64,000 bases of DNA from Pseudodesulfovibrio sediminis (GTDB lineage: Bacteria > Desulfobacterota > Desulfovibrionia > Desulfovibrionales > Desulfovibrionaceae), in contig NZ_AP024485.1 of assembly GCF_020886695.1 (NCBI RefSeq), positions 1,745,001 through 1,809,000 on the forward strand, in the 5' to 3' direction. The notes under the pieces are model-generated. The model had not been told where the DNA came from, ran no database searches, and saw only the letters and a list, made by a program, of their open reading frames with translations. Position numbers and translations under genes: made by a program. The first letter of the stretch is position 1, and the number at the start of each line of letters is the position of its first letter. This document shows positions 1-64,000 of this stretch, piece by piece.

Positions 1-2
1 GC

Positions 3-98
3 GGAATAAAAAAGGACGCCGCCGACCAGCTTGGCATCAGCCGTCGCGCCATCCATTACAAAATCAAGAAATACGGCATCGGAGAATCTGACATCTAA
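3..98 (+). CDS. C-terminal end of an NtrC-type sigma-54 regulator (partial)
   Basis: The last 31 codons of a gene that begins before the window. The peptide contains DAADQLGISRRAIHYKIKKY, which is the Fis-type helix-turn-helix found at the extreme C terminus of sigma-54 activators: the pattern AAxxLGISRRxxxYKIKKYGI is characteristic. It should bind DNA upstream of sigma-54 promoters. Only the DNA-binding tip is visible, so the sensory domain and target cannot be judged. The frame closes with TAA at 96-98. Confidence 0.8.
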   Translation, partial: GIKKDAADQLGISRRAIHYKIKKYGIGESDI

Positions 99-205
99 CC
101 CTTTATTATTTTATTTTGCCGCTATCACAGGCTTGCGCCATCCAAATGTATTGGTATATATAAACAGATCCACAAAGCCAAACAATGTGATGATTCTGGA
201 GAGAC

Positions 206-1168
206 ATGAGCGACACAAATATTCTGCTTGAATCCGGCACCAACGAGCTGGAAATCGTCGAGTTTTATCTTGACGAATCCCGACCAAGCGGCAACTACCG
301 GGGCTACTACGGGATCAACGTGGCCAAGGTGCTGGAAATTATCCAGATGCCCAGCCTGACCGAGATGCCGGAAGCGGCACACCCGGCCGTACTCGGCGCC
401 TTCAATCTGCGCAACGAAATCATTCCGCTCATTGATCTGGCCATGTGGCTGAACAAGGACCGGGCCGACAGTGAAGCACCCAAGGTCATCGTCACCGAGT
501 TCAATCGCACCAAATCCGCCTTTCTGGTCTCCGGCGTCACCCGCATCCACCGTATCGGCTGGCAGGAAGTGGAAGCACCCACCAAATATGTCTCTTCCCT
601 GACGGTCAATTCCATCACTGGTGTGGTCAAGTTCACCGATCGCATCATCTTCATTCTCGACATGGAAAAAATCTGCATGGAGCTGAACCCCAACGCTGTG
701 CAGCTGGAAGAACCCGACATCACGACCCCGGACGGGATCGCCCAAAAGGAATATCGCATCCTTCTGGCCGACGACTCCTCCATGGCCCGCAACATGATTG
801 CCGGCATCCTGACCAAGGCGGGATTCATTGTTCACGCCGAAGAAAACGGACAATTCGCGTGGAACCACCTCATGCGGCTCAAACGGAAGGCCGAAGAATC
901 GGGGCAACCACTGTCCCGTTTCATAAACCTGATCGTCTCCGATATTGAGATGCCGTCCATGGACGGCCACTCCCTGACCAGACAGATCAAGGAAGACCCG
1001 GAATTGCGTCATTTGCCGATAATCCTCTGCTCCTCCATCATCACCGAGACCCTGCACCACAAGGGTATCGCCGTGGGTGCCGACGACCAGATTTCCAAGG
1101 CTGAGCTCAGCGAATTGGTCAACCGCGCCTGCAAGCTCCTGGGAGACAGTGCATGCGAAACCGCATGA
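206..1168 (+). CDS. cheV: CheV-type chemotaxis protein (CheW domain plus receiver)
   Basis: This 320-residue protein has the CheV architecture. Residues about 10-175 form a CheW-like coupling domain (GINVAKVLEIIQMP, LGAFNLRNEIIPLIDL). Residues about 188-315 form a response-regulator receiver (LLADDSSMARNMI, phosphoacceptor Asp in IVSDIEMPSMDG, Lys in the ISKAE segment). Proteins of this family couple chemoreceptors to CheA and adjust signalling through phosphorylation. It acts in the cytoplasm at the receptor array. The ATG at 206 follows GGAGAGAC, a good ribosome-binding site. The next gene starts 11 bases after its stop and may be co-transcribed. Confidence 0.93.
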   Translation: MSDTNILLESGTNELEIVEFYLDESRPSGNYRGYYGINVAKVLEIIQMPSLTEMPEAAHPAVLGAFNLRNEIIPLIDLAMWLNKDRADSEAPKVIVTEFNRTKSAFLVSGVTRIHRIGWQEVEAPTKYVSSLTVNSITGVVKFTDRIIFILDMEKICMELNPNAVQLEEPDITTPDGIAQKEYRILLADDSSMARNMIAGILTKAGFIVHAEENGQFAWNHLMRLKRKAEESGQPLSRFINLIVSDIEMPSMDGHSLTRQIKEDPELRHLPIILCSSIITETLHHKGIAVGADDQISKAELSELVNRACKLLGDSACETA

Positions 1169-1178
1169 GAACCAACCC

Positions 1179-2771
1179 ATGAGCCTTAAAATCGCTAAAA
1201 AATATTTTGCGTATGTGGCAAAGCAATTCCCGGTCATGTGCGCATCCGGTGCTTTTCCCATGCTGCCGCCCGTAACGGACTCCTCCAAGTGGATGGACAG
1301 ATTGGATGATCTCTCGCAAAAAGGGATCGCCAAACACGTTGCCACACTGACTCAATACAAAGAGAGCTTCCTGAATTCTGCGGCCAAGGCCGCCTCTCCC
1401 GAGGCCGAAGCACAGGCGCAAGCGCTAGCCCTGAGCGCCGGCGGCGCCATCGCGGAGCTTGATCAGATCCGCGCTTGGGAAAAGATGCCCGAGCTTTACC
1501 TGAGTGTGGCTTTCACCGGCCTTGAACAGGCTGCGGACCTCCCTGCCAAAAACGACAAGGTTCTTCAGAAACGCTTCATGAAACGCCTCAGGGAGATTCC
1601 CGGCCTGCTGGAACAGGGTACCAACAATGTTGAAGCCATCAGTTCGTCCAGTCGAGCCACGTCCCAGACCATGATCCGGGATTGCGCCCGCTACCTGACC
1701 AACCTTGGCAACAGTGACCTCGGACAGGTGGGCAAAACCCCCAGATTTCTTGCCGACGCACTGGCCGCGCTCAAGGAGTACGACCGCTTCGTCACGACCA
1801 GACCTGAAGTCATGGATAATCAGGGGCCGTCTTTTGCCTATCTGGCAGAGCACGTCTACGGCACGGACAAATCTCCCGAACAGATTCTGGCCATTGCCGA
1901 AGAAGAGTGGGACTGCCGTCTGGCTTCGCTCGCCTGGTTTGAATCCGAAATCGGACAAGGCAAAGGCTGGCGTGAGCTGTACGACGAATATGCAGGGCCG
2001 GTCATTGACGACATGGAAGCGCTGGATGTTGTCATCCGGGAAATCCATCGCCTCCGCAATTTCGTGCTGGAGACCGCCCTGCCCGGCGTGTTTACCAATA
2101 CCGGGCTGCGAATTGAGCCACAACCCCTGCACATGGCCTCGACCCTGCGCCCCATCCACCACGATCCGGCTCTGGGCGCCTGGGAGAACGAGCCGTCACG
2201 GTGTTATGCCTCCCCACAAATTTTTTCCGGGCGCGGCTTCCGGGACAACCCGATGCAACTGGCCAGAGCCCGTAAGGAATTCCCCTTTTCCGTGGCCAGC
2301 CAGACCTACCCGGGGCGGCACCTGCTGGATTCCCAGCGCCGGAGTCTCGGTGACTCCCCGCTCTCACAGGTGACCAACCCGCTGTTCATGGCCGGTTGGT
2401 TGGCTTTTGCCGAAAATCTGCTGGAGGAACTCGGCTACCTGGAATTTCCGCTGGATCGACTGGTCCACCACAAGCGGGGACTCGCTCGCGCCGGGCTGGC
2501 CATGGTCGACGCCGGACTGGCCACTGAAACCATGGATCAGCAGCGGTGCATGTCCATTCTCAAGACCGCGGGGTACTCCACCACCGAAGCCCTGAACCAC
2601 ATCTTGAGCATTCGGCTCGCACCGGCTGAACGGGCCATGCCCATCCTCGGGTTGCACGAGATAACCTCGCTCCGAAAGGCGTCCAGAATGGATCTTGGCC
2701 CATTCTGTACCGCTCTGTTCGCAGGGGGTCAGCTCCCGTTCCACCAGATCAGACGGCACATGGGATTCTAA
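1179..2771 (+). CDS. DUF885-like protein with altered metal-binding motif
   Basis: About 530 residues. The ATG at 1179 is preferred because the longer frame overlaps cheV. The C-terminal half follows the DUF885 pattern (putative zinc peptidases): PGRHLLDSQR, then AGWLAFAENLLEELGYLEFP, then LARAGLAMVDAGL, ending with a region rich in LRxxA and lPfhqIR. DUF885 enzymes normally carry HExxPGHHLQ. Here the segment reads SQTYPGRHLL, so the first His and Glu are replaced while the later Glu in the FAENLLEE stretch remains. This suggests a catalytically dead or repurposed member. No signal peptide is visible. Its place behind cheV hints at a signalling or motility role, but that is only context. Confidence 0.6.
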   Translation: MSLKIAKKYFAYVAKQFPVMCASGAFPMLPPVTDSSKWMDRLDDLSQKGIAKHVATLTQYKESFLNSAAKAASPEAEAQAQALALSAGGAIAELDQIRAWEKMPELYLSVAFTGLEQAADLPAKNDKVLQKRFMKRLREIPGLLEQGTNNVEAISSSSRATSQTMIRDCARYLTNLGNSDLGQVGKTPRFLADALAALKEYDRFVTTRPEVMDNQGPSFAYLAEHVYGTDKSPEQILAIAEEEWDCRLASLAWFESEIGQGKGWRELYDEYAGPVIDDMEALDVVIREIHRLRNFVLETALPGVFTNTGLRIEPQPLHMASTLRPIHHDPALGAWENEPSRCYASPQIFSGRGFRDNPMQLARARKEFPFSVASQTYPGRHLLDSQRRSLGDSPLSQVTNPLFMAGWLAFAENLLEELGYLEFPLDRLVHHKRGLARAGLAMVDAGLATETMDQQRCMSILKTAGYSTTEALNHILSIRLAPAERAMPILGLHEITSLRKASRMDLGPFCTALFAGGQLPFHQIRRHMGF

Positions 2772-2797
2772 CGAACTGTTTAGTGAAGATAAGGTGT

Positions 2798-4579
2798 CTA
2801 CAGACTTGCGCACTCGGAGAGTTCCGAGAGATGTGAGATGCGAGTAACCTTGACTCGTTCGGACAACGCTTCGATGTACTCAAGGTTTTCCAGAAAGAAT
2901 GTGGCAAGGTCGACGTCCAGTTTGCCTTCCTCGACTTCCAGATTGAGGATTTTCACTGCCTCGGAACGGGTGAAAGCCGGTTTGTAGTGCCGGTCCTGGG
3001 TCACGGCATCATAGATATCCACGATTGCCATCATCCGACTCTGAATCAATATTTCATCACCACGCAATTGGTCCGGATACCCGGAGCCATCCATACGTTC
3101 ATGGTGCTGACGAATGATGGTCAACATATTGGAATAATTCTCGTGCATGGGGATGTGCTGCAGAATACGTTCACTCTCTGCCGGGTGGCGTTGAATCTCC
3201 CTGCGCTCATCCTGCGTCAGATTGCCGTATGTGAGCAGCAGATGCTCCAGCTCCTCTTCATACAGCAGGGGGATATCGTTTTCGCTGCCATGCAAAACCT
3301 GCTTGCCCAGCGACTTGATGAACAGCAGGTCTTCCTCGCTCGGTGTCATGGCCTTGTTAACGGCAGTCACCCGTTCAAAGGCCTGAACCCAGTCAAAGTC
3401 CCCGAACTCTCCCATGAGCTGGAAGCGGGCGCGCACGACATCAAGGCGCGGCTTTGACAAACGGGTATTCTTGGTCAGAACCTCTTCCTTGATACCGATC
3501 TTTCCGACGTCATGCAGAATACCCGCATAGTAGATTTCCCGCAGGTCTTCGTTGGAGAACATCCTGTCTTCATGGCCGCCATTCTCGTTCATGGCCTGAG
3601 CAAACGCCACCCCCAGATGGGCGACCCGTTCGGAATGACCAGCAGTATACGGGTCCCGTGAATCAATGGCCTCGGCCAAAGCCTGCAAAATAGCATTCAT
3701 GAGCCGTTGCACGCCTTCGAAGTTGAAGGCGTTGCTAACGGAAAGTCCGGCCACCGAAGCCAGGGTCGTCAGGTTACGAAGATGCGCGGCCTCAAACACG
3801 CCCGTGTTTTCCGAAGCCAGCACAAGGACACCTTCGCACCGGTTGGGCGAAATGATCGGGACGATTGCCAGGGAACCCATCCCACGCACGCCATCGCTCC
3901 ACCGAGGGTCCCGGCTCAGGTTGTTGACGATCTCCCCTTTACCTGAGCTGGCCACGGCATGAAACAGGTTGCTGGAGGCCATTGCCCGCAGATTGACACT
4001 GAGAGGGAAACCGAACTGAGCTGCCAACTGATAATTCATACTGGTTGGATCCATAAGAAATATCATGCCCAACTCACCGGGATAATTCTCCAACCGGCAT
4101 TCATCAATAAGAGCATTGACCACGTCCCGCATGTGCAGCGACGTGTTGATTTTGGGAACGGAACGGTGAAGAAGGGCCAACTCTCGATACTTGGACAGCG
4201 CTTCGTCGGCCAAGGAGCGTCTGGCCCGCTCCATATCGATGAGTTCCTGAATGGAATAAACCACGAAACCGAGCAATCTTTCACACTCGTTTCTGTCTAC
4301 CGAATCGCACCCAGGCTGCATCCGGACACTCAAAAGTCCAGAGTGGATTTCATCAAAATAGATAGGGGAAGAAATGACACCGGGATCGTCTTCGCCGAAT
4401 CCTTCAAAGGACTCGGCTCCTTCCACAATGACAACCTCACCCTCGTAACTGATGGCTAAAGGACATTTTCCACCAACCAGCACATGGGCCTTGCGCAAAA
4501 AATTTCTGAGTACGCCAGGGCGTATATACTTTTTAAGAGGCGTCATAAAGGATACCGTCTGACCTAATATCCAATTCAC
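2798..4579 (-). CDS. GAF and HD-GYP domain protein (probable cyclic-di-GMP phosphodiesterase)
   Basis: 593 residues starting from a GTG that overlaps the stop of the upstream receiver gene, so the two are translationally coupled. The middle third resembles a GAF sensor domain (LASVAGLSVSNAFNF region). The C-terminal domain is HD-GYP: TAGHSERVAHLG, the metal-binding HDVGK, and QHHERMDGSGYP. The HD-GYP part has a long insertion between HDVGKIGI and the following RHPAESERIL helix. Family members hydrolyse cyclic di-GMP. An alternative start at 4546 (MTPLKKYIRPG) is possible. It probably works with the single-domain receiver encoded just upstream. Confidence 0.88.
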   Translation of the reverse strand: MNWILGQTVSFMTPLKKYIRPGVLRNFLRKAHVLVGGKCPLAISYEGEVVIVEGAESFEGFGEDDPGVISSPIYFDEIHSGLLSVRMQPGCDSVDRNECERLLGFVVYSIQELIDMERARRSLADEALSKYRELALLHRSVPKINTSLHMRDVVNALIDECRLENYPGELGMIFLMDPTSMNYQLAAQFGFPLSVNLRAMASSNLFHAVASSGKGEIVNNLSRDPRWSDGVRGMGSLAIVPIISPNRCEGVLVLASENTGVFEAAHLRNLTTLASVAGLSVSNAFNFEGVQRLMNAILQALAEAIDSRDPYTAGHSERVAHLGVAFAQAMNENGGHEDRMFSNEDLREIYYAGILHDVGKIGIKEEVLTKNTRLSKPRLDVVRARFQLMGEFGDFDWVQAFERVTAVNKAMTPSEEDLLFIKSLGKQVLHGSENDIPLLYEEELEHLLLTYGNLTQDERREIQRHPAESERILQHIPMHENYSNMLTIIRQHHERMDGSGYPDQLRGDEILIQSRMMAIVDIYDAVTQDRHYKPAFTRSEAVKILNLEVEEGKLDVDLATFFLENLEYIEALSERVKVTRISHLSELSECASL

Positions 4580-4956
4580 AGATCAAGCAATTCCTTGGAG
4601 ACCCGCAGAATTTCGTCTGGATCAAAAGGCTTGGTCATATACATCATCGCGCCGAGCTCCAGTCCCTGCTTACGGTCAACCTCCTGCCCCTTGGCGGTGA
4701 GCAATATGATTTTGACATCATCAAGAGTGGTATCTTCCTTGACGATACGACACACTTCGTAGCCGTTCATCTTGGGCATCATGATATCCAGAAAAACAAG
4801 ATCTGGCCGTTTTTCACGAATGAATTCCAACCCTTCTTCACCATCCGAGGCCGTGAACAAATCCACTTCAAACTCATCTTCAAGCTCTTCCAAGGTCTGC
4901 TCAAGCAACATCTTGATATGGACCTCGTCATCGACAATGAGGATTTTCTTGGCCAT
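4576..4956 (-). CDS. Single-domain response regulator (CheY-like receiver)
   Basis: 126 residues, one receiver domain and nothing else. Visible are the acidic pocket (IVDDEVHIKMLL), the phosphoacceptor Asp in LVFLDIMMPKMNGYEV, the Thr/Ala-Lys switch (ILLTAKGQ) and the conserved Lys in MTKPFDPDEIL. AAAGGAG lies 7 bases before the ATG. The stop overlaps the start of the HD-GYP gene by 4 bases, so this receiver is likely to deliver a phosphorylation signal to that enzyme. Confidence 0.92.
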   Translation of the reverse strand: MAKKILIVDDEVHIKMLLEQTLEELEDEFEVDLFTASDGEEGLEFIREKRPDLVFLDIMMPKMNGYEVCRIVKEDTTLDDVKIILLTAKGQEVDRKQGLELGAMMYMTKPFDPDEILRVSKELLDL

Positions 4957-5535
4957 TATATACTCCTTTACAGGATCATTTTGTTCTTTTTGCGCCTGTT
5001 ATCTTAGTCTTTTAATGCGAACTATGCCATAAAACACGCTCTCTGCGCAATCGCAATAATACCTTGTGAGAGTATAATTATTTACTAAAATGCAGACAAA
5101 ACCGCCGCCGGAAAGTCCGGCCTGCCTGTTCATATTTTAAAGTATACCCGCACCCTCGGCAATGAAAATGAATATAACGACAGTTGGCCCCCTGTCCAGA
5201 ATGATATGAAAAAGCATTCAATCCGATACCGGACAGACACAAAACAGCGCACAAGCCCCGGCCTGAAGACAAGCTTATACGCATTCTTATGCCACAGCAT
5301 GACAATCCGCCACAACAAGATAAATATTTTCATTCAATACAGCAGGTTAAGAGACAGACAGGTGCCCCTGCCTCCGCGACAAAGCAAGCAATTCTCCCTA
5401 TGACGGCACCCCCTTTCCATGCTTGCAATGGACTGCCATGTCTAGTAATTCATCTACCGCACAATGCAGCATCGAAACACGTCGATCGCCTGCTGTGCCC
5501 AAACTGAAAACATCCATCAGGAGAACGTGACCGCC
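4957..5535. other. Intergenic region between divergent receiver and glmS-like genes
   Basis: About 580 bases separate the two divergent genes. The part next to the receiver gene is AT-rich (around 4960-5100) and should hold promoters for both sides. A GCCGCCGGAAAGTCCGGC stretch near 5104 could form a small hairpin. Short open frames here (for example 5289-5507) have no recognisable domain and I do not call them genes. Confidence 0.4.
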
Positions 5536-8361
5536 ATGTGTGGAATCGCCAGTTTCTTAAGTAATAAAAATTGGTTGGAAATACCGGATAACACCTGGAT
5601 CAAGGACCTGAACGCCTCGCTCAACGACGTGGCCGACGGAACGGACCTGCTCCGGGCCGCACCAGCCCTGCAGACGTTGACAGACAGGTTCTACGATCTC
5701 ATGACCTTTGGCCTGCACATGCAGTTGGTCGCCGAACCTGAAACCCTGACCGCGCTCTCTTCTGTCCGCGACACCATTCGGAACCTGCGCAACGCCGCCG
5801 CTGTCAAGCTGGAGCAAGGCCCGCGCACGGACGAGCTGGAAGCCCTGCGCGAATCCCTGGACGACTATCTTTGGCAGATCGACAAGGAAGTGCTCCAGAA
5901 CGTGGACCGCACGCTGGCCATCATGCCCGCCGAACTGGCCGAAAATCATGCCGCGCGTGACCGCCATTTTCTGGCCTGGGGCACCGAGCAGATCCTCGAA
6001 TCCATCGACAAGCTCGAAGTGCGGGGCCGCGACTCCGCCGGTGTGGCCGTGGCCTTTATCCTGCCCAAGGGCAAAGACCCTGAACTCGCCCTGACCAAGA
6101 CACAGAAAGACGAGCTCGACATCCGTTCCTCCATCGACAACGCAGACACCCGACAGGTGTTGGTACGCAAGCTGCCCGATGGCCGCATAGCCTGCCGGTT
6201 CCTCTACAAAGTGGCGCAACTGGTCGGCCAACTGGGCGACAACGGCAGCGCACTGCGCAATTTCATCGTTGCCGACGAGCTGCTCTGGTCCATGGCCGAA
6301 GGACTCGAGACCCTGAACATCATCGCCCACACACGCTGGGCCAGCAACGGCATCATCTCCGTTCCCAACTGCCACCCGGTAGACGGTCTTGTTGAAGGCG
6401 ACATGTCCACCGGTCTGGAAAAGACCATGTTTGTGCTCAACGGTGACGTGGACAACTACCGCACACTGGTTGAGGAGACCGTCATCTCCAAAGGGGCGCA
6501 CATCCCGTCAGCCATTTCCACGGACGCCAAGATTCTGCCCGTGCTCTTCCACCTGGGCGTGGGCGAAGAAGGCGACGCCGAAACCCGGTTCCGCAGCGTC
6601 CTCAAACGATGCGAAGGCTCACTGGCCGTGGTCATGCAGAACCTGTCCGATTTCGACTCCCAGTTCCTGGCACAGAAAGGATCGGGCCAGTCCTTTTACA
6701 TCGGACTGACTCAGGACGGCTGGCTGGTGGCGTCCGAAGCCTATGGCATGGCCGCTCGCGCCCGGTCTTCCTACCCCATCGCCGTGCACCGGCAGGGCGG
6801 CGTGTCCGTGGTCCTGCGCGACTCGGACCCGGCAGGCAGCGTGCCTGTTGCCCGCTACCTCGACACAGGCGAAGGCGTGGAGCTGAAAGAAGAAAAGATC
6901 GAAATTTTCTCCAGAGATATCTTCCGGGGCAAGTACACCCACTACATCGAAAAAGAAATTCATGAGGCATCCGAGTCCGTGCGCAACACCCTGCACGGCA
7001 AGTACCTCAAGAAAAACGACATCATCGAGTTCCTGCCCGAAGGGTTCGGCAACGGCCCCGCATTGGTCGACCGGTTCCAGAACGCGAACATGCCCATCAA
7101 GCGCATCATCTGCGTGGGACAGGGCACTGCTGCCGTGGCCGCCATGGCCGTGGCGCAGCTGCTCCGGCGTTCGCTGGCCGGGACCTCGCTCATCATTGAA
7201 TCGTATACCGGGTCCGAACTTATCGGTTTTCTGGGCGACGAACGCATGGACGACGTTTTCCTGATCCCGGTATCCCAGTCCGGCACCACCACGGACACCA
7301 ACCGCGTGGTGGACCTGTGCCGCGACCGTGGCGCGTGGGTCAACTGCATCGTCAACCGGCGCAACTCCCCGCTGGTCCAGAAATCCGATTCCTATATCTA
7401 CACCTCCAATGGGCGCGACGTGGAAATGGCTGTGGCCTCCACCAAGGCGTTCTATTCGCAGATAGCGGCTGGCAAACTCCTCTCCCTGTGGCTGGCTGAC
7501 GTGCTCTTCACCATGGACAGTGCTGCCATCCTCACCGAAATCAAGGCCCTTGAGACATTGCCCGATGCCATCGACCGCGTACTGGAGACCAAGGAAGCCA
7601 TCGGTGAAGTCGCCAAGAAATACGCCCCCATTCATCGCTATTGGGCGCTGGTCGGCAATGGCGCCAACTGCATCGCGGCCCAGGAAGTGCGTATCAAGCT
7701 GTCCGAACTCTGCTACAAATCCATCCCCTGCGATGTGACCGAAGACAAGAAACACATCGACCTCTCCACTGAGCCGCTGACGCTGGTCATGGCCTCTGAT
7801 CTGCCTGAAATGGTGGTCATGGACACGGTGAAGGAAGCGACCATCTTCAAAGCGCACAACGGTTCGCCCATTGTTTTCTGCGCCGAGGATGAGACCCGCT
7901 TCGATGGCGTAGCCGAAGCGACCATCAAGGTCCCCCGCGTGGGCGGCGGCCTCGATTTCGTACTGGAAACAGTCGCGGGACACTGGTGGGGCGTAATGGC
8001 CGCCAAAGCCATAGACGCTCATGCCGAGCCGTTCCGCAAGGCCCGCGTCCTCATCGGAAAAATGATCGACGGCAGTGCCGACTGGGACAGGAATACCCTG
8101 CTGGTCGCGCTCAACAAGTGCAACGAACGCATTGCAGCAGGCGCCACCGACTCGGCCCTGCCCGCTCGGGTTGCCGCGGCACTGGCCAACTACATGCTCT
8201 GGCTGATCAACCAATCCTCAGACATCTGTGTCACCGAAGCACGGCTGGCCGACATCCTCACGGTCCTGAACAAGGCCATTGAAGAAATGACCCGCCCCAT
8301 CGACACCATCCGTCACCAGGCCAAGACCGTCACGGTCGGCATCAGCCGCCCGCAGCAGTAA
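5536..8361 (+). CDS. Large GlmS-like protein: glutamine amidotransferase plus two SIS domains
   Basis: 941 residues beginning Met-Cys-Gly-Ile; the Cys must become N-terminal to act as nucleophile in class II amidotransferases, which fixes the start at 5536 (AGGAGAAC upstream). The N-terminal half is stretched by insertions but keeps HTRWASNG, FVLNGDVDNY and the STDAKIL region. Residues about 530-690 form SIS domain 1 (VSQSGTTTDT, AVASTKAF). A second SIS-type domain follows (LVGNGANCIAAQE). GlmS makes glucosamine 6-phosphate from fructose 6-phosphate and glutamine and is usually about 610 residues, so this is a long variant or a paralogue. The C terminus (HQAKTVTVG) matches the AKSVTVE end of GlmS, the DNA that TnsD of Tn7 recognises. 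A Tn7-like element is inserted directly behind it. Confidence 0.88.
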   Translation: MCGIASFLSNKNWLEIPDNTWIKDLNASLNDVADGTDLLRAAPALQTLTDRFYDLMTFGLHMQLVAEPETLTALSSVRDTIRNLRNAAAVKLEQGPRTDELEALRESLDDYLWQIDKEVLQNVDRTLAIMPAELAENHAARDRHFLAWGTEQILESIDKLEVRGRDSAGVAVAFILPKGKDPELALTKTQKDELDIRSSIDNADTRQVLVRKLPDGRIACRFLYKVAQLVGQLGDNGSALRNFIVADELLWSMAEGLETLNIIAHTRWASNGIISVPNCHPVDGLVEGDMSTGLEKTMFVLNGDVDNYRTLVEETVISKGAHIPSAISTDAKILPVLFHLGVGEEGDAETRFRSVLKRCEGSLAVVMQNLSDFDSQFLAQKGSGQSFYIGLTQDGWLVASEAYGMAARARSSYPIAVHRQGGVSVVLRDSDPAGSVPVARYLDTGEGVELKEEKIEIFSRDIFRGKYTHYIEKEIHEASESVRNTLHGKYLKKNDIIEFLPEGFGNGPALVDRFQNANMPIKRIICVGQGTAAVAAMAVAQLLRRSLAGTSLIIESYTGSELIGFLGDERMDDVFLIPVSQSGTTTDTNRVVDLCRDRGAWVNCIVNRRNSPLVQKSDSYIYTSNGRDVEMAVASTKAFYSQIAAGKLLSLWLADVLFTMDSAAILTEIKALETLPDAIDRVLETKEAIGEVAKKYAPIHRYWALVGNGANCIAAQEVRIKLSELCYKSIPCDVTEDKKHIDLSTEPLTLVMASDLPEMVVMDTVKEATIFKAHNGSPIVFCAEDETRFDGVAEATIKVPRVGGGLDFVLETVAGHWWGVMAAKAIDAHAEPFRKARVLIGKMIDGSADWDRNTLLVALNKCNERIAAGATDSALPARVAAALANYMLWLINQSSDICVTEARLADILTVLNKAIEEMTRPIDTIRHQAKTVTVGISRPQQ

Positions 8362-8363
8362 CT

Positions 8364-8368
8364 CTTTT
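8364..8368. repeat. Target-site duplication CTTTT, glmS side
   Basis: The five bases CTTTT directly precede the TGTGGGAG end at 8369 and recur at 36968-36972 directly after the other end. A 5-bp duplication is the hallmark of Tn7 transposition. Confidence 0.93.
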
Positions 8369-8434
8369 TGTGGGAGAACAATAAAGTTGTTAACTACACA
8401 ATAAAGTCGTTAACAGCACAATAAAGTTGTTAAC
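8369..8434. repeat. Tn7-like right end with three TnsB-binding sites
   Basis: After the terminal TGTGGGAGA come three near-identical 17-mers, ACAATAAAGTTGTTAAC at 8378-8394 and 8418-8434 and ACAATAAAGTCGTTAAC at 8398-8414, repeating every 20 bp. Tn7 itself carries ACAATAAAGTCTTAAACT-type repeats in its right end. The tnsA promoter probably lies within or beside these repeats. Confidence 0.93.
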
Positions 8435-8483
8435 AAAAGCCGCTCCGGTTGCTATAAAGATGGCAAACTAGGAGCGGCTTTTT
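8435..8483 (+). promoter_or_regulatory. Hairpin that hides the tnsA ribosome-binding site
   Basis: AAAAGCCGCTCC (8435-8446) is perfectly complementary to GGAGCGGCTTTT (8471-8482), one base before the tnsA ATG at 8484. The right arm contains AGGAG, the ribosome-binding site. A transcript entering from outside would fold and mask it. The same hairpin, with one wobble pair and an extra CTGG/CCAG extension, precedes the tnsA remnant at 37112. Protection against read-through expression is known for several insertion sequences; its role here is inferred. Confidence 0.65.
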
Positions 8484-9305
8484 ATGGCCAAGCGATATTC
8501 CCATTCCGAAGTGACCTTCCAGCGATGGCTGAGGGAAGGCCGTGGCAGCGGCAGGCAAGACAAGTATAAACCTTGGCTGACGATACGGGACCTCCCTTCC
8601 CAAGGTCGATCCCATCGTGTCTTCGGTCACAAGGCACTACGAACCCACCATCTCTTCTCGGATCTCGAACTTGCCGTCTTTCTTCTCTTGGAATGGCAAA
8701 AAGATGTTACCGAGATCAGAGAACAATTCCCGCTTCAAATAGAACTTACCCGCGAGATCGCCGAAACACTCGGCATCCCCCACCCGGCAATGTCCGGCGT
8801 GCCCCAGTACATGTCGTCGGATTTCCTCGTTGACACCTCCCGCCCCGATGAGCCCAGATTTGCCTTGCAGGCGAAATATTCCAGCGAGCTTCAAAAGCCT
8901 CGCGTGATTGAAAAGTTGGAGTTGGAGCGCAGATACTGGGAGCACAAGGGAGTCCCGTGGCGGCTTATCACGGAAAAAGAAATCCCGTCCACCGTGGTTG
9001 CCAACATCAAATGGCTCTACCCCGCTCAACGGGACGACATCTCTGAACTCGACCTCGCACTCAGGACGGACTTCTACAGTCATCATTTCGCCCAAAGCAA
9101 AGCGACCACGCTCATCGATCTGGCCAAGTCCCTGGATGTCGCATACACCCTATCCCCCGGTGAATCCCTGCGTGAAATCAGACAACTGCTGGCCTTGCGT
9201 TGTTTCCTCTTCGACATCCACATTGCCTACCGCAAGCTTGCGCCCATAGAGCTAATTGTCGCCGAAGATACAGCCATGCAGGAGATGCTCCATGTTCAGG
9301 GTTAA
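8484..9305 (+). CDS. tnsA: TnsA transposase subunit (5'-end nuclease)
   Basis: 273 residues, the same length as Tn7 TnsA. TnsA has a restriction-enzyme-like fold and cuts the 5' ends of the element, so that with TnsB it produces cut-and-paste movement. The family catalytic residues can be placed: Glu62 (in SDLELAVFL), Asp113 (SSDFLVD), Gln129 and Lys131 (ALQAKY), matching Glu63, Asp114, Gln130 and Lys132 of Tn7 TnsA with a one-residue offset. The N terminus begins MAKRYSHSEVTFQRWLREGRG. It overlaps tnsB by 14 bases. Its ribosome-binding site is inside a hairpin. Confidence 0.95.
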   Translation: MAKRYSHSEVTFQRWLREGRGSGRQDKYKPWLTIRDLPSQGRSHRVFGHKALRTHHLFSDLELAVFLLLEWQKDVTEIREQFPLQIELTREIAETLGIPHPAMSGVPQYMSSDFLVDTSRPDEPRFALQAKYSSELQKPRVIEKLELERRYWEHKGVPWRLITEKEIPSTVVANIKWLYPAQRDDISELDLALRTDFYSHHFAQSKATTLIDLAKSLDVAYTLSPGESLREIRQLLALRCFLFDIHIAYRKLAPIELIVAEDTAMQEMLHVQG

Positions 9306-11379
9306 TGAAGTCCTCAAATATGACGAGAGGCTATTCCGTGTCCTTTCGGTGCTCGGGACGCAGCTGGTTTGGATAGACATGGAAGCCCCCAATGCCTTCC
9401 CGTCATTGGTTAGTGCCGATGACCTGATGAATGCAATCGATGACGAGACCCTTTTCCGGGCGAAAGACCCATATGCGGAACTCGCCATGGAAATGCCCGA
9501 ACAAGGAAGCACCGCTCAAATCAAGCGGGACAATAATTATGCCTTGGTTCGGAGGGTTGCCGACGACCCTGAATACTATGACCGTAAAACACTAACCGTT
9601 CGAATTAAAGATGTCCTGGCCACCGGAAAAATCTCAAAACCTTACCTCTACAAATTGCTCCGAAGGTATTGGCAAAGAGGGCAAACTCCCAATGCCATGC
9701 TTCCAGATTACAAAAATTCCGGCGGGAAAGGTAAAAAGCGTTTAGCGCCCAACAAAAAACTCGGACGACCGCGTAAATTCACGCCCGGAATCGGGGCAAT
9801 CATTGATGCACAGTCTGAGCGCCTTTTTAGAATAGCCATCGACAAGTACCTGCTTAGAGACAAGGGTTGTAGCTTCCCCTATGCGCACAGGCGATTCAAA
9901 GACCTATACGAGCAGTACTTCCCGGACATTAAGGAATGGGAGATGCCGACACGCAGGCAGATGCAGCACTTTTATCAAAGAGAGTACCAATTACCCGAAA
10001 CGCTGAGGAAGCGGACAAGCAGCATTGAATACAACAAGGATGTCAGGCCGATGTCTTCTACAGCCAACGTGGATGCTCTCGGACCTGGCTCAAGATATGA
10101 AATTGATGCGACCATAGCCGACATTTACCTGGTTTCGGACAGCGACAGGCGAAATATAGTCGGGCGGCCAGTCGTCTACTTCGTCATCGACGTCTTTAGC
10201 CGCATGATCACCGGCCTCTATGTCGGGTTCGAAAATGCTTCCTACCCAGCAGCACTCCAGGCGCTCGTTATGTCCATGACCGACAAGATCCAGTTCTGCA
10301 AAGAATACGGTTTCGAGATCACGGAAGAAGAATGGCCCACTGTCGGATTGCCGGACGCCATATTGGCCGACAGGGGGGAATTGCTGGGACACCAGATCGA
10401 ATCGCTGGAAGCATGTTTTTCGGTCAGGATAGAAAACACACCTCCATATCGAGGTGACGCCAAAGGCATTGTCGAGCGGAACTTCCGGACGATCCAGGCC
10501 GAATTCAAACCATTTGCGCCCGGCGTTGTCGAGAAGACTCTCATAAAGAAGCGCGGTGGACGAGACTACCGGCTGGACGCCAAACTCACCGTACGAGATT
10601 TCAAGGAGATTATCATATCCTCCGTGCTAATGCATAACCTCTACGACGTGCTGGAGAAATACGACCGCGATTCCGATATGCCGGCAGATTTGGTCATGAC
10701 CCCGCTTTTGCTATGGAATTGGGGCATCCAAAACCGCACAGGTCGGCTGAGAACCGCCTCGGAAGAGGCAATCCGCATCAGCCTGATGCCGAGAACGAAA
10801 GCTACCGTATCCGAACTGGGAGTATCTGTCTTTGGCGTTCACTACACTTCTAGGGAAATCATCAAACACGGCTGGCTCCATAGGGCCAAGGGGGTGCGCA
10901 GACCGGTTGGATTGCAAGCGGCATACGATCCGTCTTCAGCCGACACAATCTACCTGTTCCCGTCACAAAACAGCGGTGATTACTGGCAGTGCAACTTGGC
11001 GCAACGTTCACGGGAATTTGCCGGGGCCTCCTTCTGGGATGTCTGGCAAATCAAGGATAAGCAGAAAAAAGTCACTGCCCAAAGTCGGTTAGAAATGGAA
11101 ACGCAAAAGCGAAAGCACGAACGCTTCATTGCGGGCAAAATCAAAGAAGCCGAGGAACGGGCTCCGGATACGGATGGCATGAACAATGCCAAGAGAATCG
11201 GCAGCATTCGCAGCAATAAGGAACAGGAGAAGCGACGGGAAAGAAGCCCCTTGATCAGCAAGTCGCCCCAACGGAACTCATCGACAGGTGCCAAAGTGAC
11301 ACCCCTCCATGGCAATGACATTGAAAGCGGCGAGTACCCCGACTTCATTGATGAACTTTTCGGAGACGAGGAGAACTAA
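9292..11379 (+). CDS. tnsB: TnsB transposase (DDE integrase family)
   Basis: 695 residues from the ATG at 9292 (AGGAG ten bases upstream); Tn7 TnsB has 702. It binds the repeated 17-bp end sites and performs 3'-end cutting and strand transfer. The retroviral-integrase-like core carries the acidic triad: Asp near residue 273 (RYEIDATIADIY), Asp near 360 (ILADRGELLG) and Glu near 396 (AKGIVERNFRTIQ). A Mu-type C-terminal beta-barrel region follows, and the lysine/arginine-rich tail beyond residue 580 probably contacts TnsC. It overlaps tnsA and abuts tnsC with no gap. Confidence 0.96.
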   Translation: MFRVNEVLKYDERLFRVLSVLGTQLVWIDMEAPNAFPSLVSADDLMNAIDDETLFRAKDPYAELAMEMPEQGSTAQIKRDNNYALVRRVADDPEYYDRKTLTVRIKDVLATGKISKPYLYKLLRRYWQRGQTPNAMLPDYKNSGGKGKKRLAPNKKLGRPRKFTPGIGAIIDAQSERLFRIAIDKYLLRDKGCSFPYAHRRFKDLYEQYFPDIKEWEMPTRRQMQHFYQREYQLPETLRKRTSSIEYNKDVRPMSSTANVDALGPGSRYEIDATIADIYLVSDSDRRNIVGRPVVYFVIDVFSRMITGLYVGFENASYPAALQALVMSMTDKIQFCKEYGFEITEEEWPTVGLPDAILADRGELLGHQIESLEACFSVRIENTPPYRGDAKGIVERNFRTIQAEFKPFAPGVVEKTLIKKRGGRDYRLDAKLTVRDFKEIIISSVLMHNLYDVLEKYDRDSDMPADLVMTPLLLWNWGIQNRTGRLRTASEEAIRISLMPRTKATVSELGVSVFGVHYTSREIIKHGWLHRAKGVRRPVGLQAAYDPSSADTIYLFPSQNSGDYWQCNLAQRSREFAGASFWDVWQIKDKQKKVTAQSRLEMETQKRKHERFIAGKIKEAEERAPDTDGMNNAKRIGSIRSNKEQEKRRERSPLISKSPQRNSSTGAKVTPLHGNDIESGEYPDFIDELFGDEEN

Positions 11380-13041
11380 ATGGCACTCCCACTTAACATG
11401 GTAAAAGCGGTATATCAGGAATCGGCTATCGCTCAATATCGAGGAAATCCTTTTATCGAGGCCCTGCCGCCGACTCTTTCCTTGAAGCAGGTCAGGGCTG
11501 GCCTGACCGGTTCTGTCCAGTATGACCTCAAAGACATTTTTGCTGAAGGGCGAGACAGAGCGCATATGATTGCCTCGTTGCTCGATGATTTCTTTCAGCC
11601 GCTCGCTCTGCATGTACAACTCGAAGCGAAGTTATCAATAATGATAAGAAAGGGATACGTTGGAAGAAACCTAGAAGACGGTTCGCTCAATGCCCATATG
11701 CAAAACGGGTATGAGCGCATTATGACCGGCGACCTAGACGTCTTTCCTTTCCATCAGGTAAAATCAACGGCTTCGAGTTCGTTGCTGATCGGCTGCTCAG
11801 GAAGCGGAAAAAGCACATCGTTGGACAGAATCCTTTCGACGTATCCGCAAGTCATTTTCCATGAGAACCACAATTTTACCCAAGTCGTTCATCTCAAGGT
11901 GGATTGCCCGCACGACGGCTCTCTGAAAAGCCTGTGTATTCATTTCTTCAGAGCCTTGGACCGTGTTCTGCATACGGATTATGAGACCAAGTACGTCAAA
12001 AAAGGGCATGGGATCGAGACTCTTTTAGCCCAGATGAGCCAGGTGGCAAACGCGCATGCAATTGGAGTGCTCGTCATAGACGAAATCCAGCACCTCAGTC
12101 GAAAACGTTCCGGCGGCGTAGAGAAAATGCTCAATTTTTTCGTCACGCTTGTGAACACCATTGGCTTACCTGTCATATTTGTGGGAACGCCCAAGGCAAG
12201 ACCTATTTTTGAAAAGGATTTGCGTTCCGGCCGACGAGGCGCCGGCTTCGGTTCTCTTCTCTGGGAACCGATGAAGCCTCCAACTCAGATTATAGATTCT
12301 ACAACAGCCACGAGTAGGATAACCGAATGGAAAGCCTTTACGGACAAGTTGTGGACCTACCAATGGCTCCAGAAAAGGGATGAAGTGCTGACGGATGATG
12401 TTCGTGACTGTTGGTATGATTTGTCCCAGGGTGTTCTTGATATTGTCGTCAAATTGTTCGTCCTGGCCCAACTCAGGGCAATCGTGACGGGTGTAGAAAG
12501 GATTACGATCAACATCTTGAATAAAGTATATGAAGACGAATTAAAGCCGGTACACCCGATGCTGGCCGCCCTCCGATCCAGTGATCCTGAACGGATTGCG
12601 GAATTTTCGGACTTGATGGTCCCTGACATCGACAACAAATTGCTGACGCTTACAGCCGCCATAAAGCCACCGCCATCAATGGCCGCCACCTCTGATCCGT
12701 ACCAAGGGAATTCTAACGCCCTACGCCTACACAGCTTGCTGATAAGCATGGACTTTGACAGCGAAGTAATCGTTCCGCTCGTGAGAAGTGTTGTCGAAGA
12801 ACATCCGGACCTCACCACAAAGGATTTGGTATCAATAGCGCTGAAGTGGTATGAATCTGACAAAAGGCCTCAGAAGACAAGGCCGAAAACCAAGTCTGTC
12901 CCTCAAAAAGGCTGGCACACGTTGGAATCAGACGACTTACGATTCATGTACTCCCAAGCTGACAAGAAATCTCTTCATGCGCATTTAAGCAAAAACTCTG
13001 TAATATTCAATTTGGAGGACTGGCTGAACAAAACAGGGTAG
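11380..13041 (+). CDS. tnsC: TnsC AAA+ ATPase regulator of transposition
   Basis: 553 residues (Tn7 TnsC has 555). It is an AAA+ ATPase that links target selection by TnsD or TnsE to the TnsAB transposase and mediates target immunity. Walker A is GCSGSGKST near residue 138 and Walker B is VLVIDEIQHL near residue 231, followed by VGTPKARP, a sensor-like segment. The ATG directly follows the tnsB stop codon, and tnsD starts 4 bases after its own stop, so all are in one operon. Confidence 0.96.
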   Translation: MALPLNMVKAVYQESAIAQYRGNPFIEALPPTLSLKQVRAGLTGSVQYDLKDIFAEGRDRAHMIASLLDDFFQPLALHVQLEAKLSIMIRKGYVGRNLEDGSLNAHMQNGYERIMTGDLDVFPFHQVKSTASSSLLIGCSGSGKSTSLDRILSTYPQVIFHENHNFTQVVHLKVDCPHDGSLKSLCIHFFRALDRVLHTDYETKYVKKGHGIETLLAQMSQVANAHAIGVLVIDEIQHLSRKRSGGVEKMLNFFVTLVNTIGLPVIFVGTPKARPIFEKDLRSGRRGAGFGSLLWEPMKPPTQIIDSTTATSRITEWKAFTDKLWTYQWLQKRDEVLTDDVRDCWYDLSQGVLDIVVKLFVLAQLRAIVTGVERITINILNKVYEDELKPVHPMLAALRSSDPERIAEFSDLMVPDIDNKLLTLTAAIKPPPSMAATSDPYQGNSNALRLHSLLISMDFDSEVIVPLVRSVVEEHPDLTTKDLVSIALKWYESDKRPQKTRPKTKSVPQKGWHTLESDDLRFMYSQADKKSLHAHLSKNSVIFNLEDWLNKTG

Positions 13042-13045
13042 CGAT

Positions 13046-14557
13046 ATGCTCAACTTCCCCGTGCCGTATCCGGACGAACTCCTCTATAGCGTTGTGGCAC
13101 GGGCAGGAGTCCATTTCGGAATAACAAGCCCCAAGCAGCTTCTTGATACAATCTTCGGTGATAGAAAAGTCGTGGCCACGGTTGATCTGCCCTCCCACAT
13201 AGATGCTATCTCCAAACAGTACCCGGATTCATTGGGATTTACTGCTAACACGTTGATTTATAAGCACACCTTTTTCCCGCTTTACGCTCCCTTCATACCG
13301 GAAGAAAGAAGACTCGCAACTCTTGATTGGATGACATACCGGGCCAAAGGGGCCGTTCATGTCGGATTGGGAATTACGACGTCTCGGATTCGCCAGCCGG
13401 AGTACCTCCGGGTATGCCCCCAATGTCTAGAAGAGCAACTCTCAGAGCATGGAGAGCTCTACTGGCTACGTCAATGGCAGGTTCCGGGTTGCAGCCATTG
13501 TCTCAAGCACGGCGACCTGTGCGATACACAGTACAGACTGCATAATTACCACAGACATGCCTATGTGGCCCTAACCCCAACCATGATGTGCTTACCATCC
13601 AACTCGAACAGTCCTCCCAATGGGAAACGAATAGAGAGGCGAGTGAAAGAACTTCTTAATCTGCCGCCTGCACGATCGCCCAGCCTTGAGCAATGGAGCC
13701 TCTTTTACAAACAAACTGCTCATGCAGCCGACATCACCAGAAAAAGCAAAGTCATCTACGATCTCCTCAAGCACAAAGTCCTCTCTTCCTGGACATCCCA
13801 ACACCTTGCCCAATTAGGTATTCCCATCACCGACAACAAGTCCAACTGGTTACGCCTTTTCATGCGAAAACACAGGAAGTCACACAGCTTCCTGCAACAC
13901 ATCGTAATCTTGGAAACACTGCTGGGAGCGGAGTGGAATTTTAAAGATGTGATTTCTCAAGCTCGAAAGCAAATCGCCCAAAACCTTCCGGTGGCCTATT
14001 TCCCATCGAAGAACATTTCGCAATCTGTTTTGCATGCCAAACGAAAGGCATGGCTTGAGATGGTTAAAGGACAAGGAACCAGGAAATCCCGAAAAACAGG
14101 AGGCGATTCAGTCTACACCTGGCTTTACAGAAATGATCGAAACTGGCTAAATGCCATCAACAATAAATATAGAAGAACAACACGTTCGGAGAACCGACGA
14201 GTCGATTGGAATGAGCGTGACAGGTTAATTCTTGAGCGCCTCAAGGCGATAAAGCGTGAGCATGCCAATATACTGGAAGGTCCGCGTCGGAGCTCAAGTT
14301 GGTACCTGGCTCAATCCGGGTGCCGACATCTTTCTCGCAAGCTCGGGAAAATGCCGCTCTCGGCTGCTTTTTTGAAAGGCAACAGCGAAGATGTTGCCAG
14401 TTGCCAAATAAGGAGAGTCATTCGAGCCATGGTAAACTATGACTCACATTTAGGAGAAATTCCCTATTGGGAATTGCTACGGTTATCCGGCCTGAGCGAA
14501 CAAAGGATGTATGAGCGGACCAGACAATTCCTGCACTACCTCGGATGGGCGAAATGA
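13046..14557 (+). CDS. tnsD: TnsD/TniQ target-site selector
   Basis: 503 residues (Tn7 TnsD has 508). The N-terminal TniQ domain shows YPDELLYSVVARAGVHFG and the CPQCLEEQ...CSHCLKHGDLC zinc-finger cysteines and histidines near residues 124-155. The long C-terminal part is basic with several helix-turn-helix-like stretches (WYLAQSGCRHLSRKLGKMPL, YWELLRLSGLSEQRMYERTR). In Tn7, TnsD binds the 3' end of glmS and recruits TnsC. The element lies just after a glmS-like gene, which fits. The target contact is inferred, not visible. Confidence 0.93.
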   Translation: MLNFPVPYPDELLYSVVARAGVHFGITSPKQLLDTIFGDRKVVATVDLPSHIDAISKQYPDSLGFTANTLIYKHTFFPLYAPFIPEERRLATLDWMTYRAKGAVHVGLGITTSRIRQPEYLRVCPQCLEEQLSEHGELYWLRQWQVPGCSHCLKHGDLCDTQYRLHNYHRHAYVALTPTMMCLPSNSNSPPNGKRIERRVKELLNLPPARSPSLEQWSLFYKQTAHAADITRKSKVIYDLLKHKVLSSWTSQHLAQLGIPITDNKSNWLRLFMRKHRKSHSFLQHIVILETLLGAEWNFKDVISQARKQIAQNLPVAYFPSKNISQSVLHAKRKAWLEMVKGQGTRKSRKTGGDSVYTWLYRNDRNWLNAINNKYRRTTRSENRRVDWNERDRLILERLKAIKREHANILEGPRRSSSWYLAQSGCRHLSRKLGKMPLSAAFLKGNSEDVASCQIRRVIRAMVNYDSHLGEIPYWELLRLSGLSEQRMYERTRQFLHYLGWAK

Positions 14558-16158
14558 ATGATTATCGATTCAAAAAATTTGATGACGATGTGAAAATTCT
14601 GGGGATTGGCTCATTGTTCAGACGGCATTCCGGAAACAAATGGAACGTCAATCTTCAACTCACTCCTAGGCAAGACAACAGCTACCTGAGCCTCTCCAAT
14701 GCCCCTATTCTCGCGAGAAGGCGCATAATTAATCCAACCACAGAATTCTCGAAGCCAGGGTACAACCAACGAATAAAGATCACAGATACGCGAAAGTGGC
14801 TCGTCAAAAGAATTGGAGAATGTCCAATCACAGGATTTCAGAAGAAGTTGGATGCTGGCCAGTTCTGTTTTGTTTTTGAAAACTATGACGGCAGGACAAT
14901 ATTCCTCCCGCAATTTGAGTTGGCTCGAACTCTGTTTTTTCACGGCAAGTATCTCTCCAAGACGGCAATCGAATCGGATTGTTTGAGAAGCGAGTTCGAC
15001 GTTTTCGTGGACCATACGCAAAATTGTGCGACCATTCGAGTCATGCCTTCTGCCGGTTATGCCGTATCTCATTTGAATGAGCCAAAATCGCAAAACTACC
15101 TGTCTTGGGTCCTGTTGGATGCTGATGCCCGTAAATCCTATGAAAGCATATGCAAATTCCAACGATTATACGGGAAGAATGCGCCAAGCTATCGAAGATG
15201 GACCTTCCAGTTCGAACCGCCACCCCTGGAAAATGTCTTCCTACAAGCCCATGGAGTGTTTGATAAAGAAGTGAACTGTTTTTTCGCTTGGGAGATTGAC
15301 GCCATCAGAGGCGTCCCCAATGCGATGCCGGAAGAAATATATATTGAGCATCCAAAATTTGAGCACTCCATTCCAGGAAGCGGACAAGTAGTCCATCCTG
15401 CCTGCAATGGCGAGACGTCTGCGCTAGTTATCCATGATGACATTGCCGCCAACGCCAATACCACTCCAATCCAAATGGAGGCCGACAGCGTAGCCGTCGT
15501 GTTCAAGAAGGCCTTCCACGTAAAGAGGGTAGCCTCCAAGGACAGAAAGAGGCCAACTTCAACTCAGGGAGACGAGAGTGGTAACAAAGTGATTTCGGTC
15601 AGCACGGAAGAAGGAATTGCCGATCACGGCCTGCCTTCGGCAGACTGGAACACCTTAAACGACGAAACAGATTACAGCCGGTTCTTCGAAAACAAATTTG
15701 AGTGCTTCCTGGACATGGTGCGAGTTCTTATCAGAACGTATGGATGCGTCTTTGTCGAAAAAAGGATTGTCCCGCTCCCCAAAGTGGGGAGGTGCAAGAA
15801 ACACCTGCTGTCAACAACCGGTGAAGCGAGAAGCATAGCAGAGGTTAGCCTGAGAGTTGGAGGCAGGATTGTGCACCTGCTCGAAGTAGACACTTCAGAT
15901 GCCGACAAAGCCATTTCCACTCAGGTTCTCGTAGTGAGGGATTTGAGAAGGTGGAAAGCAGACTTTGAGGTCTTGAAGCGAGAACTCATTCAAGATTCCC
16001 TCAACTGGCCAAAGAAGTATCTCTGTGACCTGTGTGGAAAGGAACGCCATTGTGGCGTCAATCATCCCCAGGCCCCCAAAGGAAGTAGAGGTGTCCTCGA
16101 CCCTGAATCTATCGCTGGCTGGGCTGCTAGGGTTTATGGGTGGATGCAATCTCTGTAG
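14554..16158 (+). CDS. tnsE: TnsE target selector for replicating and mobile DNA
   Basis: About 534 residues (Tn7 TnsE has 538). The ATG at 14554 overlaps the tnsD stop; an ATG at 14545 is the alternative. Several stretches match Tn7 TnsE as I remember it: PQFELARTLFF near residue 120, FQFEPPP near 225, VPLPKVGRCKKHL near 410, LLEVDTSDADKAISTQVL near 445, and the C-terminal SLNWPKKY...GVNHP. In Tn7 this protein directs insertion into lagging-strand DNA and conjugating plasmids through the sliding clamp. Its presence means the element probably has a horizontal-spread pathway as well as the glmS pathway. Confidence 0.93.
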   Translation: MNDYRFKKFDDDVKILGIGSLFRRHSGNKWNVNLQLTPRQDNSYLSLSNAPILARRRIINPTTEFSKPGYNQRIKITDTRKWLVKRIGECPITGFQKKLDAGQFCFVFENYDGRTIFLPQFELARTLFFHGKYLSKTAIESDCLRSEFDVFVDHTQNCATIRVMPSAGYAVSHLNEPKSQNYLSWVLLDADARKSYESICKFQRLYGKNAPSYRRWTFQFEPPPLENVFLQAHGVFDKEVNCFFAWEIDAIRGVPNAMPEEIYIEHPKFEHSIPGSGQVVHPACNGETSALVIHDDIAANANTTPIQMEADSVAVVFKKAFHVKRVASKDRKRPTSTQGDESGNKVISVSTEEGIADHGLPSADWNTLNDETDYSRFFENKFECFLDMVRVLIRTYGCVFVEKRIVPLPKVGRCKKHLLSTTGEARSIAEVSLRVGGRIVHLLEVDTSDADKAISTQVLVVRDLRRWKADFEVLKRELIQDSLNWPKKYLCDLCGKERHCGVNHPQAPKGSRGVLDPESIAGWAARVYGWMQSL

Positions 16159-16177
16159 AACACAGAGATTGTTTCTT
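16147..16177 (+). terminator. Terminator after tnsE
   Basis: CAATCTCTGT (16147-16156) and ACAGAGATTG (16162-16171) form a 10-bp stem with a 5-base loop, followed by TTTCTT. It overlaps the tnsE stop codon and separates the transposition operon from the cargo. Confidence 0.7.
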
Positions 16178-16243
16178 CATAAAATATTTATATGTTGTGA
16201 CAACAAAATCATATTTGTCTTCACTAAAAGTCGCATGATCTAA

Positions 16244-16604
16244 ATGGACAGACATACTCTTGAACAACGTAGCCGTAATATGGCCAACGTAAAAAACAAG
16301 GACACAAATCTTGAAAAAACGGTGCGCTCTTTACTGCATGCAGCAGGCTACCGTTTCCGACTCCACAGAAAGGACCTGCCAGGTTCACCAGACATAGTAT
16401 TGCCCAAATATAACACAGTTATCTTTGTGCACGGTTGTTATTGGCATCGTCACCAAGGATGCCGCTATGCATCAAAACAAACTGTTTTGGCTGGCAAAGT
16501 TTGATGCGAACGTAAAGCGTGATAAAAACGCAGAAAAAGCGCTTATAGAAACGGGATGGAAGGTTATAGTCGAGTGGGGATGCGAAACCCAAAAGCGTTA
16601 CTAA
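16244..16604 (+). pseudogene. vsr: Very short patch repair endonuclease (vsr), frameshifted
   Basis: The first 80 codons give a clear Vsr start: RSRNMANVKNKDTNLEKTVR, PGSPDIVLPKYNTVIFVHGC and WHRHQGCRYASK. The frame then stops at TGA 16502-16504. The next frame continues the protein: FWLAKFDANVKRDKNAEKAL and WKVIVEWGCETQKRY, ending with TAA at 16602-16604. A small deletion near 16480 explains both. Vsr nicks T:G mismatches produced by cytosine methylation and normally travels with a 5-methylcytosine methyltransferase. None is found here, so this is likely a leftover of an earlier cargo. Confidence 0.85.
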
Positions 16605-16803
16605 AACGGGGAGATCTCCAAAAGGGCCGGAAACTCTCATAGCGCCGGGCACTAAAAAGGGGAGACCTCCAGAAGTAATGGGATGGCCCCGTTCCTTACG
16701 TTTGAGCTTGCACTCAATGTACAAGCTTGGTGGCAGCCTAGGCTGACCCCGATGAAAAGCCAAAGAGCTCATCAAAGGGGCGGGTCCAGCCCATTACTTC
16801 TAT
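16605..16803. repeat. Non-coding spacer with a long inverted repeat
   Basis: The arms AGAAGTAATGGG (16671-16682) and CCCATTACTTCT (16790-16801) are perfectly complementary, and pairing continues imperfectly for about ten more bases (ATGGCCCCG against CGGGTCCAG). The enclosed stretch is about 107 bases. Just upstream GGGGAGATCTCC and GGGGAGACCTCC occur 45 bases apart. It could be a small non-autonomous element or the scar of one. No protein is encoded. Confidence 0.6.
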
Positions 16804-16832
16804 TTGACGATTCAAACAACATATTGTAACTT
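16804..16832 (+). promoter_or_regulatory. Candidate promoter of the biosynthetic cluster
   Basis: TTGACG (16804-16809), a 17-base gap and TAACTT (16827-16832), in an AT-rich stretch 58 bases before the first biosynthetic gene. The -35 match is good and the -10 match is weak. No other intergenic gap of promoter size occurs for many kilobases downstream, so much of the cluster may depend on it. Confidence 0.35.
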
Positions 16833-16889
16833 AATAAAATCACACAACGGGAACAACACATTGTTTTAACTGATCAAAATGGAGAACTC

Positions 16890-17612
16890 GTGCCACAAAT
16901 AGCTCTTGTAACTGGGGCAAGTAAAGGGATAGGGGCTGCGATTGCCATTAAACTTGCCGAAGATGGGTTCGATATCTGGTTAAATTATCGCAATGACACT
17001 TCAGGGGCGCAGGCCGTTTCCAGTCACATTACTAACATTGGACGCAAATGTACCCTGCTCCAATTTGATGTTAGCAACCCTGACGATGTTGAGGATTCGC
17101 TCGCTCCTATGCTCGACAAGGATATCCCGTTCGCTCTGGTTAACAATGCTGGGCTGACTCGTGACGGACTAATGATGCTCATGAGTTCCAAGGATTGGGA
17201 AAAAGTGCTCCAAGTGAACCTGACAGGGTTCTTCAACGTCACCAAGCCCGTGGTCACACGGATGCTGCGAAAACGGCAAGGACGTATTGTCAACGTGGCT
17301 TCAACTTCTGGCGAAACAGGAGTGCCGGGGCAAACAAATTACTCCGCGGCCAAGGCCGGTCTTATTGGCGCCACACGCTCATTGGCCCTTGAAGTTGCCA
17401 AACGGAATATTCTCGTCAACGCTGTGGCCCCCGGATTCATCCAAACATCCATGCTTGACGAACTCCCCTTGGAAGACATCATTCCACGTATTCCGCTGGG
17501 CCGAGTAGGCACCCCCCAAGAAGTAGCCAATGCTGTCTCTTTCCTTTGTTCGCCTATGGCAACGTACATCACTGGACAAACTCTTTCCATCAACGGTGGC
17601 ATCTACACCTAG
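16890..17612 (+). CDS. 3-oxoacyl-ACP reductase (FabG-type)
   Basis: 240 residues from a GTG preceded by GGAG. A short-chain dehydrogenase: nucleotide-binding TGASKGIGAAIA at residues 8-19, NNAG near 90, catalytic Ser in NVASTSGE and YSAAKAG (Tyr-Lys) near residue 153, and the C-terminal GQTLSINGG. It reduces the keto group of an ACP-bound intermediate with NADPH after each condensation. It is the first gene of the cluster, 13 bases before the first ketosynthase gene. In aryl-polyene systems one such reductase serves the iterative synthase. Confidence 0.92.
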   Translation: MPQIALVTGASKGIGAAIAIKLAEDGFDIWLNYRNDTSGAQAVSSHITNIGRKCTLLQFDVSNPDDVEDSLAPMLDKDIPFALVNNAGLTRDGLMMLMSSKDWEKVLQVNLTGFFNVTKPVVTRMLRKRQGRIVNVASTSGETGVPGQTNYSAAKAGLIGATRSLALEVAKRNILVNAVAPGFIQTSMLDELPLEDIIPRIPLGRVGTPQEVANAVSFLCSPMATYITGQTLSINGGIYT

Positions 17613-17624
17613 CCCGGAACACAT

Positions 17625-18839
17625 ATGCACGAAGTAGTAATCACAGGCATCGGCATCATCTCCGTCCTAGGCAACTCCATCGAGAGCGTCTCTACGGCGT
17701 TGTATCGGGGACAATCCGGAGTCATCATCGATGAAGAACGGATTGGTCTTGGCTTTGAAAGCCCCCTTACTGGTGCGATAACCGACTTTGCCCCCAGTTC
17801 AAGCCTGACCCGCAAGCAACGAAAAACCATGACAGACCACGCTGTTCAGGCTCACGCAGCAGCCATGGAAGCTCTGGAAATGTCAGGTCTGCAACCCGAA
17901 GAGTGGCAGAACGATCAGACCGGAATAATCTTCGGGTGTGATTCAAGTTGCCTTGCGCCTCTGGAACATGTTCGCCTGCTCAAGGAACGTGGTGAGACAG
18001 CCCTCATCGGCAGTGGAGGGGTTTTCCGGTCAATGACATCAAATGTCACCATGAATCTCAACACCCTGCTCAAGACGCAGGGTGCCTCCTGGTCCTTGAG
18101 TTCTGCCTGCTCCAGCGGAGGCCATGCCGTAGGGCAAGGGGCGGTGCTGATCGCTTCGGGCCAACAGGAACGCATCATCTGCGGCGGTGCACAAGAAATC
18201 AACTGGCAGTCCATGTGCAGTTTTGACGGCCTGGGAGCATTCGCCTCCGTGGGCAATTCCCCGGAAAAAGCCTGCCGCCCCTTTGACAAGGACCGCACAG
18301 GTCTCGTCCCAAGCGGCGGAGCTGCCGTGGTGATTCTGGAACGACGCGACCTGGCAGTAAAAAGGAACGCGACCATTCTGGGCACGCTGTGTGGATATGG
18401 TTTTTCTTCTGATGGCGAACACCTCTCCGTGCCAAGCAAGACAGGGCTTTCCAGGGCCGGTGAAATGGCCCTGAACAACAGTTCACTGATCCCCGGCGAC
18501 ATTGACTATGTTTGCGCCCACGCCACGGCAACCCCGGCTGGAGACATTGCCGAGGCCACGAATCTAAAAAATCTGTTCGCCGATCATTCACCGGTCATCT
18601 CATCACTAAAATCAATGACCGGCCATGAACTCTGGATGTCGGGCGCGAGCCAGGTTGTCTACACGACACTCATGGCGCAAAAGGGATTCATCGCCCCCAA
18701 CATCAATCTGGAGACACTCACGCCAGAGGCTGAAGGGCTGAACATCACCCCAAAAACCATTGAACGCCCCCCGAAAAAAGTGTTGTGCAACTCAGCCGGT
18801 TTTGGCGGCACCAACTCCTGCCTCGTTTTAAGCTACTGA
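17625..18839 (+). CDS. Ketosynthase (FabF-type) 1
   Basis: 404 residues with a complete Cys-His-His triad: Cys in SSACSSGGHAVG near residue 161, His in CAHATATPAGD near 296, His in KSMTGHELWMSGASQ near 332. It should catalyse decarboxylative condensation with malonyl-ACP. The start MHEVVITGIGIIS is typical of the family. The stop codon overlaps the start of the flavoprotein gene (TGATGA), so they are translated together. It is more divergent than housekeeping FabF, and its exact substrate is unknown. Confidence 0.9.
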   Translation: MHEVVITGIGIISVLGNSIESVSTALYRGQSGVIIDEERIGLGFESPLTGAITDFAPSSSLTRKQRKTMTDHAVQAHAAAMEALEMSGLQPEEWQNDQTGIIFGCDSSCLAPLEHVRLLKERGETALIGSGGVFRSMTSNVTMNLNTLLKTQGASWSLSSACSSGGHAVGQGAVLIASGQQERIICGGAQEINWQSMCSFDGLGAFASVGNSPEKACRPFDKDRTGLVPSGGAAVVILERRDLAVKRNATILGTLCGYGFSSDGEHLSVPSKTGLSRAGEMALNNSSLIPGDIDYVCAHATATPAGDIAEATNLKNLFADHSPVISSLKSMTGHELWMSGASQVVYTTLMAQKGFIAPNINLETLTPEAEGLNITPKTIERPPKKVLCNSAGFGGTNSCLVLSY

Positions 18840-20326
18840 TGACACACTACGATCACATAGTCGCTGGCGGAGGCATTGCCGGAATGACTACCGCTCTGCT
18901 TCTGGCCAAAAGTGGGGCAAAAGTTGCGCTGGTGGAAAAATTTCCCCTTCTGTCACCTACGGTTCGCGGTTACAGCAAGAATGGTGTCCACTTCGACACC
19001 GGGCTCCACTACCTCGGCGGGCTGGGCGACGGGGACCCGCTCGATATCTATTTCAAGCATCTGGACATCATCTCCCTCATCAAAAAAAAGCCATACAATC
19101 CTGGCGGCTACGATTTGTTCAGTGTAGAAACAAGCCAAAACGAATACGAAATCCCCAGTGGTTTTGATGAATTAAAAAAACGACTCACAGACTATTTCCC
19201 TAATGAAGCCGATGCAATTGCCCAATTTTCCGAGGCCATACAAAGCACTCTGGCAGCCTCGCCATTCCTCAATTTTGACATGAAATTCAGCCTAGAAGCA
19301 GCCCTCCACGAGGACGGACAAACCCTCAAGGAATTCCTTGATTACCTCACAGACAATGAAGAACTCAAAGCCCTGTTAAGCTACCAGACTCTGCTCTACG
19401 GCTCGTCACCAGATGAAGCATTGTTGACCACACATGCTCTCGTAGCAGGCTCATACACGCTCTCGACTCATACTCTCGAAAACGGCGGGCTTGCCTTGGT
19501 AAAAGCGTATGAAACGCGGCTGAAAGAACTGAATGTGGATGTGATGTGCAACGCCGCAGTCACGCACATTGAGATCGACGAGTCCCGATCAGTTACTGGC
19601 GTCAGCTTGTCCAATGGGAAAGAATTCTCTACTAGGTCTTGTATCTGGACAGCACATCCTCGCGGCCTTGTCGATGCAACCCCGGACAACGCATTTCGTC
19701 CAGCTTTCAAAAAACGGCTGCTCACACTTGAAGATACGGATTCAGCGCTCATCCTGTTCGGTGTCAGCGAAACTCCCTTGCCGGAATTGGAAGGGCGCAA
19801 CCTCATTCTTTGGCCGGGACAGGATTTTGCAGATAACCTCAAAGGGTTGCTGCCCCCTGAGGAGAGCATCATATATATTTCCGCAGCCGAAGACACTCGA
19901 TCGGGCAAGACCACGCTCACGGCGATCATGCCCCAGAATTTCAAAACATACGCTTCATGGGCAGATTCGCGGCACAACAACCGCCCCAAAGAATATGAAT
20001 ATCACAAACGCTCCATACTCGCCGTATTTGAAGAAGAAATATTTCGCCGAATCCCGACCTTTCGCAATTTGGTCACCTTTGTTGACGGCGCGACCCCGCT
20101 GACCATCAAGGATTTTTGCGCCACCCCGACTGGCAGTTTATACGGGCTACGCCATTCAGTGAACCAATTCAACCCGGCCCCTGTGACCAAGATGACAGGG
20201 CTGACTCTAGCTGGACAAGGAATCGTCGCGCCCGGCATTTTGGGTGCGGTTGTCTCTGCGTACCTGACCTGTGGCATCATATTGGGACACGAACCTTTGC
20301 ACAAAGAATTGAGGCAACACACATGA
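18839..20326 (+). CDS. CrtI/phytoene-desaturase-like FAD oxidoreductase
   Basis: 495 residues from the ATG at 18839, coupled to the preceding ketosynthase. The N terminus is a dinucleotide-binding fold (HIVAGGGIAGMTTALLLAKSG, then VEK at residues 32-34). HFDTGLHYLGG and the C-terminal segment with GSLYGLRHSVNQFNPAP and TLAGQGIVAPGILGA follow the pattern of carotenoid desaturases and retinol saturases. Relatives add or remove double bonds in polyenes. Standard aryl-polyene clusters do not rely on such an enzyme, whereas ladderane candidate gene sets include one. It probably alters saturation of the polyene or acyl chain; the direction cannot be judged. Confidence 0.85.
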   Translation: MTHYDHIVAGGGIAGMTTALLLAKSGAKVALVEKFPLLSPTVRGYSKNGVHFDTGLHYLGGLGDGDPLDIYFKHLDIISLIKKKPYNPGGYDLFSVETSQNEYEIPSGFDELKKRLTDYFPNEADAIAQFSEAIQSTLAASPFLNFDMKFSLEAALHEDGQTLKEFLDYLTDNEELKALLSYQTLLYGSSPDEALLTTHALVAGSYTLSTHTLENGGLALVKAYETRLKELNVDVMCNAAVTHIEIDESRSVTGVSLSNGKEFSTRSCIWTAHPRGLVDATPDNAFRPAFKKRLLTLEDTDSALILFGVSETPLPELEGRNLILWPGQDFADNLKGLLPPEESIIYISAAEDTRSGKTTLTAIMPQNFKTYASWADSRHNNRPKEYEYHKRSILAVFEEEIFRRIPTFRNLVTFVDGATPLTIKDFCATPTGSLYGLRHSVNQFNPAPVTKMTGLTLAGQGIVAPGILGAVVSAYLTCGIILGHEPLHKELRQHT

Positions 20327-21549
20327 GACGAGTCGTCATAACGGGCATGGGAGCTCTCTCCCCTTACGGAGAAGGGCTGGAAGCATTCTTCAAGGGACTG
20401 GAATCCGGCGAAAGCTGCATTCGCTCCATGCCCGAACTTCTCGAAGTATCAGGTCTAACACCGTCTATTGCGGGACAAGTTCCCACATACAATGCCAAGG
20501 CCATCCCCCGCAAATTCCGACGGACCATGTCCCCTATGTCCATCTTCGCAGTTCTCGCTGCCACCGAAGCAATTGCCATGGCCGAACTGGACGATACAAC
20601 CCTGGAAAACGGTCGGACCGGGCTTGTGGTTGGCTCAACTGTAGGCAGTGTCCAAGCACTCCAGTCAATCTTCACCCATTATTTGGACGGAAAGAGTGTT
20701 GATGGGGTTAAATCGACTGAATTTTTCAAGATAATGAACCATAGCTGTGCCACAAACATCGCCCAATTCTTTGGGGTCCGAGGACGAGTCCTCGCGCCAT
20801 CTGCTGCTTGCTCAACTGGCTGCCAGACCATTGGTATCGCCATGGAAACAATCGCCATGGGTAAACAGGATGTGATGCTGTGCGGCGGTGCCGATGAGCT
20901 CCACCCCCTGACCGTCGGAACCTTTGATATCCTCCAGGCAGCCTCAACAGGATACAACGTCCACCCCACAGAAACGCCCCGCCCATTCGATAAAGACCGA
21001 GATGGCATTGTCTGTTCCGAAGGCGCAGGTATTGTAGTGCTCGAATCACTTGATCACGCCAAGGCTCGCAACGCCCCCATCTTGGCCGAACTCATCGGAT
21101 TTGCCACCACCTCTGACCCCTCCAATCCGGCCAGTCCCAGTGCCAGCGCGATCGCGCAATGCATGGAATTGGCTTTGGACGAAGCGGGCACAGTTCCAGA
21201 GGATGTTGACTACGTCAACGCGCACGCCACAGGGACTGATCTGGGGGACATTGCTGAAAGCCAGGCAATAGCCTCGCTCATGGGCAAAATCCCTGCTGTC
21301 AGCAGTCTCAAAGGGTACATGGGACACACCATGGCAGCCAGTGGCGCACTGGAAACCATAGCCACCCTTTATATGCTGAAAAACGGGCTTGTGTTCCCGA
21401 CACGAAATTTGCTACACGTCTCTCCTGGCTGTGAAGGCGTCAACCATATTACAGCCAAAACGCACCGTTCCATCTCAATCGCGCTGAAAAACAACTTCGC
21501 TCTGGGCGGCATCAATACATCCCTTGTTATACGGAGATACAATGACTGA
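20323..21549 (+). CDS. Ketosynthase (FabF-type) 2
   Basis: 408 residues from the ATG at 20323, which overlaps the previous stop (ATGA). The triad is intact: Cys in PSAACSTGCQTIG near residue 164, His in NAHATGTDLGD, His in GYMGHTMAASGALE. CGGADELHP and FDKDRDGIVCSEGAG are normal ketosynthase segments. With ketosynthases 1 and 3 and the chain-length-factor-like protein it gives the cluster four condensing-type proteins, a number seen in aryl-polyene systems where starter loading, elongation and branch steps use different enzymes. Confidence 0.9.
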   Translation: MRRVVITGMGALSPYGEGLEAFFKGLESGESCIRSMPELLEVSGLTPSIAGQVPTYNAKAIPRKFRRTMSPMSIFAVLAATEAIAMAELDDTTLENGRTGLVVGSTVGSVQALQSIFTHYLDGKSVDGVKSTEFFKIMNHSCATNIAQFFGVRGRVLAPSAACSTGCQTIGIAMETIAMGKQDVMLCGGADELHPLTVGTFDILQAASTGYNVHPTETPRPFDKDRDGIVCSEGAGIVVLESLDHAKARNAPILAELIGFATTSDPSNPASPSASAIAQCMELALDEAGTVPEDVDYVNAHATGTDLGDIAESQAIASLMGKIPAVSSLKGYMGHTMAASGALETIATLYMLKNGLVFPTRNLLHVSPGCEGVNHITAKTHRSISIALKNNFALGGINTSLVIRRYND

Positions 21550-21793
21550 TTCGGAAATAACCGCAGTAGTCGATAAATTGCTTATCGAAGAGTTCGAACT
21601 TGAGCCGGACCAACTAAAACCAGAAGCTCTATTTAAAGATGATCTTGATCTCGACAGCCTTGACGCAGTCGACATGGTCATCATCCTGGAACAAGAATTC
21701 AAATTCAAAGTCAAAAAAGATACAGCCTTCAGGGCTATCCGATCACTGGGTGATTTACACGCATATGTACTTCAGAAAAAAAGCGAAATGTAA
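21542..21793 (+). CDS. Acyl carrier protein 1
   Basis: 83 residues, very acidic, with the phosphopantetheine attachment serine in DDLDLDSLDAVDMV (Asp-Ser-Leu). The ATG at 21542 lies inside the end of ketosynthase 2, so the two are coupled. It carries growing acyl chains. The sequence resembles the aryl-polyene ACPs more than the highly conserved housekeeping ACP. Confidence 0.92.
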   Translation: MTDSEITAVVDKLLIEEFELEPDQLKPEALFKDDLDLDSLDAVDMVIILEQEFKFKVKKDTAFRAIRSLGDLHAYVLQKKSEM

Positions 21794-21836
21794 GCAACTT
21801 AAGGGCTGATTCTTTTTCGGCTCCCCCTCACCATCC

Positions 21837-22595
21837 ATGAAAATTCTGCACACTATATGGATCAATTTCGGAATCTATGCCGGAATGATCCTGTGGACTC
21901 TTGCAGGACTAATCCTCTCGCTCCCGACTTTTTTGATATTCAAATATATCAAATCTCTTTCCACGGCTGAAGCAGCCAGGATGCTGGTCTGGATATACGG
22001 TCGCGTCTGGGTGTGGATCGTCTCCCTTTTTATCACTGTGCGGTTGAGCGCTTATGAAATTCCCTCACCCTGCGTCCTGGTCGCGAACCACTCATCGATA
22101 TTCGACTCCTATTTTGTAGGCGGACAGCCATTGTGGAACGTATGCTGGGTCATCGCCGACTGGCCGTTTTCCATCCCTTTCTATCGCCCCTTCATGCACG
22201 CGGCAAAATATGTACGCGCGAACCAGGCCGAACCAGGATCTGTGGTGAAGCAATCCGTGAACGCCATTGCCAACGGCGGTTCTATGTTTTTTTATCCAGA
22301 AGGAACCAGGACCTCGACAGGCGAATTGGGACGCTTTCACTCTGGACCATTCCAAGTCGCGATCAAAGCAGGGGTCCCTATTATTCCCATTTGTATTTAT
22401 GGAACTTTCGAACTCATGCCTAGAGGGGCCAGGTTCCTCAGTCCTGCCACCATCAATATCCACTTGCTTCCACCCGTATATCCAGATAAATCTACTGAGC
22501 TATCTACTGGACACACTGCCATGAAAAAAGACGTGAAAGCACTCATGCTCCACGCGCTGGAAGAAATGAAGAAACAACCCCCAATTTCTGCTTAG
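21837..22595 (+). CDS. PlsC-type 1-acylglycerol-3-phosphate acyltransferase
   Basis: 252 residues. Two hydrophobic stretches at residues about 5-35 and 55-68 anchor it in the inner membrane. The catalytic NHSSIFD (His-x4-Asp) and the substrate motif FYPEGTRTSTGELGRFHSG are both present. PlsC enzymes move an acyl group from ACP or CoA onto a lysophospholipid-type hydroxyl. Inside this cluster it probably attaches the polyene or lipid product to a glycerol- or sugar-based head group. Confidence 0.9.
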   Translation: MKILHTIWINFGIYAGMILWTLAGLILSLPTFLIFKYIKSLSTAEAARMLVWIYGRVWVWIVSLFITVRLSAYEIPSPCVLVANHSSIFDSYFVGGQPLWNVCWVIADWPFSIPFYRPFMHAAKYVRANQAEPGSVVKQSVNAIANGGSMFFYPEGTRTSTGELGRFHSGPFQVAIKAGVPIIPICIYGTFELMPRGARFLSPATINIHLLPPVYPDKSTELSTGHTAMKKDVKALMLHALEEMKKQPPISA

Positions 22596-22603
22596 GAGTG
22601 ATA

Positions 22604-23011
22604 ATGAAAAAAGTCAGAACCGTCCTGCTTTTCGCAACACTTGCGGCTATTCTGCTGTTGACCGCCTGCCGTACGGCCTCCGTCTACAATGTTAACAATG
22701 CTGCAATCCCGTCAGGTCAGGAAAAGCCTCTAACCATGGCCCAAATCGAAAAAGCCATTGTCCTGGCCGGTTCCGACCTCGGTTGGGTCATGCAGGCAGA
22801 CAAGCCTGGGCATATTATCGGCACTCTGAACGTTCGCTCCCATATGGCCGCTGTGGATGTAACTTATGATGAGAATAGCTACAGCATCAATTACAAAAAC
22901 AGCACCAACTTGAAATATACGGGCAGCACCATTCACAGCCAGTACAACAACTGGGTAAAGTATCTGTCCCAAGCTATCGATTCGCAAATCTCTGCCGCCA
23001 AATACCAATAA
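22604..23011 (+). CDS. Small lipoprotein of unknown function
   Basis: 135 residues. An N-terminal signal ends in the lipobox LLTAC, so the Cys would be lipid-modified. The ATG at 22604 is chosen over GTG at 22598 because TAGGAG lies at the right distance. The mature part begins with RTASVYNVNNAAI and has no motif I recognise. Neighbouring enzymes suggest a role in export or anchoring of the product in the envelope. Confidence 0.8.
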   Translation: MKKVRTVLLFATLAAILLLTACRTASVYNVNNAAIPSGQEKPLTMAQIEKAIVLAGSDLGWVMQADKPGHIIGTLNVRSHMAAVDVTYDENSYSINYKNSTNLKYTGSTIHSQYNNWVKYLSQAIDSQISAAKYQ

Positions 23012-23063
23012 AACCATGGAGGGGGGAGCCAACGCTCCCCCTCTTCTTTTCAGAGGATTCCAC

Positions 23064-24134
23064 ATGACCGGGAACAAATGCTGGGGCAGCCCTTTCACGG
23101 ACGATGAAATCGACGAGGCCAATAAAAACGGCCGACTTCTGACAATGGAGCTTGAACTGAGTCGAGCCTGCAACCTCAATTGCATATATTGCTATGCGGA
23201 CTCCGGTCTCCCTCTGGATAACGAACTTTCATACGAAGAAATCGTTGATACCCTTGATCAAGGCATCGCCCTGGGCGCCCGCAAGATCATAGTCCTCGGC
23301 GGCGGAGAACCCATGGTTTATCCCCGGATCATGGACGTGCTCCAAGCCATCCACGAACGTGGATGTGAAATCGAATTGTTCACCAACGGCATTCTCCTGA
23401 CACAGGAGATTGTCGAAAAGTTCAAAGAATTCAAAGTGAATCCTGTCATCAAATGCAACAGTCTCAAACCTGATGTGCAGGACCATCTCGCCGGGAAAAA
23501 AGGGGCGTTCGAGGGTATTCGCAAAGGGTTTCAACTGTTACTCGACGCCGGTTATCCGAGCAACGGGCTTACCTTGGGTGCTCAGACCATCATCTGCCAG
23601 GCAAATTATACCGAGCTGCCCGAAATATGGAGATACCTCCGCAATCGGGATATCATCCCCTATTTCGAGGTCATCACCGAACAGGGACGGGCCAAAACAC
23701 ATGGTTCTCTGGCCGTCCAACCCAAGCAGCTCCAGCCATTGTTTGAAGAGCTGTCTGCCATCGACCAGAATGAATTCGGTGTGGAGTGGAAGCCCAAACC
23801 TCCCGTGGCCGCCTTCACCTGTCGCCGCCATCTCTTCTCCTGCACCCTGACCACGACAGGCAACATCATCCCCTGTCCCGGCGTTGACGCCCCGGCTGGT
23901 AATATTCGCAGACATAAACTTGCAGACATCCTCGCAACTGCAACGATTTTCAAAGAACTTCGCGATATCCGCCAGACCATCAAGGGGGATTGCAAAGAGT
24001 GTGAACTGTCCAGTGAGTGCTATGGTTGTCGAGGTATGGCGTATCATCATACTGGCGATTATCTCGCATCAGACCCTCTCTGCTGGCGTAACAAGAGCGT
24101 GGTGTTCCATGAAACTACCGATTGCCAGTCATAA
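23064..24134 (+). CDS. Radical-SAM enzyme with SPASM domain
   Basis: 356 residues. The radical-SAM signature CNLNCIYCY (Cys-x3-Cys-x2-Cys) lies near residue 36, followed by GGGEPMVYP. The C-terminal SPASM-like region has many cysteines (SCTLTTTGNIIPCPG, CKECELSSECYGCRGMAYH, DPLCW), which would hold extra iron-sulfur clusters. SPASM enzymes usually modify peptides or sugars, but a member inside a lipid/polyene cluster is unusual and resembles the radical-SAM genes listed for ladderane synthesis. Start at ATG 23064 with AGAGGATT upstream. The gene overlaps the next by 26 bases. Confidence 0.88.
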   Translation: MTGNKCWGSPFTDDEIDEANKNGRLLTMELELSRACNLNCIYCYADSGLPLDNELSYEEIVDTLDQGIALGARKIIVLGGGEPMVYPRIMDVLQAIHERGCEIELFTNGILLTQEIVEKFKEFKVNPVIKCNSLKPDVQDHLAGKKGAFEGIRKGFQLLLDAGYPSNGLTLGAQTIICQANYTELPEIWRYLRNRDIIPYFEVITEQGRAKTHGSLAVQPKQLQPLFEELSAIDQNEFGVEWKPKPPVAAFTCRRHLFSCTLTTTGNIIPCPGVDAPAGNIRRHKLADILATATIFKELRDIRQTIKGDCKECELSSECYGCRGMAYHHTGDYLASDPLCWRNKSVVFHETTDCQS

Positions 24135-24537
24135 AGTCATTCCACACAGGGATTCCATGCTGCTCATAGATACCCTGACAGCATCCGACCAAGGTGCTGG
24201 CACGGTGGAAACCGTCCTGTCGGCAATATCCGTGGCGGCCAATGCGGACCAGACTCTGTCTCCACTTATTCACGTAGAACTCATGGCCCAGGCCTATGCC
24301 GCAGTCAAAGGATGGGAGATCATGCAAGCCGGCCTGGACTTCCCTATTGGGTTTCTCGTTGGTGTCCAGAAGTTCACCCTGCATAACCACGCCCGCGCCG
24401 GAGAACACCTCACCATCGATGTGACCACAGCTGGGGAGTTCGAAGGTTTTGCCATTGTCGAGGGAACCGTTTCCTGCGGCGAAACCGCCATCGCCAGCGG
24501 AAAAATCAAACTGTGGGTTCCGCAGGAGGACGCATGA
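24109..24537 (+). CDS. 3-hydroxyacyl-ACP dehydratase, ApeP-like hotdog protein
   Basis: 142 residues from the ATG at 24109. The opening VIPHRDSMLLIDTLTA corresponds to the PHR-PML-ID segment of FabZ/ApeP-type hotdog dehydratases, and VELMAQAYAAVKG supplies the Glu. It should remove water from 3-hydroxyacyl-ACP to form each trans double bond of a polyene. It overlaps the radical-SAM gene upstream and shares ATGA with the LolA-like gene downstream. Confidence 0.85.
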   Translation: MKLPIASHKVIPHRDSMLLIDTLTASDQGAGTVETVLSAISVAANADQTLSPLIHVELMAQAYAAVKGWEIMQAGLDFPIGFLVGVQKFTLHNHARAGEHLTIDVTTAGEFEGFAIVEGTVSCGETAIASGKIKLWVPQEDA

Positions 24538-25163
24538 CCAAGCGATATCTACTCGCGGCTCTCTTCCTAGTCCTGCCCTTCATGGCAGGGACCAACGTAT
24601 CTCATGCCGCCGATTTCCTTATGGACCTCAAAGCCAAAGCGGAAAAAGTCACCTCTATCCAAAGTCGATTCACTCAGGAAAAACACTTGTCCATGTTCGA
24701 TGAAGTGCTCATTTCTGAAGGGAGCTTCGCCTTTCAACGTCCCTCCAGCCTTCGATGGGAATACACCACGCCTTTCAAGGCAGGGTTTCTGCTGACCGGC
24801 AACACGGGTATCGAATGGGATGAGGCGGCTCAAACAAAAAGGGAATTTTCACTCAAATCATCGCCCATTATGGCCATGGTCGCGCAACAGATAATGGCCT
24901 GGACCACTTTTGATATTGCGTGGCTCAAAAGCCGCTATGATATCACGCGAACCGGGACGGCTCCGACGATCCTTGACCTCCGCCCCAAAGGAGAAGGGGC
25001 CAGGAAAATGCTGACCCGTATCATCATCCGCTTCGCGCAGGATGACACCACCATTGATTCATTGGAACTGCGTGAAGTCGATGAGGACTTCACTCGGATC
25101 ACCTTCATGGATCGGGCCATCAATACCCCACTGTCTGACACACTTTTCACCTCTGTCCAATGA
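24534..25163 (+). CDS. LolA-like periplasmic lipid carrier
   Basis: 209 residues. A signal peptide (LLAALFLVLPFMAGTNVSHA) precedes a LolA-type domain: IQSRFTQEKHLSMFDE near residue 45, SSLRWEYTTPFKAGFLLTG, and the C-terminal TRITFMDRAINTPL. LolA shuttles lipoproteins through the periplasm. Homologues in aryl-polyene clusters are thought to carry the lipid product to the outer membrane. The ATG overlaps the previous stop. Confidence 0.85.
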   Translation: MTKRYLLAALFLVLPFMAGTNVSHAADFLMDLKAKAEKVTSIQSRFTQEKHLSMFDEVLISEGSFAFQRPSSLRWEYTTPFKAGFLLTGNTGIEWDEAAQTKREFSLKSSPIMAMVAQQIMAWTTFDIAWLKSRYDITRTGTAPTILDLRPKGEGARKMLTRIIIRFAQDDTTIDSLELREVDEDFTRITFMDRAINTPLSDTLFTSVQ

Positions 25164-27526
25164 TTCCGGGTACTCCTTTCCATACAATTTACGTTTTCTT
25201 CGCAACCAAACGGCGCGTTCTCTATTCCTGTACCGCCGGGTTTCTTGTCCTCTGCCTCGGACTCCTCCTCCTAACTCCTATCAGTGCAGACATCAAAACC
25301 ATGATTCCGCGTGGAGAGGGCGGCATCCTTGTCCGCGATCTGGAGAGCCTCACTCGATCCGGTCTGGGAAATATCATTTTCATCTCGGTCCACACCACAG
25401 ACAGAACCAACCGGGACAACCTCATAGCCGGGGCCGATTCCCTGACCCAGACCCTATCATCAGCGGGTTTCACCTTCACGAGCCAAGCTTCCATACGGCC
25501 GGACAAGGTTATCGCCTTCCTTCTCGACAACGCTCCGAACTTAATGACGCAGGAGGACCTGTCACGCCTTAACTCGCTCCTCACGCCCGAAAGCATCCGC
25601 ACCAACCTGGAAAAGGCTCTGCGGACCCTCAACTCTCCGCAGAGTATGGGAATGAAAAAAATCATCCGACGCGACCCATTGGACCTGCGCACCATTTTGC
25701 TGCCCCGGCTCAAGGCATTCTCTTCCCTCTCCCATGCCAGGGTGCTTGACGATCATATCTTCAGTCCAGATGGAACCGCCATTCTCCTCACGGCCAAATC
25801 ACCCATTCCTCTCACGGACACCGAAGGTTCGGCCAGACTGCTCAAGACCTTCGAAGACGCGACAAAGGATCTCCCAAGCGGGGTCAAGGCTGACATGATC
25901 AGCGGCCATGTCCACTCAAACGCCAACGCCGTCACTATCCAAAACGACCTTACGACTATTTCCTGTGTAGCGACTCTGGCCATGGGCCTGCTCTTTATCT
26001 TCTTTTTCCGCACTTGCCATGCCCTCGGCGTCTTCCTGACACCACTCATTTCCATGTCCGTCGGTCTCGGTGGACTTGCCCTGTTTGAAAAAAGCGTATC
26101 GGCCATCGTCATCGGCTTTGGTGCCGTCATCATCGGCATTTCCATCGACTTTGCCATGCACGTCTATTTCAGCGTGATTCGCCACTCCAGTACCCCTGGC
26201 AAGGGTGTGGACAGTGTGGCAAAACCCATTTTTTTCTGCGCACTCACATCCTGCGCCGCATTTGGAGCTTTATTCCTTTCAGGTATGCCGGGTATGCGTC
26301 AACTGGCCCTCTTTTCCATCGTCGGGCTGCTGGCATCAGCGATATTCTCCTTTGTCGTTCTCCCTCACCTCAGCAGAAAAGGGTTATCTCGCCCGCCACT
26401 CACACTCAAAAAACTCCACGGTAAACAGCACCCAATTTTCGTCCTCTGCCTCGCGTGCCTCTTTGTCGGAACATGCCTCTGGTACGGCACTTCCGTTACC
26501 CTTGACCCTGACCTACGGAGCATTGAATACGTTCCGGAGACAGTCCGGATCACGGAAAAGCAGTTCAATGAGACCTGGGGAGACGTCCGCAACAAAGCCC
26601 TTGTCTTTACCCAGGGGACAGAGCTGGCAACAACACTCAGTCAAAACGAACAACTATACTCGACCCTTAAAACCAATTTCCCCCAAATTTCTGTTGCCAG
26701 TCTGACTCCGATTCTTCCAGCCTTTACCACTCAGGCCGAGAATCGCGCCCGTTGGAATGACTTTTGGACAGACGCACAGAGGCAGTCAGTCGTCGAGAGC
26801 TTGCAAGCAAGCGCCAGGGAACTCGGTTTTTCATCCAAGGCTTTCGCCCCATTCATCCGATCCCTTTCCCACACGCCGACACAAGTGACACCCGAGAGAC
26901 TGGACACGGCCAGCCTTGCCCTCCTGCGCAACATCTTCCTGCCTGACCTTTCGGCCGGCGATCCTACCCTGGTGACTTATCTCCCGGATTCCGCGAATAT
27001 CCGCAGCTTCTTCACCCCGAAGCGGGAAACCAACCTCGGAGTCCGCCTCGTTTCTACCAGTCGCTTCAAAACGCTTCTTGAAACGACCATGAAGAACGAC
27101 ATTGAACTCTTCATCACTGTCTCCGGCATCGCAGTATTGGTGCTGACTTTTCTCTTGTTCCGCAATATCCGCCGAGCAAGCATAGCCCTTCTTCCGGCCA
27201 TAGCCGGTGTCGCAGCCGTCATTGGGGGGCTGGGCTATTCTGGGACCCCGCTCAACCTTTTTCACATCACAGCCCTGCCCCTGATCATTGGCCTCGGAGC
27301 CGACTATGGAATTTTCCTTGTATCAAGCGAAAGCCAGTCCCTTGAACAGGATACGATCTTGGCTGTCATCGTATCCGGCCTGACTACCCTGGCCGGGTTC
27401 GGCGTACTGGCCTTGGCCCGCCACCCGTCCCTTAATGCCCTCGGCACCATGGTCTTGCTCGGTGTAGGAACAGCCCTTTTCGTGGCCTTGTTCATGGTCC
27501 CGCACCTGCTCAGGAAACAGTCATGA
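25160..27526 (+). CDS. MMPL/RND-family exporter
   Basis: 788 residues with the RND layout repeated twice: one membrane helix near residue 20, a large periplasmic loop, then a cluster of helices (about residues 255-425), and the same again (helix near 430, loop, helices from about 650 to the end). The glycine- and isoleucine-rich IGFGAVIIGISIDFAMHVYF and LIIGLGADYGIFL carry the Asp residues that relay protons in this family. Such exporters move lipids or polyenes out of the inner membrane. It sits between the LolA-like and DUF3261-like genes, the export part of the cluster. Confidence 0.92.
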   Translation: MIPGTPFHTIYVFFATKRRVLYSCTAGFLVLCLGLLLLTPISADIKTMIPRGEGGILVRDLESLTRSGLGNIIFISVHTTDRTNRDNLIAGADSLTQTLSSAGFTFTSQASIRPDKVIAFLLDNAPNLMTQEDLSRLNSLLTPESIRTNLEKALRTLNSPQSMGMKKIIRRDPLDLRTILLPRLKAFSSLSHARVLDDHIFSPDGTAILLTAKSPIPLTDTEGSARLLKTFEDATKDLPSGVKADMISGHVHSNANAVTIQNDLTTISCVATLAMGLLFIFFFRTCHALGVFLTPLISMSVGLGGLALFEKSVSAIVIGFGAVIIGISIDFAMHVYFSVIRHSSTPGKGVDSVAKPIFFCALTSCAAFGALFLSGMPGMRQLALFSIVGLLASAIFSFVVLPHLSRKGLSRPPLTLKKLHGKQHPIFVLCLACLFVGTCLWYGTSVTLDPDLRSIEYVPETVRITEKQFNETWGDVRNKALVFTQGTELATTLSQNEQLYSTLKTNFPQISVASLTPILPAFTTQAENRARWNDFWTDAQRQSVVESLQASARELGFSSKAFAPFIRSLSHTPTQVTPERLDTASLALLRNIFLPDLSAGDPTLVTYLPDSANIRSFFTPKRETNLGVRLVSTSRFKTLLETTMKNDIELFITVSGIAVLVLTFLLFRNIRRASIALLPAIAGVAAVIGGLGYSGTPLNLFHITALPLIIGLGADYGIFLVSSESQSLEQDTILAVIVSGLTTLAGFGVLALARHPSLNALGTMVLLGVGTALFVALFMVPHLLRKQS

Positions 27527-28170
27527 TACGAACTCTTCTTCTCATCATTGTGTTGTGTACCGCCGCTTGTGCAACAACAGTTGAACCTGTGCTCCAGCCA
27601 TGCCAGCCAGCCATTGAATTACCCCAACAGTGGTTCAACAGCGGCAAGACAGTGCGTCTGCGGCATGCAGGGGCCATCACGATCGGTGATACTGTCATCC
27701 CCATAAACGGTTTCATGGAACTCGACACGCGACACCACACAGCCAAAGTCGTCATTTTGACCGGGTTTGGCATAAAACTCGCGAGCCTGAAAGTGGGCCC
27801 AGACTCAGCGCAGGTCCTTGGTACAAGCCCCATTGCAGATCAAATCCCACACTTTATGGATCAATGCATCCTCTCTATAAGACGCATGTTTCTGGCGGAT
27901 TTCTACCAGGCTGAGGATCGATGCGCATACACGGACGGTTACCTTGAATTCACAGGCCCGAGGCGGAACGGTGTCCTCCGCTCTGTCGTTGACCAACACC
28001 CCGGCTTCGTGAGGAAAAAAATCTTCGAATCCACGGAAGAAAACTGGACTGTGAACTATGGTGACGCCGTCGTCGTAGACGACGTAAGATTACCAGGGCA
28101 AACTTCATTCGTCAGCAACGACAAAAAGTACTCCGTGACCCTAAAACTCAAAACCCCGGACATGCCATGA
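27523..28170 (+). CDS. DUF3261-like lipoprotein
   Basis: 215 residues. The signal ends with CTAACATT, a lipobox with the Cys as acceptor. The rest matches the size and layout of DUF3261 lipoproteins that accompany aryl-polyene exporters (DTRHHTAKVVILTGFGIKLASL is a recognisable segment). It probably sits in the outer membrane and helps insert the product. It overlaps its neighbours on both sides by 4 bases. Confidence 0.72.
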   Translation: MIRTLLLIIVLCTAACATTVEPVLQPCQPAIELPQQWFNSGKTVRLRHAGAITIGDTVIPINGFMELDTRHHTAKVVILTGFGIKLASLKVGPDSAQVLGTSPIADQIPHFMDQCILSIRRMFLADFYQAEDRCAYTDGYLEFTGPRRNGVLRSVVDQHPGFVRKKIFESTEENWTVNYGDAVVVDDVRLPGQTSFVSNDKKYSVTLKLKTPDMP

Positions 28171-28550
28171 GTGCATTGGAAGACACCATACGTAAAGCTG
28201 GAAAACCCGTTCTGATCGGCGAAGATGGATTCACAAAGGATTTCACTTTCGATAAAGATTTCATTGGGTTTGACGGGCATTTCCCTGGCAACCCCATCTT
28301 GCCAGCCGTGGTGCAGCTCATGGCTGGGTCAATGGCAGCCACCGAAGCCATTGACGCCACAACCGGAAAGCAAGTGACGCCCGTTGGCGCAGGCCGGGCA
28401 AAATTCCTCAAGCAGATCGCACCAGGTGACCTCTTGAAGGTCACAGGTAAGCTGAAGTCTAAAAAAGACGAGACGATCGCCGTCATATCGATTCTCGTCA
28501 GCGGTGAAACCGCAGCAACATTCCACATCACCCTGGGCGGAGGCCTTTGA
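28167..28550 (+). CDS. FabA/FabZ-type hotdog protein lacking the usual glutamate
   Basis: 127 residues. FDGHFPGNPILPAVVQLMAG carries the His-Phe-Pro-Gly motif of FabZ. In FabZ the helix after PGV holds a catalytic Glu (usually LEAMAQ); here the aligned position is Met in VVQLMAGSMA. The fold is therefore present but the usual catalytic pair is incomplete. In aryl-polyene systems two dehydratase proteins are known to work together, so this may be the partner of the ApeP-like protein at 24109. The stop overlaps the thioesterase start. Confidence 0.75.
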   Translation: MSALEDTIRKAGKPVLIGEDGFTKDFTFDKDFIGFDGHFPGNPILPAVVQLMAGSMAATEAIDATTGKQVTPVGAGRAKFLKQIAPGDLLKVTGKLKSKKDETIAVISILVSGETAATFHITLGGGL

Positions 28551-29011
28551 TGAGCAAAAAACCGTATTTCAAATCGCCGGAGAATGCCCCGGCTCCCCTG
28601 CGCTCCATTACGCAACGCCCCGTTCGATTCGAAGAAGTAGACCCGTTGGCCATTGTCTGGCACGGTCGGTATCCCAGCTACTTCGAAGATGGCCGCATTC
28701 ACCTGGGAGACCAGCATGGCCTTGGCTATCTCGACTTCAAAAGACATGAAGTAGCCGCGCCCATCAAACAAATGTATTTCGACTACATCCTGCCTCTGTC
28801 TTATGGTGATACCGCTCATATCGAGACCTTTCTGCACTATACTGAAGCTGCACGGCTCAACTATGAATTCATCATCCGCAATAGCGCCGGAGACATCACC
28901 ACAACTGGATACACAGTCCAGCTCTTCATGACCTTTGATCATGAGTTACTCATAACTCCGCCCGACTTCTATCAGAAAATTCTAGAACGCTGGAAGAACG
29001 GGAAATTGTAA
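28550..29011 (+). CDS. 4HBT-type acyl thioesterase
   Basis: 153 residues, hotdog fold. The motif RPVRFEEVDPLAIVWHGRYPSYFEDGR is the signature of 4-hydroxybenzoyl-CoA thioesterase relatives, with Asp in EVDPLAIVWHG as the likely catalytic residue. It should release or proofread acyl groups from ACP. Aryl-polyene clusters contain a similar thioesterase. Start ATG at 28550 in TGATG overlap. Confidence 0.88.
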   Translation: MSKKPYFKSPENAPAPLRSITQRPVRFEEVDPLAIVWHGRYPSYFEDGRIHLGDQHGLGYLDFKRHEVAAPIKQMYFDYILPLSYGDTAHIETFLHYTEAARLNYEFIIRNSAGDITTTGYTVQLFMTFDHELLITPPDFYQKILERWKNGKL

Positions 29012-30393
29012 TGGCTCGACTCCTGCTCATTTCCACCAACATCACGGTGGAACCATATCTCGTATACCCATTGGGCATGTCCGTGATTGCTGCTGCCCTG
29101 CAAAACAGTGGACATGTCGTTCGCCAATTTGACTTTCTGGCCGAGGGTGAAAGCATGGACGCCCTGGAGCAGACCCTCGCTGAATTCAAGCCGGACATGA
29201 CTGGCATCTCCCTGCGAAATATCGACAATGTGGACTCCTTCACTTCGCACGAGAACTGGTACCTCGAACATGTACGAACCATTACGGCTTTTCTCAAAAT
29301 ACGAGGCCAGACAGTTATAGTGGGTGGCCCAGGCTTCTCCCTGATGCCCGAAACCATCATTGAATATCTCGGCGCAGACCACGGTGTGGTGGGCGAAGGC
29401 GAACGCAAAATGGTCCAACTGGTCAAGATGCTCGAAGCGGGCGAAACCCCAAGTAGACTGCTCAAACCAGAGCAGGGATTGGTCAGTTCGGAAATGTGCA
29501 CCCCAGCTTGGGATACGAACATTCTCAATTTTTATATTGACCACAGTGGCATCGCAAATATCCAGACCAAGCGAGGGTGCGAAAACCGCTGCTCATACTG
29601 TTCATACCCCTCCATTGAAGGCGGCAAACTCCGACTCAGGGAACCGGATGAAGTCGTGGACGAAGTGGAAAGGCTGCATCTCAAACACGGAGCTGAATTC
29701 ATCTTTTTCACAGACTCCGTATTCAACGACAGCCAGAATCATTACCTGGAAGTTGCCGAACTGTTGGCCCGCAAGAACCTCGCGCTCAAATGGAGTGCAT
29801 TCTTCCAGCCCACTCCCATTAGCCGAGGCGAACTCAAACTTCTCAAAAGGGCCGGTTTATCGGCCATGGAGGTCGGGACTGACGCCTCCACGGACGAAAC
29901 ATTATCAGCCATGAACAAGCCATTTCTTTTTGAAGGGGTTCGTGCCTTTAACGAAGCATGTGTTTCGGAACATATCCCCTGCGCTCACTTCGTCATCTTC
30001 GGTGGCCCAGGAGAAACACCAGCCACTGTTTGCCAGGGCATCGACAATTTGAATTCTCTTGAGAGTTGTGTGGTCTTCCCTTTTTCAGGCATCCGCCTCT
30101 ACAAGGGGACCCCGCTTTACGCACAGGCCAAAAAAGAAGGAACCGTGCCTACAGCGCAGGAACTGCTCAAGCCGTATTACTATTTTTCCCCAAACATCGA
30201 CCAGGCCTGGATGAACGAAGAACTCACCAAAGGATTCCTTGGACGCAGGGACCGGATATTCCCGCCTGCCGATGCACAAGACCGAATGGACGTCTTGCAC
30301 CGATTTGGATACCGGGGACTGCTCTGGGACACCCTCGTCACTTTTGCTGACACCCACAAGCCCAAACAGGCGAGAGCAAAGGTGAGTCAATGA
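29011..30393 (+). CDS. B12-binding radical-SAM enzyme of the lipid-biosynthesis type
   Basis: 460 residues. An N-terminal cobalamin-binding-like domain (YLVYPLGMSVIAAALQNSGH, VIVGGPGFSLMPE) is followed by a radical-SAM domain with CENRCSYCSYP near residue 190. The DxHxxG cobalamin-ligand motif is not obvious, so cobalamin may bind base-off without a His. Proteins of this shape were catalogued beside ladderane candidate genes and are often named lipid-biosynthesis B12-binding/radical-SAM proteins. They may make C-C bonds or methylate unreactive carbons. It is the most unexpected enzyme in a polyene-like cluster. Confidence 0.85.
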   Translation: MARLLLISTNITVEPYLVYPLGMSVIAAALQNSGHVVRQFDFLAEGESMDALEQTLAEFKPDMTGISLRNIDNVDSFTSHENWYLEHVRTITAFLKIRGQTVIVGGPGFSLMPETIIEYLGADHGVVGEGERKMVQLVKMLEAGETPSRLLKPEQGLVSSEMCTPAWDTNILNFYIDHSGIANIQTKRGCENRCSYCSYPSIEGGKLRLREPDEVVDEVERLHLKHGAEFIFFTDSVFNDSQNHYLEVAELLARKNLALKWSAFFQPTPISRGELKLLKRAGLSAMEVGTDASTDETLSAMNKPFLFEGVRAFNEACVSEHIPCAHFVIFGGPGETPATVCQGIDNLNSLESCVVFPFSGIRLYKGTPLYAQAKKEGTVPTAQELLKPYYYFSPNIDQAWMNEELTKGFLGRRDRIFPPADAQDRMDVLHRFGYRGLLWDTLVTFADTHKPKQARAKVSQ

Positions 30394-31541
30394 CAAACAC
30401 TCTCATCGTCATACCAGTGTACAACCACGGTGCCACGTTGCGCCAAGTGGTCAAGGACTGCCTTGCCATCCACCCAGAAGTGCTCGTGGTCGATGACGGT
30501 TGCACGGACGGCGGCATTGAGACCATTCAGGACCTCCCTGTGGAGGTGATCCGGCATACAGCCAACGCAGGCAAGGGGGAGGCGATACTCACAGCCGTAG
30601 TCGAGGCCAAACGCCTCGGTAAGAGCCACATAATCACCATGGACGCCGATGGACAACACTATGCCTCCGACATCCCCGCCTTTCTCGAAAAAATCCGGAA
30701 CAATCCCCGCGCTGTAGCCGTTGGTGCGCGGCTGTTCACAGGCCCCAACATCCCGAAATCCTCACGATTCGGTCGCGCATTTTCCAATTTTTGGCTTCGG
30801 GTGCAAACCGGATGCAAGATCTCTGACGTCCAGTGCGGATTCCGAGCGTATCCAGTGGTCATCTTCGATGCCATTAAACTCTACGAACGCAAATTCGCCT
30901 TTGAGGTGGAAGTCCTGGTCAAGGCCGCCTGGGCTGGTTATCCGCTCGAAAACGTCAATATCAGCGTCCACTATCCCGATCCGGCCAAACGCATATCCCA
31001 TTTCAATTTTCTCAAGGATAATGTGGATATTTCGCTGCTCAACACGCGGTTGACCGCCCGCAGTTTCCTGCCTCTGCCTCACCGCCAGTACACCGAAGAC
31101 ACCGAGGGCAAGGTCTCGGCCATCCACCCCATGAAGTCTTTGCGCTTACTGTTAAAGAAGGAGAAAACACCCTCTGCTCTCGCCATGGCAGCCGGACTCG
31201 GGATGCTTCTGGGTGCGCTCCCGCTCATCGCCATGCATAGCATCTCGATCATCTTCATTCTGGGCTACCTGAAACTGAACAAGATCACTGGGCTGGCCGT
31301 CAGCCAACTCTGTATGCCACCATTTGTCCCTGCGCTCTGTATAGAAGCAGGATATTTCATGCGCCACGGACACTTCCTCACTGAGATTTCCATGCAGACC
31401 CTGGGCTATGAAATTTTCGACCGACTCTTTGAGTATGTGCTTGGCTCACTTGTCATCGCGCCCCTGTTGGCGGTTATCATGGGGCTCCTCGTGTACATGC
31501 TGGCCTGGATCGTCAAAGTTCAACTCAACAAAACCGGGTGA
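30390..31541 (+). CDS. Glycosyltransferase family 2 fused to a DUF2062 membrane domain
   Basis: 383 residues. Residues 1-230 are a GT-A glycosyltransferase (VIPVYNHGATLRQVV, VVDDGCTDGG, the metal-binding MDADGQH). Residues about 265-375 form the DUF2062 membrane segment (LGMLLGALPLIAMHSISIIF) with several helices. Similar fused proteins occur in aryl-polyene clusters. It probably adds a sugar to the lipid product or its carrier on the inner membrane. The ATG overlaps the previous stop. Confidence 0.9.
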   Translation: MTNTLIVIPVYNHGATLRQVVKDCLAIHPEVLVVDDGCTDGGIETIQDLPVEVIRHTANAGKGEAILTAVVEAKRLGKSHIITMDADGQHYASDIPAFLEKIRNNPRAVAVGARLFTGPNIPKSSRFGRAFSNFWLRVQTGCKISDVQCGFRAYPVVIFDAIKLYERKFAFEVEVLVKAAWAGYPLENVNISVHYPDPAKRISHFNFLKDNVDISLLNTRLTARSFLPLPHRQYTEDTEGKVSAIHPMKSLRLLLKKEKTPSALAMAAGLGMLLGALPLIAMHSISIIFILGYLKLNKITGLAVSQLCMPPFVPALCIEAGYFMRHGHFLTEISMQTLGYEIFDRLFEYVLGSLVIAPLLAVIMGLLVYMLAWIVKVQLNKTG

Positions 31542-31550
31542 TGACTCTGC

Positions 31551-32474
31551 ATGACAGACGACACAAAAAAAGACATACCCTGGTCAAGCCAAAGTGTAGC
31601 CTCCCAATTTGCCCATTCCTTGTTTTATCAGGCGATCCGATTGGCAGGCCGTCCCCTGGCCTATTGCATGCTCTTCTTTGTGGTGCCCTTCTACACCCTG
31701 CGTCCAAATATCCGCCGCCGTTCAGCTGAATATCGCCGTCGCAGATTCGGAGACAGGGGGGCCCTCGGCCAGTTTGTTGATTGCTTCAAACTGCATATGG
31801 AATTCGGCAAGATGCTCGTGGACCGTGCGGTTATGGGCATACTCGGCCAGTTTTCTCTCGATGCATCCCCCGAAGATTTCCAGACTCTTGTCGACCTCGC
31901 GGCCCAAGGGCGCGGTCTCATATTGATCACCGGGCACGTCGGGTGCTGGCAGCTCGGCATGTCAGTCCTCAACAAGATCGATGGCCCCAAAGCCATCGTC
32001 ATGTACAACAACCGCAAGGATGTGGACAAACACTACTACGAGCATGACGATGGAAACGAGCATCCAGGGTTTTCCATTATCGATCCACGCTCTGCCATGG
32101 GCGGCACACTGGAAATGATGACCGTCCTCAAACAGGCTGGGCTCCTCTGCATCATGGGCGACCGAAGCTTCGGCAGCACCAAAAACGTCGTTGATGTGGA
32201 CTTCATGGGTGGCACTATCCCTCTCCCCATAAGCGCATACAAACTCGCTTCCAACCTCAATGTCCCCATCGTCGTGACTTTCTCGCACCGCACCGGTGCT
32301 GGGTATGGACGAATCTGGATTTCAAGGGTAATTGATGTCCCCGAGAACATGGGGAGAAATGCCCAGATATATCAACCCTACGCTCAATGCTTTGCCAAAG
32401 GGCTGGAGGAATTCACCGAACACCACCCCTGGCAATTCTACAATTTTTACAACATGTGGGAAAAAGAAGAATAA
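31551..32474 (+). CDS. LpxL/HtrB-like lysophospholipid acyltransferase
   Basis: 307 residues with a short hydrophobic stretch near residues 35-55. The region GLILITGHVGCWQLGMSVL corresponds to the LpxL active site His-x4-(Glu/Asp), but Gln occupies the acidic position. MGDRSFGSTKNVVDVDFMGG matches the second conserved block. LpxL enzymes acylate lipid A from acyl-ACP. In this cluster it likely transfers the finished acyl or polyene chain. The altered residue may reduce or change activity. The ACP 2 gene begins 3 bases later. Confidence 0.82.
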   Translation: MTDDTKKDIPWSSQSVASQFAHSLFYQAIRLAGRPLAYCMLFFVVPFYTLRPNIRRRSAEYRRRRFGDRGALGQFVDCFKLHMEFGKMLVDRAVMGILGQFSLDASPEDFQTLVDLAAQGRGLILITGHVGCWQLGMSVLNKIDGPKAIVMYNNRKDVDKHYYEHDDGNEHPGFSIIDPRSAMGGTLEMMTVLKQAGLLCIMGDRSFGSTKNVVDVDFMGGTIPLPISAYKLASNLNVPIVVTFSHRTGAGYGRIWISRVIDVPENMGRNAQIYQPYAQCFAKGLEEFTEHHPWQFYNFYNMWEKEE

Positions 32475-32477
32475 CAA

Positions 32478-32729
32478 ATGGATTTAAAAGAACAAATCAA
32501 AGCGACTTTGGTAAAAGAACTCGACCTGATAGATATAAACCCTGCTGAAATTGATGACGAGGCCCCCCTGTTCGGCGATGAAGGATTGGGCCTGGACTCT
32601 CTGGACGCGGTGGAAATAGTTGTGCTGATACACAAATTTTTCAAGGCTGAAATCCAAGACATGGAACAGGGCCAAAAGGCGCTCCAGTCGATCAATTCAC
32701 TCACCGCTTTCATTCAGGAAAATCAGTAA
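32478..32729 (+). CDS. Acyl carrier protein 2
   Basis: 83 residues, acidic, with the attachment serine in DEGLGLDSLDAVEIVV. It differs strongly from ACP 1 in the same cluster, so the two probably serve different steps, for example starter loading and chain extension. It sits 2 bases ahead of ketosynthase 3. Confidence 0.92.
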   Translation: MDLKEQIKATLVKELDLIDINPAEIDDEAPLFGDEGLGLDSLDAVEIVVLIHKFFKAEIQDMEQGQKALQSINSLTAFIQENQ

Positions 32730-32731
32730 CA

Positions 32732-33922
32732 ATGCCTCAGGCGGGAGCGTCCATCATCGGGGTCGGGTGCATATGCGCAGCCGGAGAGACCATTGACCAT
32801 TGTATCGAGTCCATGTTCCGAGGAGAAGGGGCCCCCAGTGCTCCGACTCACTTCTCGTGTGAGCATCCTGTCTCCTACCCTGTCTTTGAAGTACCAGATA
32901 CAGCACTCGCCGACTCGAACACATATGTCAGTCGCTCGGTCCAACTCCTTGAACGTGCTTTCGCCGACGCCTTGACTGGTGCACACCTCTCATCACACGA
33001 CCTCGCGCCCTTTAATGTTGGCGTGTGCATAGGCACTTCAGTAGGGGCATCGCTGAACTTCATTGATTTCTATAGAGAGAGAAAACAGGGGAAGACACCG
33101 GATCTTGAGCCTATTCACCGCTATCTCACAAGCAATCCGTCACAATATCTTGCCCGCAAATATGGTTTCAACGGCCCCCATCAAACGGTGGTGAATGCCT
33201 GCTCTTCGGGTGCAGACGCCATCGGTATTGGTGCGGCCTGGGTTCGCCATGGCCTCTGTGACATCGTGGTGACAGGAGGTACCGACGAACTCAGCCCCAT
33301 ATCTTATAACGGATTTGTCCGCCTCATGATCAGTAGCCCGGAGGCATGTAAACCCTTCGATGCGCACCGCAAGGGGCTCAATCTCGGAGAAGGGGCTGGC
33401 GTACTCATACTCGCCACCGATAAAACCGCCAAAGCACTCTCCTGCGCTCAACGAGGTATGCTTTTGGGATACGGAACCTGTGGCGATGCACACCATCTCA
33501 CCGCCCCCCACCCAGAAGCGCGTGGACTCAACATGGCTTTGGACGCGGCCCTCGGCCAAGCACATCTGGATGCCTCCCAAATCGATTGCATCAATGTCCA
33601 CGGTACTGGTACTCCGGCCAATGACACTGTGGAAGGGGTGGTCCTTGCTCAGCGGTTTCCAGACACTCCATTTTCCGCCACCAAAGGATTCACCGGCCAT
33701 ACTCTCGGCGCAGCTGGTGCCATCGAGGCAGCCTTTACGCTGGCGTGTATGGAACGGGGTGAACTCCCACCAAGCAAAGGGCATGCCGAAACCGACCCTG
33801 CCATCGGTCGCAGTCCGGTCAAGACGAGGACACAACTTTCAGCCAACTATGGCCTTTCCCAATCACTGGCCTTTGGCGGCAATAATTCAGTCCTCATCAT
33901 TCAGGGAGGGCCTCGCTCATGA
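32732..33922 (+). CDS. Ketosynthase 3
   Basis: 396 residues with Cys in NACSSGADAIGIG near residue 156, His in NVHGTGTPANDTVEG and His in GFTGHTLGAAGAIEA. ELSPISYNGFVRLMISSPE matches the pattern of aryl-polyene ketosynthases. The stop overlaps the start of the truncated ketosynthase homologue, a usual arrangement for a ketosynthase/chain-length-factor pair. I expect these two to form the elongating heterodimer. Confidence 0.9.
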   Translation: MPQAGASIIGVGCICAAGETIDHCIESMFRGEGAPSAPTHFSCEHPVSYPVFEVPDTALADSNTYVSRSVQLLERAFADALTGAHLSSHDLAPFNVGVCIGTSVGASLNFIDFYRERKQGKTPDLEPIHRYLTSNPSQYLARKYGFNGPHQTVVNACSSGADAIGIGAAWVRHGLCDIVVTGGTDELSPISYNGFVRLMISSPEACKPFDAHRKGLNLGEGAGVLILATDKTAKALSCAQRGMLLGYGTCGDAHHLTAPHPEARGLNMALDAALGQAHLDASQIDCINVHGTGTPANDTVEGVVLAQRFPDTPFSATKGFTGHTLGAAGAIEAAFTLACMERGELPPSKGHAETDPAIGRSPVKTRTQLSANYGLSQSLAFGGNNSVLIIQGGPRS

Positions 33923-34743
33923 AAATGTCCCTTCTCGGAATGGGCCTCTCCACCCAGCTGGGCGGTATAGCAGAACTAAGGGCGGTAATAAACGACCAAC
34001 TGCCCCGATCATCCGAAGCGCGACCTGCCAACACCGAAGATCTGATCAACTACCTCCCTCCCCGGAAATTGCGGCGTATAGACCACTTCACCCGCATGGG
34101 GTTGCTCGCGGCTCACCGAACCTTGGAGGATGCAAACCAACTGGCACCACTCCCAGACGACATGGGTATCATCATAAGCTCGGGATACGGCCCGTCCGAA
34201 ACCACATTCGACTTTCTGGACTCCATCATAGACGACGGCGCGCACCTTGCCTCGCCCCTCTCTTTCTCTCACTCGGTCCACAACATACCCGCAGGCGTCC
34301 TTTCAATGATGCTTGGGCGGCCCTGCCCACAAACAACCATCTGCCAGCTCAATGAACCGGTCATTGCCGGATTGAGGACAGCCGCTCTCTGGCTGATGGA
34401 GCAAAGGGTTACGACTGTCCTTTTCGGCGCCATGGATGAATCCACACAGCTTTTGATCGAAAATGGAGAACGGCTCGCACAAGAAAGGGGGCACCCCGCC
34501 AGACAGGTTGGTGAAGGATGTGCTTTCTTTCTGCTAACCAAAGCCGCCCCTTCCACCATCCAGGTAGAACTCAACACAGCGGAACCAATGGCCCAGGACG
34601 CATTCTCTATGGCCCCGCTCTGGGGCGATATCCCGGTTGTCGCAGCGTTCGACATGGTCGCGGCCACATTGTTGGTCAGAAACGGTGCCCCGGCCACATT
34701 GTGCCGGGATGGCTCCGCAACCATCCGAGTCTCGAAGGCATAG
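33919..34743 (+). CDS. Chain-length-factor-like truncated ketosynthase
   Basis: 274 residues, only the N-terminal half of a ketosynthase fold. The region that should carry the active Cys reads QTTICQLNEPVIAGLRTAAL, with a Gln-Leu-Asn pattern after the Cys, and there are no His motifs because the C-terminal half is absent. It is therefore not a condensing enzyme by itself. Short ketosynthase homologues of this size pair with a full ketosynthase in aryl-polyene systems. It is coupled to ketosynthase 3 by a 4-base overlap. Confidence 0.78.
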   Translation: MKMSLLGMGLSTQLGGIAELRAVINDQLPRSSEARPANTEDLINYLPPRKLRRIDHFTRMGLLAAHRTLEDANQLAPLPDDMGIIISSGYGPSETTFDFLDSIIDDGAHLASPLSFSHSVHNIPAGVLSMMLGRPCPQTTICQLNEPVIAGLRTAALWLMEQRVTTVLFGAMDESTQLLIENGERLAQERGHPARQVGEGCAFFLLTKAAPSTIQVELNTAEPMAQDAFSMAPLWGDIPVVAAFDMVAATLLVRNGAPATLCRDGSATIRVSKA

Positions 34744-34744
34744 T

Positions 34745-35905
34745 ATGGACGCTCTTTCACTGACCGCCAGCGATATTCAGGAGATGCTCTCCAGTTTACT
34801 TATGGCACAGCTCTCGTACGATTCTCGTATGCAGTTTGCCAAAGGCGCGAGCCTTCCCGCTCATTTTGTACCCTCCCCTGACACGATCCCGGACTTCGAC
34901 TCTGCCCTCAAGACCATCGGCGCCATGTTTCATGCGCCTCAGCTTGACAACACAGACACAGCTTCGCTTGCAGAACTGACCAATGCACTCTTTGAGCATT
35001 GGCGAGACAACGGAGATAAGATCACCTTTTTCACCTCTGGCAGTACCGGTGCCCCCAAGCCCTCAACTCATGATTATGATCTTCACGTTCAGGAAACGAT
35101 TGCCCTTGCCGAGATTTTTCGAGACCGAAAACGCATTGTCAGCTATGTGCCCAGACATCACATTTACGGATTCCTCTTTTCCATCCTGCTCCCCAAGGTA
35201 ATGGGAGTCGAAGTGCGCTGGGAAGCCCCCCAGCCCTTTCCGGGCATGACCTCGTCCCTGAGAGATGGCGACCTCATCGTGGCCTTCCCTCTGCTCTGGG
35301 AAAAACTGACGGAGATGCACGCCACATTCGGCCATGGCTTGCACGGAGCGACCTCAACCGGCCCTTGTTCGGCGCAAGTGATCACCTCGCTCAAAGCACA
35401 TGGCCTCGACCGGATGTACGAGATCTACGGGTCTTCGGAAACAGGGGGTATTGGCTACCGGACTTCCCCGCAGGACAATTACACTTTGCTCCCGCACTGG
35501 AAGAAAACCGACAGCGATTCTGTCCTGCTCCGTCCTCATTCCGATGAGGATCTGCACCGCTATGAGTTACAAGACCTCCTGAAATGGCAAAAGGATACAT
35601 TCATTCCCGAACGGCGAACCGACAATGCCGTGCAGGTGGCGGGCATAAACGTGTACCCGTCCAGAGTCCGTGCAGCGCTTCTGGAGCACCCGGATGTGGA
35701 TGACTGCGCCGTCCGGCTTATGCGGCCGGACGAAGGGCAGCGCCTCAAGATCTTTATTGTATTGGCAAAGAATGCACAGGAAGACATGGATGCCTCGCTC
35801 CGTAAATGGGCTAAAGAACGCCTATCCCCACACGAACAGCCCATGATCTGGACCTTTGGCCCAAAGCTCCCTGTGAATAGCCTCGGCAAACAAACTGACT
35901 GGTAG
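34745..35905 (+). CDS. AMP-dependent acyl-ACP ligase (ANL family)
   Basis: 386 residues from the ATG at 34745, shorter than the usual 500 or more. The adenylation loop is FFTSGSTGAPKPSTHD near residue 95; YEIYGSSETGGIGYRTS and the hinge region are present. The first 80 residues look unlike the core of other ANL enzymes. In aryl-polyene clusters a ligase of this type activates the aromatic starter and loads it onto ACP. Here the starter is unknown because no ammonia-lyase gene is in the window. Confidence 0.85.
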   Translation: MDALSLTASDIQEMLSSLLMAQLSYDSRMQFAKGASLPAHFVPSPDTIPDFDSALKTIGAMFHAPQLDNTDTASLAELTNALFEHWRDNGDKITFFTSGSTGAPKPSTHDYDLHVQETIALAEIFRDRKRIVSYVPRHHIYGFLFSILLPKVMGVEVRWEAPQPFPGMTSSLRDGDLIVAFPLLWEKLTEMHATFGHGLHGATSTGPCSAQVITSLKAHGLDRMYEIYGSSETGGIGYRTSPQDNYTLLPHWKKTDSDSVLLRPHSDEDLHRYELQDLLKWQKDTFIPERRTDNAVQVAGINVYPSRVRAALLEHPDVDDCAVRLMRPDEGQRLKIFIVLAKNAQEDMDASLRKWAKERLSPHEQPMIWTFGPKLPVNSLGKQTDW

Positions 35906-35973
35906 CCACAGACTTTTCATGCAGCCACGACTCATGTATAGTCATCCCAACAATATCTTATGGAGAATCTAAC

Positions 35974-36147
35974 ATGAAAAAGATACTTGTCTTGCTAGTT
36001 GCCATCACTCTCCTCTGTTCCGCCTTGGGCTGCGCCAAGATAGGCGAAGCGACTGGAAAAACCGTTAAAGAGATCAAGGAACTCCCAGGAGAGTTTAAAG
36101 ATGGATACGACAAAGGACGCAATTCTGAGGATGATGGAAAGAAATAA
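35974..36147 (+). CDS. Small lipoprotein (57 residues)
   Basis: Good ribosome-binding site (TGGAGAATC) and a clear signal: MKKILVLLVAITLLCSALGC with the lipobox SALGC, then an acidic, lysine-rich tail (GKTVKEIKELPGEFKDGYD). It follows the ligase gene by 68 bases and may be the last gene of the cluster. No family recognised. Confidence 0.65.
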   Translation: MKKILVLLVAITLLCSALGCAKIGEATGKTVKEIKELPGEFKDGYDKGRNSEDDGKK

Positions 36148-36400
36148 TCCCCATCACAATCGTCCTGATAAATGCATATCTCTTTGTGAATCCGAGGTTT
36201 GAGTATGTAAACCTGCCCAGAGGTTAACTCGCTGCCCGTGGTCCAGAGATGTGGGCATGTTTAGGCAGGTCTCCATTAAACTTATCCCCGCCTCAGGTCG
36301 ACAGCTAGCTTCGTGGTCCAAAGGGCCGAGATATCTCCTTTCATCTCAATTTTTGACCAAAAACCGCAATGGCTGTATCGTCTACTTCCAAGGAGAGATC

Positions 36401-36754
36401 ATGCCCGTGCTCGACAACTGGCGTTTGCTCAAGACACCTAATGGGGATTCGTTCCTCGCTGGAACATGTACAGGCCATCCAAGTATACAAGATGGTCCGA
36501 TTATTACCAATGGGGTGAACCCGACTCAGTGCTTGGAACACGCCGTTGTGATCTCACAATCTGGAACAGAATATAGACTTGGGGAAAAGATGCCACCGGA
36601 TGAAAATCCTGAATTCGCTTTTGCTTTGCTTATGCAGAGAGCCTTAAATCGGCTTTATCAAGCAGGGCAGCCATTATCCAAAGAAGACTTGGAAAAACTA
36701 GGAGAGTTAGTCGGCAAAGTGGTTCGCGGTGAAGAAGTTGGCAATACGTTTTAA
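36401..36754 (+). CDS. Hypothetical protein, orphan cargo gene near the left end
   Basis: 117 residues from the ATG at 36401 (AGGAGAGATC just upstream). The frame is open further back to 36251, but no good start is there. The protein is small, soluble and begins MPVLDNWRLLKTPNGDSFLAG, followed by a weakly repetitive THP-type turn. No recognised family. Position beside the transposon end is typical for late-acquired cargo. Confidence 0.55.
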   Translation: MPVLDNWRLLKTPNGDSFLAGTCTGHPSIQDGPIITNGVNPTQCLEHAVVISQSGTEYRLGEKMPPDENPEFAFALLMQRALNRLYQAGQPLSKEDLEKLGELVGKVVRGEEVGNTF

Positions 36755-36820
36755 TCAACCCTTTTGAAAAACCTTTAAACATTTTTGACGCCTCAACGCG
36801 GAGTCATGTCTCGAAGACTA

Positions 36821-36967
36821 GTTAACAACTTTATTGTTAAGAAAATTTATCAGAAGGGAGCGTCGCAATCACACAGTTAAGAACTTTATTGTTCAGCTAC
36901 TAAATATCAGCCATGGAAAACAACAACATCGGGGCATTTTAGTTAACAACTTTATTGTTCTCCCACA
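36821..36967. repeat. Tn7-like left end with three spaced TnsB sites
   Basis: Inverted 17-mers GTTAACAACTTTATTGT at 36821-36837 and 36942-36958, and GTTAAGAACTTTATTGT at 36876-36892, then TCTCCCACA ending at 36967. The sites are 55-66 bp apart, unlike the tight 20-bp spacing in the right end, the same asymmetry as Tn7. Confidence 0.92.
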
Positions 36968-36972
36968 CTTTT
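36968..36972. repeat. Target-site duplication CTTTT, distal side
   Basis: Matches the copy at 8364-8368 exactly and directly follows the left end of the element. Confidence 0.93.
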
Positions 36973-37057
36973 GTAGCGTGACAATAAAGTTGTTAACATG
37001 ACAATACAGTCGTTAACGACACAATAAAGTTGTTAACGACACAATAAAGTTGTTAAC
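36972..37057. repeat. Right end of a second, older Tn7-like element
   Basis: TGTAGCGTG at 36972 is a damaged version of the TGTGGGAGA terminus. Four TnsB-type 17-mers follow every 20 bp: 36981-36997, 37001-37017 (with CAGTCG), 37021-37037 and 37041-37057. They are nearly identical in sequence to those of the complete element. The first T coincides with the last T of the CTTTT duplication, so both elements used essentially the same insertion point behind glmS. Confidence 0.9.
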
Positions 37058-37111
37058 AAAAGCCGCTTCTGGTGATCCTGAAAATGGAAACAACCAGGAG
37101 CGGCTTTATTC
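37058..37111 (+). promoter_or_regulatory. tnsA leader hairpin of the second element
   Basis: AAAGCCGCTTCTGG (37059-37072) pairs with CCAGGAGCGGCTTT (37094-37107), 14 bp with one wobble pair, and the right arm carries AGGAG, just before the remnant ATG at 37112. It mirrors the hairpin at 8435-8482, and the extra CTGG/CCAG pairing shows the structure is maintained and not merely the sequence. Confidence 0.6.
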
Positions 37112-37250
37112 ATGGCTAAAAAGAGGTACTCCCATTCGGAGACAACGTTTCAACGGTGGGTCTAGGAAGGACGCGATTCCAGCAGGGAGCGCGACTACAA
37201 GCCATGGCTGACAGTAAGAGATGTCCCTTCCAAGGGACGGTTTCGCTGGA
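37112..37250 (+). pseudogene. tnsA: tnsA remnant of the second element
   Basis: The reading begins MAKKRYSHSETTFQRWV, then hits TAG at 37163-37165, then resumes in the same frame with EGRDSSRERDYKPWLTVRD and PSKGRF. It matches the first 45 or so residues of the intact tnsA at 8484, then similarity ends. The gene is therefore both interrupted by a stop and truncated. The remaining sequence to 37405 has no clear coding content. Confidence 0.9.
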
Positions 37251-37409
37251 AAAAACTCACGCTGTCGGTGGGCCTATTTCACGGGAGCAGATCAATGGTG
37301 ACCCACCCCCAGTTTATGTACCGGGCTTATGTTAGTCTGCACTCCAACTGCTGAGGTTGTCCAGCCCTCAGCATAGCTCCCCCTAGGGGGGGGCGACCGG
37401 CGCAGGTCA

Positions 37410-37700
37410 TTGGTTGACCACTTCAGCTGCGACAATTTAGCCTTTTCAAAAAGCCCCCCCATTGATATTGCTTGTTCCGACGAGGTCGAGGAACGACTGG
37501 CCGCTGGAGCCAGCCGGCTCAAGCCCGATGATTGGAAGTCGGGCGAACAGCTCTGGCTTGTTGATCTTGTTGCGCCGTTCGGTGGGGGTGAAGATATTTT
37601 GAAAGAGCTTCGCGAGAATGTGCTCAAGGGGCAGAAGATTAAAACGGTGCAGATGGTTCCTGGTGGGAATGGGATGACTGCTGTTGGTGGTGATTGGTGA
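37410..37700 (+). pseudogene. 3' fragment of a toxin-activating lysine acyltransferase gene, copy 1
   Basis: The reading contains the C-terminal half of an HlyC-type acyltransferase: DEVEERLAAGASRLKPDDW, then LWLVDLVAPFGGGEDILKEL and VKTVQ-type ending. HlyC-type enzymes attach fatty acids to lysines of RTX toxins. The catalytic His lies in the missing N-terminal half, so the fragment cannot be active. This copy keeps about 25 residues more than copies 2 and 3. No L-end repeat precedes it. Confidence 0.7.
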
Positions 37701-37811
37701 TGTGCCCCCCGAAAGTTCAAAACAACAGAAAAATCAGGCCGCCTCTTCGGGAATCTGGTCTTAATTGAAAAATTAACCTTTTCCATAATTAGTAAGGGAG
37801 TATACTACTTT

Positions 37812-38246
37812 ATGCCCATTAATAGTAGTTCGTCGTCTATTAAGATGCCGCCGTTTTCTTCTTTTTCTCTGGACATGCGGACCTTGTTTTCAACGACAAC
37901 AATAGCTTATCTCTATTTTGTGCAACTACCTGAACTGCTCTACATAGTACATTCGATGACACAAGGAGTCGATTCAAATACAAATGCAGCCGTATTTAGC
38001 ATGGGACTAATTTTGATTTCATTCATTTTAAACCTATGCTCTTCTTTGTTTACTTATAAATATCGTAAAATGTACTTGCTAGGTTTTTTTGGATGGATAA
38101 TTGTATCTATAAAAACTAGTTGTACCATTTTTTTTCATGTCTATCATATTTTATTTACACAAATAATAGATGATGTTTTTTTATTAATTCTATCTGTTTT
38201 CATGTTTTTATTAGCGATTAAATTGTTTAAAAGTGGTTCTGTGTAG
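37812..38246 (+). CDS. Small membrane protein (144 residues)
   Basis: Strongly AT-rich gene with about four hydrophobic segments (near residues 30-45, 60-85, 95-112 and 117-138). Its partner 55 bases downstream has the same length and a similar arrangement of helices. No family recognised. Small paired membrane proteins in such debris regions are often immunity proteins, but nothing here proves that. Confidence 0.6.
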   Translation: MPINSSSSSIKMPPFSSFSLDMRTLFSTTTIAYLYFVQLPELLYIVHSMTQGVDSNTNAAVFSMGLILISFILNLCSSLFTYKYRKMYLLGFFGWIIVSIKTSCTIFFHVYHILFTQIIDDVFLLILSVFMFLLAIKLFKSGSV

Positions 38247-38300
38247 TTGTTCATACAAATAGACCAATGTATTATTACATTTTGAGGTTTTGTTTTTATC

Positions 38301-38735
38301 ATGACTTTAATTCAACATATTAAACAAGACTATGATATCAAGACATTTTACATCTCTGTAACGATGGTTTTTATCATAGGCGTACAAATACAAAATGTAT
38401 CAGATAGGTTGTTCTTTCTGTCGATAGCATTACCAGTTAACTTTAGTCCATTCGGGCTAGACGACGTTGTTTTGGTTTTTACTTTTTGGAATATCGTCTT
38501 TTCATTTCTGTCGATTGTTTTCAATATTGTTTCAATAGCACTTACATTCACAGGTCGGACTTGGTGGGTCCTAGGGGGAGTGGGATGGATAATCCCTCTA
38601 TTGTTGCAGGCTGGGTATGGTTGTATTTGGCACTTATCAAATCTAACCGCTAAATATAGTTTTTATGACTGCATAGCAATTTTGGGTGGTTTTTTGATGC
38701 TTATATTTATTTGTACCAAAGGTAGGGCAAAATGA
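38301..38735 (+). CDS. Small membrane protein (144 residues), partner of the previous gene
   Basis: Four hydrophobic segments with TGRTWWVLGGVGWIIPLLLQ in the third, comparable in position with YLLGFFGWIIVSIK in the upstream protein, so the two are probable distant paralogues. The stop overlaps the start of a 47-codon frame (ATGA). Base composition is far more AT-rich than the chromosome around it, a sign of transfer. Confidence 0.6.
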   Translation: MTLIQHIKQDYDIKTFYISVTMVFIIGVQIQNVSDRLFFLSIALPVNFSPFGLDDVVLVFTFWNIVFSFLSIVFNIVSIALTFTGRTWWVLGGVGWIIPLLLQAGYGCIWHLSNLTAKYSFYDCIAILGGFLMLIFICTKGRAK

Positions 38736-38875
38736 GTGGAGATTCTAACTCAATTTGGGATAAGCTCGCGGATGTGATAGGAAAAATTGCACAATCCCCA
38801 GGGAGGAATACTGCTGCTGATCTTGCTGCGGATCAGCGCGAGAAAACCATGGCACTGGCTAGAGAAGAGAAGTAG
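38732..38875 (+). CDS. Short hypothetical protein (47 residues)
   Basis: The ATG overlaps the previous stop. The peptide begins MSGDSNSIWDKLADVIGKIA and ends in a lysine/glutamate-rich tail. It is too short for assignment; the coupled start is the main support. Confidence 0.45.
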   Translation: MSGDSNSIWDKLADVIGKIAQSPGRNTAADLAADQREKTMALAREEK

Positions 38876-38884
38876 GTCCACTTT

Positions 38885-39140
38885 GTTGGACCGCTGAGCA
38901 GCGTTTTTATGGTGGACAGTCCCGCCGCACAACAATGATCATCTGTTAGCAACTTTATTGTTCGCCCACAGTTGTTTGGCAGGTACTAAAAACCGCTTCT
39001 GGCTTGTTGATCTTGTTGCGCCGTTCGGTGGGGGTGAAGATATTTTGAAAGAGCTTCGCGAGAATGTATTCAAAGGGCAGAAAATCAAAACTGTGCAACT
39101 TGCGCCTGATGGAAGTGGAATGACTGTTGTTAAATTGTAA
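38885..39140 (+). repeat. Module with Tn7-like left end and acyltransferase 3' fragment, copy 2
   Basis: The block starts TTGGACCGCTGAGCAGCG and contains a TnsB-type site GTTAGCAACTTTATTGT (38945-38961), a terminus ending CGCCCACA at 38970, then GTTGTTTGGCAGGTA and the fragment reading FWLVDLVAPFGGGEDILKEL. It is a near-copy of 39753-40075 except that about 60 bases between two TnsB sites are missing here, as expected if two sites recombined. The acyltransferase fragment is about 45 codons. Confidence 0.8.
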
Positions 39141-39201
39141 TAAAAATAAATTGTAAGCAGAATCAGTATCATATTACAAAATACATAGAGATGGATCAAG
39201 A

Positions 39202-39711
39202 ATGAAAAAGATAAAAATTTTAATTTTACTGTTGGTATGTTTTTCATCCATGTTAGCAACCACTGGATATTGCGAAGACATAATTATTGATAACTTTGGA
39301 CGCGATCCAGCATCTTTACTAAACAAAATGAATGCAACATATGTCAATGACACTACCTTTAAAGAAATAGTATCTAAAGATGGTATTTATTTCCTCCTCT
39401 TTTGTAGCACCAAAAAAAACCGTGAATTACATGGTCTTGCCACAGTAATATACACAATTTACAAAAAATTCGGTCCAGTCAACATTGTTGTATACCCAAT
39501 AGATAGAGATATTTCAGAAAAAAAACGCCAATTAATAATGGCTAAATACCAGCTAAAACATCTTCCAACCGCTGGTATAGTTAAAATAGACTCTTTAAAC
39601 GGGAATACTATCATGAGTATCGTTGGAGGCCCACAAACTATCAAATCAAGCATTCATCTGTATCATGATATCATCGAAGAGCAACTATTTCCTCTTAAGG
39701 AGGCAAAATAA
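39202..39711 (+). CDS. Secreted protein with a thioredoxin-like fold (no CxxC)
   Basis: 169 residues. Signal peptide MKKIKILILLLVCFSSMLAT with cleavage near GYCED. The pattern YFLLFCSTKKNRELHGLA then LIMAKYQLKHLPTAGIVKI resembles thioredoxin-like proteins (strand, helix, cis-proline segment LPTAG), but the active site pair is replaced by a single Cys. It cannot be an ordinary disulfide oxidoreductase. Very AT-rich; flanked by the two Tn7-end modules. Confidence 0.55.
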   Translation: MKKIKILILLLVCFSSMLATTGYCEDIIIDNFGRDPASLLNKMNATYVNDTTFKEIVSKDGIYFLLFCSTKKNRELHGLATVIYTIYKKFGPVNIVVYPIDRDISEKKRQLIMAKYQLKHLPTAGIVKIDSLNGNTIMSIVGGPQTIKSSIHLYHDIIEEQLFPLKEAK

Positions 39712-39752
39712 TGGGTAGCTTAGGCGGTAATTACTGCCCCTCCCCCCATCCT

Positions 39753-40075
39753 TTGGACCACTGAGCAGCGTTATTAAGGTGGACAGTCCCGCCGCACAAA
39801 CTATGATCACCTGTTAACAACTTTATTGTTTGACACCTGATTTTCCACTGCGAAAAATGTGGGATTCCGCCCCCTCTCAGTTAACAACTTTATTGTTCGC
39901 CCACAGTTGTTTGGCAGGTAATAAAAACCGCTTCTGGCTTGTTGATCTTGTTGCGCCGTTCGGTGGGGGTGAAGATATTTTGAAAGAGCTTCGCGAAAAC
40001 GTGTTCAAAGGGCAGAAGGTCAAGACCGTGCAACCGGCACAGGACGGCAGCGGCATGGCTGTTGTGGAGTGGTAA
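39753..40075 (+). repeat. Module with two TnsB sites, Tn7-like left end and acyltransferase 3' fragment, copy 3
   Basis: Same layout as 38885-39140: TTGGACCACTGAGCAGCG, TnsB-type sites at 39813-39829 and 39880-39896, terminus ending CGCCCACA at 39905, the same GTTGTTTGGCAGGTA flank, and the acyltransferase fragment FWLVDLVAPFGGGEDILKEL ending in a VVEW stop. The two copies differ by point changes, so the duplication is not recent. Confidence 0.8.
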
Positions 40076-40220
40076 AAAGTGCAGACAGGTGTGGCATAAA
40101 CTATCAACCTCTGGGCTCTATCCATTAATGGGTTTAAAAATAGTATTTACTCCCTTTTCCTTTTTAAGCACACCTCTTTGAAGTTTAACATAAGCTGTAT
40201 TAAAAAAGGTATTTATTTTT

Positions 40221-40532
40221 ATGTCACCATGGATCATGACGATAATAATGATCATGTATTTGGTCGGCCTTAGTAAAACTTATGAAAAGGCCGGATATGA
40301 AGCCTATGATATGCTTCTGCCTTATAGGTATATGGATATCGCAGGGCTGCCCAAAATGGCCTGTTTAATAATGTTTCTGCCTTTTGTTAACATTCTGTTT
40401 TTTATTTATATTTTTAACCGAGTTGGTATTCGTTTTGGCTTGAGTAAATGGCTGTCAATTTTTTTGTCCGTGTTTCCATTTGTCCTTGTATGTCTAACTG
40501 GCTTTATGAAGGCCAAAAAATACGACGGATAG
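40221..40532 (+). CDS. Small membrane protein, DUF5684-like
   Basis: 103 residues with three membrane stretches (near 5-20, 45-70, 75-97). YEAYDMLLPYRYMDIAGLP then FLPFVNILFFIYIFNRVGIRFG follow the DUF5684 pattern (YN...DIAG-P...P-VN-I). The family function is unknown to me. It lies downstream of module copy 3. Confidence 0.6.
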   Translation: MSPWIMTIIMIMYLVGLSKTYEKAGYEAYDMLLPYRYMDIAGLPKMACLIMFLPFVNILFFIYIFNRVGIRFGLSKWLSIFLSVFPFVLVCLTGFMKAKKYDG

Positions 40533-40535
40533 TAT

Positions 40536-40788
40536 ATGTCTAAATATGATGCTTTTGGTGGGTATGTTGCGGGTATAGGTGGAGGTATTTACGCAGATAG
40601 AGAAAAAAAGGAGAAGAGGAAGCTTGGCAGCTATAAAGCTACTTGATGCTTATATACGGTGGTCTAAATTGAATGGCGCTGTAGATATATGTATTCATGT
40701 TACTTCAGGCGTCAATTTAACAAGGACTGACCGTTTTTTAAGGAAATGTGGATTTAGACAGACCGGCGGTAACTACGCACTAGGATAG
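40536..40788 (+). pseudogene. Remnant of an acetyltransferase-like gene
   Basis: A 36-codon frame (40536-40646) starts MSKYDAFGGYVAGIGGGIYA, and the overlapping +1 frame (to 40788) continues as LDAYIRWSKLNGAVDICIHV then RTDRFLRKCGFRQTGGNYAL, a segment resembling the C-terminal half of GNAT-type acetyltransferases seen in phages. The two frames together look like one gene damaged by deletion. Weak assignment. Confidence 0.35.
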
Positions 40789-40823
40789 GGATTCATTAAT
40801 AGCGATCAATATTGAGGTAAACC

Positions 40824-41480
40824 ATGACTCCAACACACACTCGATTGCTTTGGTGTAAACTCCAATTCTCAATTGTAATTCTTGTTCTTTGCGTAAATGT
40901 AGCTTTCGCAGGCCAATATGAAGATGCCTGTAGGCATATGGCTGCTGGCGAATATGCTGAAGCATATAGAATATATCATTCACTGTCACTCGATGGCGAT
41001 ACAAACGCCCAATTTAATTTAGGAATGATGGCTCTGGGGAGTCTTGTCGGGAATATCAGAAAAGAAAGTGCCGTCTTTTGGCTTAAATTAGCAGCAGACA
41101 GTGGGCACTATCACGCTCAATATGTGCTTAGTAGATTATACGATAGAGGTGTTGGAACTCCAGTTAATAAACAAGCCGCGAATGAATATCGTGGATTGGC
41201 GGCCGAGGGCAAGGACCCAACAGCTTTGTACGACCTCGGAATGGCCTATATACTCGGGGCTGGGCTACCGCAGGATGAAGTGAAAGGTGTTGGGTATATA
41301 AAGGAATCTGCGAATCTTGGATCTCCTTATTCAATACTTCAATTGGCACTTTTTTACAAAAATGGAGTGTACGTAACAAAAGACATTTCCAAATATCGAA
41401 AATTGATCAAGAGTATCGAAATGTTCGATATCGAAGGTGTCAATGATGAAATCAGGGCAATAGAACGTGAGGGGAACTAA
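40824..41480 (+). CDS. Secreted Sel1-repeat (tetratricopeptide-like) protein
   Basis: 218 residues. A hydrophobic signal ends near AFAGQYEDA. Three to four Sel1-type repeats follow (NAQFNLGMMALG, HAQYVLSRLYDRGVG, TALYDLGMAYILGAGLPQDE, YSILQLALFYKNG). Sel1 proteins act as scaffolds for protein contact in the periplasm or outside the cell. Frequently found as immunity or adaptor proteins beside toxins; the toxin debris 1 kb away fits, but this is context only. Confidence 0.8.
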   Translation: MTPTHTRLLWCKLQFSIVILVLCVNVAFAGQYEDACRHMAAGEYAEAYRIYHSLSLDGDTNAQFNLGMMALGSLVGNIRKESAVFWLKLAADSGHYHAQYVLSRLYDRGVGTPVNKQAANEYRGLAAEGKDPTALYDLGMAYILGAGLPQDEVKGVGYIKESANLGSPYSILQLALFYKNGVYVTKDISKYRKLIKSIEMFDIEGVNDEIRAIEREGN

Positions 41481-41722
41481 TGGCAGGTTTCTCATTCAAA
41501 GAAACCCAGTCGGGCCTTTTTGACCCTGTCAACGACACTCATAAGGTAAACCAAAGGGCAATTGTGAGGTGCTCGCGAGTATTACCAATACACTCCAAGA
41601 GCATAGTGCTTTCTCCTTTTGGCTTTGCAATTTTAAGGGGTAATTGTACCGTCACTATGGACTTCAAATTTAAAGTCCATCCGCTTTCCTGTTTTTGGAT
41701 CAAACACGTAATGTATCACTGA
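41480..41722 (+). CDS. Doubtful small frame, probably a truncated gene
   Basis: 80 codons; the ATG overlaps the previous stop. Only the first 30 or so residues (MAGFSFKETQSGLFDPVNDT) look like protein. The rest reads through DNA that codes better on the other strand. Likely a gene start cut off by an old rearrangement. Confidence 0.25.
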   Translation: MAGFSFKETQSGLFDPVNDTHKVNQRAIVRCSRVLPIHSKSIVLSPFGFAILRGNCTVTMDFKFKVHPLSCFWIKHVMYH

Positions 41723-41825
41723 CTTCTTGCCAGCCTTGAATCTAACAAGAAAAGGCCCAATTGTACCGGGCCTAATGGTCTTAAATGTATAGTAATGTAT
41801 ATAAGCTTACGGCAGGTTTCAAATG
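41636..41825 (-). pseudogene. C-terminal fragment of an unidentified protein
   Basis: Reading on the minus strand, TIGPFLVRFKAGKKSVIHYV and FDPKTGKRMDFKFEVHSDGT form a smooth peptide that ends at TAA near 41636. Upstream the frame meets a stop and has no ATG. This is a leftover tail of a gene on the same strand as the toxin remnants. Confidence 0.35.
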
Positions 41826-41889
41826 ATCTAACTAATGCAGCAATAATAAGAGAGAACAGACACTCCCTTATCAAGGTATTTCTTTTGTT

Positions 41890-42138
41890 CTAAAGAGCAA
41901 TAATGTTTGGCTCATAATCGTCAAAACACTTTTTAATCAATCCCTCGTAATCAAATATTCCATCCTTGTTAACAAAATCATCAGAATAATAGATATATTC
42001 CATGTAGTTTGGGTCGGGTATAATTTTATCCAAAATGGACAAGATATAATCCGACCTTTCTTCTGTAGGCAAAGGCTCGCTTAACAACTCAGATAAAAGA
42101 AACAAGGCTGAGGCCCTATTCAAATCAGCATCACTCAT
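41890..42138 (-). CDS. Immunity-like protein 2 of a DNase toxin cassette
   Basis: 82 residues, strongly acidic, ending in YEPNIIAL. The segment IIPDPNYMEYIYYSDDFVNK is similar to LVPDPAFSDYIFHSSEFYEE in immunity-like protein 1, so the two are paralogues. The ATG lies 6 bases after the stop of the DNase-toxin tip upstream, the usual toxin-immunity order. Acidic immunity proteins bind basic DNase domains tightly. The assignment rests on context and on the paralogue. Confidence 0.6.
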   Translation of the reverse strand: MSDADLNRASALFLLSELLSEPLPTEERSDYILSILDKIIPDPNYMEYIYYSDDFVNKDGIFDYEGLIKKCFDDYEPNIIAL

Positions 42139-42144
42139 AACACA

Positions 42145-42300
42145 CTACTTATTTAAATGGTTATAAGGAGTTCGAATTACAATGTTATTCATATCATACA
42201 CGCCACCACCATTTTGCAATTCCTTGATATGATATGACCTAGCTCATATCGTTTTATTTTACCAATTTCACCGAGAATCAACACAAAATGAGGATTATCA
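42145..42300 (-). pseudogene. Colicin-DNase-type toxin tip, frameshifted (cassette 2)
   Basis: Reading the minus strand gives IGKIKRYELGHI, then after a frameshift ELQNGGGVYDMNNIVIRTPYNHLNK and stop. This is the HNH core of colicin E9-type nucleases (compare [23 protein letters not shown]). A 5-base duplication (ATATCATATC) near 42235 explains the frameshift. Only the last 50 codons remain. Confidence 0.7.
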
Positions 42301-42355
42301 TAATTCGCGTGCTACTAGTTCAATGAGCTTCCTAAAAGGGCTTTAGACCTCACAG

Positions 42356-42585
42356 CTAAAGAGCGATCGGCTTATAATCAAAACCTTTCTCTACCACCCT
42401 ATCAATATCTAGAATATCTTCCTCATAAAATTCCGAAGAATGAAAGATATAGTCGCTAAAAGCCGGGTCAGGAACTAAATCGCTGACCACCTTCCACACG
42501 ACGCTGTCCTCTTCCTCTGTCAACTTCATAGTAAAAAAACCGAGCAACAAAGCTTTAACTAGTATTTTTTTTCTCTAACTGTCAT
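42356..42585 (-). pseudogene. Immunity-like protein 1, frameshift in an A8 run
   Basis: The ATG at 42585 overlaps the stop of the toxin frame (TGATG) and reads MTVREKK, then a stop in the next codons. With one extra A in the run of eight (42565-42572) the frame would continue ILVKALLLGFFTMKLTEEED and on to DYKPIAL. The remaining intact part (42356-42550) is 64 codons. The run could be a slippery on/off switch or a simple mutation. Confidence 0.55.
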
Positions 42586-43234
42586 CACTTTTTACCTTTG
42601 ATATGATTTAATGGTGTTTTTATATATTATTCATATCATACACACTGCCCCCATACTGTAACTCCTCCATATGGTCTAGCTCGTACTGGACACGGCTACC
42701 AATTTGTTGGGTCTCGTGAGCATAAGGTGCCTTTCCAGATTTCATCAGCGTAACGTTAGAAGGAGAAAACTGCTTACTCAAAACAGGGTCAGCTGCTACT
42801 TCTTGCCAAAACGCCTTCCTGAACTTATTGAAATCTGAAAATTCTCTTCCATTCAACTTTTCGGCTATTTGAGCAGGGACTTTACCGGCATTGCCTGCGG
42901 TTCCTTTAAGCCAAGTTTGTCCCTCGATTATTCTGGGCAGATCACTGCCGTGCGAAGCTGCACCTGGGACCAATCTACGGGCAGAGAGCGAACCTTCCCA
43001 GCCTGGCAGTTCTGGTAGATTCGTCTTACCCGCACCGCTGCCTGGGACATTGATTTCATCCATCCTCTTGGCAACGAGCGTTTCCAGTTCGTCGCTACTC
43101 TTGAGGCCTTCGAAGTCAAAATGCGCCAGTGCATCTTGCTGGTCCGGTATTCGCCAATGAGCTTTTTTGGGGAGCTTGCTAAATGCCTCATCTGCATGAT
43201 TGACCATCCATTTTATCGCACTGTCGGGCAGCAA
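42585..43234 (-). pseudogene. C-terminal part of a colicin/pyocin-type HNH DNase toxin (cassette 1)
   Basis: The open part (to 42620) reads KVPAQIAEKLNGREFSDFNK, FRKAFWQEVAADPVLSKQFS, QIGSRVQYELDHMEELQYGG and VYDMNNI, closely following colicin E9 DNase ([42 protein letters not shown]). The reading stops just after MNNI; another frame supplies TPLNHIKGKK, the expected end, up to the TGA at 42585-42587. The upstream side lacks a start codon and runs into TAG near 43280, so delivery domains are lost. The toxin would cut DNA. Now probably silent. Confidence 0.8.
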
Positions 43235-43581
43235 TTTCAGTACGACATCCAGACCCTATTGTCGTCTCAGCAGCTACAGAGAATGGGGATGTCTGTCGGG
43301 ACCGCCACAGGCCCCCTTTCAGTGAGCGTGCACATCCTGCAATTCCATGACCACGACTTTGGCGGTTGTGATGTCAGATTGGGACAAAGAAAAATCACGA
43401 CACGCTGGCTGTCAGAAAAATATTGATTTATCGTATATTGAAACCTCTTCCCCATTATTGCCTGGCCGAACCAGAGTATCAGGGGCACAGGCCAAAACGC
43501 TGGGGGACTTTTATCCAGTCTTATAGACAACTATCAAGGGCTATTGTACGATTACAAATCATGTATGAAGATGGGGGCTTT

Positions 43582-44316
43582 ATGGATTCTAAGAGGTTAA
43601 TTTTAATTCTCTTTTTCTTGTTTCTACCAAAACAGGTGATTGCAGAACAAATCAATATGCAGGTCATCATCTACCCTCCTCTCGCATACGAGGAAAATGG
43701 TGAACTCAAAGGCGTCGCCCCTGAAGTTGTGAAAGCAATCCAAGCCATTGTTGGCGACTCCAATCCGATCAAGGCCGCGCCTTGGCTTCGTGCTTATGAA
43801 GCGACCAAGGACGAATCCATGCAGGCCCTTTTTGCCATTGTTCGCATCCCCAAACGCGAAAAACTCTTCAAATGGGTCGGCCCTATCTTTGAAGAAGGTG
43901 ATTATTTCTTTAAAAGAAAAGGTGAGCCGATTGTGCTGCACTCTCTGGATGACGCCAAAAAAGTTGAGCGCATCGCTGTTCGAAAGGATGGCTATACACA
44001 TCAGACACTCACGGCCAATGGATTCACCAATCTGGACATCAGCCCTTCATATGAATCCAGCTACAGAAAACTCGACGAAGGCAGGGTTGACCTCGTTCTC
44101 ATGGGTGAGCGGACATACTATTACATGCTGAAAGATGCCGGGCTTGATCCGACAAAATTCGAACGGACCAACATCCGGTTTGCCGAGTCCGGCGCCTGGC
44201 TCGCATTTTCACGAGATATACCGGATGAGACCATCGCCAAATGGCAGCGAGCCTTGGACAGCCTCAAAGTGGACGGCAGTTTTGATGCGATCATGGAGCA
44301 CAACTTCCGACACTAG
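43582..44316 (+). CDS. Periplasmic solute-binding protein (family 3 type) 1
   Basis: 244 residues from the ATG at 43582 (an ATG at 43561 is also possible). Signal peptide ILFFLFLPKQVIA, then a typical opening for amino-acid-type binding proteins (QVIIYPPLAYEENGELKGVA). SLDDAKKVERIAVRKDGYTH and YRKLDEGRVDLVLMGE match the second binding protein at 60628, so the two are paralogues. No permease genes nearby, so it may serve a sensor or a distant transporter. The 310 bases before it contain only toxin-gene remains. Confidence 0.85.
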   Translation: MDSKRLILILFFLFLPKQVIAEQINMQVIIYPPLAYEENGELKGVAPEVVKAIQAIVGDSNPIKAAPWLRAYEATKDESMQALFAIVRIPKREKLFKWVGPIFEEGDYFFKRKGEPIVLHSLDDAKKVERIAVRKDGYTHQTLTANGFTNLDISPSYESSYRKLDEGRVDLVLMGERTYYYMLKDAGLDPTKFERTNIRFAESGAWLAFSRDIPDETIAKWQRALDSLKVDGSFDAIMEHNFRH

Positions 44317-44498
44317 TACCATGCCTTGGGCGGGATTCCAGGCCCCCACGTGCTCACGGCTAATGAATCGCTCGTACCAGGAAGGCTTTCGAGAATGAGC
44401 AGCACCAACTCCAATCAGACACTGTCCCCCGTTGTTATCCCATTGAGACACATGTGGCCCTCTTTGTAAGAAGCAGGCTATATTTCAGGAGAATTCAT

Positions 44499-44918
44499 AT
44501 GCAAATGACCGTAACGACCCCGGCCCTGCTTTTCCCTGCCATTTCACTGTTCATGCTGGCCTTCACCAATCGATTCCTGTCCTTGGGTGGACGCATACGC
44601 AGCCTGCACGACCAGTACCGTGAATCCATGGACGATTCCGTCCGTGCTCAGATCGAGAATCTCCGCCGACGCGTATACATGATCCGACACATGCAGGGAT
44701 ATGGCGTCATGGCCATGCTGAGCTGCATTTTTTCCATGGTCTGCATTTCCCTGGATCAATACATGGCTGGTCAGATCCTGTTTGGAGCCAGTCTTATTTT
44801 CCTGATCATATCCCTTGTCGTCTCGTTCATGGAAATCCGTATCTCCGTGAATGCTCTCGATATTCTGCTCAACGACATGAAGGCCAACCAGCCACAAAAA
44901 AAGACCCCGACCAAATGA
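44499..44918 (+). CDS. DUF2721 membrane protein
   Basis: 139 residues from the ATG at 44499 with GGAG upstream. Three membrane helices (near residues 5-22, 65-85, 90-112) with LLFPAISLFMLAFTNRFLSL and RRVYMIRHMQGYG, which match DUF2721 proteins. Function unknown. Confidence 0.75.
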   Translation: MQMTVTTPALLFPAISLFMLAFTNRFLSLGGRIRSLHDQYRESMDDSVRAQIENLRRRVYMIRHMQGYGVMAMLSCIFSMVCISLDQYMAGQILFGASLIFLIISLVVSFMEIRISVNALDILLNDMKANQPQKKTPTK

Positions 44919-44949
44919 TCGGAGCCTTGAAAAATTCTTGTTGCGCGCC

Positions 44950-45435
44950 CTAGATATACAGGGTCTGAAAATTCTGATTCACATCCGGGAACCTTGTAAA
45001 CTCCTCATATTCACGAGCAGCCTTGTGCATGTAGGAGACCATCTGCCCCACCAGATCACTTCGTTTCACCTTCCGGCTCCAGGACTTGACCTCGCAATCG
45101 CCAGGCGTTTCCAACGCCATGGACCACGTCATTTCCGTTTTATCGGTTATGTTGTCTGCGCCGCCCTTGGCATCCAGATGCAGATTGACCTTGGTGAAGG
45201 TGCCTCTATGTGCCGCCACAGCCCTGTTGATGGAAGCGATTTCCTTTTGAGAAAGCTTCAACTGCTCCAGGGAAACCGTCCCGCGAACCAACACCAAACC
45301 GGAAAGCCCTCGGGAAGAACTCCCGGATTTGAAAAAGTCTGTTTTAAATAAAACAGCGGCAGACAACACAAGAACAAAAGCCGTTATAATGGAGATTGTG
45401 ACTGCCTTGGTATTTCGCGCTTTTTTTACGCTCAT
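44950..45435 (-). CDS. Membrane-anchored hypothetical protein
   Basis: 161 residues. One N-terminal membrane helix (VTISIITAFVLVLSAAVLF, near residues 12-30) and a periplasmic domain with VRGTVSLEQLKLSQKEIASI, a shape seen in small envelope proteins. The start at 45435 puts the helix near the N terminus; the longer frame to 45480 lacks a ribosome-binding site. No family recognised. Confidence 0.6.
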   Translation of the reverse strand: MSVKKARNTKAVTISIITAFVLVLSAAVLFKTDFFKSGSSSRGLSGLVLVRGTVSLEQLKLSQKEIASINRAVAAHRGTFTKVNLHLDAKGGADNITDKTEMTWSMALETPGDCEVKSWSRKVKRSDLVGQMVSYMHKAAREYEEFTRFPDVNQNFQTLYI

Positions 45436-45667
45436 TGAACCGCACCCGTGTAACAATATTTCAACGCCACCGAGAAGCATGACCTTGCATGCCTGTACTA
45501 TTCTGAGTAACCCTAAAGAAAAATTGTTGTCAACGTATTCCCCAACATAAACAACCGAGAATAGTTACTTAATTATATTTTACGTACTATCCTGCACAAA
45601 CTGCCTCCAAGCCGTACTCATTCTTATTAGTTGTGCATATTATCCCGATACGGTACAATAGAATGAC

Positions 45668-46951
45668 ATGCGGAATAACAACAGAACACAATATCGAATC
45701 TCGGTAGATCAACTACAGCCAGGGGTTTTCATCCGACTGGAAAAAACCAACTGGTTTGACCACCCTTTTCTGTTCAGCCATTTCAAGATCAAGGACGCAG
45801 AGCAGATCAAGCTCATAAAAAACCTTGGTATTACGCATGTCCTCTGCCTTCCAGAAAAATGCGACGTCCTGCCCCTGAGTCCCGCAAAAGCGAAAAAGGC
45901 CAAGGTTATTGAGCCGGACAAGGCGCTCTCACAGGAAATTATTGACCACTTATGGGATATCAAGAGAGAGCGTACCCGTCGACTTAAAGAGAAGAAAAAT
46001 CATATAGCCCTGTGTGAAGAGCGATTCTTAACCTGCATCAAGACCTTTGACTCAATCCTGGCTGGCGTTCTCGGCGGCACTCTCGAATCCGTTGAACAAG
46101 CCTCTGCCTTTGTGGATCGTCTGACCACTTATTTTGTGGAGGATCGTGAATCCACCCTCCACCTCATGAATGTCAAGGCCAAGGAGGAGGCGACCTATTC
46201 CCATTCCATGAATGTGGCCATTCTCTCCATGATCGTGGGCAAGGAGTCGGGATTATCTCCCGGCGAAATGCACGCGCTCGGCCTTGGGGCGCTTTTCCAT
46301 GACATCGGCAAAGAACGTATCGACAAAAAGATTCTCAAGAAGCGCGGCGCACTGACCCGCCCGGAGCAGGATATTATGGAGCAACACCCTGCTTTCGGCG
46401 CAGGATTGTTGGCCGAGATCCACCTGTTCCCGCAAGCAGTGACCCGCATCGTGGCCCAGCATCACGAACGGATGGATGGTTCCGGCTATCCCGAAAAACT
46501 CGCAGACGATCAGATCGACAAGCTTGCCCGCATCGTGGCCGTGGCAAATGGCTACGACAACCATTGCAATCATGCCGATCCCCTGGAGTCACTCACGCCC
46601 TACCTGGCGCTCTCATACATGTTCGGGCAGCAGAAACACCTCTACGACGTGGAAGTGCTCGCCATGTTCATCCGTTGCCTGGGCGTCTATCCTCCCGGCA
46701 CCGTGGTGGAGCTGTCCAACGGCGCCATCGGCATGGTCATGGCCGTGAATCCCAAGAACCAGCTCAATCCGAGCGTGGTCCTGTATGATCCCGACGTCCC
46801 CAAGAAGGAAGCGCTCATCGTTGATCTGGCGGACGAGCCGGACCTGAGAGTGGAAAAATCCATCCGTCTGGCGCAACTGCCGAAAGAGGTGCACGACTAC
46901 CTCTCACCACGGGCACGGATCACCTATTACGTGGACCCCACAGGGCAATAA
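45668..46951 (+). CDS. DUF3391 plus HD-GYP domain protein (cyclic-di-GMP phosphodiesterase)
   Basis: 427 residues. The N-terminal 130 residues match DUF3391 (ISVDQLQPGVFIRLEKTNWF). The HD-GYP domain shows YSHSMNVAILS, LFHDIGKERID, QHHERMDGSGYPEKL and the Asp in VANGYDNHCNH. Activity: breakdown of cyclic di-GMP. About 230 bases of AT-rich intergenic DNA precede it and probably hold its promoter. It converges with the sigma-54 regulator downstream. Confidence 0.92.
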   Translation: MRNNNRTQYRISVDQLQPGVFIRLEKTNWFDHPFLFSHFKIKDAEQIKLIKNLGITHVLCLPEKCDVLPLSPAKAKKAKVIEPDKALSQEIIDHLWDIKRERTRRLKEKKNHIALCEERFLTCIKTFDSILAGVLGGTLESVEQASAFVDRLTTYFVEDRESTLHLMNVKAKEEATYSHSMNVAILSMIVGKESGLSPGEMHALGLGALFHDIGKERIDKKILKKRGALTRPEQDIMEQHPAFGAGLLAEIHLFPQAVTRIVAQHHERMDGSGYPEKLADDQIDKLARIVAVANGYDNHCNHADPLESLTPYLALSYMFGQQKHLYDVEVLAMFIRCLGVYPPGTVVELSNGAIGMVMAVNPKNQLNPSVVLYDPDVPKKEALIVDLADEPDLRVEKSIRLAQLPKEVHDYLSPRARITYYVDPTGQ

Positions 46952-47027
46952 CCCCTTCCCCTGTTTCGGCGCAGCCTGTTCCCCGCTGTTGACGCGCTGC
47001 CAGCCGCCTTTCACACTCAAGTATATA

Positions 47028-47053
47028 GCAAAAAAAAGCCGCCCCTCGGGCGA
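47028..47053 (-). terminator. Terminator of the sigma-54 regulator gene
   Basis: On the minus strand GTCGCCCGAGGGGCGGC forms a short GC-rich stem followed by TTTTTTT. One mismatch in the stem. It lies 45 bases after the stop. Confidence 0.6.
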
Positions 47054-47096
47054 CCAGCGAACTCCATTGACAACTCGTTGTTTGAAAAAACCAGAG

Positions 47097-48518
47097 TTAT
47101 ACTTCAACACCTTGTTTCTTATATTCATTGAGTTTGTTCCTGAGGGTACGAACGGAAATCCCGAGCAGCTCCGCCGCACGGGTACGATTCCCGGTGGTCT
47201 CCTCAAGACTCTTGAGAATGAGCCGCTTCTCCATCTCGTGAAGCGGCATGACCGACAACGCTTCATCCGGTGAAGACGGTGCCGCGGCCTCGCTCGCGGC
47301 CTGCTGATCAGCGTCGACCTGACCGAGATCATCGGGGGTCCACTGCTCATCGCCCATGAGAAAATGCCTGGTCTGTATAGGGCCTTCCCCGGCCAGCAGC
47401 ACGGCACGCTCCATGAGGTTCTGGAGCTCGCGCACATTGCCCGGCCAGCCGTAGGACATGAGCCAATCCTTGACATCCTCGGCAAAGGCGAGCTGTCCCA
47501 GTCCATAGGTAGCTGTAAATTTGTTGGTGAAGTATTCAGCCAGCAGAAGGACGTCGTCTCCACGCTCCTTGAGCGGCGGCAGAGCAAGCGGAATCACATT
47601 GAGACGATAAAACAGATCCTGTCGGAACTTGCCCTCGTTCACCGTGGTCTCGATATCCCTGTTGGTGGTGGCCAGCACACGCACATCGATCTTGACTGTT
47701 TCCACTCCGCCCACACGGTCGAACTCGGACTCCTGAAGCACGCGCAACAGTTTGGCCTGAAGCCCCAGGTCCATCTCCGTGATTTCATCAAGAAGAATAG
47801 TGCCGCCGTCAGCCAGCTCGAACTTGCCGAGCTTGCGATTAATGGCACCGGTAAACGCGCCTTTTTCATGACCGAACAATTCCGATTCCAGCAGATGTTC
47901 CGGCAGGGCCGCGCAGTTGATTGCGACAAAGGGTTTGTCCGTCCGATTCGAATTATGATGCAGGTAACGGGCGAACATCTCCTTACCTGTGCCGGATTCG
48001 CCGGAGATTAGTACCGTCGCCTTGCTGCCAGCCACCTGGCGAGCCAGGGCGAGCACTCGCAGCACGGCGTTATGACGGCCGATGATCCGAAATTTCCCAT
48101 GAGAAGACGGTGAAGGCACAGCTGTTTTGACCACAGCGGGTTCCGGTTCGACAGCCGGTTCCGGCACGTCTTCGGGGATGAGCAATTTGATCTTCTCCCA
48201 GATGAGCGGCTCGATCCAGTAATCGCGGGCACCAAGCTCAAGGAACTCCGTGGCCGCCTCGGCATTGCCGGACCCGGAAAAAATCACCACCGGAGGAAAG
48301 CCTTCAATGGTCTGCGCCTTCTGGAGAAAGGCCTTGGCATCAAACCCCTGAAGTTCGGGACGGCAAAAGATAAGACAGGGATTCGACTTCTTGATGAACC
48401 CGAGCGCACCCATGAGGTTGTCGGCCAGCCCGGCCTGTAGCCCGGCTTGCTGCAAGGTGGGAAATATCCCGGTGACGGACTGGGGTTCCGCGATGAAAAG
48501 TACTGTTTTAGCCGACAT
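47097..48518 (-). CDS. NtrC-type sigma-54 regulator with degenerate receiver
   Basis: 473 residues from the ATG at 48518. A receiver-like domain (1-115) lacks the phosphoacceptor: the place of the Asp reads CLIFCRPELQGFD. The AAA+ domain is complete: [32 protein letters not shown] (sigma-54 contact), GGTILLDEI, then RFRQ-type segments. The C terminus NRTRAAELLGISVRTLRNKL is a Fis-type helix-turn-helix. The domain order resembles flagellar FlrC/FlgR activators. Without the Asp, control must be by another route. Confidence 0.92.
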   Translation of the reverse strand: MSAKTVLFIAEPQSVTGIFPTLQQAGLQAGLADNLMGALGFIKKSNPCLIFCRPELQGFDAKAFLQKAQTIEGFPPVVIFSGSGNAEAATEFLELGARDYWIEPLIWEKIKLLIPEDVPEPAVEPEPAVVKTAVPSPSSHGKFRIIGRHNAVLRVLALARQVAGSKATVLISGESGTGKEMFARYLHHNSNRTDKPFVAINCAALPEHLLESELFGHEKGAFTGAINRKLGKFELADGGTILLDEITEMDLGLQAKLLRVLQESEFDRVGGVETVKIDVRVLATTNRDIETTVNEGKFRQDLFYRLNVIPLALPPLKERGDDVLLLAEYFTNKFTATYGLGQLAFAEDVKDWLMSYGWPGNVRELQNLMERAVLLAGEGPIQTRHFLMGDEQWTPDDLGQVDADQQAASEAAAPSSPDEALSVMPLHEMEKRLILKSLEETTGNRTRAAELLGISVRTLRNKLNEYKKQGVEV

Positions 48519-48840
48519 GATCTCTTCTATTAACGGTAAGTTGGATTGTTTACAAGGGGTTCGCACATTCAGGGGCGTGCTCCAGTGCACGCCAAACACT
48601 CACCAGTCCAATTTCAAAACATCAAATCGCCTCAGACGGCCCACCGAAGATCAATAAATATTTCTTAACATAATGAAATACTTGATTGTAATAATTGAGT
48701 GCAACCTTTGACACAATCCGTTCAGTCCACCGACTGGAAAAAACCCGTGATGATCCTCCTTGCTACGGAACAGCTTCCTTTCTTGCCCTGCTTCACCCCA
48801 TCTGCTACTTCTCGATTGCTTAACCGCAAATGAGAAAATA
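48519..48840. other. Intergenic region between divergent regulator and glycan genes
   Basis: About 320 bases. AT-rich between 48655 and 48710. No clear sigma-54 motif on either strand and no open frame of interest. It should contain the two divergent promoters. Confidence 0.35.
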
Positions 48841-50943
48841 ATGATCAAAACATCCATACCAGTCCTCTGTTACCACAACGTTTCTGACGTTGACGGCCAT
48901 ACCCCGGAACGCTTTTGCGAGCACCTGGACGCCATTGTCGCTGCCGGGTACTCAACCATTTCCTCACGGGATCTGCTGGCCGTTACCCGTGGCCAGATAA
49001 AAGCCCCCGGAAAATCCGTGGTCCTCACCTTTGACGACGGCCACCTCTCCAACTGGCTGACCGTGGTTCCGGAACTGGAGAAACGGGGCATGACAGGCAC
49101 CTTTTTCGTGCTCACGGATTTTACCGTGCCGGGCACAGTGCGCACCTTTGAGACCGCTCCGGCCCTGACCACCATGCCGCAAGCCTTCAAGGACGCACAT
49201 CTGAACGGTGATTTTTCCCAATTCATCAACGAAGCTGAAATCAAGGCCATGCTCGACAAGGGGATGGAGATTTTTTCACACGGTTGCCGCCACAGGGGAG
49301 CGTTCATCGACCTGAAGCCGCTCCAGCCCATGGGCAAGGGCGCCCATTGGGGCGCATGGTCCATCTATCCGGGATTCAAGGAAGACTGGCCCACATTCAA
49401 GGTCTCCAGCGGGTATGTGTATGACGGATTTGAACCCGTTCTTGATGGGCTGGACAAACCCCGTTTCTTCAAACGATCCACCGAAGACCGGCTCGCGTTC
49501 TGCCGCAAGGATTTCAAGAAAAGCCTTGAGCGCATCCGCAAACTGAACGGCTATGACGAGCAGGTATTCTGCTGGCCCTGGGGCAACTTTGACAAAGCCG
49601 CCGAGGACGAACTGAAAGCGGCCGGCTATGTCGGTGCGTTCACGCTGGAACGGTGGGCCAACACCAAAGGCACAGACCCGTTCCGCCTCAACCGCATCGG
49701 CGTGGGCAAAAACAAGACCGGAAAATGGGTACAGTCCCGACTGAAAATGTACGGCACCAGCTTGTCTGCCAAACTTTTTTTCAAGCTGCACACCAAACGG
49801 CCAGAGGTGCGTGCCGTGCTCTACACCACGGACTCCACAAAGGTCTCGGGCGGCAGTCGCCAGATGATCAACAACATCAAGGCCATGGCAGCCATGGGGC
49901 TCAAGGTGTATGCAGTGATCACGCCGGACACGCCCATCAATGGAGCACTGGACGGCGTGGACGTGACCATCATCCACTGTGACTATTTCAAGGAATACAA
50001 ACGCGCTGGCAAATTCCTCAAAGGTATCATCGAACAGCACGGGATCAATGTCGTGCACACCTTCCACAACAGGGCATACAAAATGGGTGTGCTGGCCCGG
50101 CTCATGGGAGCGAAGTTCAAGCTGTTCATCAACCGAGGTGTCATCTCCCGGCCCAACGCCATCTTTTTCCTGTGGACCGCCCTGTCCCACGGCGTCATTG
50201 CCAACTCCCGCCAGTGCGCCGAGGTCATGCGCCGATACTGGGTCAGCAAAAAACGGCTGAACGTGGTCTACAACGCCTATGCCGGACCTGACCACGGCGA
50301 CCCGAAACCGCGCAAAAAGCGTGGTACCCGCTTCATCTACATAGGCAACACCGTAGACATCAAAGGGTTTGACGTTTTTTTGGATGCCGCGGCCAAACTG
50401 TGTGACACAGGATGTCGTGACATCGAATTCGTGGCCGTGGGCGTGCCTGAAGACCGACTGGAACGGTTTGCCGACAACCTGACTCCCGCTGTCCGTGAAC
50501 GGTTGAAAATCGCCGGCGTCATCCCGCATGAGCAGGTCCTTGAGGAACTCAGATTTGCCGATGTACAGGTGGTCTCTTCACGCAAGGAGAGCCTGCCCAA
50601 CGCCCTGCTTGAAGGCTTTGACCTGGGGGTGCCCGGGGTCTGCACCCGCGTGGGCGGCATCCCGGAGATTATCCACGACAACATTACCGGTTTTCTCTGC
50701 GAATCCGAGGACTCAACCTGTCTGGCCGAAAAAATGCGCTTCATGGCAGAGAATCCAACCACACGTTTTGCCTTGGGCGCCAACGGACGAGCCGTGGTCC
50801 GCACCCTGCTGACCCCGGAAGCCAAAGGATACAATCTCATGCGCGTCTATATGGGCGAACAGCTGAATTCCCCTCTGCCTCTGGAAGCCATCGCTCAGAC
50901 CGTGGAAATCGAGGAGCAACCCCATGGACAGTGCCAACACTGA
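48841..50943 (+). CDS. Fusion of polysaccharide deacetylase and glycosyltransferase family 4
   Basis: 700 residues. Residues 1-280 form a NodB-type deacetylase: PVLCYHNVS, VVLTFDDGHLSNWL (metal-binding Asp-Asp), FSHGCRHRG and WPWGNFDKAAEDEL. Residues about 320-680 form a GT-B glycosyltransferase (GGSRQMINNIKAMAAMGLKV, RKESLPNALLEGFDLGVPGV, GGIPEIIHDNITGFL). The fused layout suggests that one protein both trims an acetyl group and adds a sugar on one glycan. It overlaps the following glycosyltransferase gene by 20 bases. Weak ribosome-binding site (GAGAAAATA). Confidence 0.9.
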   Translation: MIKTSIPVLCYHNVSDVDGHTPERFCEHLDAIVAAGYSTISSRDLLAVTRGQIKAPGKSVVLTFDDGHLSNWLTVVPELEKRGMTGTFFVLTDFTVPGTVRTFETAPALTTMPQAFKDAHLNGDFSQFINEAEIKAMLDKGMEIFSHGCRHRGAFIDLKPLQPMGKGAHWGAWSIYPGFKEDWPTFKVSSGYVYDGFEPVLDGLDKPRFFKRSTEDRLAFCRKDFKKSLERIRKLNGYDEQVFCWPWGNFDKAAEDELKAAGYVGAFTLERWANTKGTDPFRLNRIGVGKNKTGKWVQSRLKMYGTSLSAKLFFKLHTKRPEVRAVLYTTDSTKVSGGSRQMINNIKAMAAMGLKVYAVITPDTPINGALDGVDVTIIHCDYFKEYKRAGKFLKGIIEQHGINVVHTFHNRAYKMGVLARLMGAKFKLFINRGVISRPNAIFFLWTALSHGVIANSRQCAEVMRRYWVSKKRLNVVYNAYAGPDHGDPKPRKKRGTRFIYIGNTVDIKGFDVFLDAAAKLCDTGCRDIEFVAVGVPEDRLERFADNLTPAVRERLKIAGVIPHEQVLEELRFADVQVVSSRKESLPNALLEGFDLGVPGVCTRVGGIPEIIHDNITGFLCESEDSTCLAEKMRFMAENPTTRFALGANGRAVVRTLLTPEAKGYNLMRVYMGEQLNSPLPLEAIAQTVEIEEQPHGQCQH

Positions 50944-52501
50944 TTCACTGAGTGCCGCCTGGCGCGCCCTGCCTGAAGGACTCAAGACCAAACTGCGCCT
51001 GGGCTTCACAGGCAAATCCCACCTGCTCGACATTGCGGGCTGGTGCCTGCGCTCGGGAAACCTCGCCCTGAACCCCATCGCCAACAACGCCATTGAAACC
51101 GCGGTCAGAGAGAACCCACTGGACGGGGCCATGGCCGCCGAGCTCCTTGCCCTTGCGCCAATCCGCACTCTACTCAACCCCGACATAGTCACCCGGCTGA
51201 CCTCGCTGTCCACGAACTGGCGCATCCCTGCTGACCTGGAGGACTACCGACACCATCTGGCCACCCGAGATTTTGCGGCCATCAAGACGTACATCACCCA
51301 GGCGGTGGCTGACGATCCCGACAATCTCTATTGGATGGAACAGGCCACGACTATCGGATGCATAGATAACGACATTGAATTTTGTACCGAATCCTTAAAT
51401 AAAAACACCGCCAACGGTGTCGAAAAAAATATTTCCGACACAGAAACAACCGTGACCGCGTTGTTTACACCGCAAGCCACCCCGAAAGCACAGGCTTTAA
51501 TGAATGCAGTAGCAGCGACTCCCTGGAACATACATCTCGCTTTACGCGCTTATGACACATTGAAAGGTATCTGCAATAAGCGGGCGGCTCTGCCCGGCAC
51601 AACCGCCATCCTGCTCTATTCATGGAACAAGGCGGCTGAACTGGACGCGACCCTGGCTTCGCTACTGGAATCCGACCTTGGCAACGCCTCGATTTTTGTC
51701 CTGAACAACGGCTCAACAGACGGCACAGCAGACATGCTCGACAAGTGGAGCGAGCGCTTTGCGTCCGAACTCGGTGCAGCGCGTTTCACCGTGATCACGT
51801 TGCCGGTCAACATCGGTGCGGCAGCGGCCCGCAACTGGCTCATGCATCTGGAGGCAGTGCAGACACACGATTTCATCTGTTATCTTGATGACGATGTGGA
51901 ATTGCCCGTCGATTGGCTGCCTCGTCTGGGCGCGGCTGTGGACGAATATCCTGAAGCAGGCGTATGGGGCTGCAAGGTGGTTGACCACGCCAATACGGTG
52001 CTCATGCAAAGCGCGGACACCCATCTGCTGGCCGCCCCGGAACCGACCATGGACCTCGGCCGCGCGGCCCCCAACCCATTCAGGTTGTCTGATCTTCATA
52101 TTCAGACCCTGGATTCCGGACTGTTCGACTTCATGCGCCCCTGCGCCTCGGTCACGGGATGCTGTCACCTGTTCCGCACGACCACTTTGCTGGAAAGCGG
52201 CGACTTTGCCCTCCAGCTTTCACCCTCGCAATACGACGACATGGAGCACGACCTGCGGCTCTGTGAAGCAGAGCTTTTCCCTGTCTATCAAGGGCATCTG
52301 ACCGTGCATCACAAAAAACGCAGCGGCGCGGCGTCACGGACCTCCATGCAGGAAGAAGGTAATGCGCTTGGCAACAAGTACAAAATGCAGACGATGCATG
52401 AGGCGGGGGATATCGCTGCTGCCATGCAGGCAGAACAACAGCTTTTGGAGGGGGATATCCTGCGAAAGCTGGCGTTTTTGGATGAATGGGGTACTGCCTG
52501 A
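50924..52501 (+). CDS. Glycosyltransferase family 2 with an extra N-terminal domain
   Basis: 525 residues. The first 220 residues have no recognisable domain and are rich in helices. The GT-A domain begins TTAILLYSWNKAAELDATLA with VLNNGSTDGTADML and the metal-binding YLDDDVELP. ASVTGCCHLFRTTTLLESG and YDDMEHDLRLCEAELFPVY follow. Paired with the deacetylase-glycosyltransferase fusion, probably for surface or flagellin glycan. The bases around 51370-51470 code for an atypical AT-rich stretch (TESLNKNTANGVEKN), possibly an insertion. Confidence 0.88.
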   Translation: MDSANTDSLSAAWRALPEGLKTKLRLGFTGKSHLLDIAGWCLRSGNLALNPIANNAIETAVRENPLDGAMAAELLALAPIRTLLNPDIVTRLTSLSTNWRIPADLEDYRHHLATRDFAAIKTYITQAVADDPDNLYWMEQATTIGCIDNDIEFCTESLNKNTANGVEKNISDTETTVTALFTPQATPKAQALMNAVAATPWNIHLALRAYDTLKGICNKRAALPGTTAILLYSWNKAAELDATLASLLESDLGNASIFVLNNGSTDGTADMLDKWSERFASELGAARFTVITLPVNIGAAAARNWLMHLEAVQTHDFICYLDDDVELPVDWLPRLGAAVDEYPEAGVWGCKVVDHANTVLMQSADTHLLAAPEPTMDLGRAAPNPFRLSDLHIQTLDSGLFDFMRPCASVTGCCHLFRTTTLLESGDFALQLSPSQYDDMEHDLRLCEAELFPVYQGHLTVHHKKRSGAASRTSMQEEGNALGNKYKMQTMHEAGDIAAAMQAEQQLLEGDILRKLAFLDEWGTA

Positions 52502-53179
52502 TTTTTTTAAGCACGCGCCTGCAGCGCGAGAGCCAATTTTTGGGGCATGCGCCCCAAAGGCTTTCCCTGCCCTTCGCGGGCGGCGGTCTCTTTTTGAGGA
52601 ACAAAAAGAGACGCAAAAAGCTCCTTGCACGAACTTGCCCGCCCACGGTTTGATGACAAGAAGCTGATCAACTCGGGACGGCTCCATGCTGGAGTAATAA
52701 AAGGAATGCCCTCTCCGAAATCCGCCGGGGTGAGTTGGTGTATTCGTATCCCCTAACCGGAGCCGCCGTCCTTTCGTTGTCAGCTTCTAAGCCTTTCAAA
52801 CAGGGCTAAGCTAGGACGAATTGAGCAGAGCCAATTCGGAATCCAAGGCTGTCCATAAGGCTACCGACAACCTATAATCCAAGCCTCACACACCAACAAC
52901 GCAGGCTCTTACAGCGACGAGCAATCGGAGGCAAACCTTAGAGCCTGTCTCGGGCGACGCAACGCAGCCCGACCGAGTTTGCGTCGCAGACAATCTGTCG
53001 GGCAGTGCAGTCGCCTACAGGCTCTTAGGTGCGCTTCTTCGATCACACACAACAAAAGCGTTTTTTGCCTCCTTTTTGCCGCTTCGCAAAAAGCAGGTCG
53101 CCGTAAAGGCGAAACCTTTGAAATAAATTAGGATTGCCCCCCCACCGCGCAGCGCGCAATACATTAAAAAGCACATTCC
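52502..53179. other. Repeat-like intergenic region of about 680 bases
   Basis: Holds several short inverted repeats: GTCTCTTTTTGAGG...AAAAAGAGAC near 52588-52611, GGGGCATGCGCCCC at 52541-52554, and AGAGCCTGT (52940-52948) with ACAGGCTCT (53017-53025) around a GC-rich core. Overlapping frames here have no protein-like content. It looks like intergenic repeats of the genome, probably related to elements elsewhere. Confidence 0.5.
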
Positions 53180-53184
53180 CAAAA

Positions 53185-53221
53185 AAGAAGGCGCACCCTG
53201 ACAAACAGGGTGCGCCTTCTT
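53185..53221 (-). terminator. Terminator of the mrp gene
   Basis: AAGAAGGCGCACCCTG (53185-53200), loop ACAAA, CAGGGTGCGCCTTCTT (53206-53221). On the minus strand the stem is followed by a run of T. A perfect 16-bp stem, 33 bases after the mrp stop. Confidence 0.85.
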
Positions 53222-53253
53222 CAAATGTCTTTAAAGACCGTGCGTCAGCACAT

Positions 53254-54132
53254 CTACCCAACTTTCGGCGGATCAGGCAGCTCCAACATGGGAGCAATAA
53301 CCTTTTCCATGGCCTTGCCGGTGATCGTATCCCGATGCACTTTCATGAAGGGGAATCCTTCGTCACCGGAGGTGGCAACCTCAGGATCAAGCGGAATGCG
53401 TCCGAGGAACCGGACCCCGGCTTCCTTGGCCAGCTCTTCTCCACCGCCGGACTTGAAAATATCATGCACGGCGCCGCAATCAGGACAGACAAAGCCGGAC
53501 ATATTCTCGACAATGCCGAGTACGCGGTTGCCCACTTCTCCGACAAAGGACACGGAGCGACGAACATCATCAACAGCCACACCCTGCGGGGTGGTGACAA
53601 TGACGCCCATGGCCGTGGGTCCGAGAGTCTGCAGAGTGGACAGCGGTTCGTCGCCGGTTCCGGGAGGACAATCAACCACCAGATAATCGAGTTCGCCCCA
53701 CATGACGTCCTGCACAAACTGCTTGATCAGGCCGATCTTGACCGGACCGCGCCAGATGACTGCCTGACGATCGTCCGGCAACAGGAAACCCAGGGACATG
53801 ACAGAAAGATTTTTGGACCAGGGAACCGGTTCCATGATCTCATCACCGATGTGCGGCTGTTTCCCCTTGAGGGAAAGCAGACGGGGCACGCTGGGCCCAT
53901 GAACATCCACATCCAGCAGACCGACCTTCTTGCCGGCCAGAGACAGGGCCACGGCAATATTGGTGGCTACTGTGGACTTGCCAACGCCGCCCTTGCCGGA
54001 CATAACCACGATCTTGTGTTTGATGCGGCCAAGGGTCTTTTGCAGTTTGATCTCTTCGGGATTATCGCAACCATTTGCGCTGCTGCAGCTTCCGTCAGGC
54101 GCAGCTGATGCGCAACCAGAACAATCACTCAT
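53254..54132 (-). CDS. Mrp/ApbC-type P-loop ATPase for iron-sulfur cluster handling
   Basis: 292 residues. The deviant Walker A is VMSGKGGVGKSTVATN near residue 45; VVDCPPGTGDEPLS and the cluster-binding FVCPDCGAVHDIF (Cys-x2-Cys) are present. The N terminus has extra Cys residues (MSDCSGCASAAPDGSCSSAN). Mrp proteins carry and transfer iron-sulfur clusters. Together with the NifX-type gene upstream it fits a metallocluster delivery unit, useful for hydrogenase or nitrogenase-like enzymes. A palindrome AACGGCCATGGCCGTT lies shortly before its ribosome-binding site (near 54150). Confidence 0.93.
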   Translation of the reverse strand: MSDCSGCASAAPDGSCSSANGCDNPEEIKLQKTLGRIKHKIVVMSGKGGVGKSTVATNIAVALSLAGKKVGLLDVDVHGPSVPRLLSLKGKQPHIGDEIMEPVPWSKNLSVMSLGFLLPDDRQAVIWRGPVKIGLIKQFVQDVMWGELDYLVVDCPPGTGDEPLSTLQTLGPTAMGVIVTTPQGVAVDDVRRSVSFVGEVGNRVLGIVENMSGFVCPDCGAVHDIFKSGGGEELAKEAGVRFLGRIPLDPEVATSGDEGFPFMKVHRDTITGKAMEKVIAPMLELPDPPKVG

Positions 54133-54253
54133 AATACTCTCCTGAATAGAACGGCCATGGCCGTTTTTAACATATCTGTTGTCTACCCCAAGCCCGCAAT
54201 CAAAGAACCGGACTCCGGGCGGTCAGACAGAGATAACCACAGTGCGGGAAAAG

Positions 54254-54601
54254 TCAAATGGATGCGCCGGGCATAACCAGATCCGACAATGAATCATGTA
54301 AAAAACCATCAAGGATTTGATCTGCCGAACCGGTAAGCCAGGGCAAAACCGTCACCCCTCCCCTTTCGAGAAGCCAGCGAGTCTGATTGCAAATAGCTCC
54401 GCACAAGAAAAAGGCTACCCCGCAGGCCAATATGGCGGATGTCCTGTCCATAGGGTCCTTTGAGGGAAGGGATAGGAGGCCTGCGGGGTAAAATTTAGTA
54501 TCACGTAGTTCAAACAGCTTGTACTCGTCCGCGTTTTCACACACAGACGCCAACCGGTCCTGGTAACACGCCAGGCAAATCAGCTCGGCGGAATCATGCA
54601 T
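54254..54601 (-). CDS. NifX/NifB-type dinitrogenase iron-molybdenum cofactor-family protein
   Basis: 115 residues from the ATG at 54601. ELICLACYQDRLASVCENAD, YKLFELRDTKF and ERGGVTVLPWLTGSADQILD follow the layout of NifX-type domains (beta-alpha folds that bind metalloclusters). These proteins hold or insert metal clusters. The gene sits behind a sigma-54 promoter and two palindromic sites and ahead of mrp, so the two probably form one controlled unit. Confidence 0.7.
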   Translation of the reverse strand: MHDSAELICLACYQDRLASVCENADEYKLFELRDTKFYPAGLLSLPSKDPMDRTSAILACGVAFFLCGAICNQTRWLLERGGVTVLPWLTGSADQILDGFLHDSLSDLVMPGASI

Positions 54602-54653
54602 CGTAACATCTCTCCATATCCGGCAAGGACCCATGCCGGTTGACTCATAAGGT

Positions 54654-54669
54654 AGCACAGAACGTGCCA
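54654..54669 (-). promoter_or_regulatory. Sigma-54 promoter of the nifX-like gene
   Basis: Minus strand TGGCACGTTCTGTGCT: GG and GC elements at the exact consensus distance (TGGCACG-N4-TTGC; here GTGC). It lies about 55 bases before the ATG at 54601. The palindromes at 54721 and 54753 lie 50-100 bases upstream, where an activator of this class would bind. Confidence 0.75.
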
Positions 54670-54720
54670 ACAATTTTAATCAATAATTAAAGGATGTTAT
54701 ATTTTCATCAGAAAAGAAAT

Positions 54721-54768
54721 GACGAATTATTCGCCCACAAGAACAGATGGAAGACGAATTATTCGCCT
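54721..54768. promoter_or_regulatory. Two palindromic activator sites between the sigma-54 regulator and nifX
   Basis: GACGAATTATTCGCCC at 54721-54736 and GACGAATTATTCGCCT at 54753-54768. Each is a dyad with the core CGAA-TTA-TTCG. The second overlaps the stop codon of the regulator gene. A third, more perfect copy precedes the same regulator at 56133. Probable binding sites of that regulator. Confidence 0.7.
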
Positions 54769-56090
54769 GTTTCTAGAGCAGCCAATAAACGACGGAGGGT
54801 GTCCTTGGTGATGCCGAGATCGCGGCAGGCAGCCATCTTTTTCCCGTTATTGCGCTCAACGGCATGGTGCGCGGCCCTACTTTTGATCTCATCCATGGAC
54901 CCGCGCAGGGGGTCTGGGCCTGATGCACGCGCCAGGTCCGACTGGAGATACTCCGGCAAATGCTCAACCTGAATGAAGTCACCGGGACACAAGATGAAGG
55001 CGTATTCGAGGATATTTTCCAATTCCCGCACATTGCCGGGGAAATCATGGTGCATGAGCACATGCAGCGTGTCTTCGCTCACGCCCTGAATGGATTTCCC
55101 CTGAATGGCGTTGAACTCCTCAAGGAAGTGATTGATGAGCAGCGGCAGATCTTCCTGCCGCTGAGACAATGGAGGCAGCGTCAGGGTGACCACGTTGAGG
55201 CGGTAGAACAAATCCTGACGGAAGGAGCCGTCGGCCACGGCCTGTTCCAGATCCTTGTTGGTTGCCGCCACCACACGCACATCGGCATGCACAGCCTCCA
55301 CGCCACCAAGCGGCTCGTACATCTTGTCCTGAAGAAAACGAAGCAATTTGACCTGCAGATTGCCTGGCATGTCGCCGATTTCGTCCAGAAAAACCGTGCC
55401 GCCGTCCGCCATCTGGAACCGACCGGGTTTGTCTGACCGGGCATCGGTAAACGCCCCTTTCTTATATCCGAAAAGCTCGGACTCAAGCAGGGTGTCGGGC
55501 AACGCCCCGCAGTTGACGGCCACAAACGGACCGTCCCGGCGCGGGCTCAGGTTGTGAATGGCGCGGGCAAACAGCTCCTTGCCGGTACCGGACTCGCCCA
55601 ACAGGAGCGTTGTGGCCTCGGAGTCGCTGATGCGCGGCAGAATACGAAAGATTTTTTCCAGACCGGCACTGCGGCCCACGATATTCTCGAACCGGTAGAT
55701 ATCCTTGGCCTGCTGCCGCATGGCGTGAATGTCGGTCAGATCGCGGAAGGTCTCCACCCCACCGACCACATTGCCGTCTTTGTCCTTGAGCGTGGAAGCT
55801 GAAATGGAGATGGGCAATGTCGTACCATCGGAACGGACGATGAAGATGGACTTGTTGACGATACGCCCGTCCTTTTCAATGCAATTGCCCACGGCGCAGT
55901 TGCCGTCGCACAGCGAAGAGCGGAACACGTCCCAGCACTTGCGGCCCACAGCTTCATCCACGGGGATTCCGGTGATCCGCTGGGCCGCCTCGTTGAAATA
56001 GGTCACGTTCCACTCGTTATCCACGGTGAACAATCCGTCGGCAATGGAGGAAAACACGTCCTCAAGGGGGAGATCGGCTGGAAATGGCAT
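54759..56090 (-). CDS. PAS-domain sigma-54 activator
   Basis: 443 residues. PAS domain at 1-130 ([40 protein letters not shown] with several Cys that could hold a cluster). AAA+ domain: [47 protein letters not shown]. The sigma-54 contact motif reads GAFTDA where GAFTGA is usual. The C terminus [20 protein letters not shown] is a helix-turn-helix. It most probably controls the nifX-mrp unit next door and itself. The Cys-rich PAS suggests redox sensing. Confidence 0.9.
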
Positions 56091-56132
56091 GCGCCCACAC
56101 TACGCCACGTCGCCCCCGCTGCCAAGAACTTT

Positions 56133-56149
56133 GGGCGAATTATTCGCCC
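56133..56149. promoter_or_regulatory. Palindrome GGGCGAA-TTA-TTCGCCC before the PAS regulator gene
   Basis: 7-bp arms with a 3-base spacer, 43 bases before the ATG at 56090. Same motif as the pair at 54721/54753. Position suggests autoregulation. It also lies between the regulator gene and the hypB terminator. Confidence 0.7.
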
Positions 56150-56151
56150 AC

Positions 56152-56188
56152 CAAAAAAAGCGCCCCAACCTGATCCAGGTCGGAGCGC
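56152..56188 (-). terminator. Terminator of hypAB
   Basis: Minus strand GCGCTCCGACCTGGATCAGG TTGGGGCGC forms a GC-rich stem followed by TTTTTTTT. It lies 26 bases after the hypB stop. Confidence 0.8.
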
Positions 56189-56213
56189 GTAACAGACGCA
56201 AACGAGATTTTTT

Positions 56214-56873
56214 TTACAGCTTTTCAGCACGCTTGGCGCGGAGCCAGCGATACCACTCGTCCATGTTTTCGCCAGTGCGGGCGGAGATGGGCATGACTTC
56301 GATGTCCGCATTGAGTTTTTTCGCGTGATTCTTGGCTTTATTCAGATCAAAATCCACGTAGGGGAGCAGGTCCACCTTGTTCAGCAGCATGACTGCGGAA
56401 ATATGGAACATGAAGGGATATTTCTCGGGTTTGTCATCGCCCTCGGCCACGGACAGGAGCGTGACCTTGTAGTCTTCACCCACGTTGAACTCGGCCGGGC
56501 AGACCAGGTTGCCCACATTTTCCACAAACAGAATATCCAGACCGTCCGTGTCGATGGCCTTGAGGGCGTCCATGACCATGCCGGAATCGAGATGGCAGCC
56601 GCCTTCCGTATTGATCTGCACGGCCTGTGCGCCGGTGGCAGCCACACGCTGTGCGTCGTTGTCGGTCTGCAGGTCCCCCTCGATAACGGCCATCTTGAAC
56701 TCGTCACGCAGATCGGTGAGTGTCCGCTCAAGGAGCGTGGTCTTGCCTGCGCCAGGGGAACTCATGAGGTTCAGACACAGGATTTTCTTGACCCGAAATT
56801 TATTTTGCAACTCTTCAGCCAGACGGTCATTTGCTTCCAGCACATTGCGAACGATTGTCACTTCCTTGGACAT
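56214..56873 (-). CDS. hypB: Hydrogenase nickel-insertion GTPase HypB
   Basis: 219 residues from the ATG at 56873 (GAGGAG upstream; GTG at 56882 also in frame). P-loop NLMSSPGAGKTTLLERTL near residue 38, VIEGDLQTDNDAQRV, the nickel/zinc-site segment GGCHLDSGMV, VENVGNLVCPAEF and NKVDLLPYV. The N terminus has no His-rich or CxxCGC nickel store. HypB delivers nickel to the NiFe hydrogenase precursor with HypA, which is the upstream gene. Confidence 0.96.
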   Translation of the reverse strand: MSKEVTIVRNVLEANDRLAEELQNKFRVKKILCLNLMSSPGAGKTTLLERTLTDLRDEFKMAVIEGDLQTDNDAQRVAATGAQAVQINTEGGCHLDSGMVMDALKAIDTDGLDILFVENVGNLVCPAEFNVGEDYKVTLLSVAEGDDKPEKYPFMFHISAVMLLNKVDLLPYVDFDLNKAKNHAKKLNADIEVMPISARTGENMDEWYRWLRAKRAEKL

Positions 56874-56914
56874 ATTCTTCACTCCTCAAAAATTGGGCTC
56901 TTCCGTCGAATAGC

Positions 56915-57262
56915 CTAGCCGACTTCGATGGAGTCAACGAGCAACTCCTTTCCTTCCAACACATCGTGTCCGATAATCGCTTCGCATTTGGGGCACGGCA
57001 TGTACTTGGTGTCCTCTGGCATGAAGGACTCGCCGCACTCGCCGCAGGCGACCTTGATAGGGACTTCCACCACTTCCAATTCAGCTCCGTCGAACTCTCC
57101 GCCGGGGATAAGCGTCTCCCAGGCAAAGGTCAGGGAAGCCGTAACCACTCCGGCCAAAGCGCCGTTTTTCAGGGTCACTTTCTTGAGCTTCTGGCCTTCA
57201 TACTTAACCATTTCCTCGCGCAAAATACCGAGGATGGATTGAACGATTGACATTTCATGCAT
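56915..57262 (-). CDS. hypA: Hydrogenase nickel-incorporation protein HypA
   Basis: 115 residues. MHEMSIVQSIL at the N terminus supplies the nickel-binding Met-His-Glu, which fixes the start at 57262. Zinc site: CGECGESF then CPKC near residues 70-90. It partners HypB in nickel delivery. The two genes are 41 bases apart. The region upstream (57263-57440) shows no sigma-54 motif. Confidence 0.96.
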   Translation of the reverse strand: MHEMSIVQSILGILREEMVKYEGQKLKKVTLKNGALAGVVTASLTFAWETLIPGGEFDGAELEVVEVPIKVACGECGESFMPEDTKYMPCPKCEAIIGHDVLEGKELLVDSIEVG

Positions 57263-57444
57263 GGAGGTCAGCACTACCCCTTTTTCAATGCAGGGGCAAG
57301 GGGTGGCGGCAGCTTCTCATGCCCAGCTTCAGAGCTGAACCCAAGGCAATATGGGCGCGCAAAACGCAAAAGGGAAAAACAGATATTTTTCGGAGGTGAA
57401 TGTGTTGACAGAACCCGTCCGGCTCTTTAATGATTTCTCAACTT

Positions 57445-57583
57445 GTTCTCAGGGCGGGGTGGAAATCCCCACCGGCGGTGATCTGTTCAACAGAAAGCCC
57501 GCGAGCGCCTCTCGCTGTTGAGAGGGTCAGCAGACCCGGTGTGATTCCGGGGCCGACGGTAACAGTCCGGAAGGAAGAGAATA
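57445..57583 (+). ncRNA. FMN riboswitch (RFN element)
   Basis: The conserved core is easy to read: TCTCAGGGCGGGGTGGAAAT near 57448, CCCACCGGCGGTGAT, AAGCCCGCGAGC, GGTCAGCAGACCCGGTGTGA and CCGACGGTAACAGTCCGGAA, ending near GAAGAGAA. It binds FMN and switches off the downstream ribB gene, which starts 120 bases later. Confidence 0.96.
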
Positions 57584-57704
57584 AGACAGTTTCCACTCGC
57601 GCCCGAGCGATCCTCGCCCGGACTTCGCGCGTCATGACGTGTGCAACTGCACGCGCCAGACTGTCTATGCGCCCTGATTCATTCATACTCTTTACAGGAG
57701 ATTC

Positions 57705-58436
57705 ATGATGAATCAGCCCCTACTCAAACAGTTCGGTGGCCCCATTTCACGGGTCGAACACGCTCTCGCGGCACTCCGCAAAGGTCAGGGAATCCTGGTC
57801 ACGGACAATGCTGACCGCGAAAACGAAGGTGATCTCATCTTCGCCGCAGAGACCCTCACCAATGAACAGATGGCCATGCTCATTCGCGAATGCAGCGGCA
57901 TTGTCTGCCTCTGCCTGACCGACGAGAAGATTCAACAGCTCGGCCTGCCCATGATGGTTGAGGAAAACAACTCCCAGTACCAGACCGCGTTCACGGTGAC
58001 CATCGAGGCCGCCGAAGGTGTGACCACCGGCGTTTCCGCAGCCGACCGCGTGGCCACCATCAAGGCAGCCATTGCCCCGGACGCCAAGCCGTCCGATCTG
58101 GCCAGCCCCGGTCATGTCTTCCCGCTCCGGGCCCGTCCCAACGGCGTTCTGGAACGCGGCGGGCACACCGAAGCGACCGTGGACCTGACCCGTCTGGCCG
58201 GACTGAAGCCATGCGGCGTACTCTGCGAAGTGACCAACCCCGACGGCACCATGGCCCGCATGCACGACATCGTCCGTTTTGCCAGAAAGCACGAGCTGAC
58301 GGTCTGCACGGTGCAGGACATCATCGCCTACCGCGAGCACCTGGGCGACACCAAGGCAGACAAGGTCGCCCCTGTGGACGCGACCATCCTGCAGAAATCG
58401 AGCATCACCCTCCCGGCCGGAGCTCTGGCTTCATAA
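57705..58436 (+). CDS. ribB: 3,4-dihydroxy-2-butanone 4-phosphate synthase
   Basis: 243 residues. [18 protein letters not shown] near residue 30, the Cys in [11 protein letters not shown], and [45 protein letters not shown] are all family blocks. It converts ribulose 5-phosphate into the four-carbon unit of riboflavin. AGGAG is 5-8 bases before two in-frame ATGs at 57705 and 57708. There is no fused RibA domain. It is controlled by the FMN riboswitch upstream. Confidence 0.96.
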
Positions 58437-58495
58437 CCCCGCAAGCGTGTCAGGTCGCTCCAAACCTGACAAACAAAAATACATAGCTTCTCCAA

Positions 58496-58526
58496 GGCCC
58501 CGTTACTCCTAGCGGGGCCTTTTTTT
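58496..58526 (+). terminator. Terminator after ribB
   Basis: GGCCCCG (58496-58502) and CGGGGCC (58513-58519) with a 10-base loop, then TTTTTTT. Located 60 bases after the ribB stop. The 250 bases that follow carry no gene. Confidence 0.85.
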
Positions 58527-58774
58527 GCATCCTTTTGCGCTGTTTCCTCCTTTTTACACCACCACGAGGGCTCATTTGGGCAACTTACCGCGTTGTCGCC
58601 CCCCCCAACCACAGACGAATCGACAACGGAAGTCCCCAAGCCCTCGGCCCTGCTCCCATCCAAAGAAGACCGACACAGGCTTTCCACACGCTCACCACTG
58701 CAAAACCCATTGACAACACCCCCCAATAGGTAGTGAACTGACCGTCCGAATTTCACATATTGAGGAGTAATTCC

Positions 58775-60436
58775 ATGCGTAGTAAGAAAATGACTGGTGG
58801 ATTGGAGAAGGCCCCGCACCGTTCGCTGTTGTATGCGTCCGGGTTGTCTAAAGAAGAAATGGACAGACCGTTGATCGGTGTATGTAACGCCCAGAACGAT
58901 ATCATCCCCGGTCATGTCCATCTGGATACCATTGCCGAAGCCGTCAAGACCGGTATTCGCATTGCTGGCGGAACCCCCATGGAATTCCCGGCCATCGGCG
59001 TGTGTGATGGTCTGGCCATGAACCACGAAGGCATGAAGATGTCGCTGCCCAGCCGCGAAATCATCGCCGACTCCGTTGAGATCATGGCGACCGCCCACCC
59101 CTTTGACGCCATCGTCTGCATCCCCAACTGCGACAAGATCGTACCGGGCATGCTCATGGCCATCCTGCGTCTCAACATCCCCGCAGTCATCATTTCCGGC
59201 GGCCCCATGCTGGCCGGACGCAAGAAAACTGCCGACCTGATCAATGTCTTCGAAGGCGTGGGCAAGGTCAAGGCTGGCACCATGACCGAAGACGAACTCG
59301 AAAATTTCGCCCAGACCGCCTGTCCCACATGCGGGTCCTGCGCCGGTATGTTCACGGCCAACTCCATGAACTGTCTGTCCGAGTCCATCGGCCTGGCCCT
59401 GCCCGGCAACGGCACCATCCCGGCGGTTATGTCCGCCCGTGTGCGCCTGGCCAAACAGGCAGGCATGCAGGTCATGGAGATGCTCGAAAAAGACATCAAG
59501 CCACGCGACATCGTGACCGAGAAATCCGTGCACAACGCCGTGACCATGGATATGGCGCTGGGGTGTTCCACCAACACCACCCTGCACCTGCCCGCACTGT
59601 TCGCCGAAGCCGGTCTGGACCTCTCCCTTGAGATGTTCAACGAGATCAGCAAGAAAACGCCGAACCTGTGCAAGCTGTCCCCGGCAGGCCCCCACTACAT
59701 GGAAGACCTGCAGGAAGCGGGCGGCATCCCCGGCGTCATGAGCGAGCTGGTCAAACGCGACCTGCTGAACCTCGACGTCATGACCGTCACCGGCAAGACC
59801 CTAGGGGAGAACCTCAAGGACCTTGACGCCAAGGTGACCAACAATGACATCGTCCGTCCCATCGACAAGCCATACTCGGAAGAAGGCGGCATCGCCATCC
59901 TGTACGGCAACATCGCGCCGGAAGGCTGCTGCGTAAAGCAGTCTGCCGTGGCGCCCGAGATGATGAAGAGCACCGGAACCGCCAAGGTTTTCAACTCCGA
60001 GGAAGAAGGCATCGAAGCCATCCTCGGCGGCAAGATCGTGTCCGGCGACGTGGTCGTGATCCTGTATGAAGGCCCCAAAGGCGGCCCGGGCATGCGCGAA
60101 ATGCTCTCGCCCACCTCGGCCATCTCCGGCATGGGCCTGGGCGAATCCGTTGCCCTGCTCACGGATGGCCGGTTCTCCGGCGGCACCCGTGGCGCGGCCA
60201 TCGGACACATCTCGCCCGAAGCCGCTGCCGGCGGTCCGTGCGGCCTGATCAGAAATGGCGACACCCTCGAGATCGACATCCCGGCCCGTTCCATCAATCT
60301 GGTGGTTGACGATGCCGAGCTTGAGGAACGCAAGAAAAACCACACCCCGGTGGTCAAGGAAATCAAATCCCCGTTCCTGCGTCGTTACGCCAAACTGGTT
60401 ACCTCGGCCTCCCGTGGCGCTGTGTACGAAAAATAA
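58775..60436 (+). CDS. ilvD: Dihydroxy-acid dehydratase
   Basis: 553 residues from the ATG at 58775 (GAGGAG upstream). Iron-sulfur and substrate residues are in [11 protein letters not shown] and [53 protein letters not shown] complete the pattern. It makes the 2-oxo acids for valine and isoleucine. It stands alone, with its own terminator. Confidence 0.97.
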
Positions 60437-60460
60437 TTCACAGGCAATCACAAAAAATAC

Positions 60461-60493
60461 AGGCCGGTCAGGATATCCTGACCGGCCTTTTTT
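60461..60493. terminator. Terminator after ilvD
   Basis: AGGCCGGTCAGGATATCCTG ACCGGCCT is a 28-base perfect palindrome (60461-60488) followed by TTTTT and preceded by AAAAAA, so it can work on both strands. Confidence 0.85.
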
Positions 60494-60627
60494 CATGGTA
60501 AAAAATTAGTCTGGGAGAGGGCAGTGGCGCATTGCCGCAGAATAAACAGACGTATCCCCTGCAATCCCGCCTGACACCCAAGGTGTGCCCAAATTGGTAC
60601 CTTGGCGCGGGTAGACTTTACAGCGAC

Positions 60628-61434
60628 TTACTCACGCCAGGGGAGACGCACATCATACGGGATATCCTGCCCCGGCTGCCATTTGGAAAAAATGACCGCA
60701 AAGGTACCGTCTCTCTGCATTTCGGCAAAGGCCGCCTTCCACGCCGTGACAGTCTGCGGATCACTTTCCTTGTTGATAGCCAGATAAAGGTCCATCTCCT
60801 TGATCACGTGGACGACCTCAAGGTCGGCGATATCGACCCCGGCACGTTCAGCGGTCTCGACAATGCCGATAGGCGTAGCGGCCAACAGGTCGATTCTGCC
60901 ACGATTAAGCTTGCGATAATTGAGGACATTACTGGTGCTGCGATCAAGATTCAAAAAACCGTTCCGCAGCAGAAACCGGTCACGCGCATCATCGATATAG
61001 GTGCCGATGGACCGGACCTTCTTGGCGTCATCCAGAGAATTGATGACAATCCCCGATCCCTTTCTGGCAACCAGAATCCATTGCAGCCGAACAAATGGAC
61101 CTATCCAGTGAAAATGCTGCTCTCGCTCTTCCGTGCGGGTGGTGGAAAACAGTGCGGTGTTCGGCGTGACCAGAACAGTCTCATACGCCCTGGCCCAGGG
61201 GAGAGGCTCAATCTCATTGGTCGATCCCACACGGGCCATGATCTCCTGTACAATCTCCACGCCCCAACCTGTCAGAACGTCATCCTGATACATGGCCGAA
61301 CGACCCGTAAGCTCGCAATACACATTGAGGTCCTCGGCAGAAGCGGGAGTGGCCCAGGTCACCATGAGAACCGAAAAGAGTAGAAGCAACGCGCCTCTAC
61401 ACCGGCTGTATATGAAATGTACTACGTCCATCAT
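60628..61434 (-). CDS. Periplasmic solute-binding protein (family 3 type) 2
   Basis: About 268 residues from the ATG at 61434. Signal peptide GALLLLFSVLMVTWATPASA. LPWARAYETVL, SLDDAKKVRSIGTYIDDARD and YRKLNRGRIDLLAATPIGI match the paralogue at 43582. Neither has a permease nearby. A sigma-54 promoter with a short terminated leader lies just upstream (61500-61583), so its expression may depend on read-through. Confidence 0.85.
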   Translation of the reverse strand: MMDVVHFIYSRCRGALLLLFSVLMVTWATPASAEDLNVYCELTGRSAMYQDDVLTGWGVEIVQEIMARVGSTNEIEPLPWARAYETVLVTPNTALFSTTRTEEREQHFHWIGPFVRLQWILVARKGSGIVINSLDDAKKVRSIGTYIDDARDRFLLRNGFLNLDRSTSNVLNYRKLNRGRIDLLAATPIGIVETAERAGVDIADLEVVHVIKEMDLYLAINKESDPQTVTAWKAAFAEMQRDGTFAVIFSKWQPGQDIPYDVRLPWRE

Positions 61435-61499
61435 GGCAAATTGATAGCACAATCTTTTTCCAACGGCATGCACAATTTGGGCGGGAAATCCGATTGAAA

Positions 61500-61557
61500 C
61501 GAGAAAGGCTCCCTTTCGGGAGCCTGTTATTTTCTCGGTGCAAATAAAAGGAAGATG
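61500..61557 (-). ncRNA. Predicted short transcript A: small RNA or attenuated leader
   Basis: The sigma-54 promoter at 61569-61583 predicts a start near 61557. The transcript would read CATCTTCCTTTTATTTGC and then a stem: inner GGCTCCC-GAAA-GGGAGCC with an outer CGAGAAA/TTTCTCG pair, ending near 61500. The outer pair differs in copy B but remains paired. The UCUUCCUUUU stretch is complementary to ribosome-binding sites. About 58 bases. Confidence 0.6.
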
Positions 61558-61568
61558 CTTTCTTTATA

Positions 61569-61583
61569 GCATTCGCCGTGCCA
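61569..61583 (-). promoter_or_regulatory. Sigma-54 promoter A
   Basis: Minus strand TGGCACGGCGAATGC with the GG and GC elements exactly 12 bases apart. The 54 bases around it (61538-61591) are identical to 63139-63192. Confidence 0.8.
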
Positions 61584-61682
61584 AACTTTTTCATCCGCAT
61601 AATTTATTTATAAAAACACATTATTCCAAGATGTTACAAACGCAAACAAGAGGAGGTAATTCCCTAACCAACATGCCGTTTC

Positions 61683-61740
61683 AGTACAATTTTTTACACT
61701 CTGCCCGACAATCCCCTGTGTTGGGACAATTTTTTATACT
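61683..61740. promoter_or_regulatory. Paired activator dyads upstream of promoter A
   Basis: AGTACAA-TTTT-TTACACT (61683-61700) and GGGACAA-TTTT-TTATACT (61723-61740), 40 bases apart, the nearer one 100 bases from the promoter. Copy B has both at the same distances. Probable enhancer sites of an unknown sigma-54 activator. Confidence 0.7.
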
Positions 61741-61743
61741 CAC

Positions 61744-61770
61744 AAAAAAAGGGCTGCTTGAAAGCAGCCC
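61744..61770 (-). terminator. Terminator of the aminotransferase gene
   Basis: Minus strand GGGCTGCTTTCAAGCAGCCC followed by TTTTTTT, 25 bases after the gene. Confidence 0.85.
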
Positions 61771-61794
61771 TTGAACATCTTCTGAAACGAGGAA

Positions 61795-62985
61795 CTAGGC
61801 GTAGCGTTTCATGGCCTGCACGAAACCGTCCTTGGAACGCAGGATCACATCCTCGCCAATGCAGAAGGCGAGCCGGAAGTAACCGGGGCAGCCGAAGCCG
61901 GAACCGGGTACAGCCAGAATCTTCTCTTCCTGAAGGGTGGCGCAGAACTTGACGTCGTCTCCGCCCGGAGCCTTGGGGAAAAAGTAGAATGCGCCGCCGG
62001 GCATGGTGTATTCAAATCCCGCGTTGTCGAGCACGCTGGCCATGGCCTTGCGGCGGGTATCATAGATGCCCACATCAACGGTGCTGCCAAGCGCTTTGGC
62101 GAGCAGCTTCTGGGCCAGAGCCGGGGCATTGACAAAACCAAGGATACGATTGGCCAGGATGATGCCGCCGACCAGCGCCTCCTTGCCCTCGATGGCCGGG
62201 TTGACCAGCGCATAGCCCACACGTTCGCCGGCCATGCTGAGGTTCTTGGAAAAGGAAGAGCAGACCACGGAGTACGTATAGACATCGAGTATGCTCGGCA
62301 CTTCCGCCCCGTCAAAAGCGAGGAACCGATAAGGTTCGTCCGACACAATCAGGATAGGCCTGTCACGGCCTTCATTGTGTCTGGTCAGGATGGCGGCCAG
62401 TCCGTCGAGCTGTTCCCGTGTGTAGATGGCACCGGTCGGGTTGTTGGGGGAGTTGATGAGCACCACCCGGGTTCTGTCCGTAATGGCTGCGTCCATGGCC
62501 TCAAGGTCCAGCTCAAACGTCAGCTCCTTGGCCGGAACCGTGACCAGTTTGGCCGCATGGTTCTCGCAGTAGAACCCATATTCGACGAAATAAGGGGACG
62601 GGACCATGACTTCATCGCCCGGTTCAAGCACGGCACGAAAGACCGAGTTCAAGGCGCCGGCGGCACCGCAGGTGATGACCAGTGAATCCGCAGGAACATC
62701 CACGCCCTGCTCCTTGGAGACCTCTTCGGCCAACCGCTGGCGCACGTCCGGGTACCCGAAGTTGGGCATATACCCCATGAAGAACGGGGTATCAGCCTGC
62801 TCGGCCAGCTCTGCCAATGCATCCTTGATGCTCGAAGGCGGCGGCAGGTCAGGATTGCCGATACTGAAGTCGCAGACCGCGTCTTCACCAAACTTCTTTT
62901 TCATGGCGAGGCCTTCCTCGAACATCTTGCGAATCCATGAAGAACATTCCATATACCCGGCTATCTGAGGCGAAATCAATTGCAT
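61795..62985 (-). CDS. Class I/II pyridoxal-phosphate aminotransferase
   Basis: 396 residues from the ATG at 62985 (AAGGAG upstream). SIGNPDLPPPSSI, INSPNNPTGAIY (cofactor contact) and CSSFSKNLSMAGERVGY (Lys that binds pyridoxal phosphate) are visible, ending with the FRLAFCIGEDVI segment. The family covers aspartate-, alanine- and aromatic aminotransferases; the substrate cannot be read. Promoter and leader B lie upstream. Confidence 0.92.
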   Translation of the reverse strand: MQLISPQIAGYMECSSWIRKMFEEGLAMKKKFGEDAVCDFSIGNPDLPPPSSIKDALAELAEQADTPFFMGYMPNFGYPDVRQRLAEEVSKEQGVDVPADSLVITCGAAGALNSVFRAVLEPGDEVMVPSPYFVEYGFYCENHAAKLVTVPAKELTFELDLEAMDAAITDRTRVVLINSPNNPTGAIYTREQLDGLAAILTRHNEGRDRPILIVSDEPYRFLAFDGAEVPSILDVYTYSVVCSSFSKNLSMAGERVGYALVNPAIEGKEALVGGIILANRILGFVNAPALAQKLLAKALGSTVDVGIYDTRRKAMASVLDNAGFEYTMPGGAFYFFPKAPGGDDVKFCATLQEEKILAVPGSGFGCPGYFRLAFCIGEDVILRSKDGFVQAMKRYA

Positions 62986-63094
62986 GCGTGACTCCTTATT
63001 GTCATGTGAAGCGATCACTGTACGGCAAACAGTTTTCACCCGCAACACAATGCGAACACGAGGCGAATCAACAAACTTTCACTGGGAATGGGTA

Positions 63095-63158
63095 CAAAAC
63101 AAGAAGGCCCCCTTTCGGGAGCCTGTTATCTTTCTTGTGTGCAAATAAAAGGAAGATG
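63095..63158 (-). ncRNA. Predicted short transcript B: small RNA or attenuated leader
   Basis: Same arrangement as copy A: predicted start near 63158, CATCTTCCTTTTATTTGC, then GGCTCCC-GAAA-GGGGGCC with an outer CAAGAA/TTCTTG pair and TTTTG. Compared with copy A, the outer stem changed on both sides and stays paired. Confidence 0.6.
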
Positions 63159-63169
63159 CTTTCTTTATA

Positions 63170-63184
63170 GCATTCGCCGTGCCA
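63170..63184 (-). promoter_or_regulatory. Sigma-54 promoter B
   Basis: Identical to promoter A (TGGCACGGCGAATGC). It lies about 185 bases before the aminotransferase ATG. Confidence 0.8.
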
Positions 63185-63283
63185 AACTTTTTGCATCACG
63201 CAACTTTATTTTTTATTCATGTAATTACAACATTTTACAAACGACAACAAAGGAGACAATTCGTCCTTCATCCCTGCTCAAAA

Positions 63284-63341
63284 AGTACAACTTTTTAAAC
63301 TATCCCCAAGAAACTCCCCCCTCGGAACAGTTTTTTATACT
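63284..63341. promoter_or_regulatory. Paired activator dyads upstream of promoter B
   Basis: AGTACAA-CTTT-TTAAACT (63284-63301) and GGAACAG-TTTT-TTATACT (63324-63341), again 40 bases apart and 100 bases from the promoter. Bases between the sites have diverged, so the sites themselves are conserved. Confidence 0.7.
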
Positions 63342-63354
63342 CACCGCTGGCACC

Positions 63355-63385
63355 AAAAAAAAGCTCTGACGGGAACCGCCAGAGC
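63355..63385 (-). terminator. Terminator of sppA
   Basis: Minus strand GCTCTGGCGGTTCCCGTCAGAGC followed by TTTTTTTT, 17 bases after the stop. Confidence 0.85.
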
Positions 63386-63401
63386 CTTGCTGCGAACATG
63401 G

Positions 63402-64000
63402 TTACTGCGTCAGCCCCTGAGGCCAGGCGTAGTAGAATCCCGCCTTGGGCGGCATGATGAAACCGGCATCCACACCCAGCAGGCTGGGCGAAGGCGGATT
63501 GGCCATATCCATGGTATTGTAGGGGTTGTCGTTGGGATAGCGATCTCGACGGTAGACTATCACCTTGGAGTCTGCCGGCAACCCTGACAGGGATCGCGCC
63601 TTGGCAAAGGCATCCTGTACATAACCGATCTGATCGATAAGCCCTATCTCCTTGGCCTGACTGGCCGTGAATACACGGGCGGTCTTCACGACAGCCATCT
63701 GATCATCGGCAAGAACGCGATGCTTTTGGACCAGCGTATAAAAACGGTTTGCCATGTCGTCGATTATGGCCTGGAAAAGAGCGGCTTCCTCTGGTGTGGC
63801 CGGTTTGAACGGCGACCCCATATCCTTGTCCTCGCCGGATTTGGAAACCTCCACGCCCACACCGACCTTGTCCAGCAGAGCATGGACCTTTGGCCGCATG
63901 AAGATCACGCCCACTGACCCGGTAATGGTCGTGGGATGTGCCAGAATCCAGTCTGCGGGCAGAGCCGCGTAATAGCCGCCGGACGCCGCCACGTCGAACA
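63402..64000 (-). CDS. sppA: Signal peptide peptidase SppA (partial)
   Basis: The gene runs off the right edge; the last 199 codons are visible. VAASGGYYAALPADWILAHP carries the catalytic Ser, followed by TTITGSVGVIF, the conserved Lys-binding-region segment and AKEIGLIDQIGY. SppA cleaves leftover signal peptides in the membrane. The N-terminal part, with its membrane anchor, is outside the window. Confidence 0.93.
   Translation of the reverse strand, partial: FDVAASGGYYAALPADWILAHPTTITGSVGVIFMRPKVHALLDKVGVGVEVSKSGEDKDMGSPFKPATPEEAALFQAIIDDMANRFYTLVQKHRVLADDQMAVVKTARVFTASQAKEIGLIDQIGYVQDAFAKARSLSGLPADSKVIVYRRDRYPNDNPYNTMDMANPPSPSLLGVDAGFIMPPKAGFYYAWPQGLTQ

Follow-up and report, generated by a model that had tools for sequence, protein, structure and literature searches.

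Architecture of the duplicated module

The window, a stretch of 64,000 nucleotides of Pseudodesulfovibrio sediminis DNA, carries two copies of a compact module, both on its minus strand. It opens upstream with two dyads, distal and proximal, spaced 40 bp apart; an IHF-like site comes next, then the sigma-54 promoter TGGCACGGCGAATGC, and finally a unit of about 63 nt made up of GCATCTTCCTTTTATTTGCAC and a hairpin. The features of the two copies are as follows.

61496..61558, minus strand: predicted sRNA copy 1, ~63 nt, GCAUCUUCCUUUUAUUUGCAC followed by the hairpin CGAGAAA-AUAACA-GGCUCCC-GAAA-GGGAGCC-UUUCUCG-UUUC; start placed from the sigma-54 -24/-12 elements, with family alignment, covariation and a covariance model (CM) score of 80.9 bits
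61538..61558, minus strand: putative 5' single-stranded targeting segment of copy 1, GCAUCUUCCUUUUAUUUGCAC; unpaired probability mostly near 1, pairs with porin mRNA at -23..-6
61569..61583, minus strand: sigma-54 promoter TGGCACGGCGAATGC of copy 1; TGGCA[CT]-type -24 and GC -12 conserved among the genus copies
61624..61636, minus strand: IHF-like site TAACATCTTGGAA (degenerate form YAANNNNYTGNWW) of copy 1; degenerate-motif count over 59 copies
61683..61701, minus strand: proximal enhancer (UAS) GAGTGTAAAAAATTGTACT of copy 1; matrix score 19.5
61723..61741, minus strand: distal enhancer (UAS) GAGTATAAAAAATTGTCCC of copy 1, 40 bp from the proximal one; matrix score 22.1
63096..63159, minus strand: predicted sRNA copy 2, ~64 nt, outer stem CAAGAA/UUCUUG; family alignment, covariation and a CM score of 70.5 bits
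63139..63159, minus strand: putative targeting segment of copy 2, identical to that of copy 1; porin pairing and folding
63170..63184, minus strand: sigma-54 promoter TGGCACGGCGAATGC of copy 2; TGGCA[CT]-type -24 and GC -12 conserved among the genus copies
63225..63237, minus strand: IHF-like site TAAAATGTTGTAA of copy 2; degenerate-motif count over 59 copies
63284..63302, minus strand: proximal UAS TAGTTTAAAAAGTTGTACT of copy 2; matrix score 18.8
63324..63342, minus strand: distal UAS GAGTATAAAAAACTGTTCC of copy 2, 40 bp from the proximal one; matrix score 17.2

The longest identical stretch between the copies measures 54 bp (61538-61591 = 63139-63192) and contains both sigma-54 promoters, exactly as a first-pass annotation of this DNA had described it. 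The paired dyads noted there, 40 bp apart and about 100 bp upstream, are likewise right in coordinates and geometry, the sites measuring as 19-bp imperfect palindromes and the proximal dyad lying about 100 bp from its promoter in both copies. When scored with a matrix made from 118 such sites, the four window dyads are the best four matches in the whole 64 kb (17.2-22.1 bits, the fifth reaching 11.1). Folding predicts the first 14 nt of copy 1 to be fully unpaired and allows copy 2 a possible weak pairing of 3 bp, GCA with UGC. Elsewhere in the window, an FMN riboswitch (RF00050, 118.2 bits) is found at 57441-57586 on the plus strand, upstream of a ribB-like gene at 57705.

A structured RNA family of the Desulfovibrio order

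Over 38 diverse copies, the 18 hairpin pairs are formed in 95.9% of cells (pair by copy) and 12 of the 18 have changed on both sides, a result equalled in none of 500 shuffles and nowhere near approached by slid registers. The difference in the outer stem between the window copies, CGAGAAA/TTTCTCG against CAAGAA/TTCTTG, which the first-pass annotation had read as a change on both strands and for which it proposed a covariation analysis, is a real compensated change. The covarying hairpin indicates that the module encodes a structured RNA, presumably transcribed from the sigma-54 promoter and terminated at the hairpin; copies in other families show a proper U-tract after it (e.g. L504 and L530). 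The predicted RNAs would be 60-70 nt long and begin with GCAUCUUCC or with the lineage's own seed.

A search of related genomes, also suggested at first pass, found the module by blastn in 34 of 36 congeneric genomes and in none of 24 other relatives at that sensitivity, and in diverged form across the order. Genomes of Pseudodesulfovibrio hold one to five copies, at times in tandem, with three inside ~830 bp at one locus (L037). The window's own genome (G000) has four, namely the two in the window and a tandem pair at G000:C1:3681268 and 3681569. Class I copies have a short hairpin, while class II copies have a longer one of the form GGCTTCACCGGA-TGG-TCCGATGAAGCC and dyads often spaced by 52 bp rather than 40. 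The tandem pair belongs to class II (L158 8269-8340 and 8570-8641) and has a cobalamin riboswitch 6 kb off (L158 2145-2321). Over 59 genus copies the dyad spacing is 40 bp in 50 and 52 bp in eight, sites being picked automatically and a different second site having been chosen in the one other copy. The degenerate IHF-like motif occurs in 39 of the 59, nearly always at -52/-53 from TGGCA, against a mean of 1.8 in shuffles.

The genus covariance model extends to other genera of the family and misses Nitratidesulfovibrio and other families, so that its silence does not mean absence; a scan with the general form of the pattern corrects for this. Another pattern scan, of the whole collection, brought out Nitratidesulfovibrio, Humidesulfovibrio, Salidesulfovibrio and termite-gut Desulfovibrio as carriers of the module. 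The general form, TGGC-N8-TGCW...YYYYYYYTTTTGC, is present in 143 of 297 genomes of the order, a count that includes some chance matches within coding sequence, and in all six sampled families, against six matches in total for the backwards control. In the copies examined from other families, the paired dyads lie mostly 51-53 bp apart and the terminators are strong. Matches to the paired 40-bp dyad pattern, in turn, fall at sRNA loci in most genomes scanned. The family matches nothing in Rfam at gathering or relaxed thresholds and, judged by sequence, is a previously unnamed multicopy RNA family spread through the Desulfovibrio order.

Several weaker candidates were left aside. The covariance model matched weakly in G099 and G186, at sites that have neither promoter nor dyads and probably represent bidirectional terminators; G086 also gave a weak match. 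BLAST matches comprising the terminator only (L081-L083) or lying on the minus strand in L084 and L085 were excluded from the family.

Complementarity to the ribosome-binding site of a major porin

Scanning 17 genomes for AAAGGAAGA-N2-8-ATG revealed AAAGGAAGA as a recurrent ribosome-binding site (RBS) ahead of porin genes. The porin matches NCBIfam NF033939, outer membrane homotrimeric porin DESULF_POR1 (469.7 bits, cut-off 250), and is taken, from name and size, to be a DVU0799-type protein, DVU0799 being the major porin of D. vulgaris. The sRNA 5' segment, UCUUCCUUUU...UUUGCA, is complementary to the DESULF_POR1 RBS at mRNA positions -23 to -6, the targeting segment of copy 1, GCAUCUUCCUUUUAUUUGCAC, lying opposite TTGCAAAGAAAGGAAGAA of the porin 5' UTR. 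In the window's genome, each of the two conserved unpaired sRNA blocks finds a partner in the porin 5' UTR, TTGCAAAGAAAGGAAGAATTATTATG: UCUUCCUUU pairs with AAAGGAAGA, and UUUGCA pairs with UGCAAA. The second of these pairings explains the otherwise puzzling conservation of UUUGCA.

It was complementarity within the genus that first drew attention to the porin; genus members therefore form the discovery set and cannot count as independent tests, a role that falls to the other genera and families. The sRNA pairs with the porin RBS in nearly all of 19 genomes tested, and in 15 of them the contiguous complement at the porin is longer than at any of 779 background genes, these being drawn by crude gene calls from fetched loci rather than whole genomes. 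The energy of sRNA-porin pairing is -24.3 kcal/mol for cognate and -20.5 for non-cognate combinations, and -24.8 against -19.9 kcal/mol among 13 distinct lineages, with 0 of 20,000 permutations as extreme in either case, in tests that take no account of phylogeny. For one genome of another family (G040, f6), the prediction was set down first and a match of 14 bp was then found, sRNA CUUUCCUCCUUUUGCA opposite CGCAAAAGGAGGAAAA; for a second (G038), the pair CUUCCUCUUUUUG opposite CAAAAAGAGGAAG was seen before the prediction was made. Three further genomes (G039, G122 and G043), for which the porin RBS was obtained before the sRNAs were found, gave perfect matches of 16, 16 and 13 nt, respectively. 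Duplexes of up to 20-23 bp are predicted for Salidesulfovibrio and G021.

Weak pairing was seen in G047 (six contiguous nt), in G064 (seven) and, with 9-10 nt, in Nitratidesulfovibrio; G021 and G302 each also have one porin paralogue that is a poor partner. Nitratidesulfovibrio genomes contain sRNA homologues of three types, which differ in their hairpins and share the CCUUCCUUUCUUU-GCA seed (L264, L271, L304, L319, L324 and L287). The same genus has several porin paralogues with slightly different RBSs, and its sRNA-porin pairs may possibly have specialised. At one locus (L450, G205:C26), the seed match is perfect over 12 nt (GAAGGAAGGTTC) and the porin frame behind it has no clear ATG, GTG or TTG start, for which an unusual start codon or a sequence error is suggested. 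Tracing the perfect 12-mer complement AAAAGGAAGATG across the genus was not informative, the matches outside the sRNAs being mostly coding sequence and not conserved RBSs.

Porin promoters and the candidate activator

The same dyad recurs at the porin promoters, where its palindrome is stronger (GGTAAAAATTTTTACC). It lies about 120-165 bp ahead of the start codon, and a conserved sigma-70-like promoter, CTTGCCAA...TAAA, follows some 25 bp downstream of it. Outside Nitratidesulfovibrio, 17 of 20 porins have a dyad scoring at least 18, against 2% of 652 genes; the porin-promoter dyad is found in most other genera tested and is weak in Nitratidesulfovibrio. In the window's genome the porin gene (L104, G000:C1 ~959000) is divergent from uvrC and has two adjacent dyads, with a third match ~308 bp upstream of its start.

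No dyad was found near any of the 28 enhancer-binding protein (EBP) genes of this genome, and no EBP gene adjoining an sRNA copy was flagged by position. With its form GGTAAA-N6-TTTACC, the porin operator is similar to a TyrR box. An EBP with an N-terminal ACT-like domain and a TyrR-like helix-turn-helix is encoded at G000:C1:2882721 (L371) and could, as a guess and a lead only, be the reader of this operator. Searches for Hfq (PF17209) and ProQ (PF04352) in 60 genomes from the order recovered the controls and neither of these proteins, although the sRNAs appear to be widespread in the order.

Proposed mode of action and alternative explanations

We are confident that these loci represent a sigma-54/EBP-driven, multicopy and Hfq-independent sRNA family that is predicted to repress the major porin at its RBS. 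A signal would activate the EBP, which would bind both dyads and be carried by IHF-like bending to the sigma-54 polymerase at TGGCAC-N6-TGC, driving several sRNA genes at once. The resulting RNA of ~63 nt would end at the hairpin, and its free 5' end, UCUUCCUUUU and then UUUGCA, would pair with the porin RBS from -23 to -6 and block translation without Hfq or ProQ. The same EBP probably binds the dyad that precedes the sigma-70-like promoter of the porin itself, and one signal would then set pore supply at two levels, in what may be a feed-forward arrangement. The sequences themselves show the anatomy of the module, the breadth and covariation of the family, its complementarity to the porin RBS with the co-variation between lineages, and the shared dyads; from these features we infer transcription and termination, the repressive direction of control and independence from Hfq in action, the activator and its signal being postulated. 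Beyond this, we lean, if only slightly, towards an envelope circuit that operates throughout the order without Hfq or ProQ, in which one sigma-54 activator, possibly TyrR-like, would serve the porin promoter as well as the enhancers of one to five sRNA genes, the signal would act on porin transcription while silencing the porin mRNA, and seed and RBS would have co-evolved since the ancestor of the order.

The CU-rich tract resembles the 16S anti-Shine-Dalgarno sequence and might instead make the RNA a broad binder of mRNAs, or a decoy for an RNA-binding protein, with the porin as one partner among many. LhrC has further targets. LhrC is itself a multicopy CU-rich sRNA (PMC4132741), and, when only energy is considered, 2.5% of 786 background genes equal the porin as partners of the sRNA of the window's genome, so that further targets are likely. 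Such a general role is nonetheless improbable, given that the seed co-varies with the porin RBS lineage by lineage, including the part outside the Shine-Dalgarno sequence (UUUGCA/UGCAAA), and that the same dyad is present at the porin promoters.

Another reading, offered at first pass, was that the RNAs are attenuated 5' leaders whose hairpin governs read-through into the downstream binding-protein and aminotransferase genes, and in the window both RNAs do face a co-oriented gene 20-50 bp downstream. A leader or riboswitch would keep a constant site upstream of a co-oriented gene, whereas the next gene, called with a crude gene caller in 58 copies, shares the RNA's orientation in 27 and is convergent in 31. 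Since it is convergent in about half of the copies, the RNAs are regarded as sRNAs and not as leaders. The neighbouring genes are unrelated between loci, tandems reach three copies (L037, L151), and the conserved 5' segment is accounted for by porin pairing, all of which makes the leader interpretation very unlikely.

Pairing alone does not give the sign of control, and the porin mRNA could in principle act as a sponge for the sRNA or be activated by it; the duplex, however, spans the stretch 6-23 nt ahead of the start codon and includes the Shine-Dalgarno sequence, the classic repressive position, and we give either outcome very little credence. That the module is silent intergenic DNA, recently duplicated and giving no transcript, would fit the 54-bp identity and is scarcely credible in view of its conservation across the order despite diverged flanks, its covarying hairpin and its fixed promoter geometry.

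Comparison with known systems

The putative sRNAs combine a predicted mode of action like that of MicF, RybB and LhrC with a control like that of Qrr, and by sequence belong to none of these. Qrr1-5 of Vibrio are likewise multicopy siblings, each with a sigma-54 promoter and upstream EBP sites, that act by antisense pairing. Qrr RNAs require Hfq and LuxO and target quorum regulators. The present family shares the sigma-54 promoter, the upstream sites and the several copies and differs in lacking an Rfam match, in the absence of detected Hfq from 60 relatives (PF17209) and in its predicted target, a porin. The idea of two sibling sigma-54 small RNAs with Qrr-like logic, put forward in the first-pass annotation, has thus held up, and the exposed CU-rich segment that it saw as aimed at RBSs has acquired a specific, conserved target in the major porin; its additional likening to GlmY/GlmZ has not, there being no evidence of a hierarchy of that type and no Rfam match.

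MicF, RybB, MicA, OmrA/B and VrrA are also linked to the envelope and block porin mRNA at the ribosome-binding region, and the 5'-end seed seen here is RybB-like. The conserved and co-varying complementarity to a porin RBS is what a porin-repressing antisense sRNA would display. These enterobacterial and vibrio sRNAs are driven by sigma-70 or sigma-E and are mostly Hfq-dependent, and no sequence relation to them was found. LhrC1-5 of Listeria (PMC4132741) are similarly multicopy, with CU-rich (UCUUCCC) single-stranded anti-Shine-Dalgarno motifs and one shared regulator, but are under LisR two-component rather than sigma-54 control and have other targets and another structure, again with no Rfam match for the present family. 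NcS25 of Burkholderia controls a porin for which sigma-54 has been discussed, yet the sRNA itself has no sigma-54 motif, its host has two Hfq proteins, and no sequence relation was found (PMC10117139).

Porin silencing by sRNAs has been regarded as an Hfq/sigma-E theme of enterobacteria, and the present family suggests that it arose under sigma-54 control in a different class. To our knowledge, almost no small RNAs have been characterised in sulfate reducers of the Desulfovibrio group, and literature searches returned nothing on sRNAs that regulate porins in Desulfovibrio. DVU0799 is the major and apparently essential porin of D. vulgaris (PMC5686591) and was the highest-scoring mutated D. vulgaris gene in a syntrophy evolution experiment (PMC8319347). 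For the regulation of this porin, the sRNA family points to a seed and a target that can be put to the test. Because the two co-vary throughout the order, they would also be well suited to studies of how interacting RNAs co-evolve.

Closest to the family in the literature are four ncRNAs of D. vulgaris Hildenborough, from the same bacterial group and likewise under sigma-54/EBP control, whose function is uncharacterised; porins are not mentioned in either paper (PMC4641369, PMC3333781). Three of the four adjoin their regulator gene (DVU0653, DVU0679 and DVU2359), whereas no EBP gene was found beside the three Nitratidesulfovibrio sRNA types within the available flanks. The fourth, located upstream of DVU3282, is possibly a member of the sRNA family described here.
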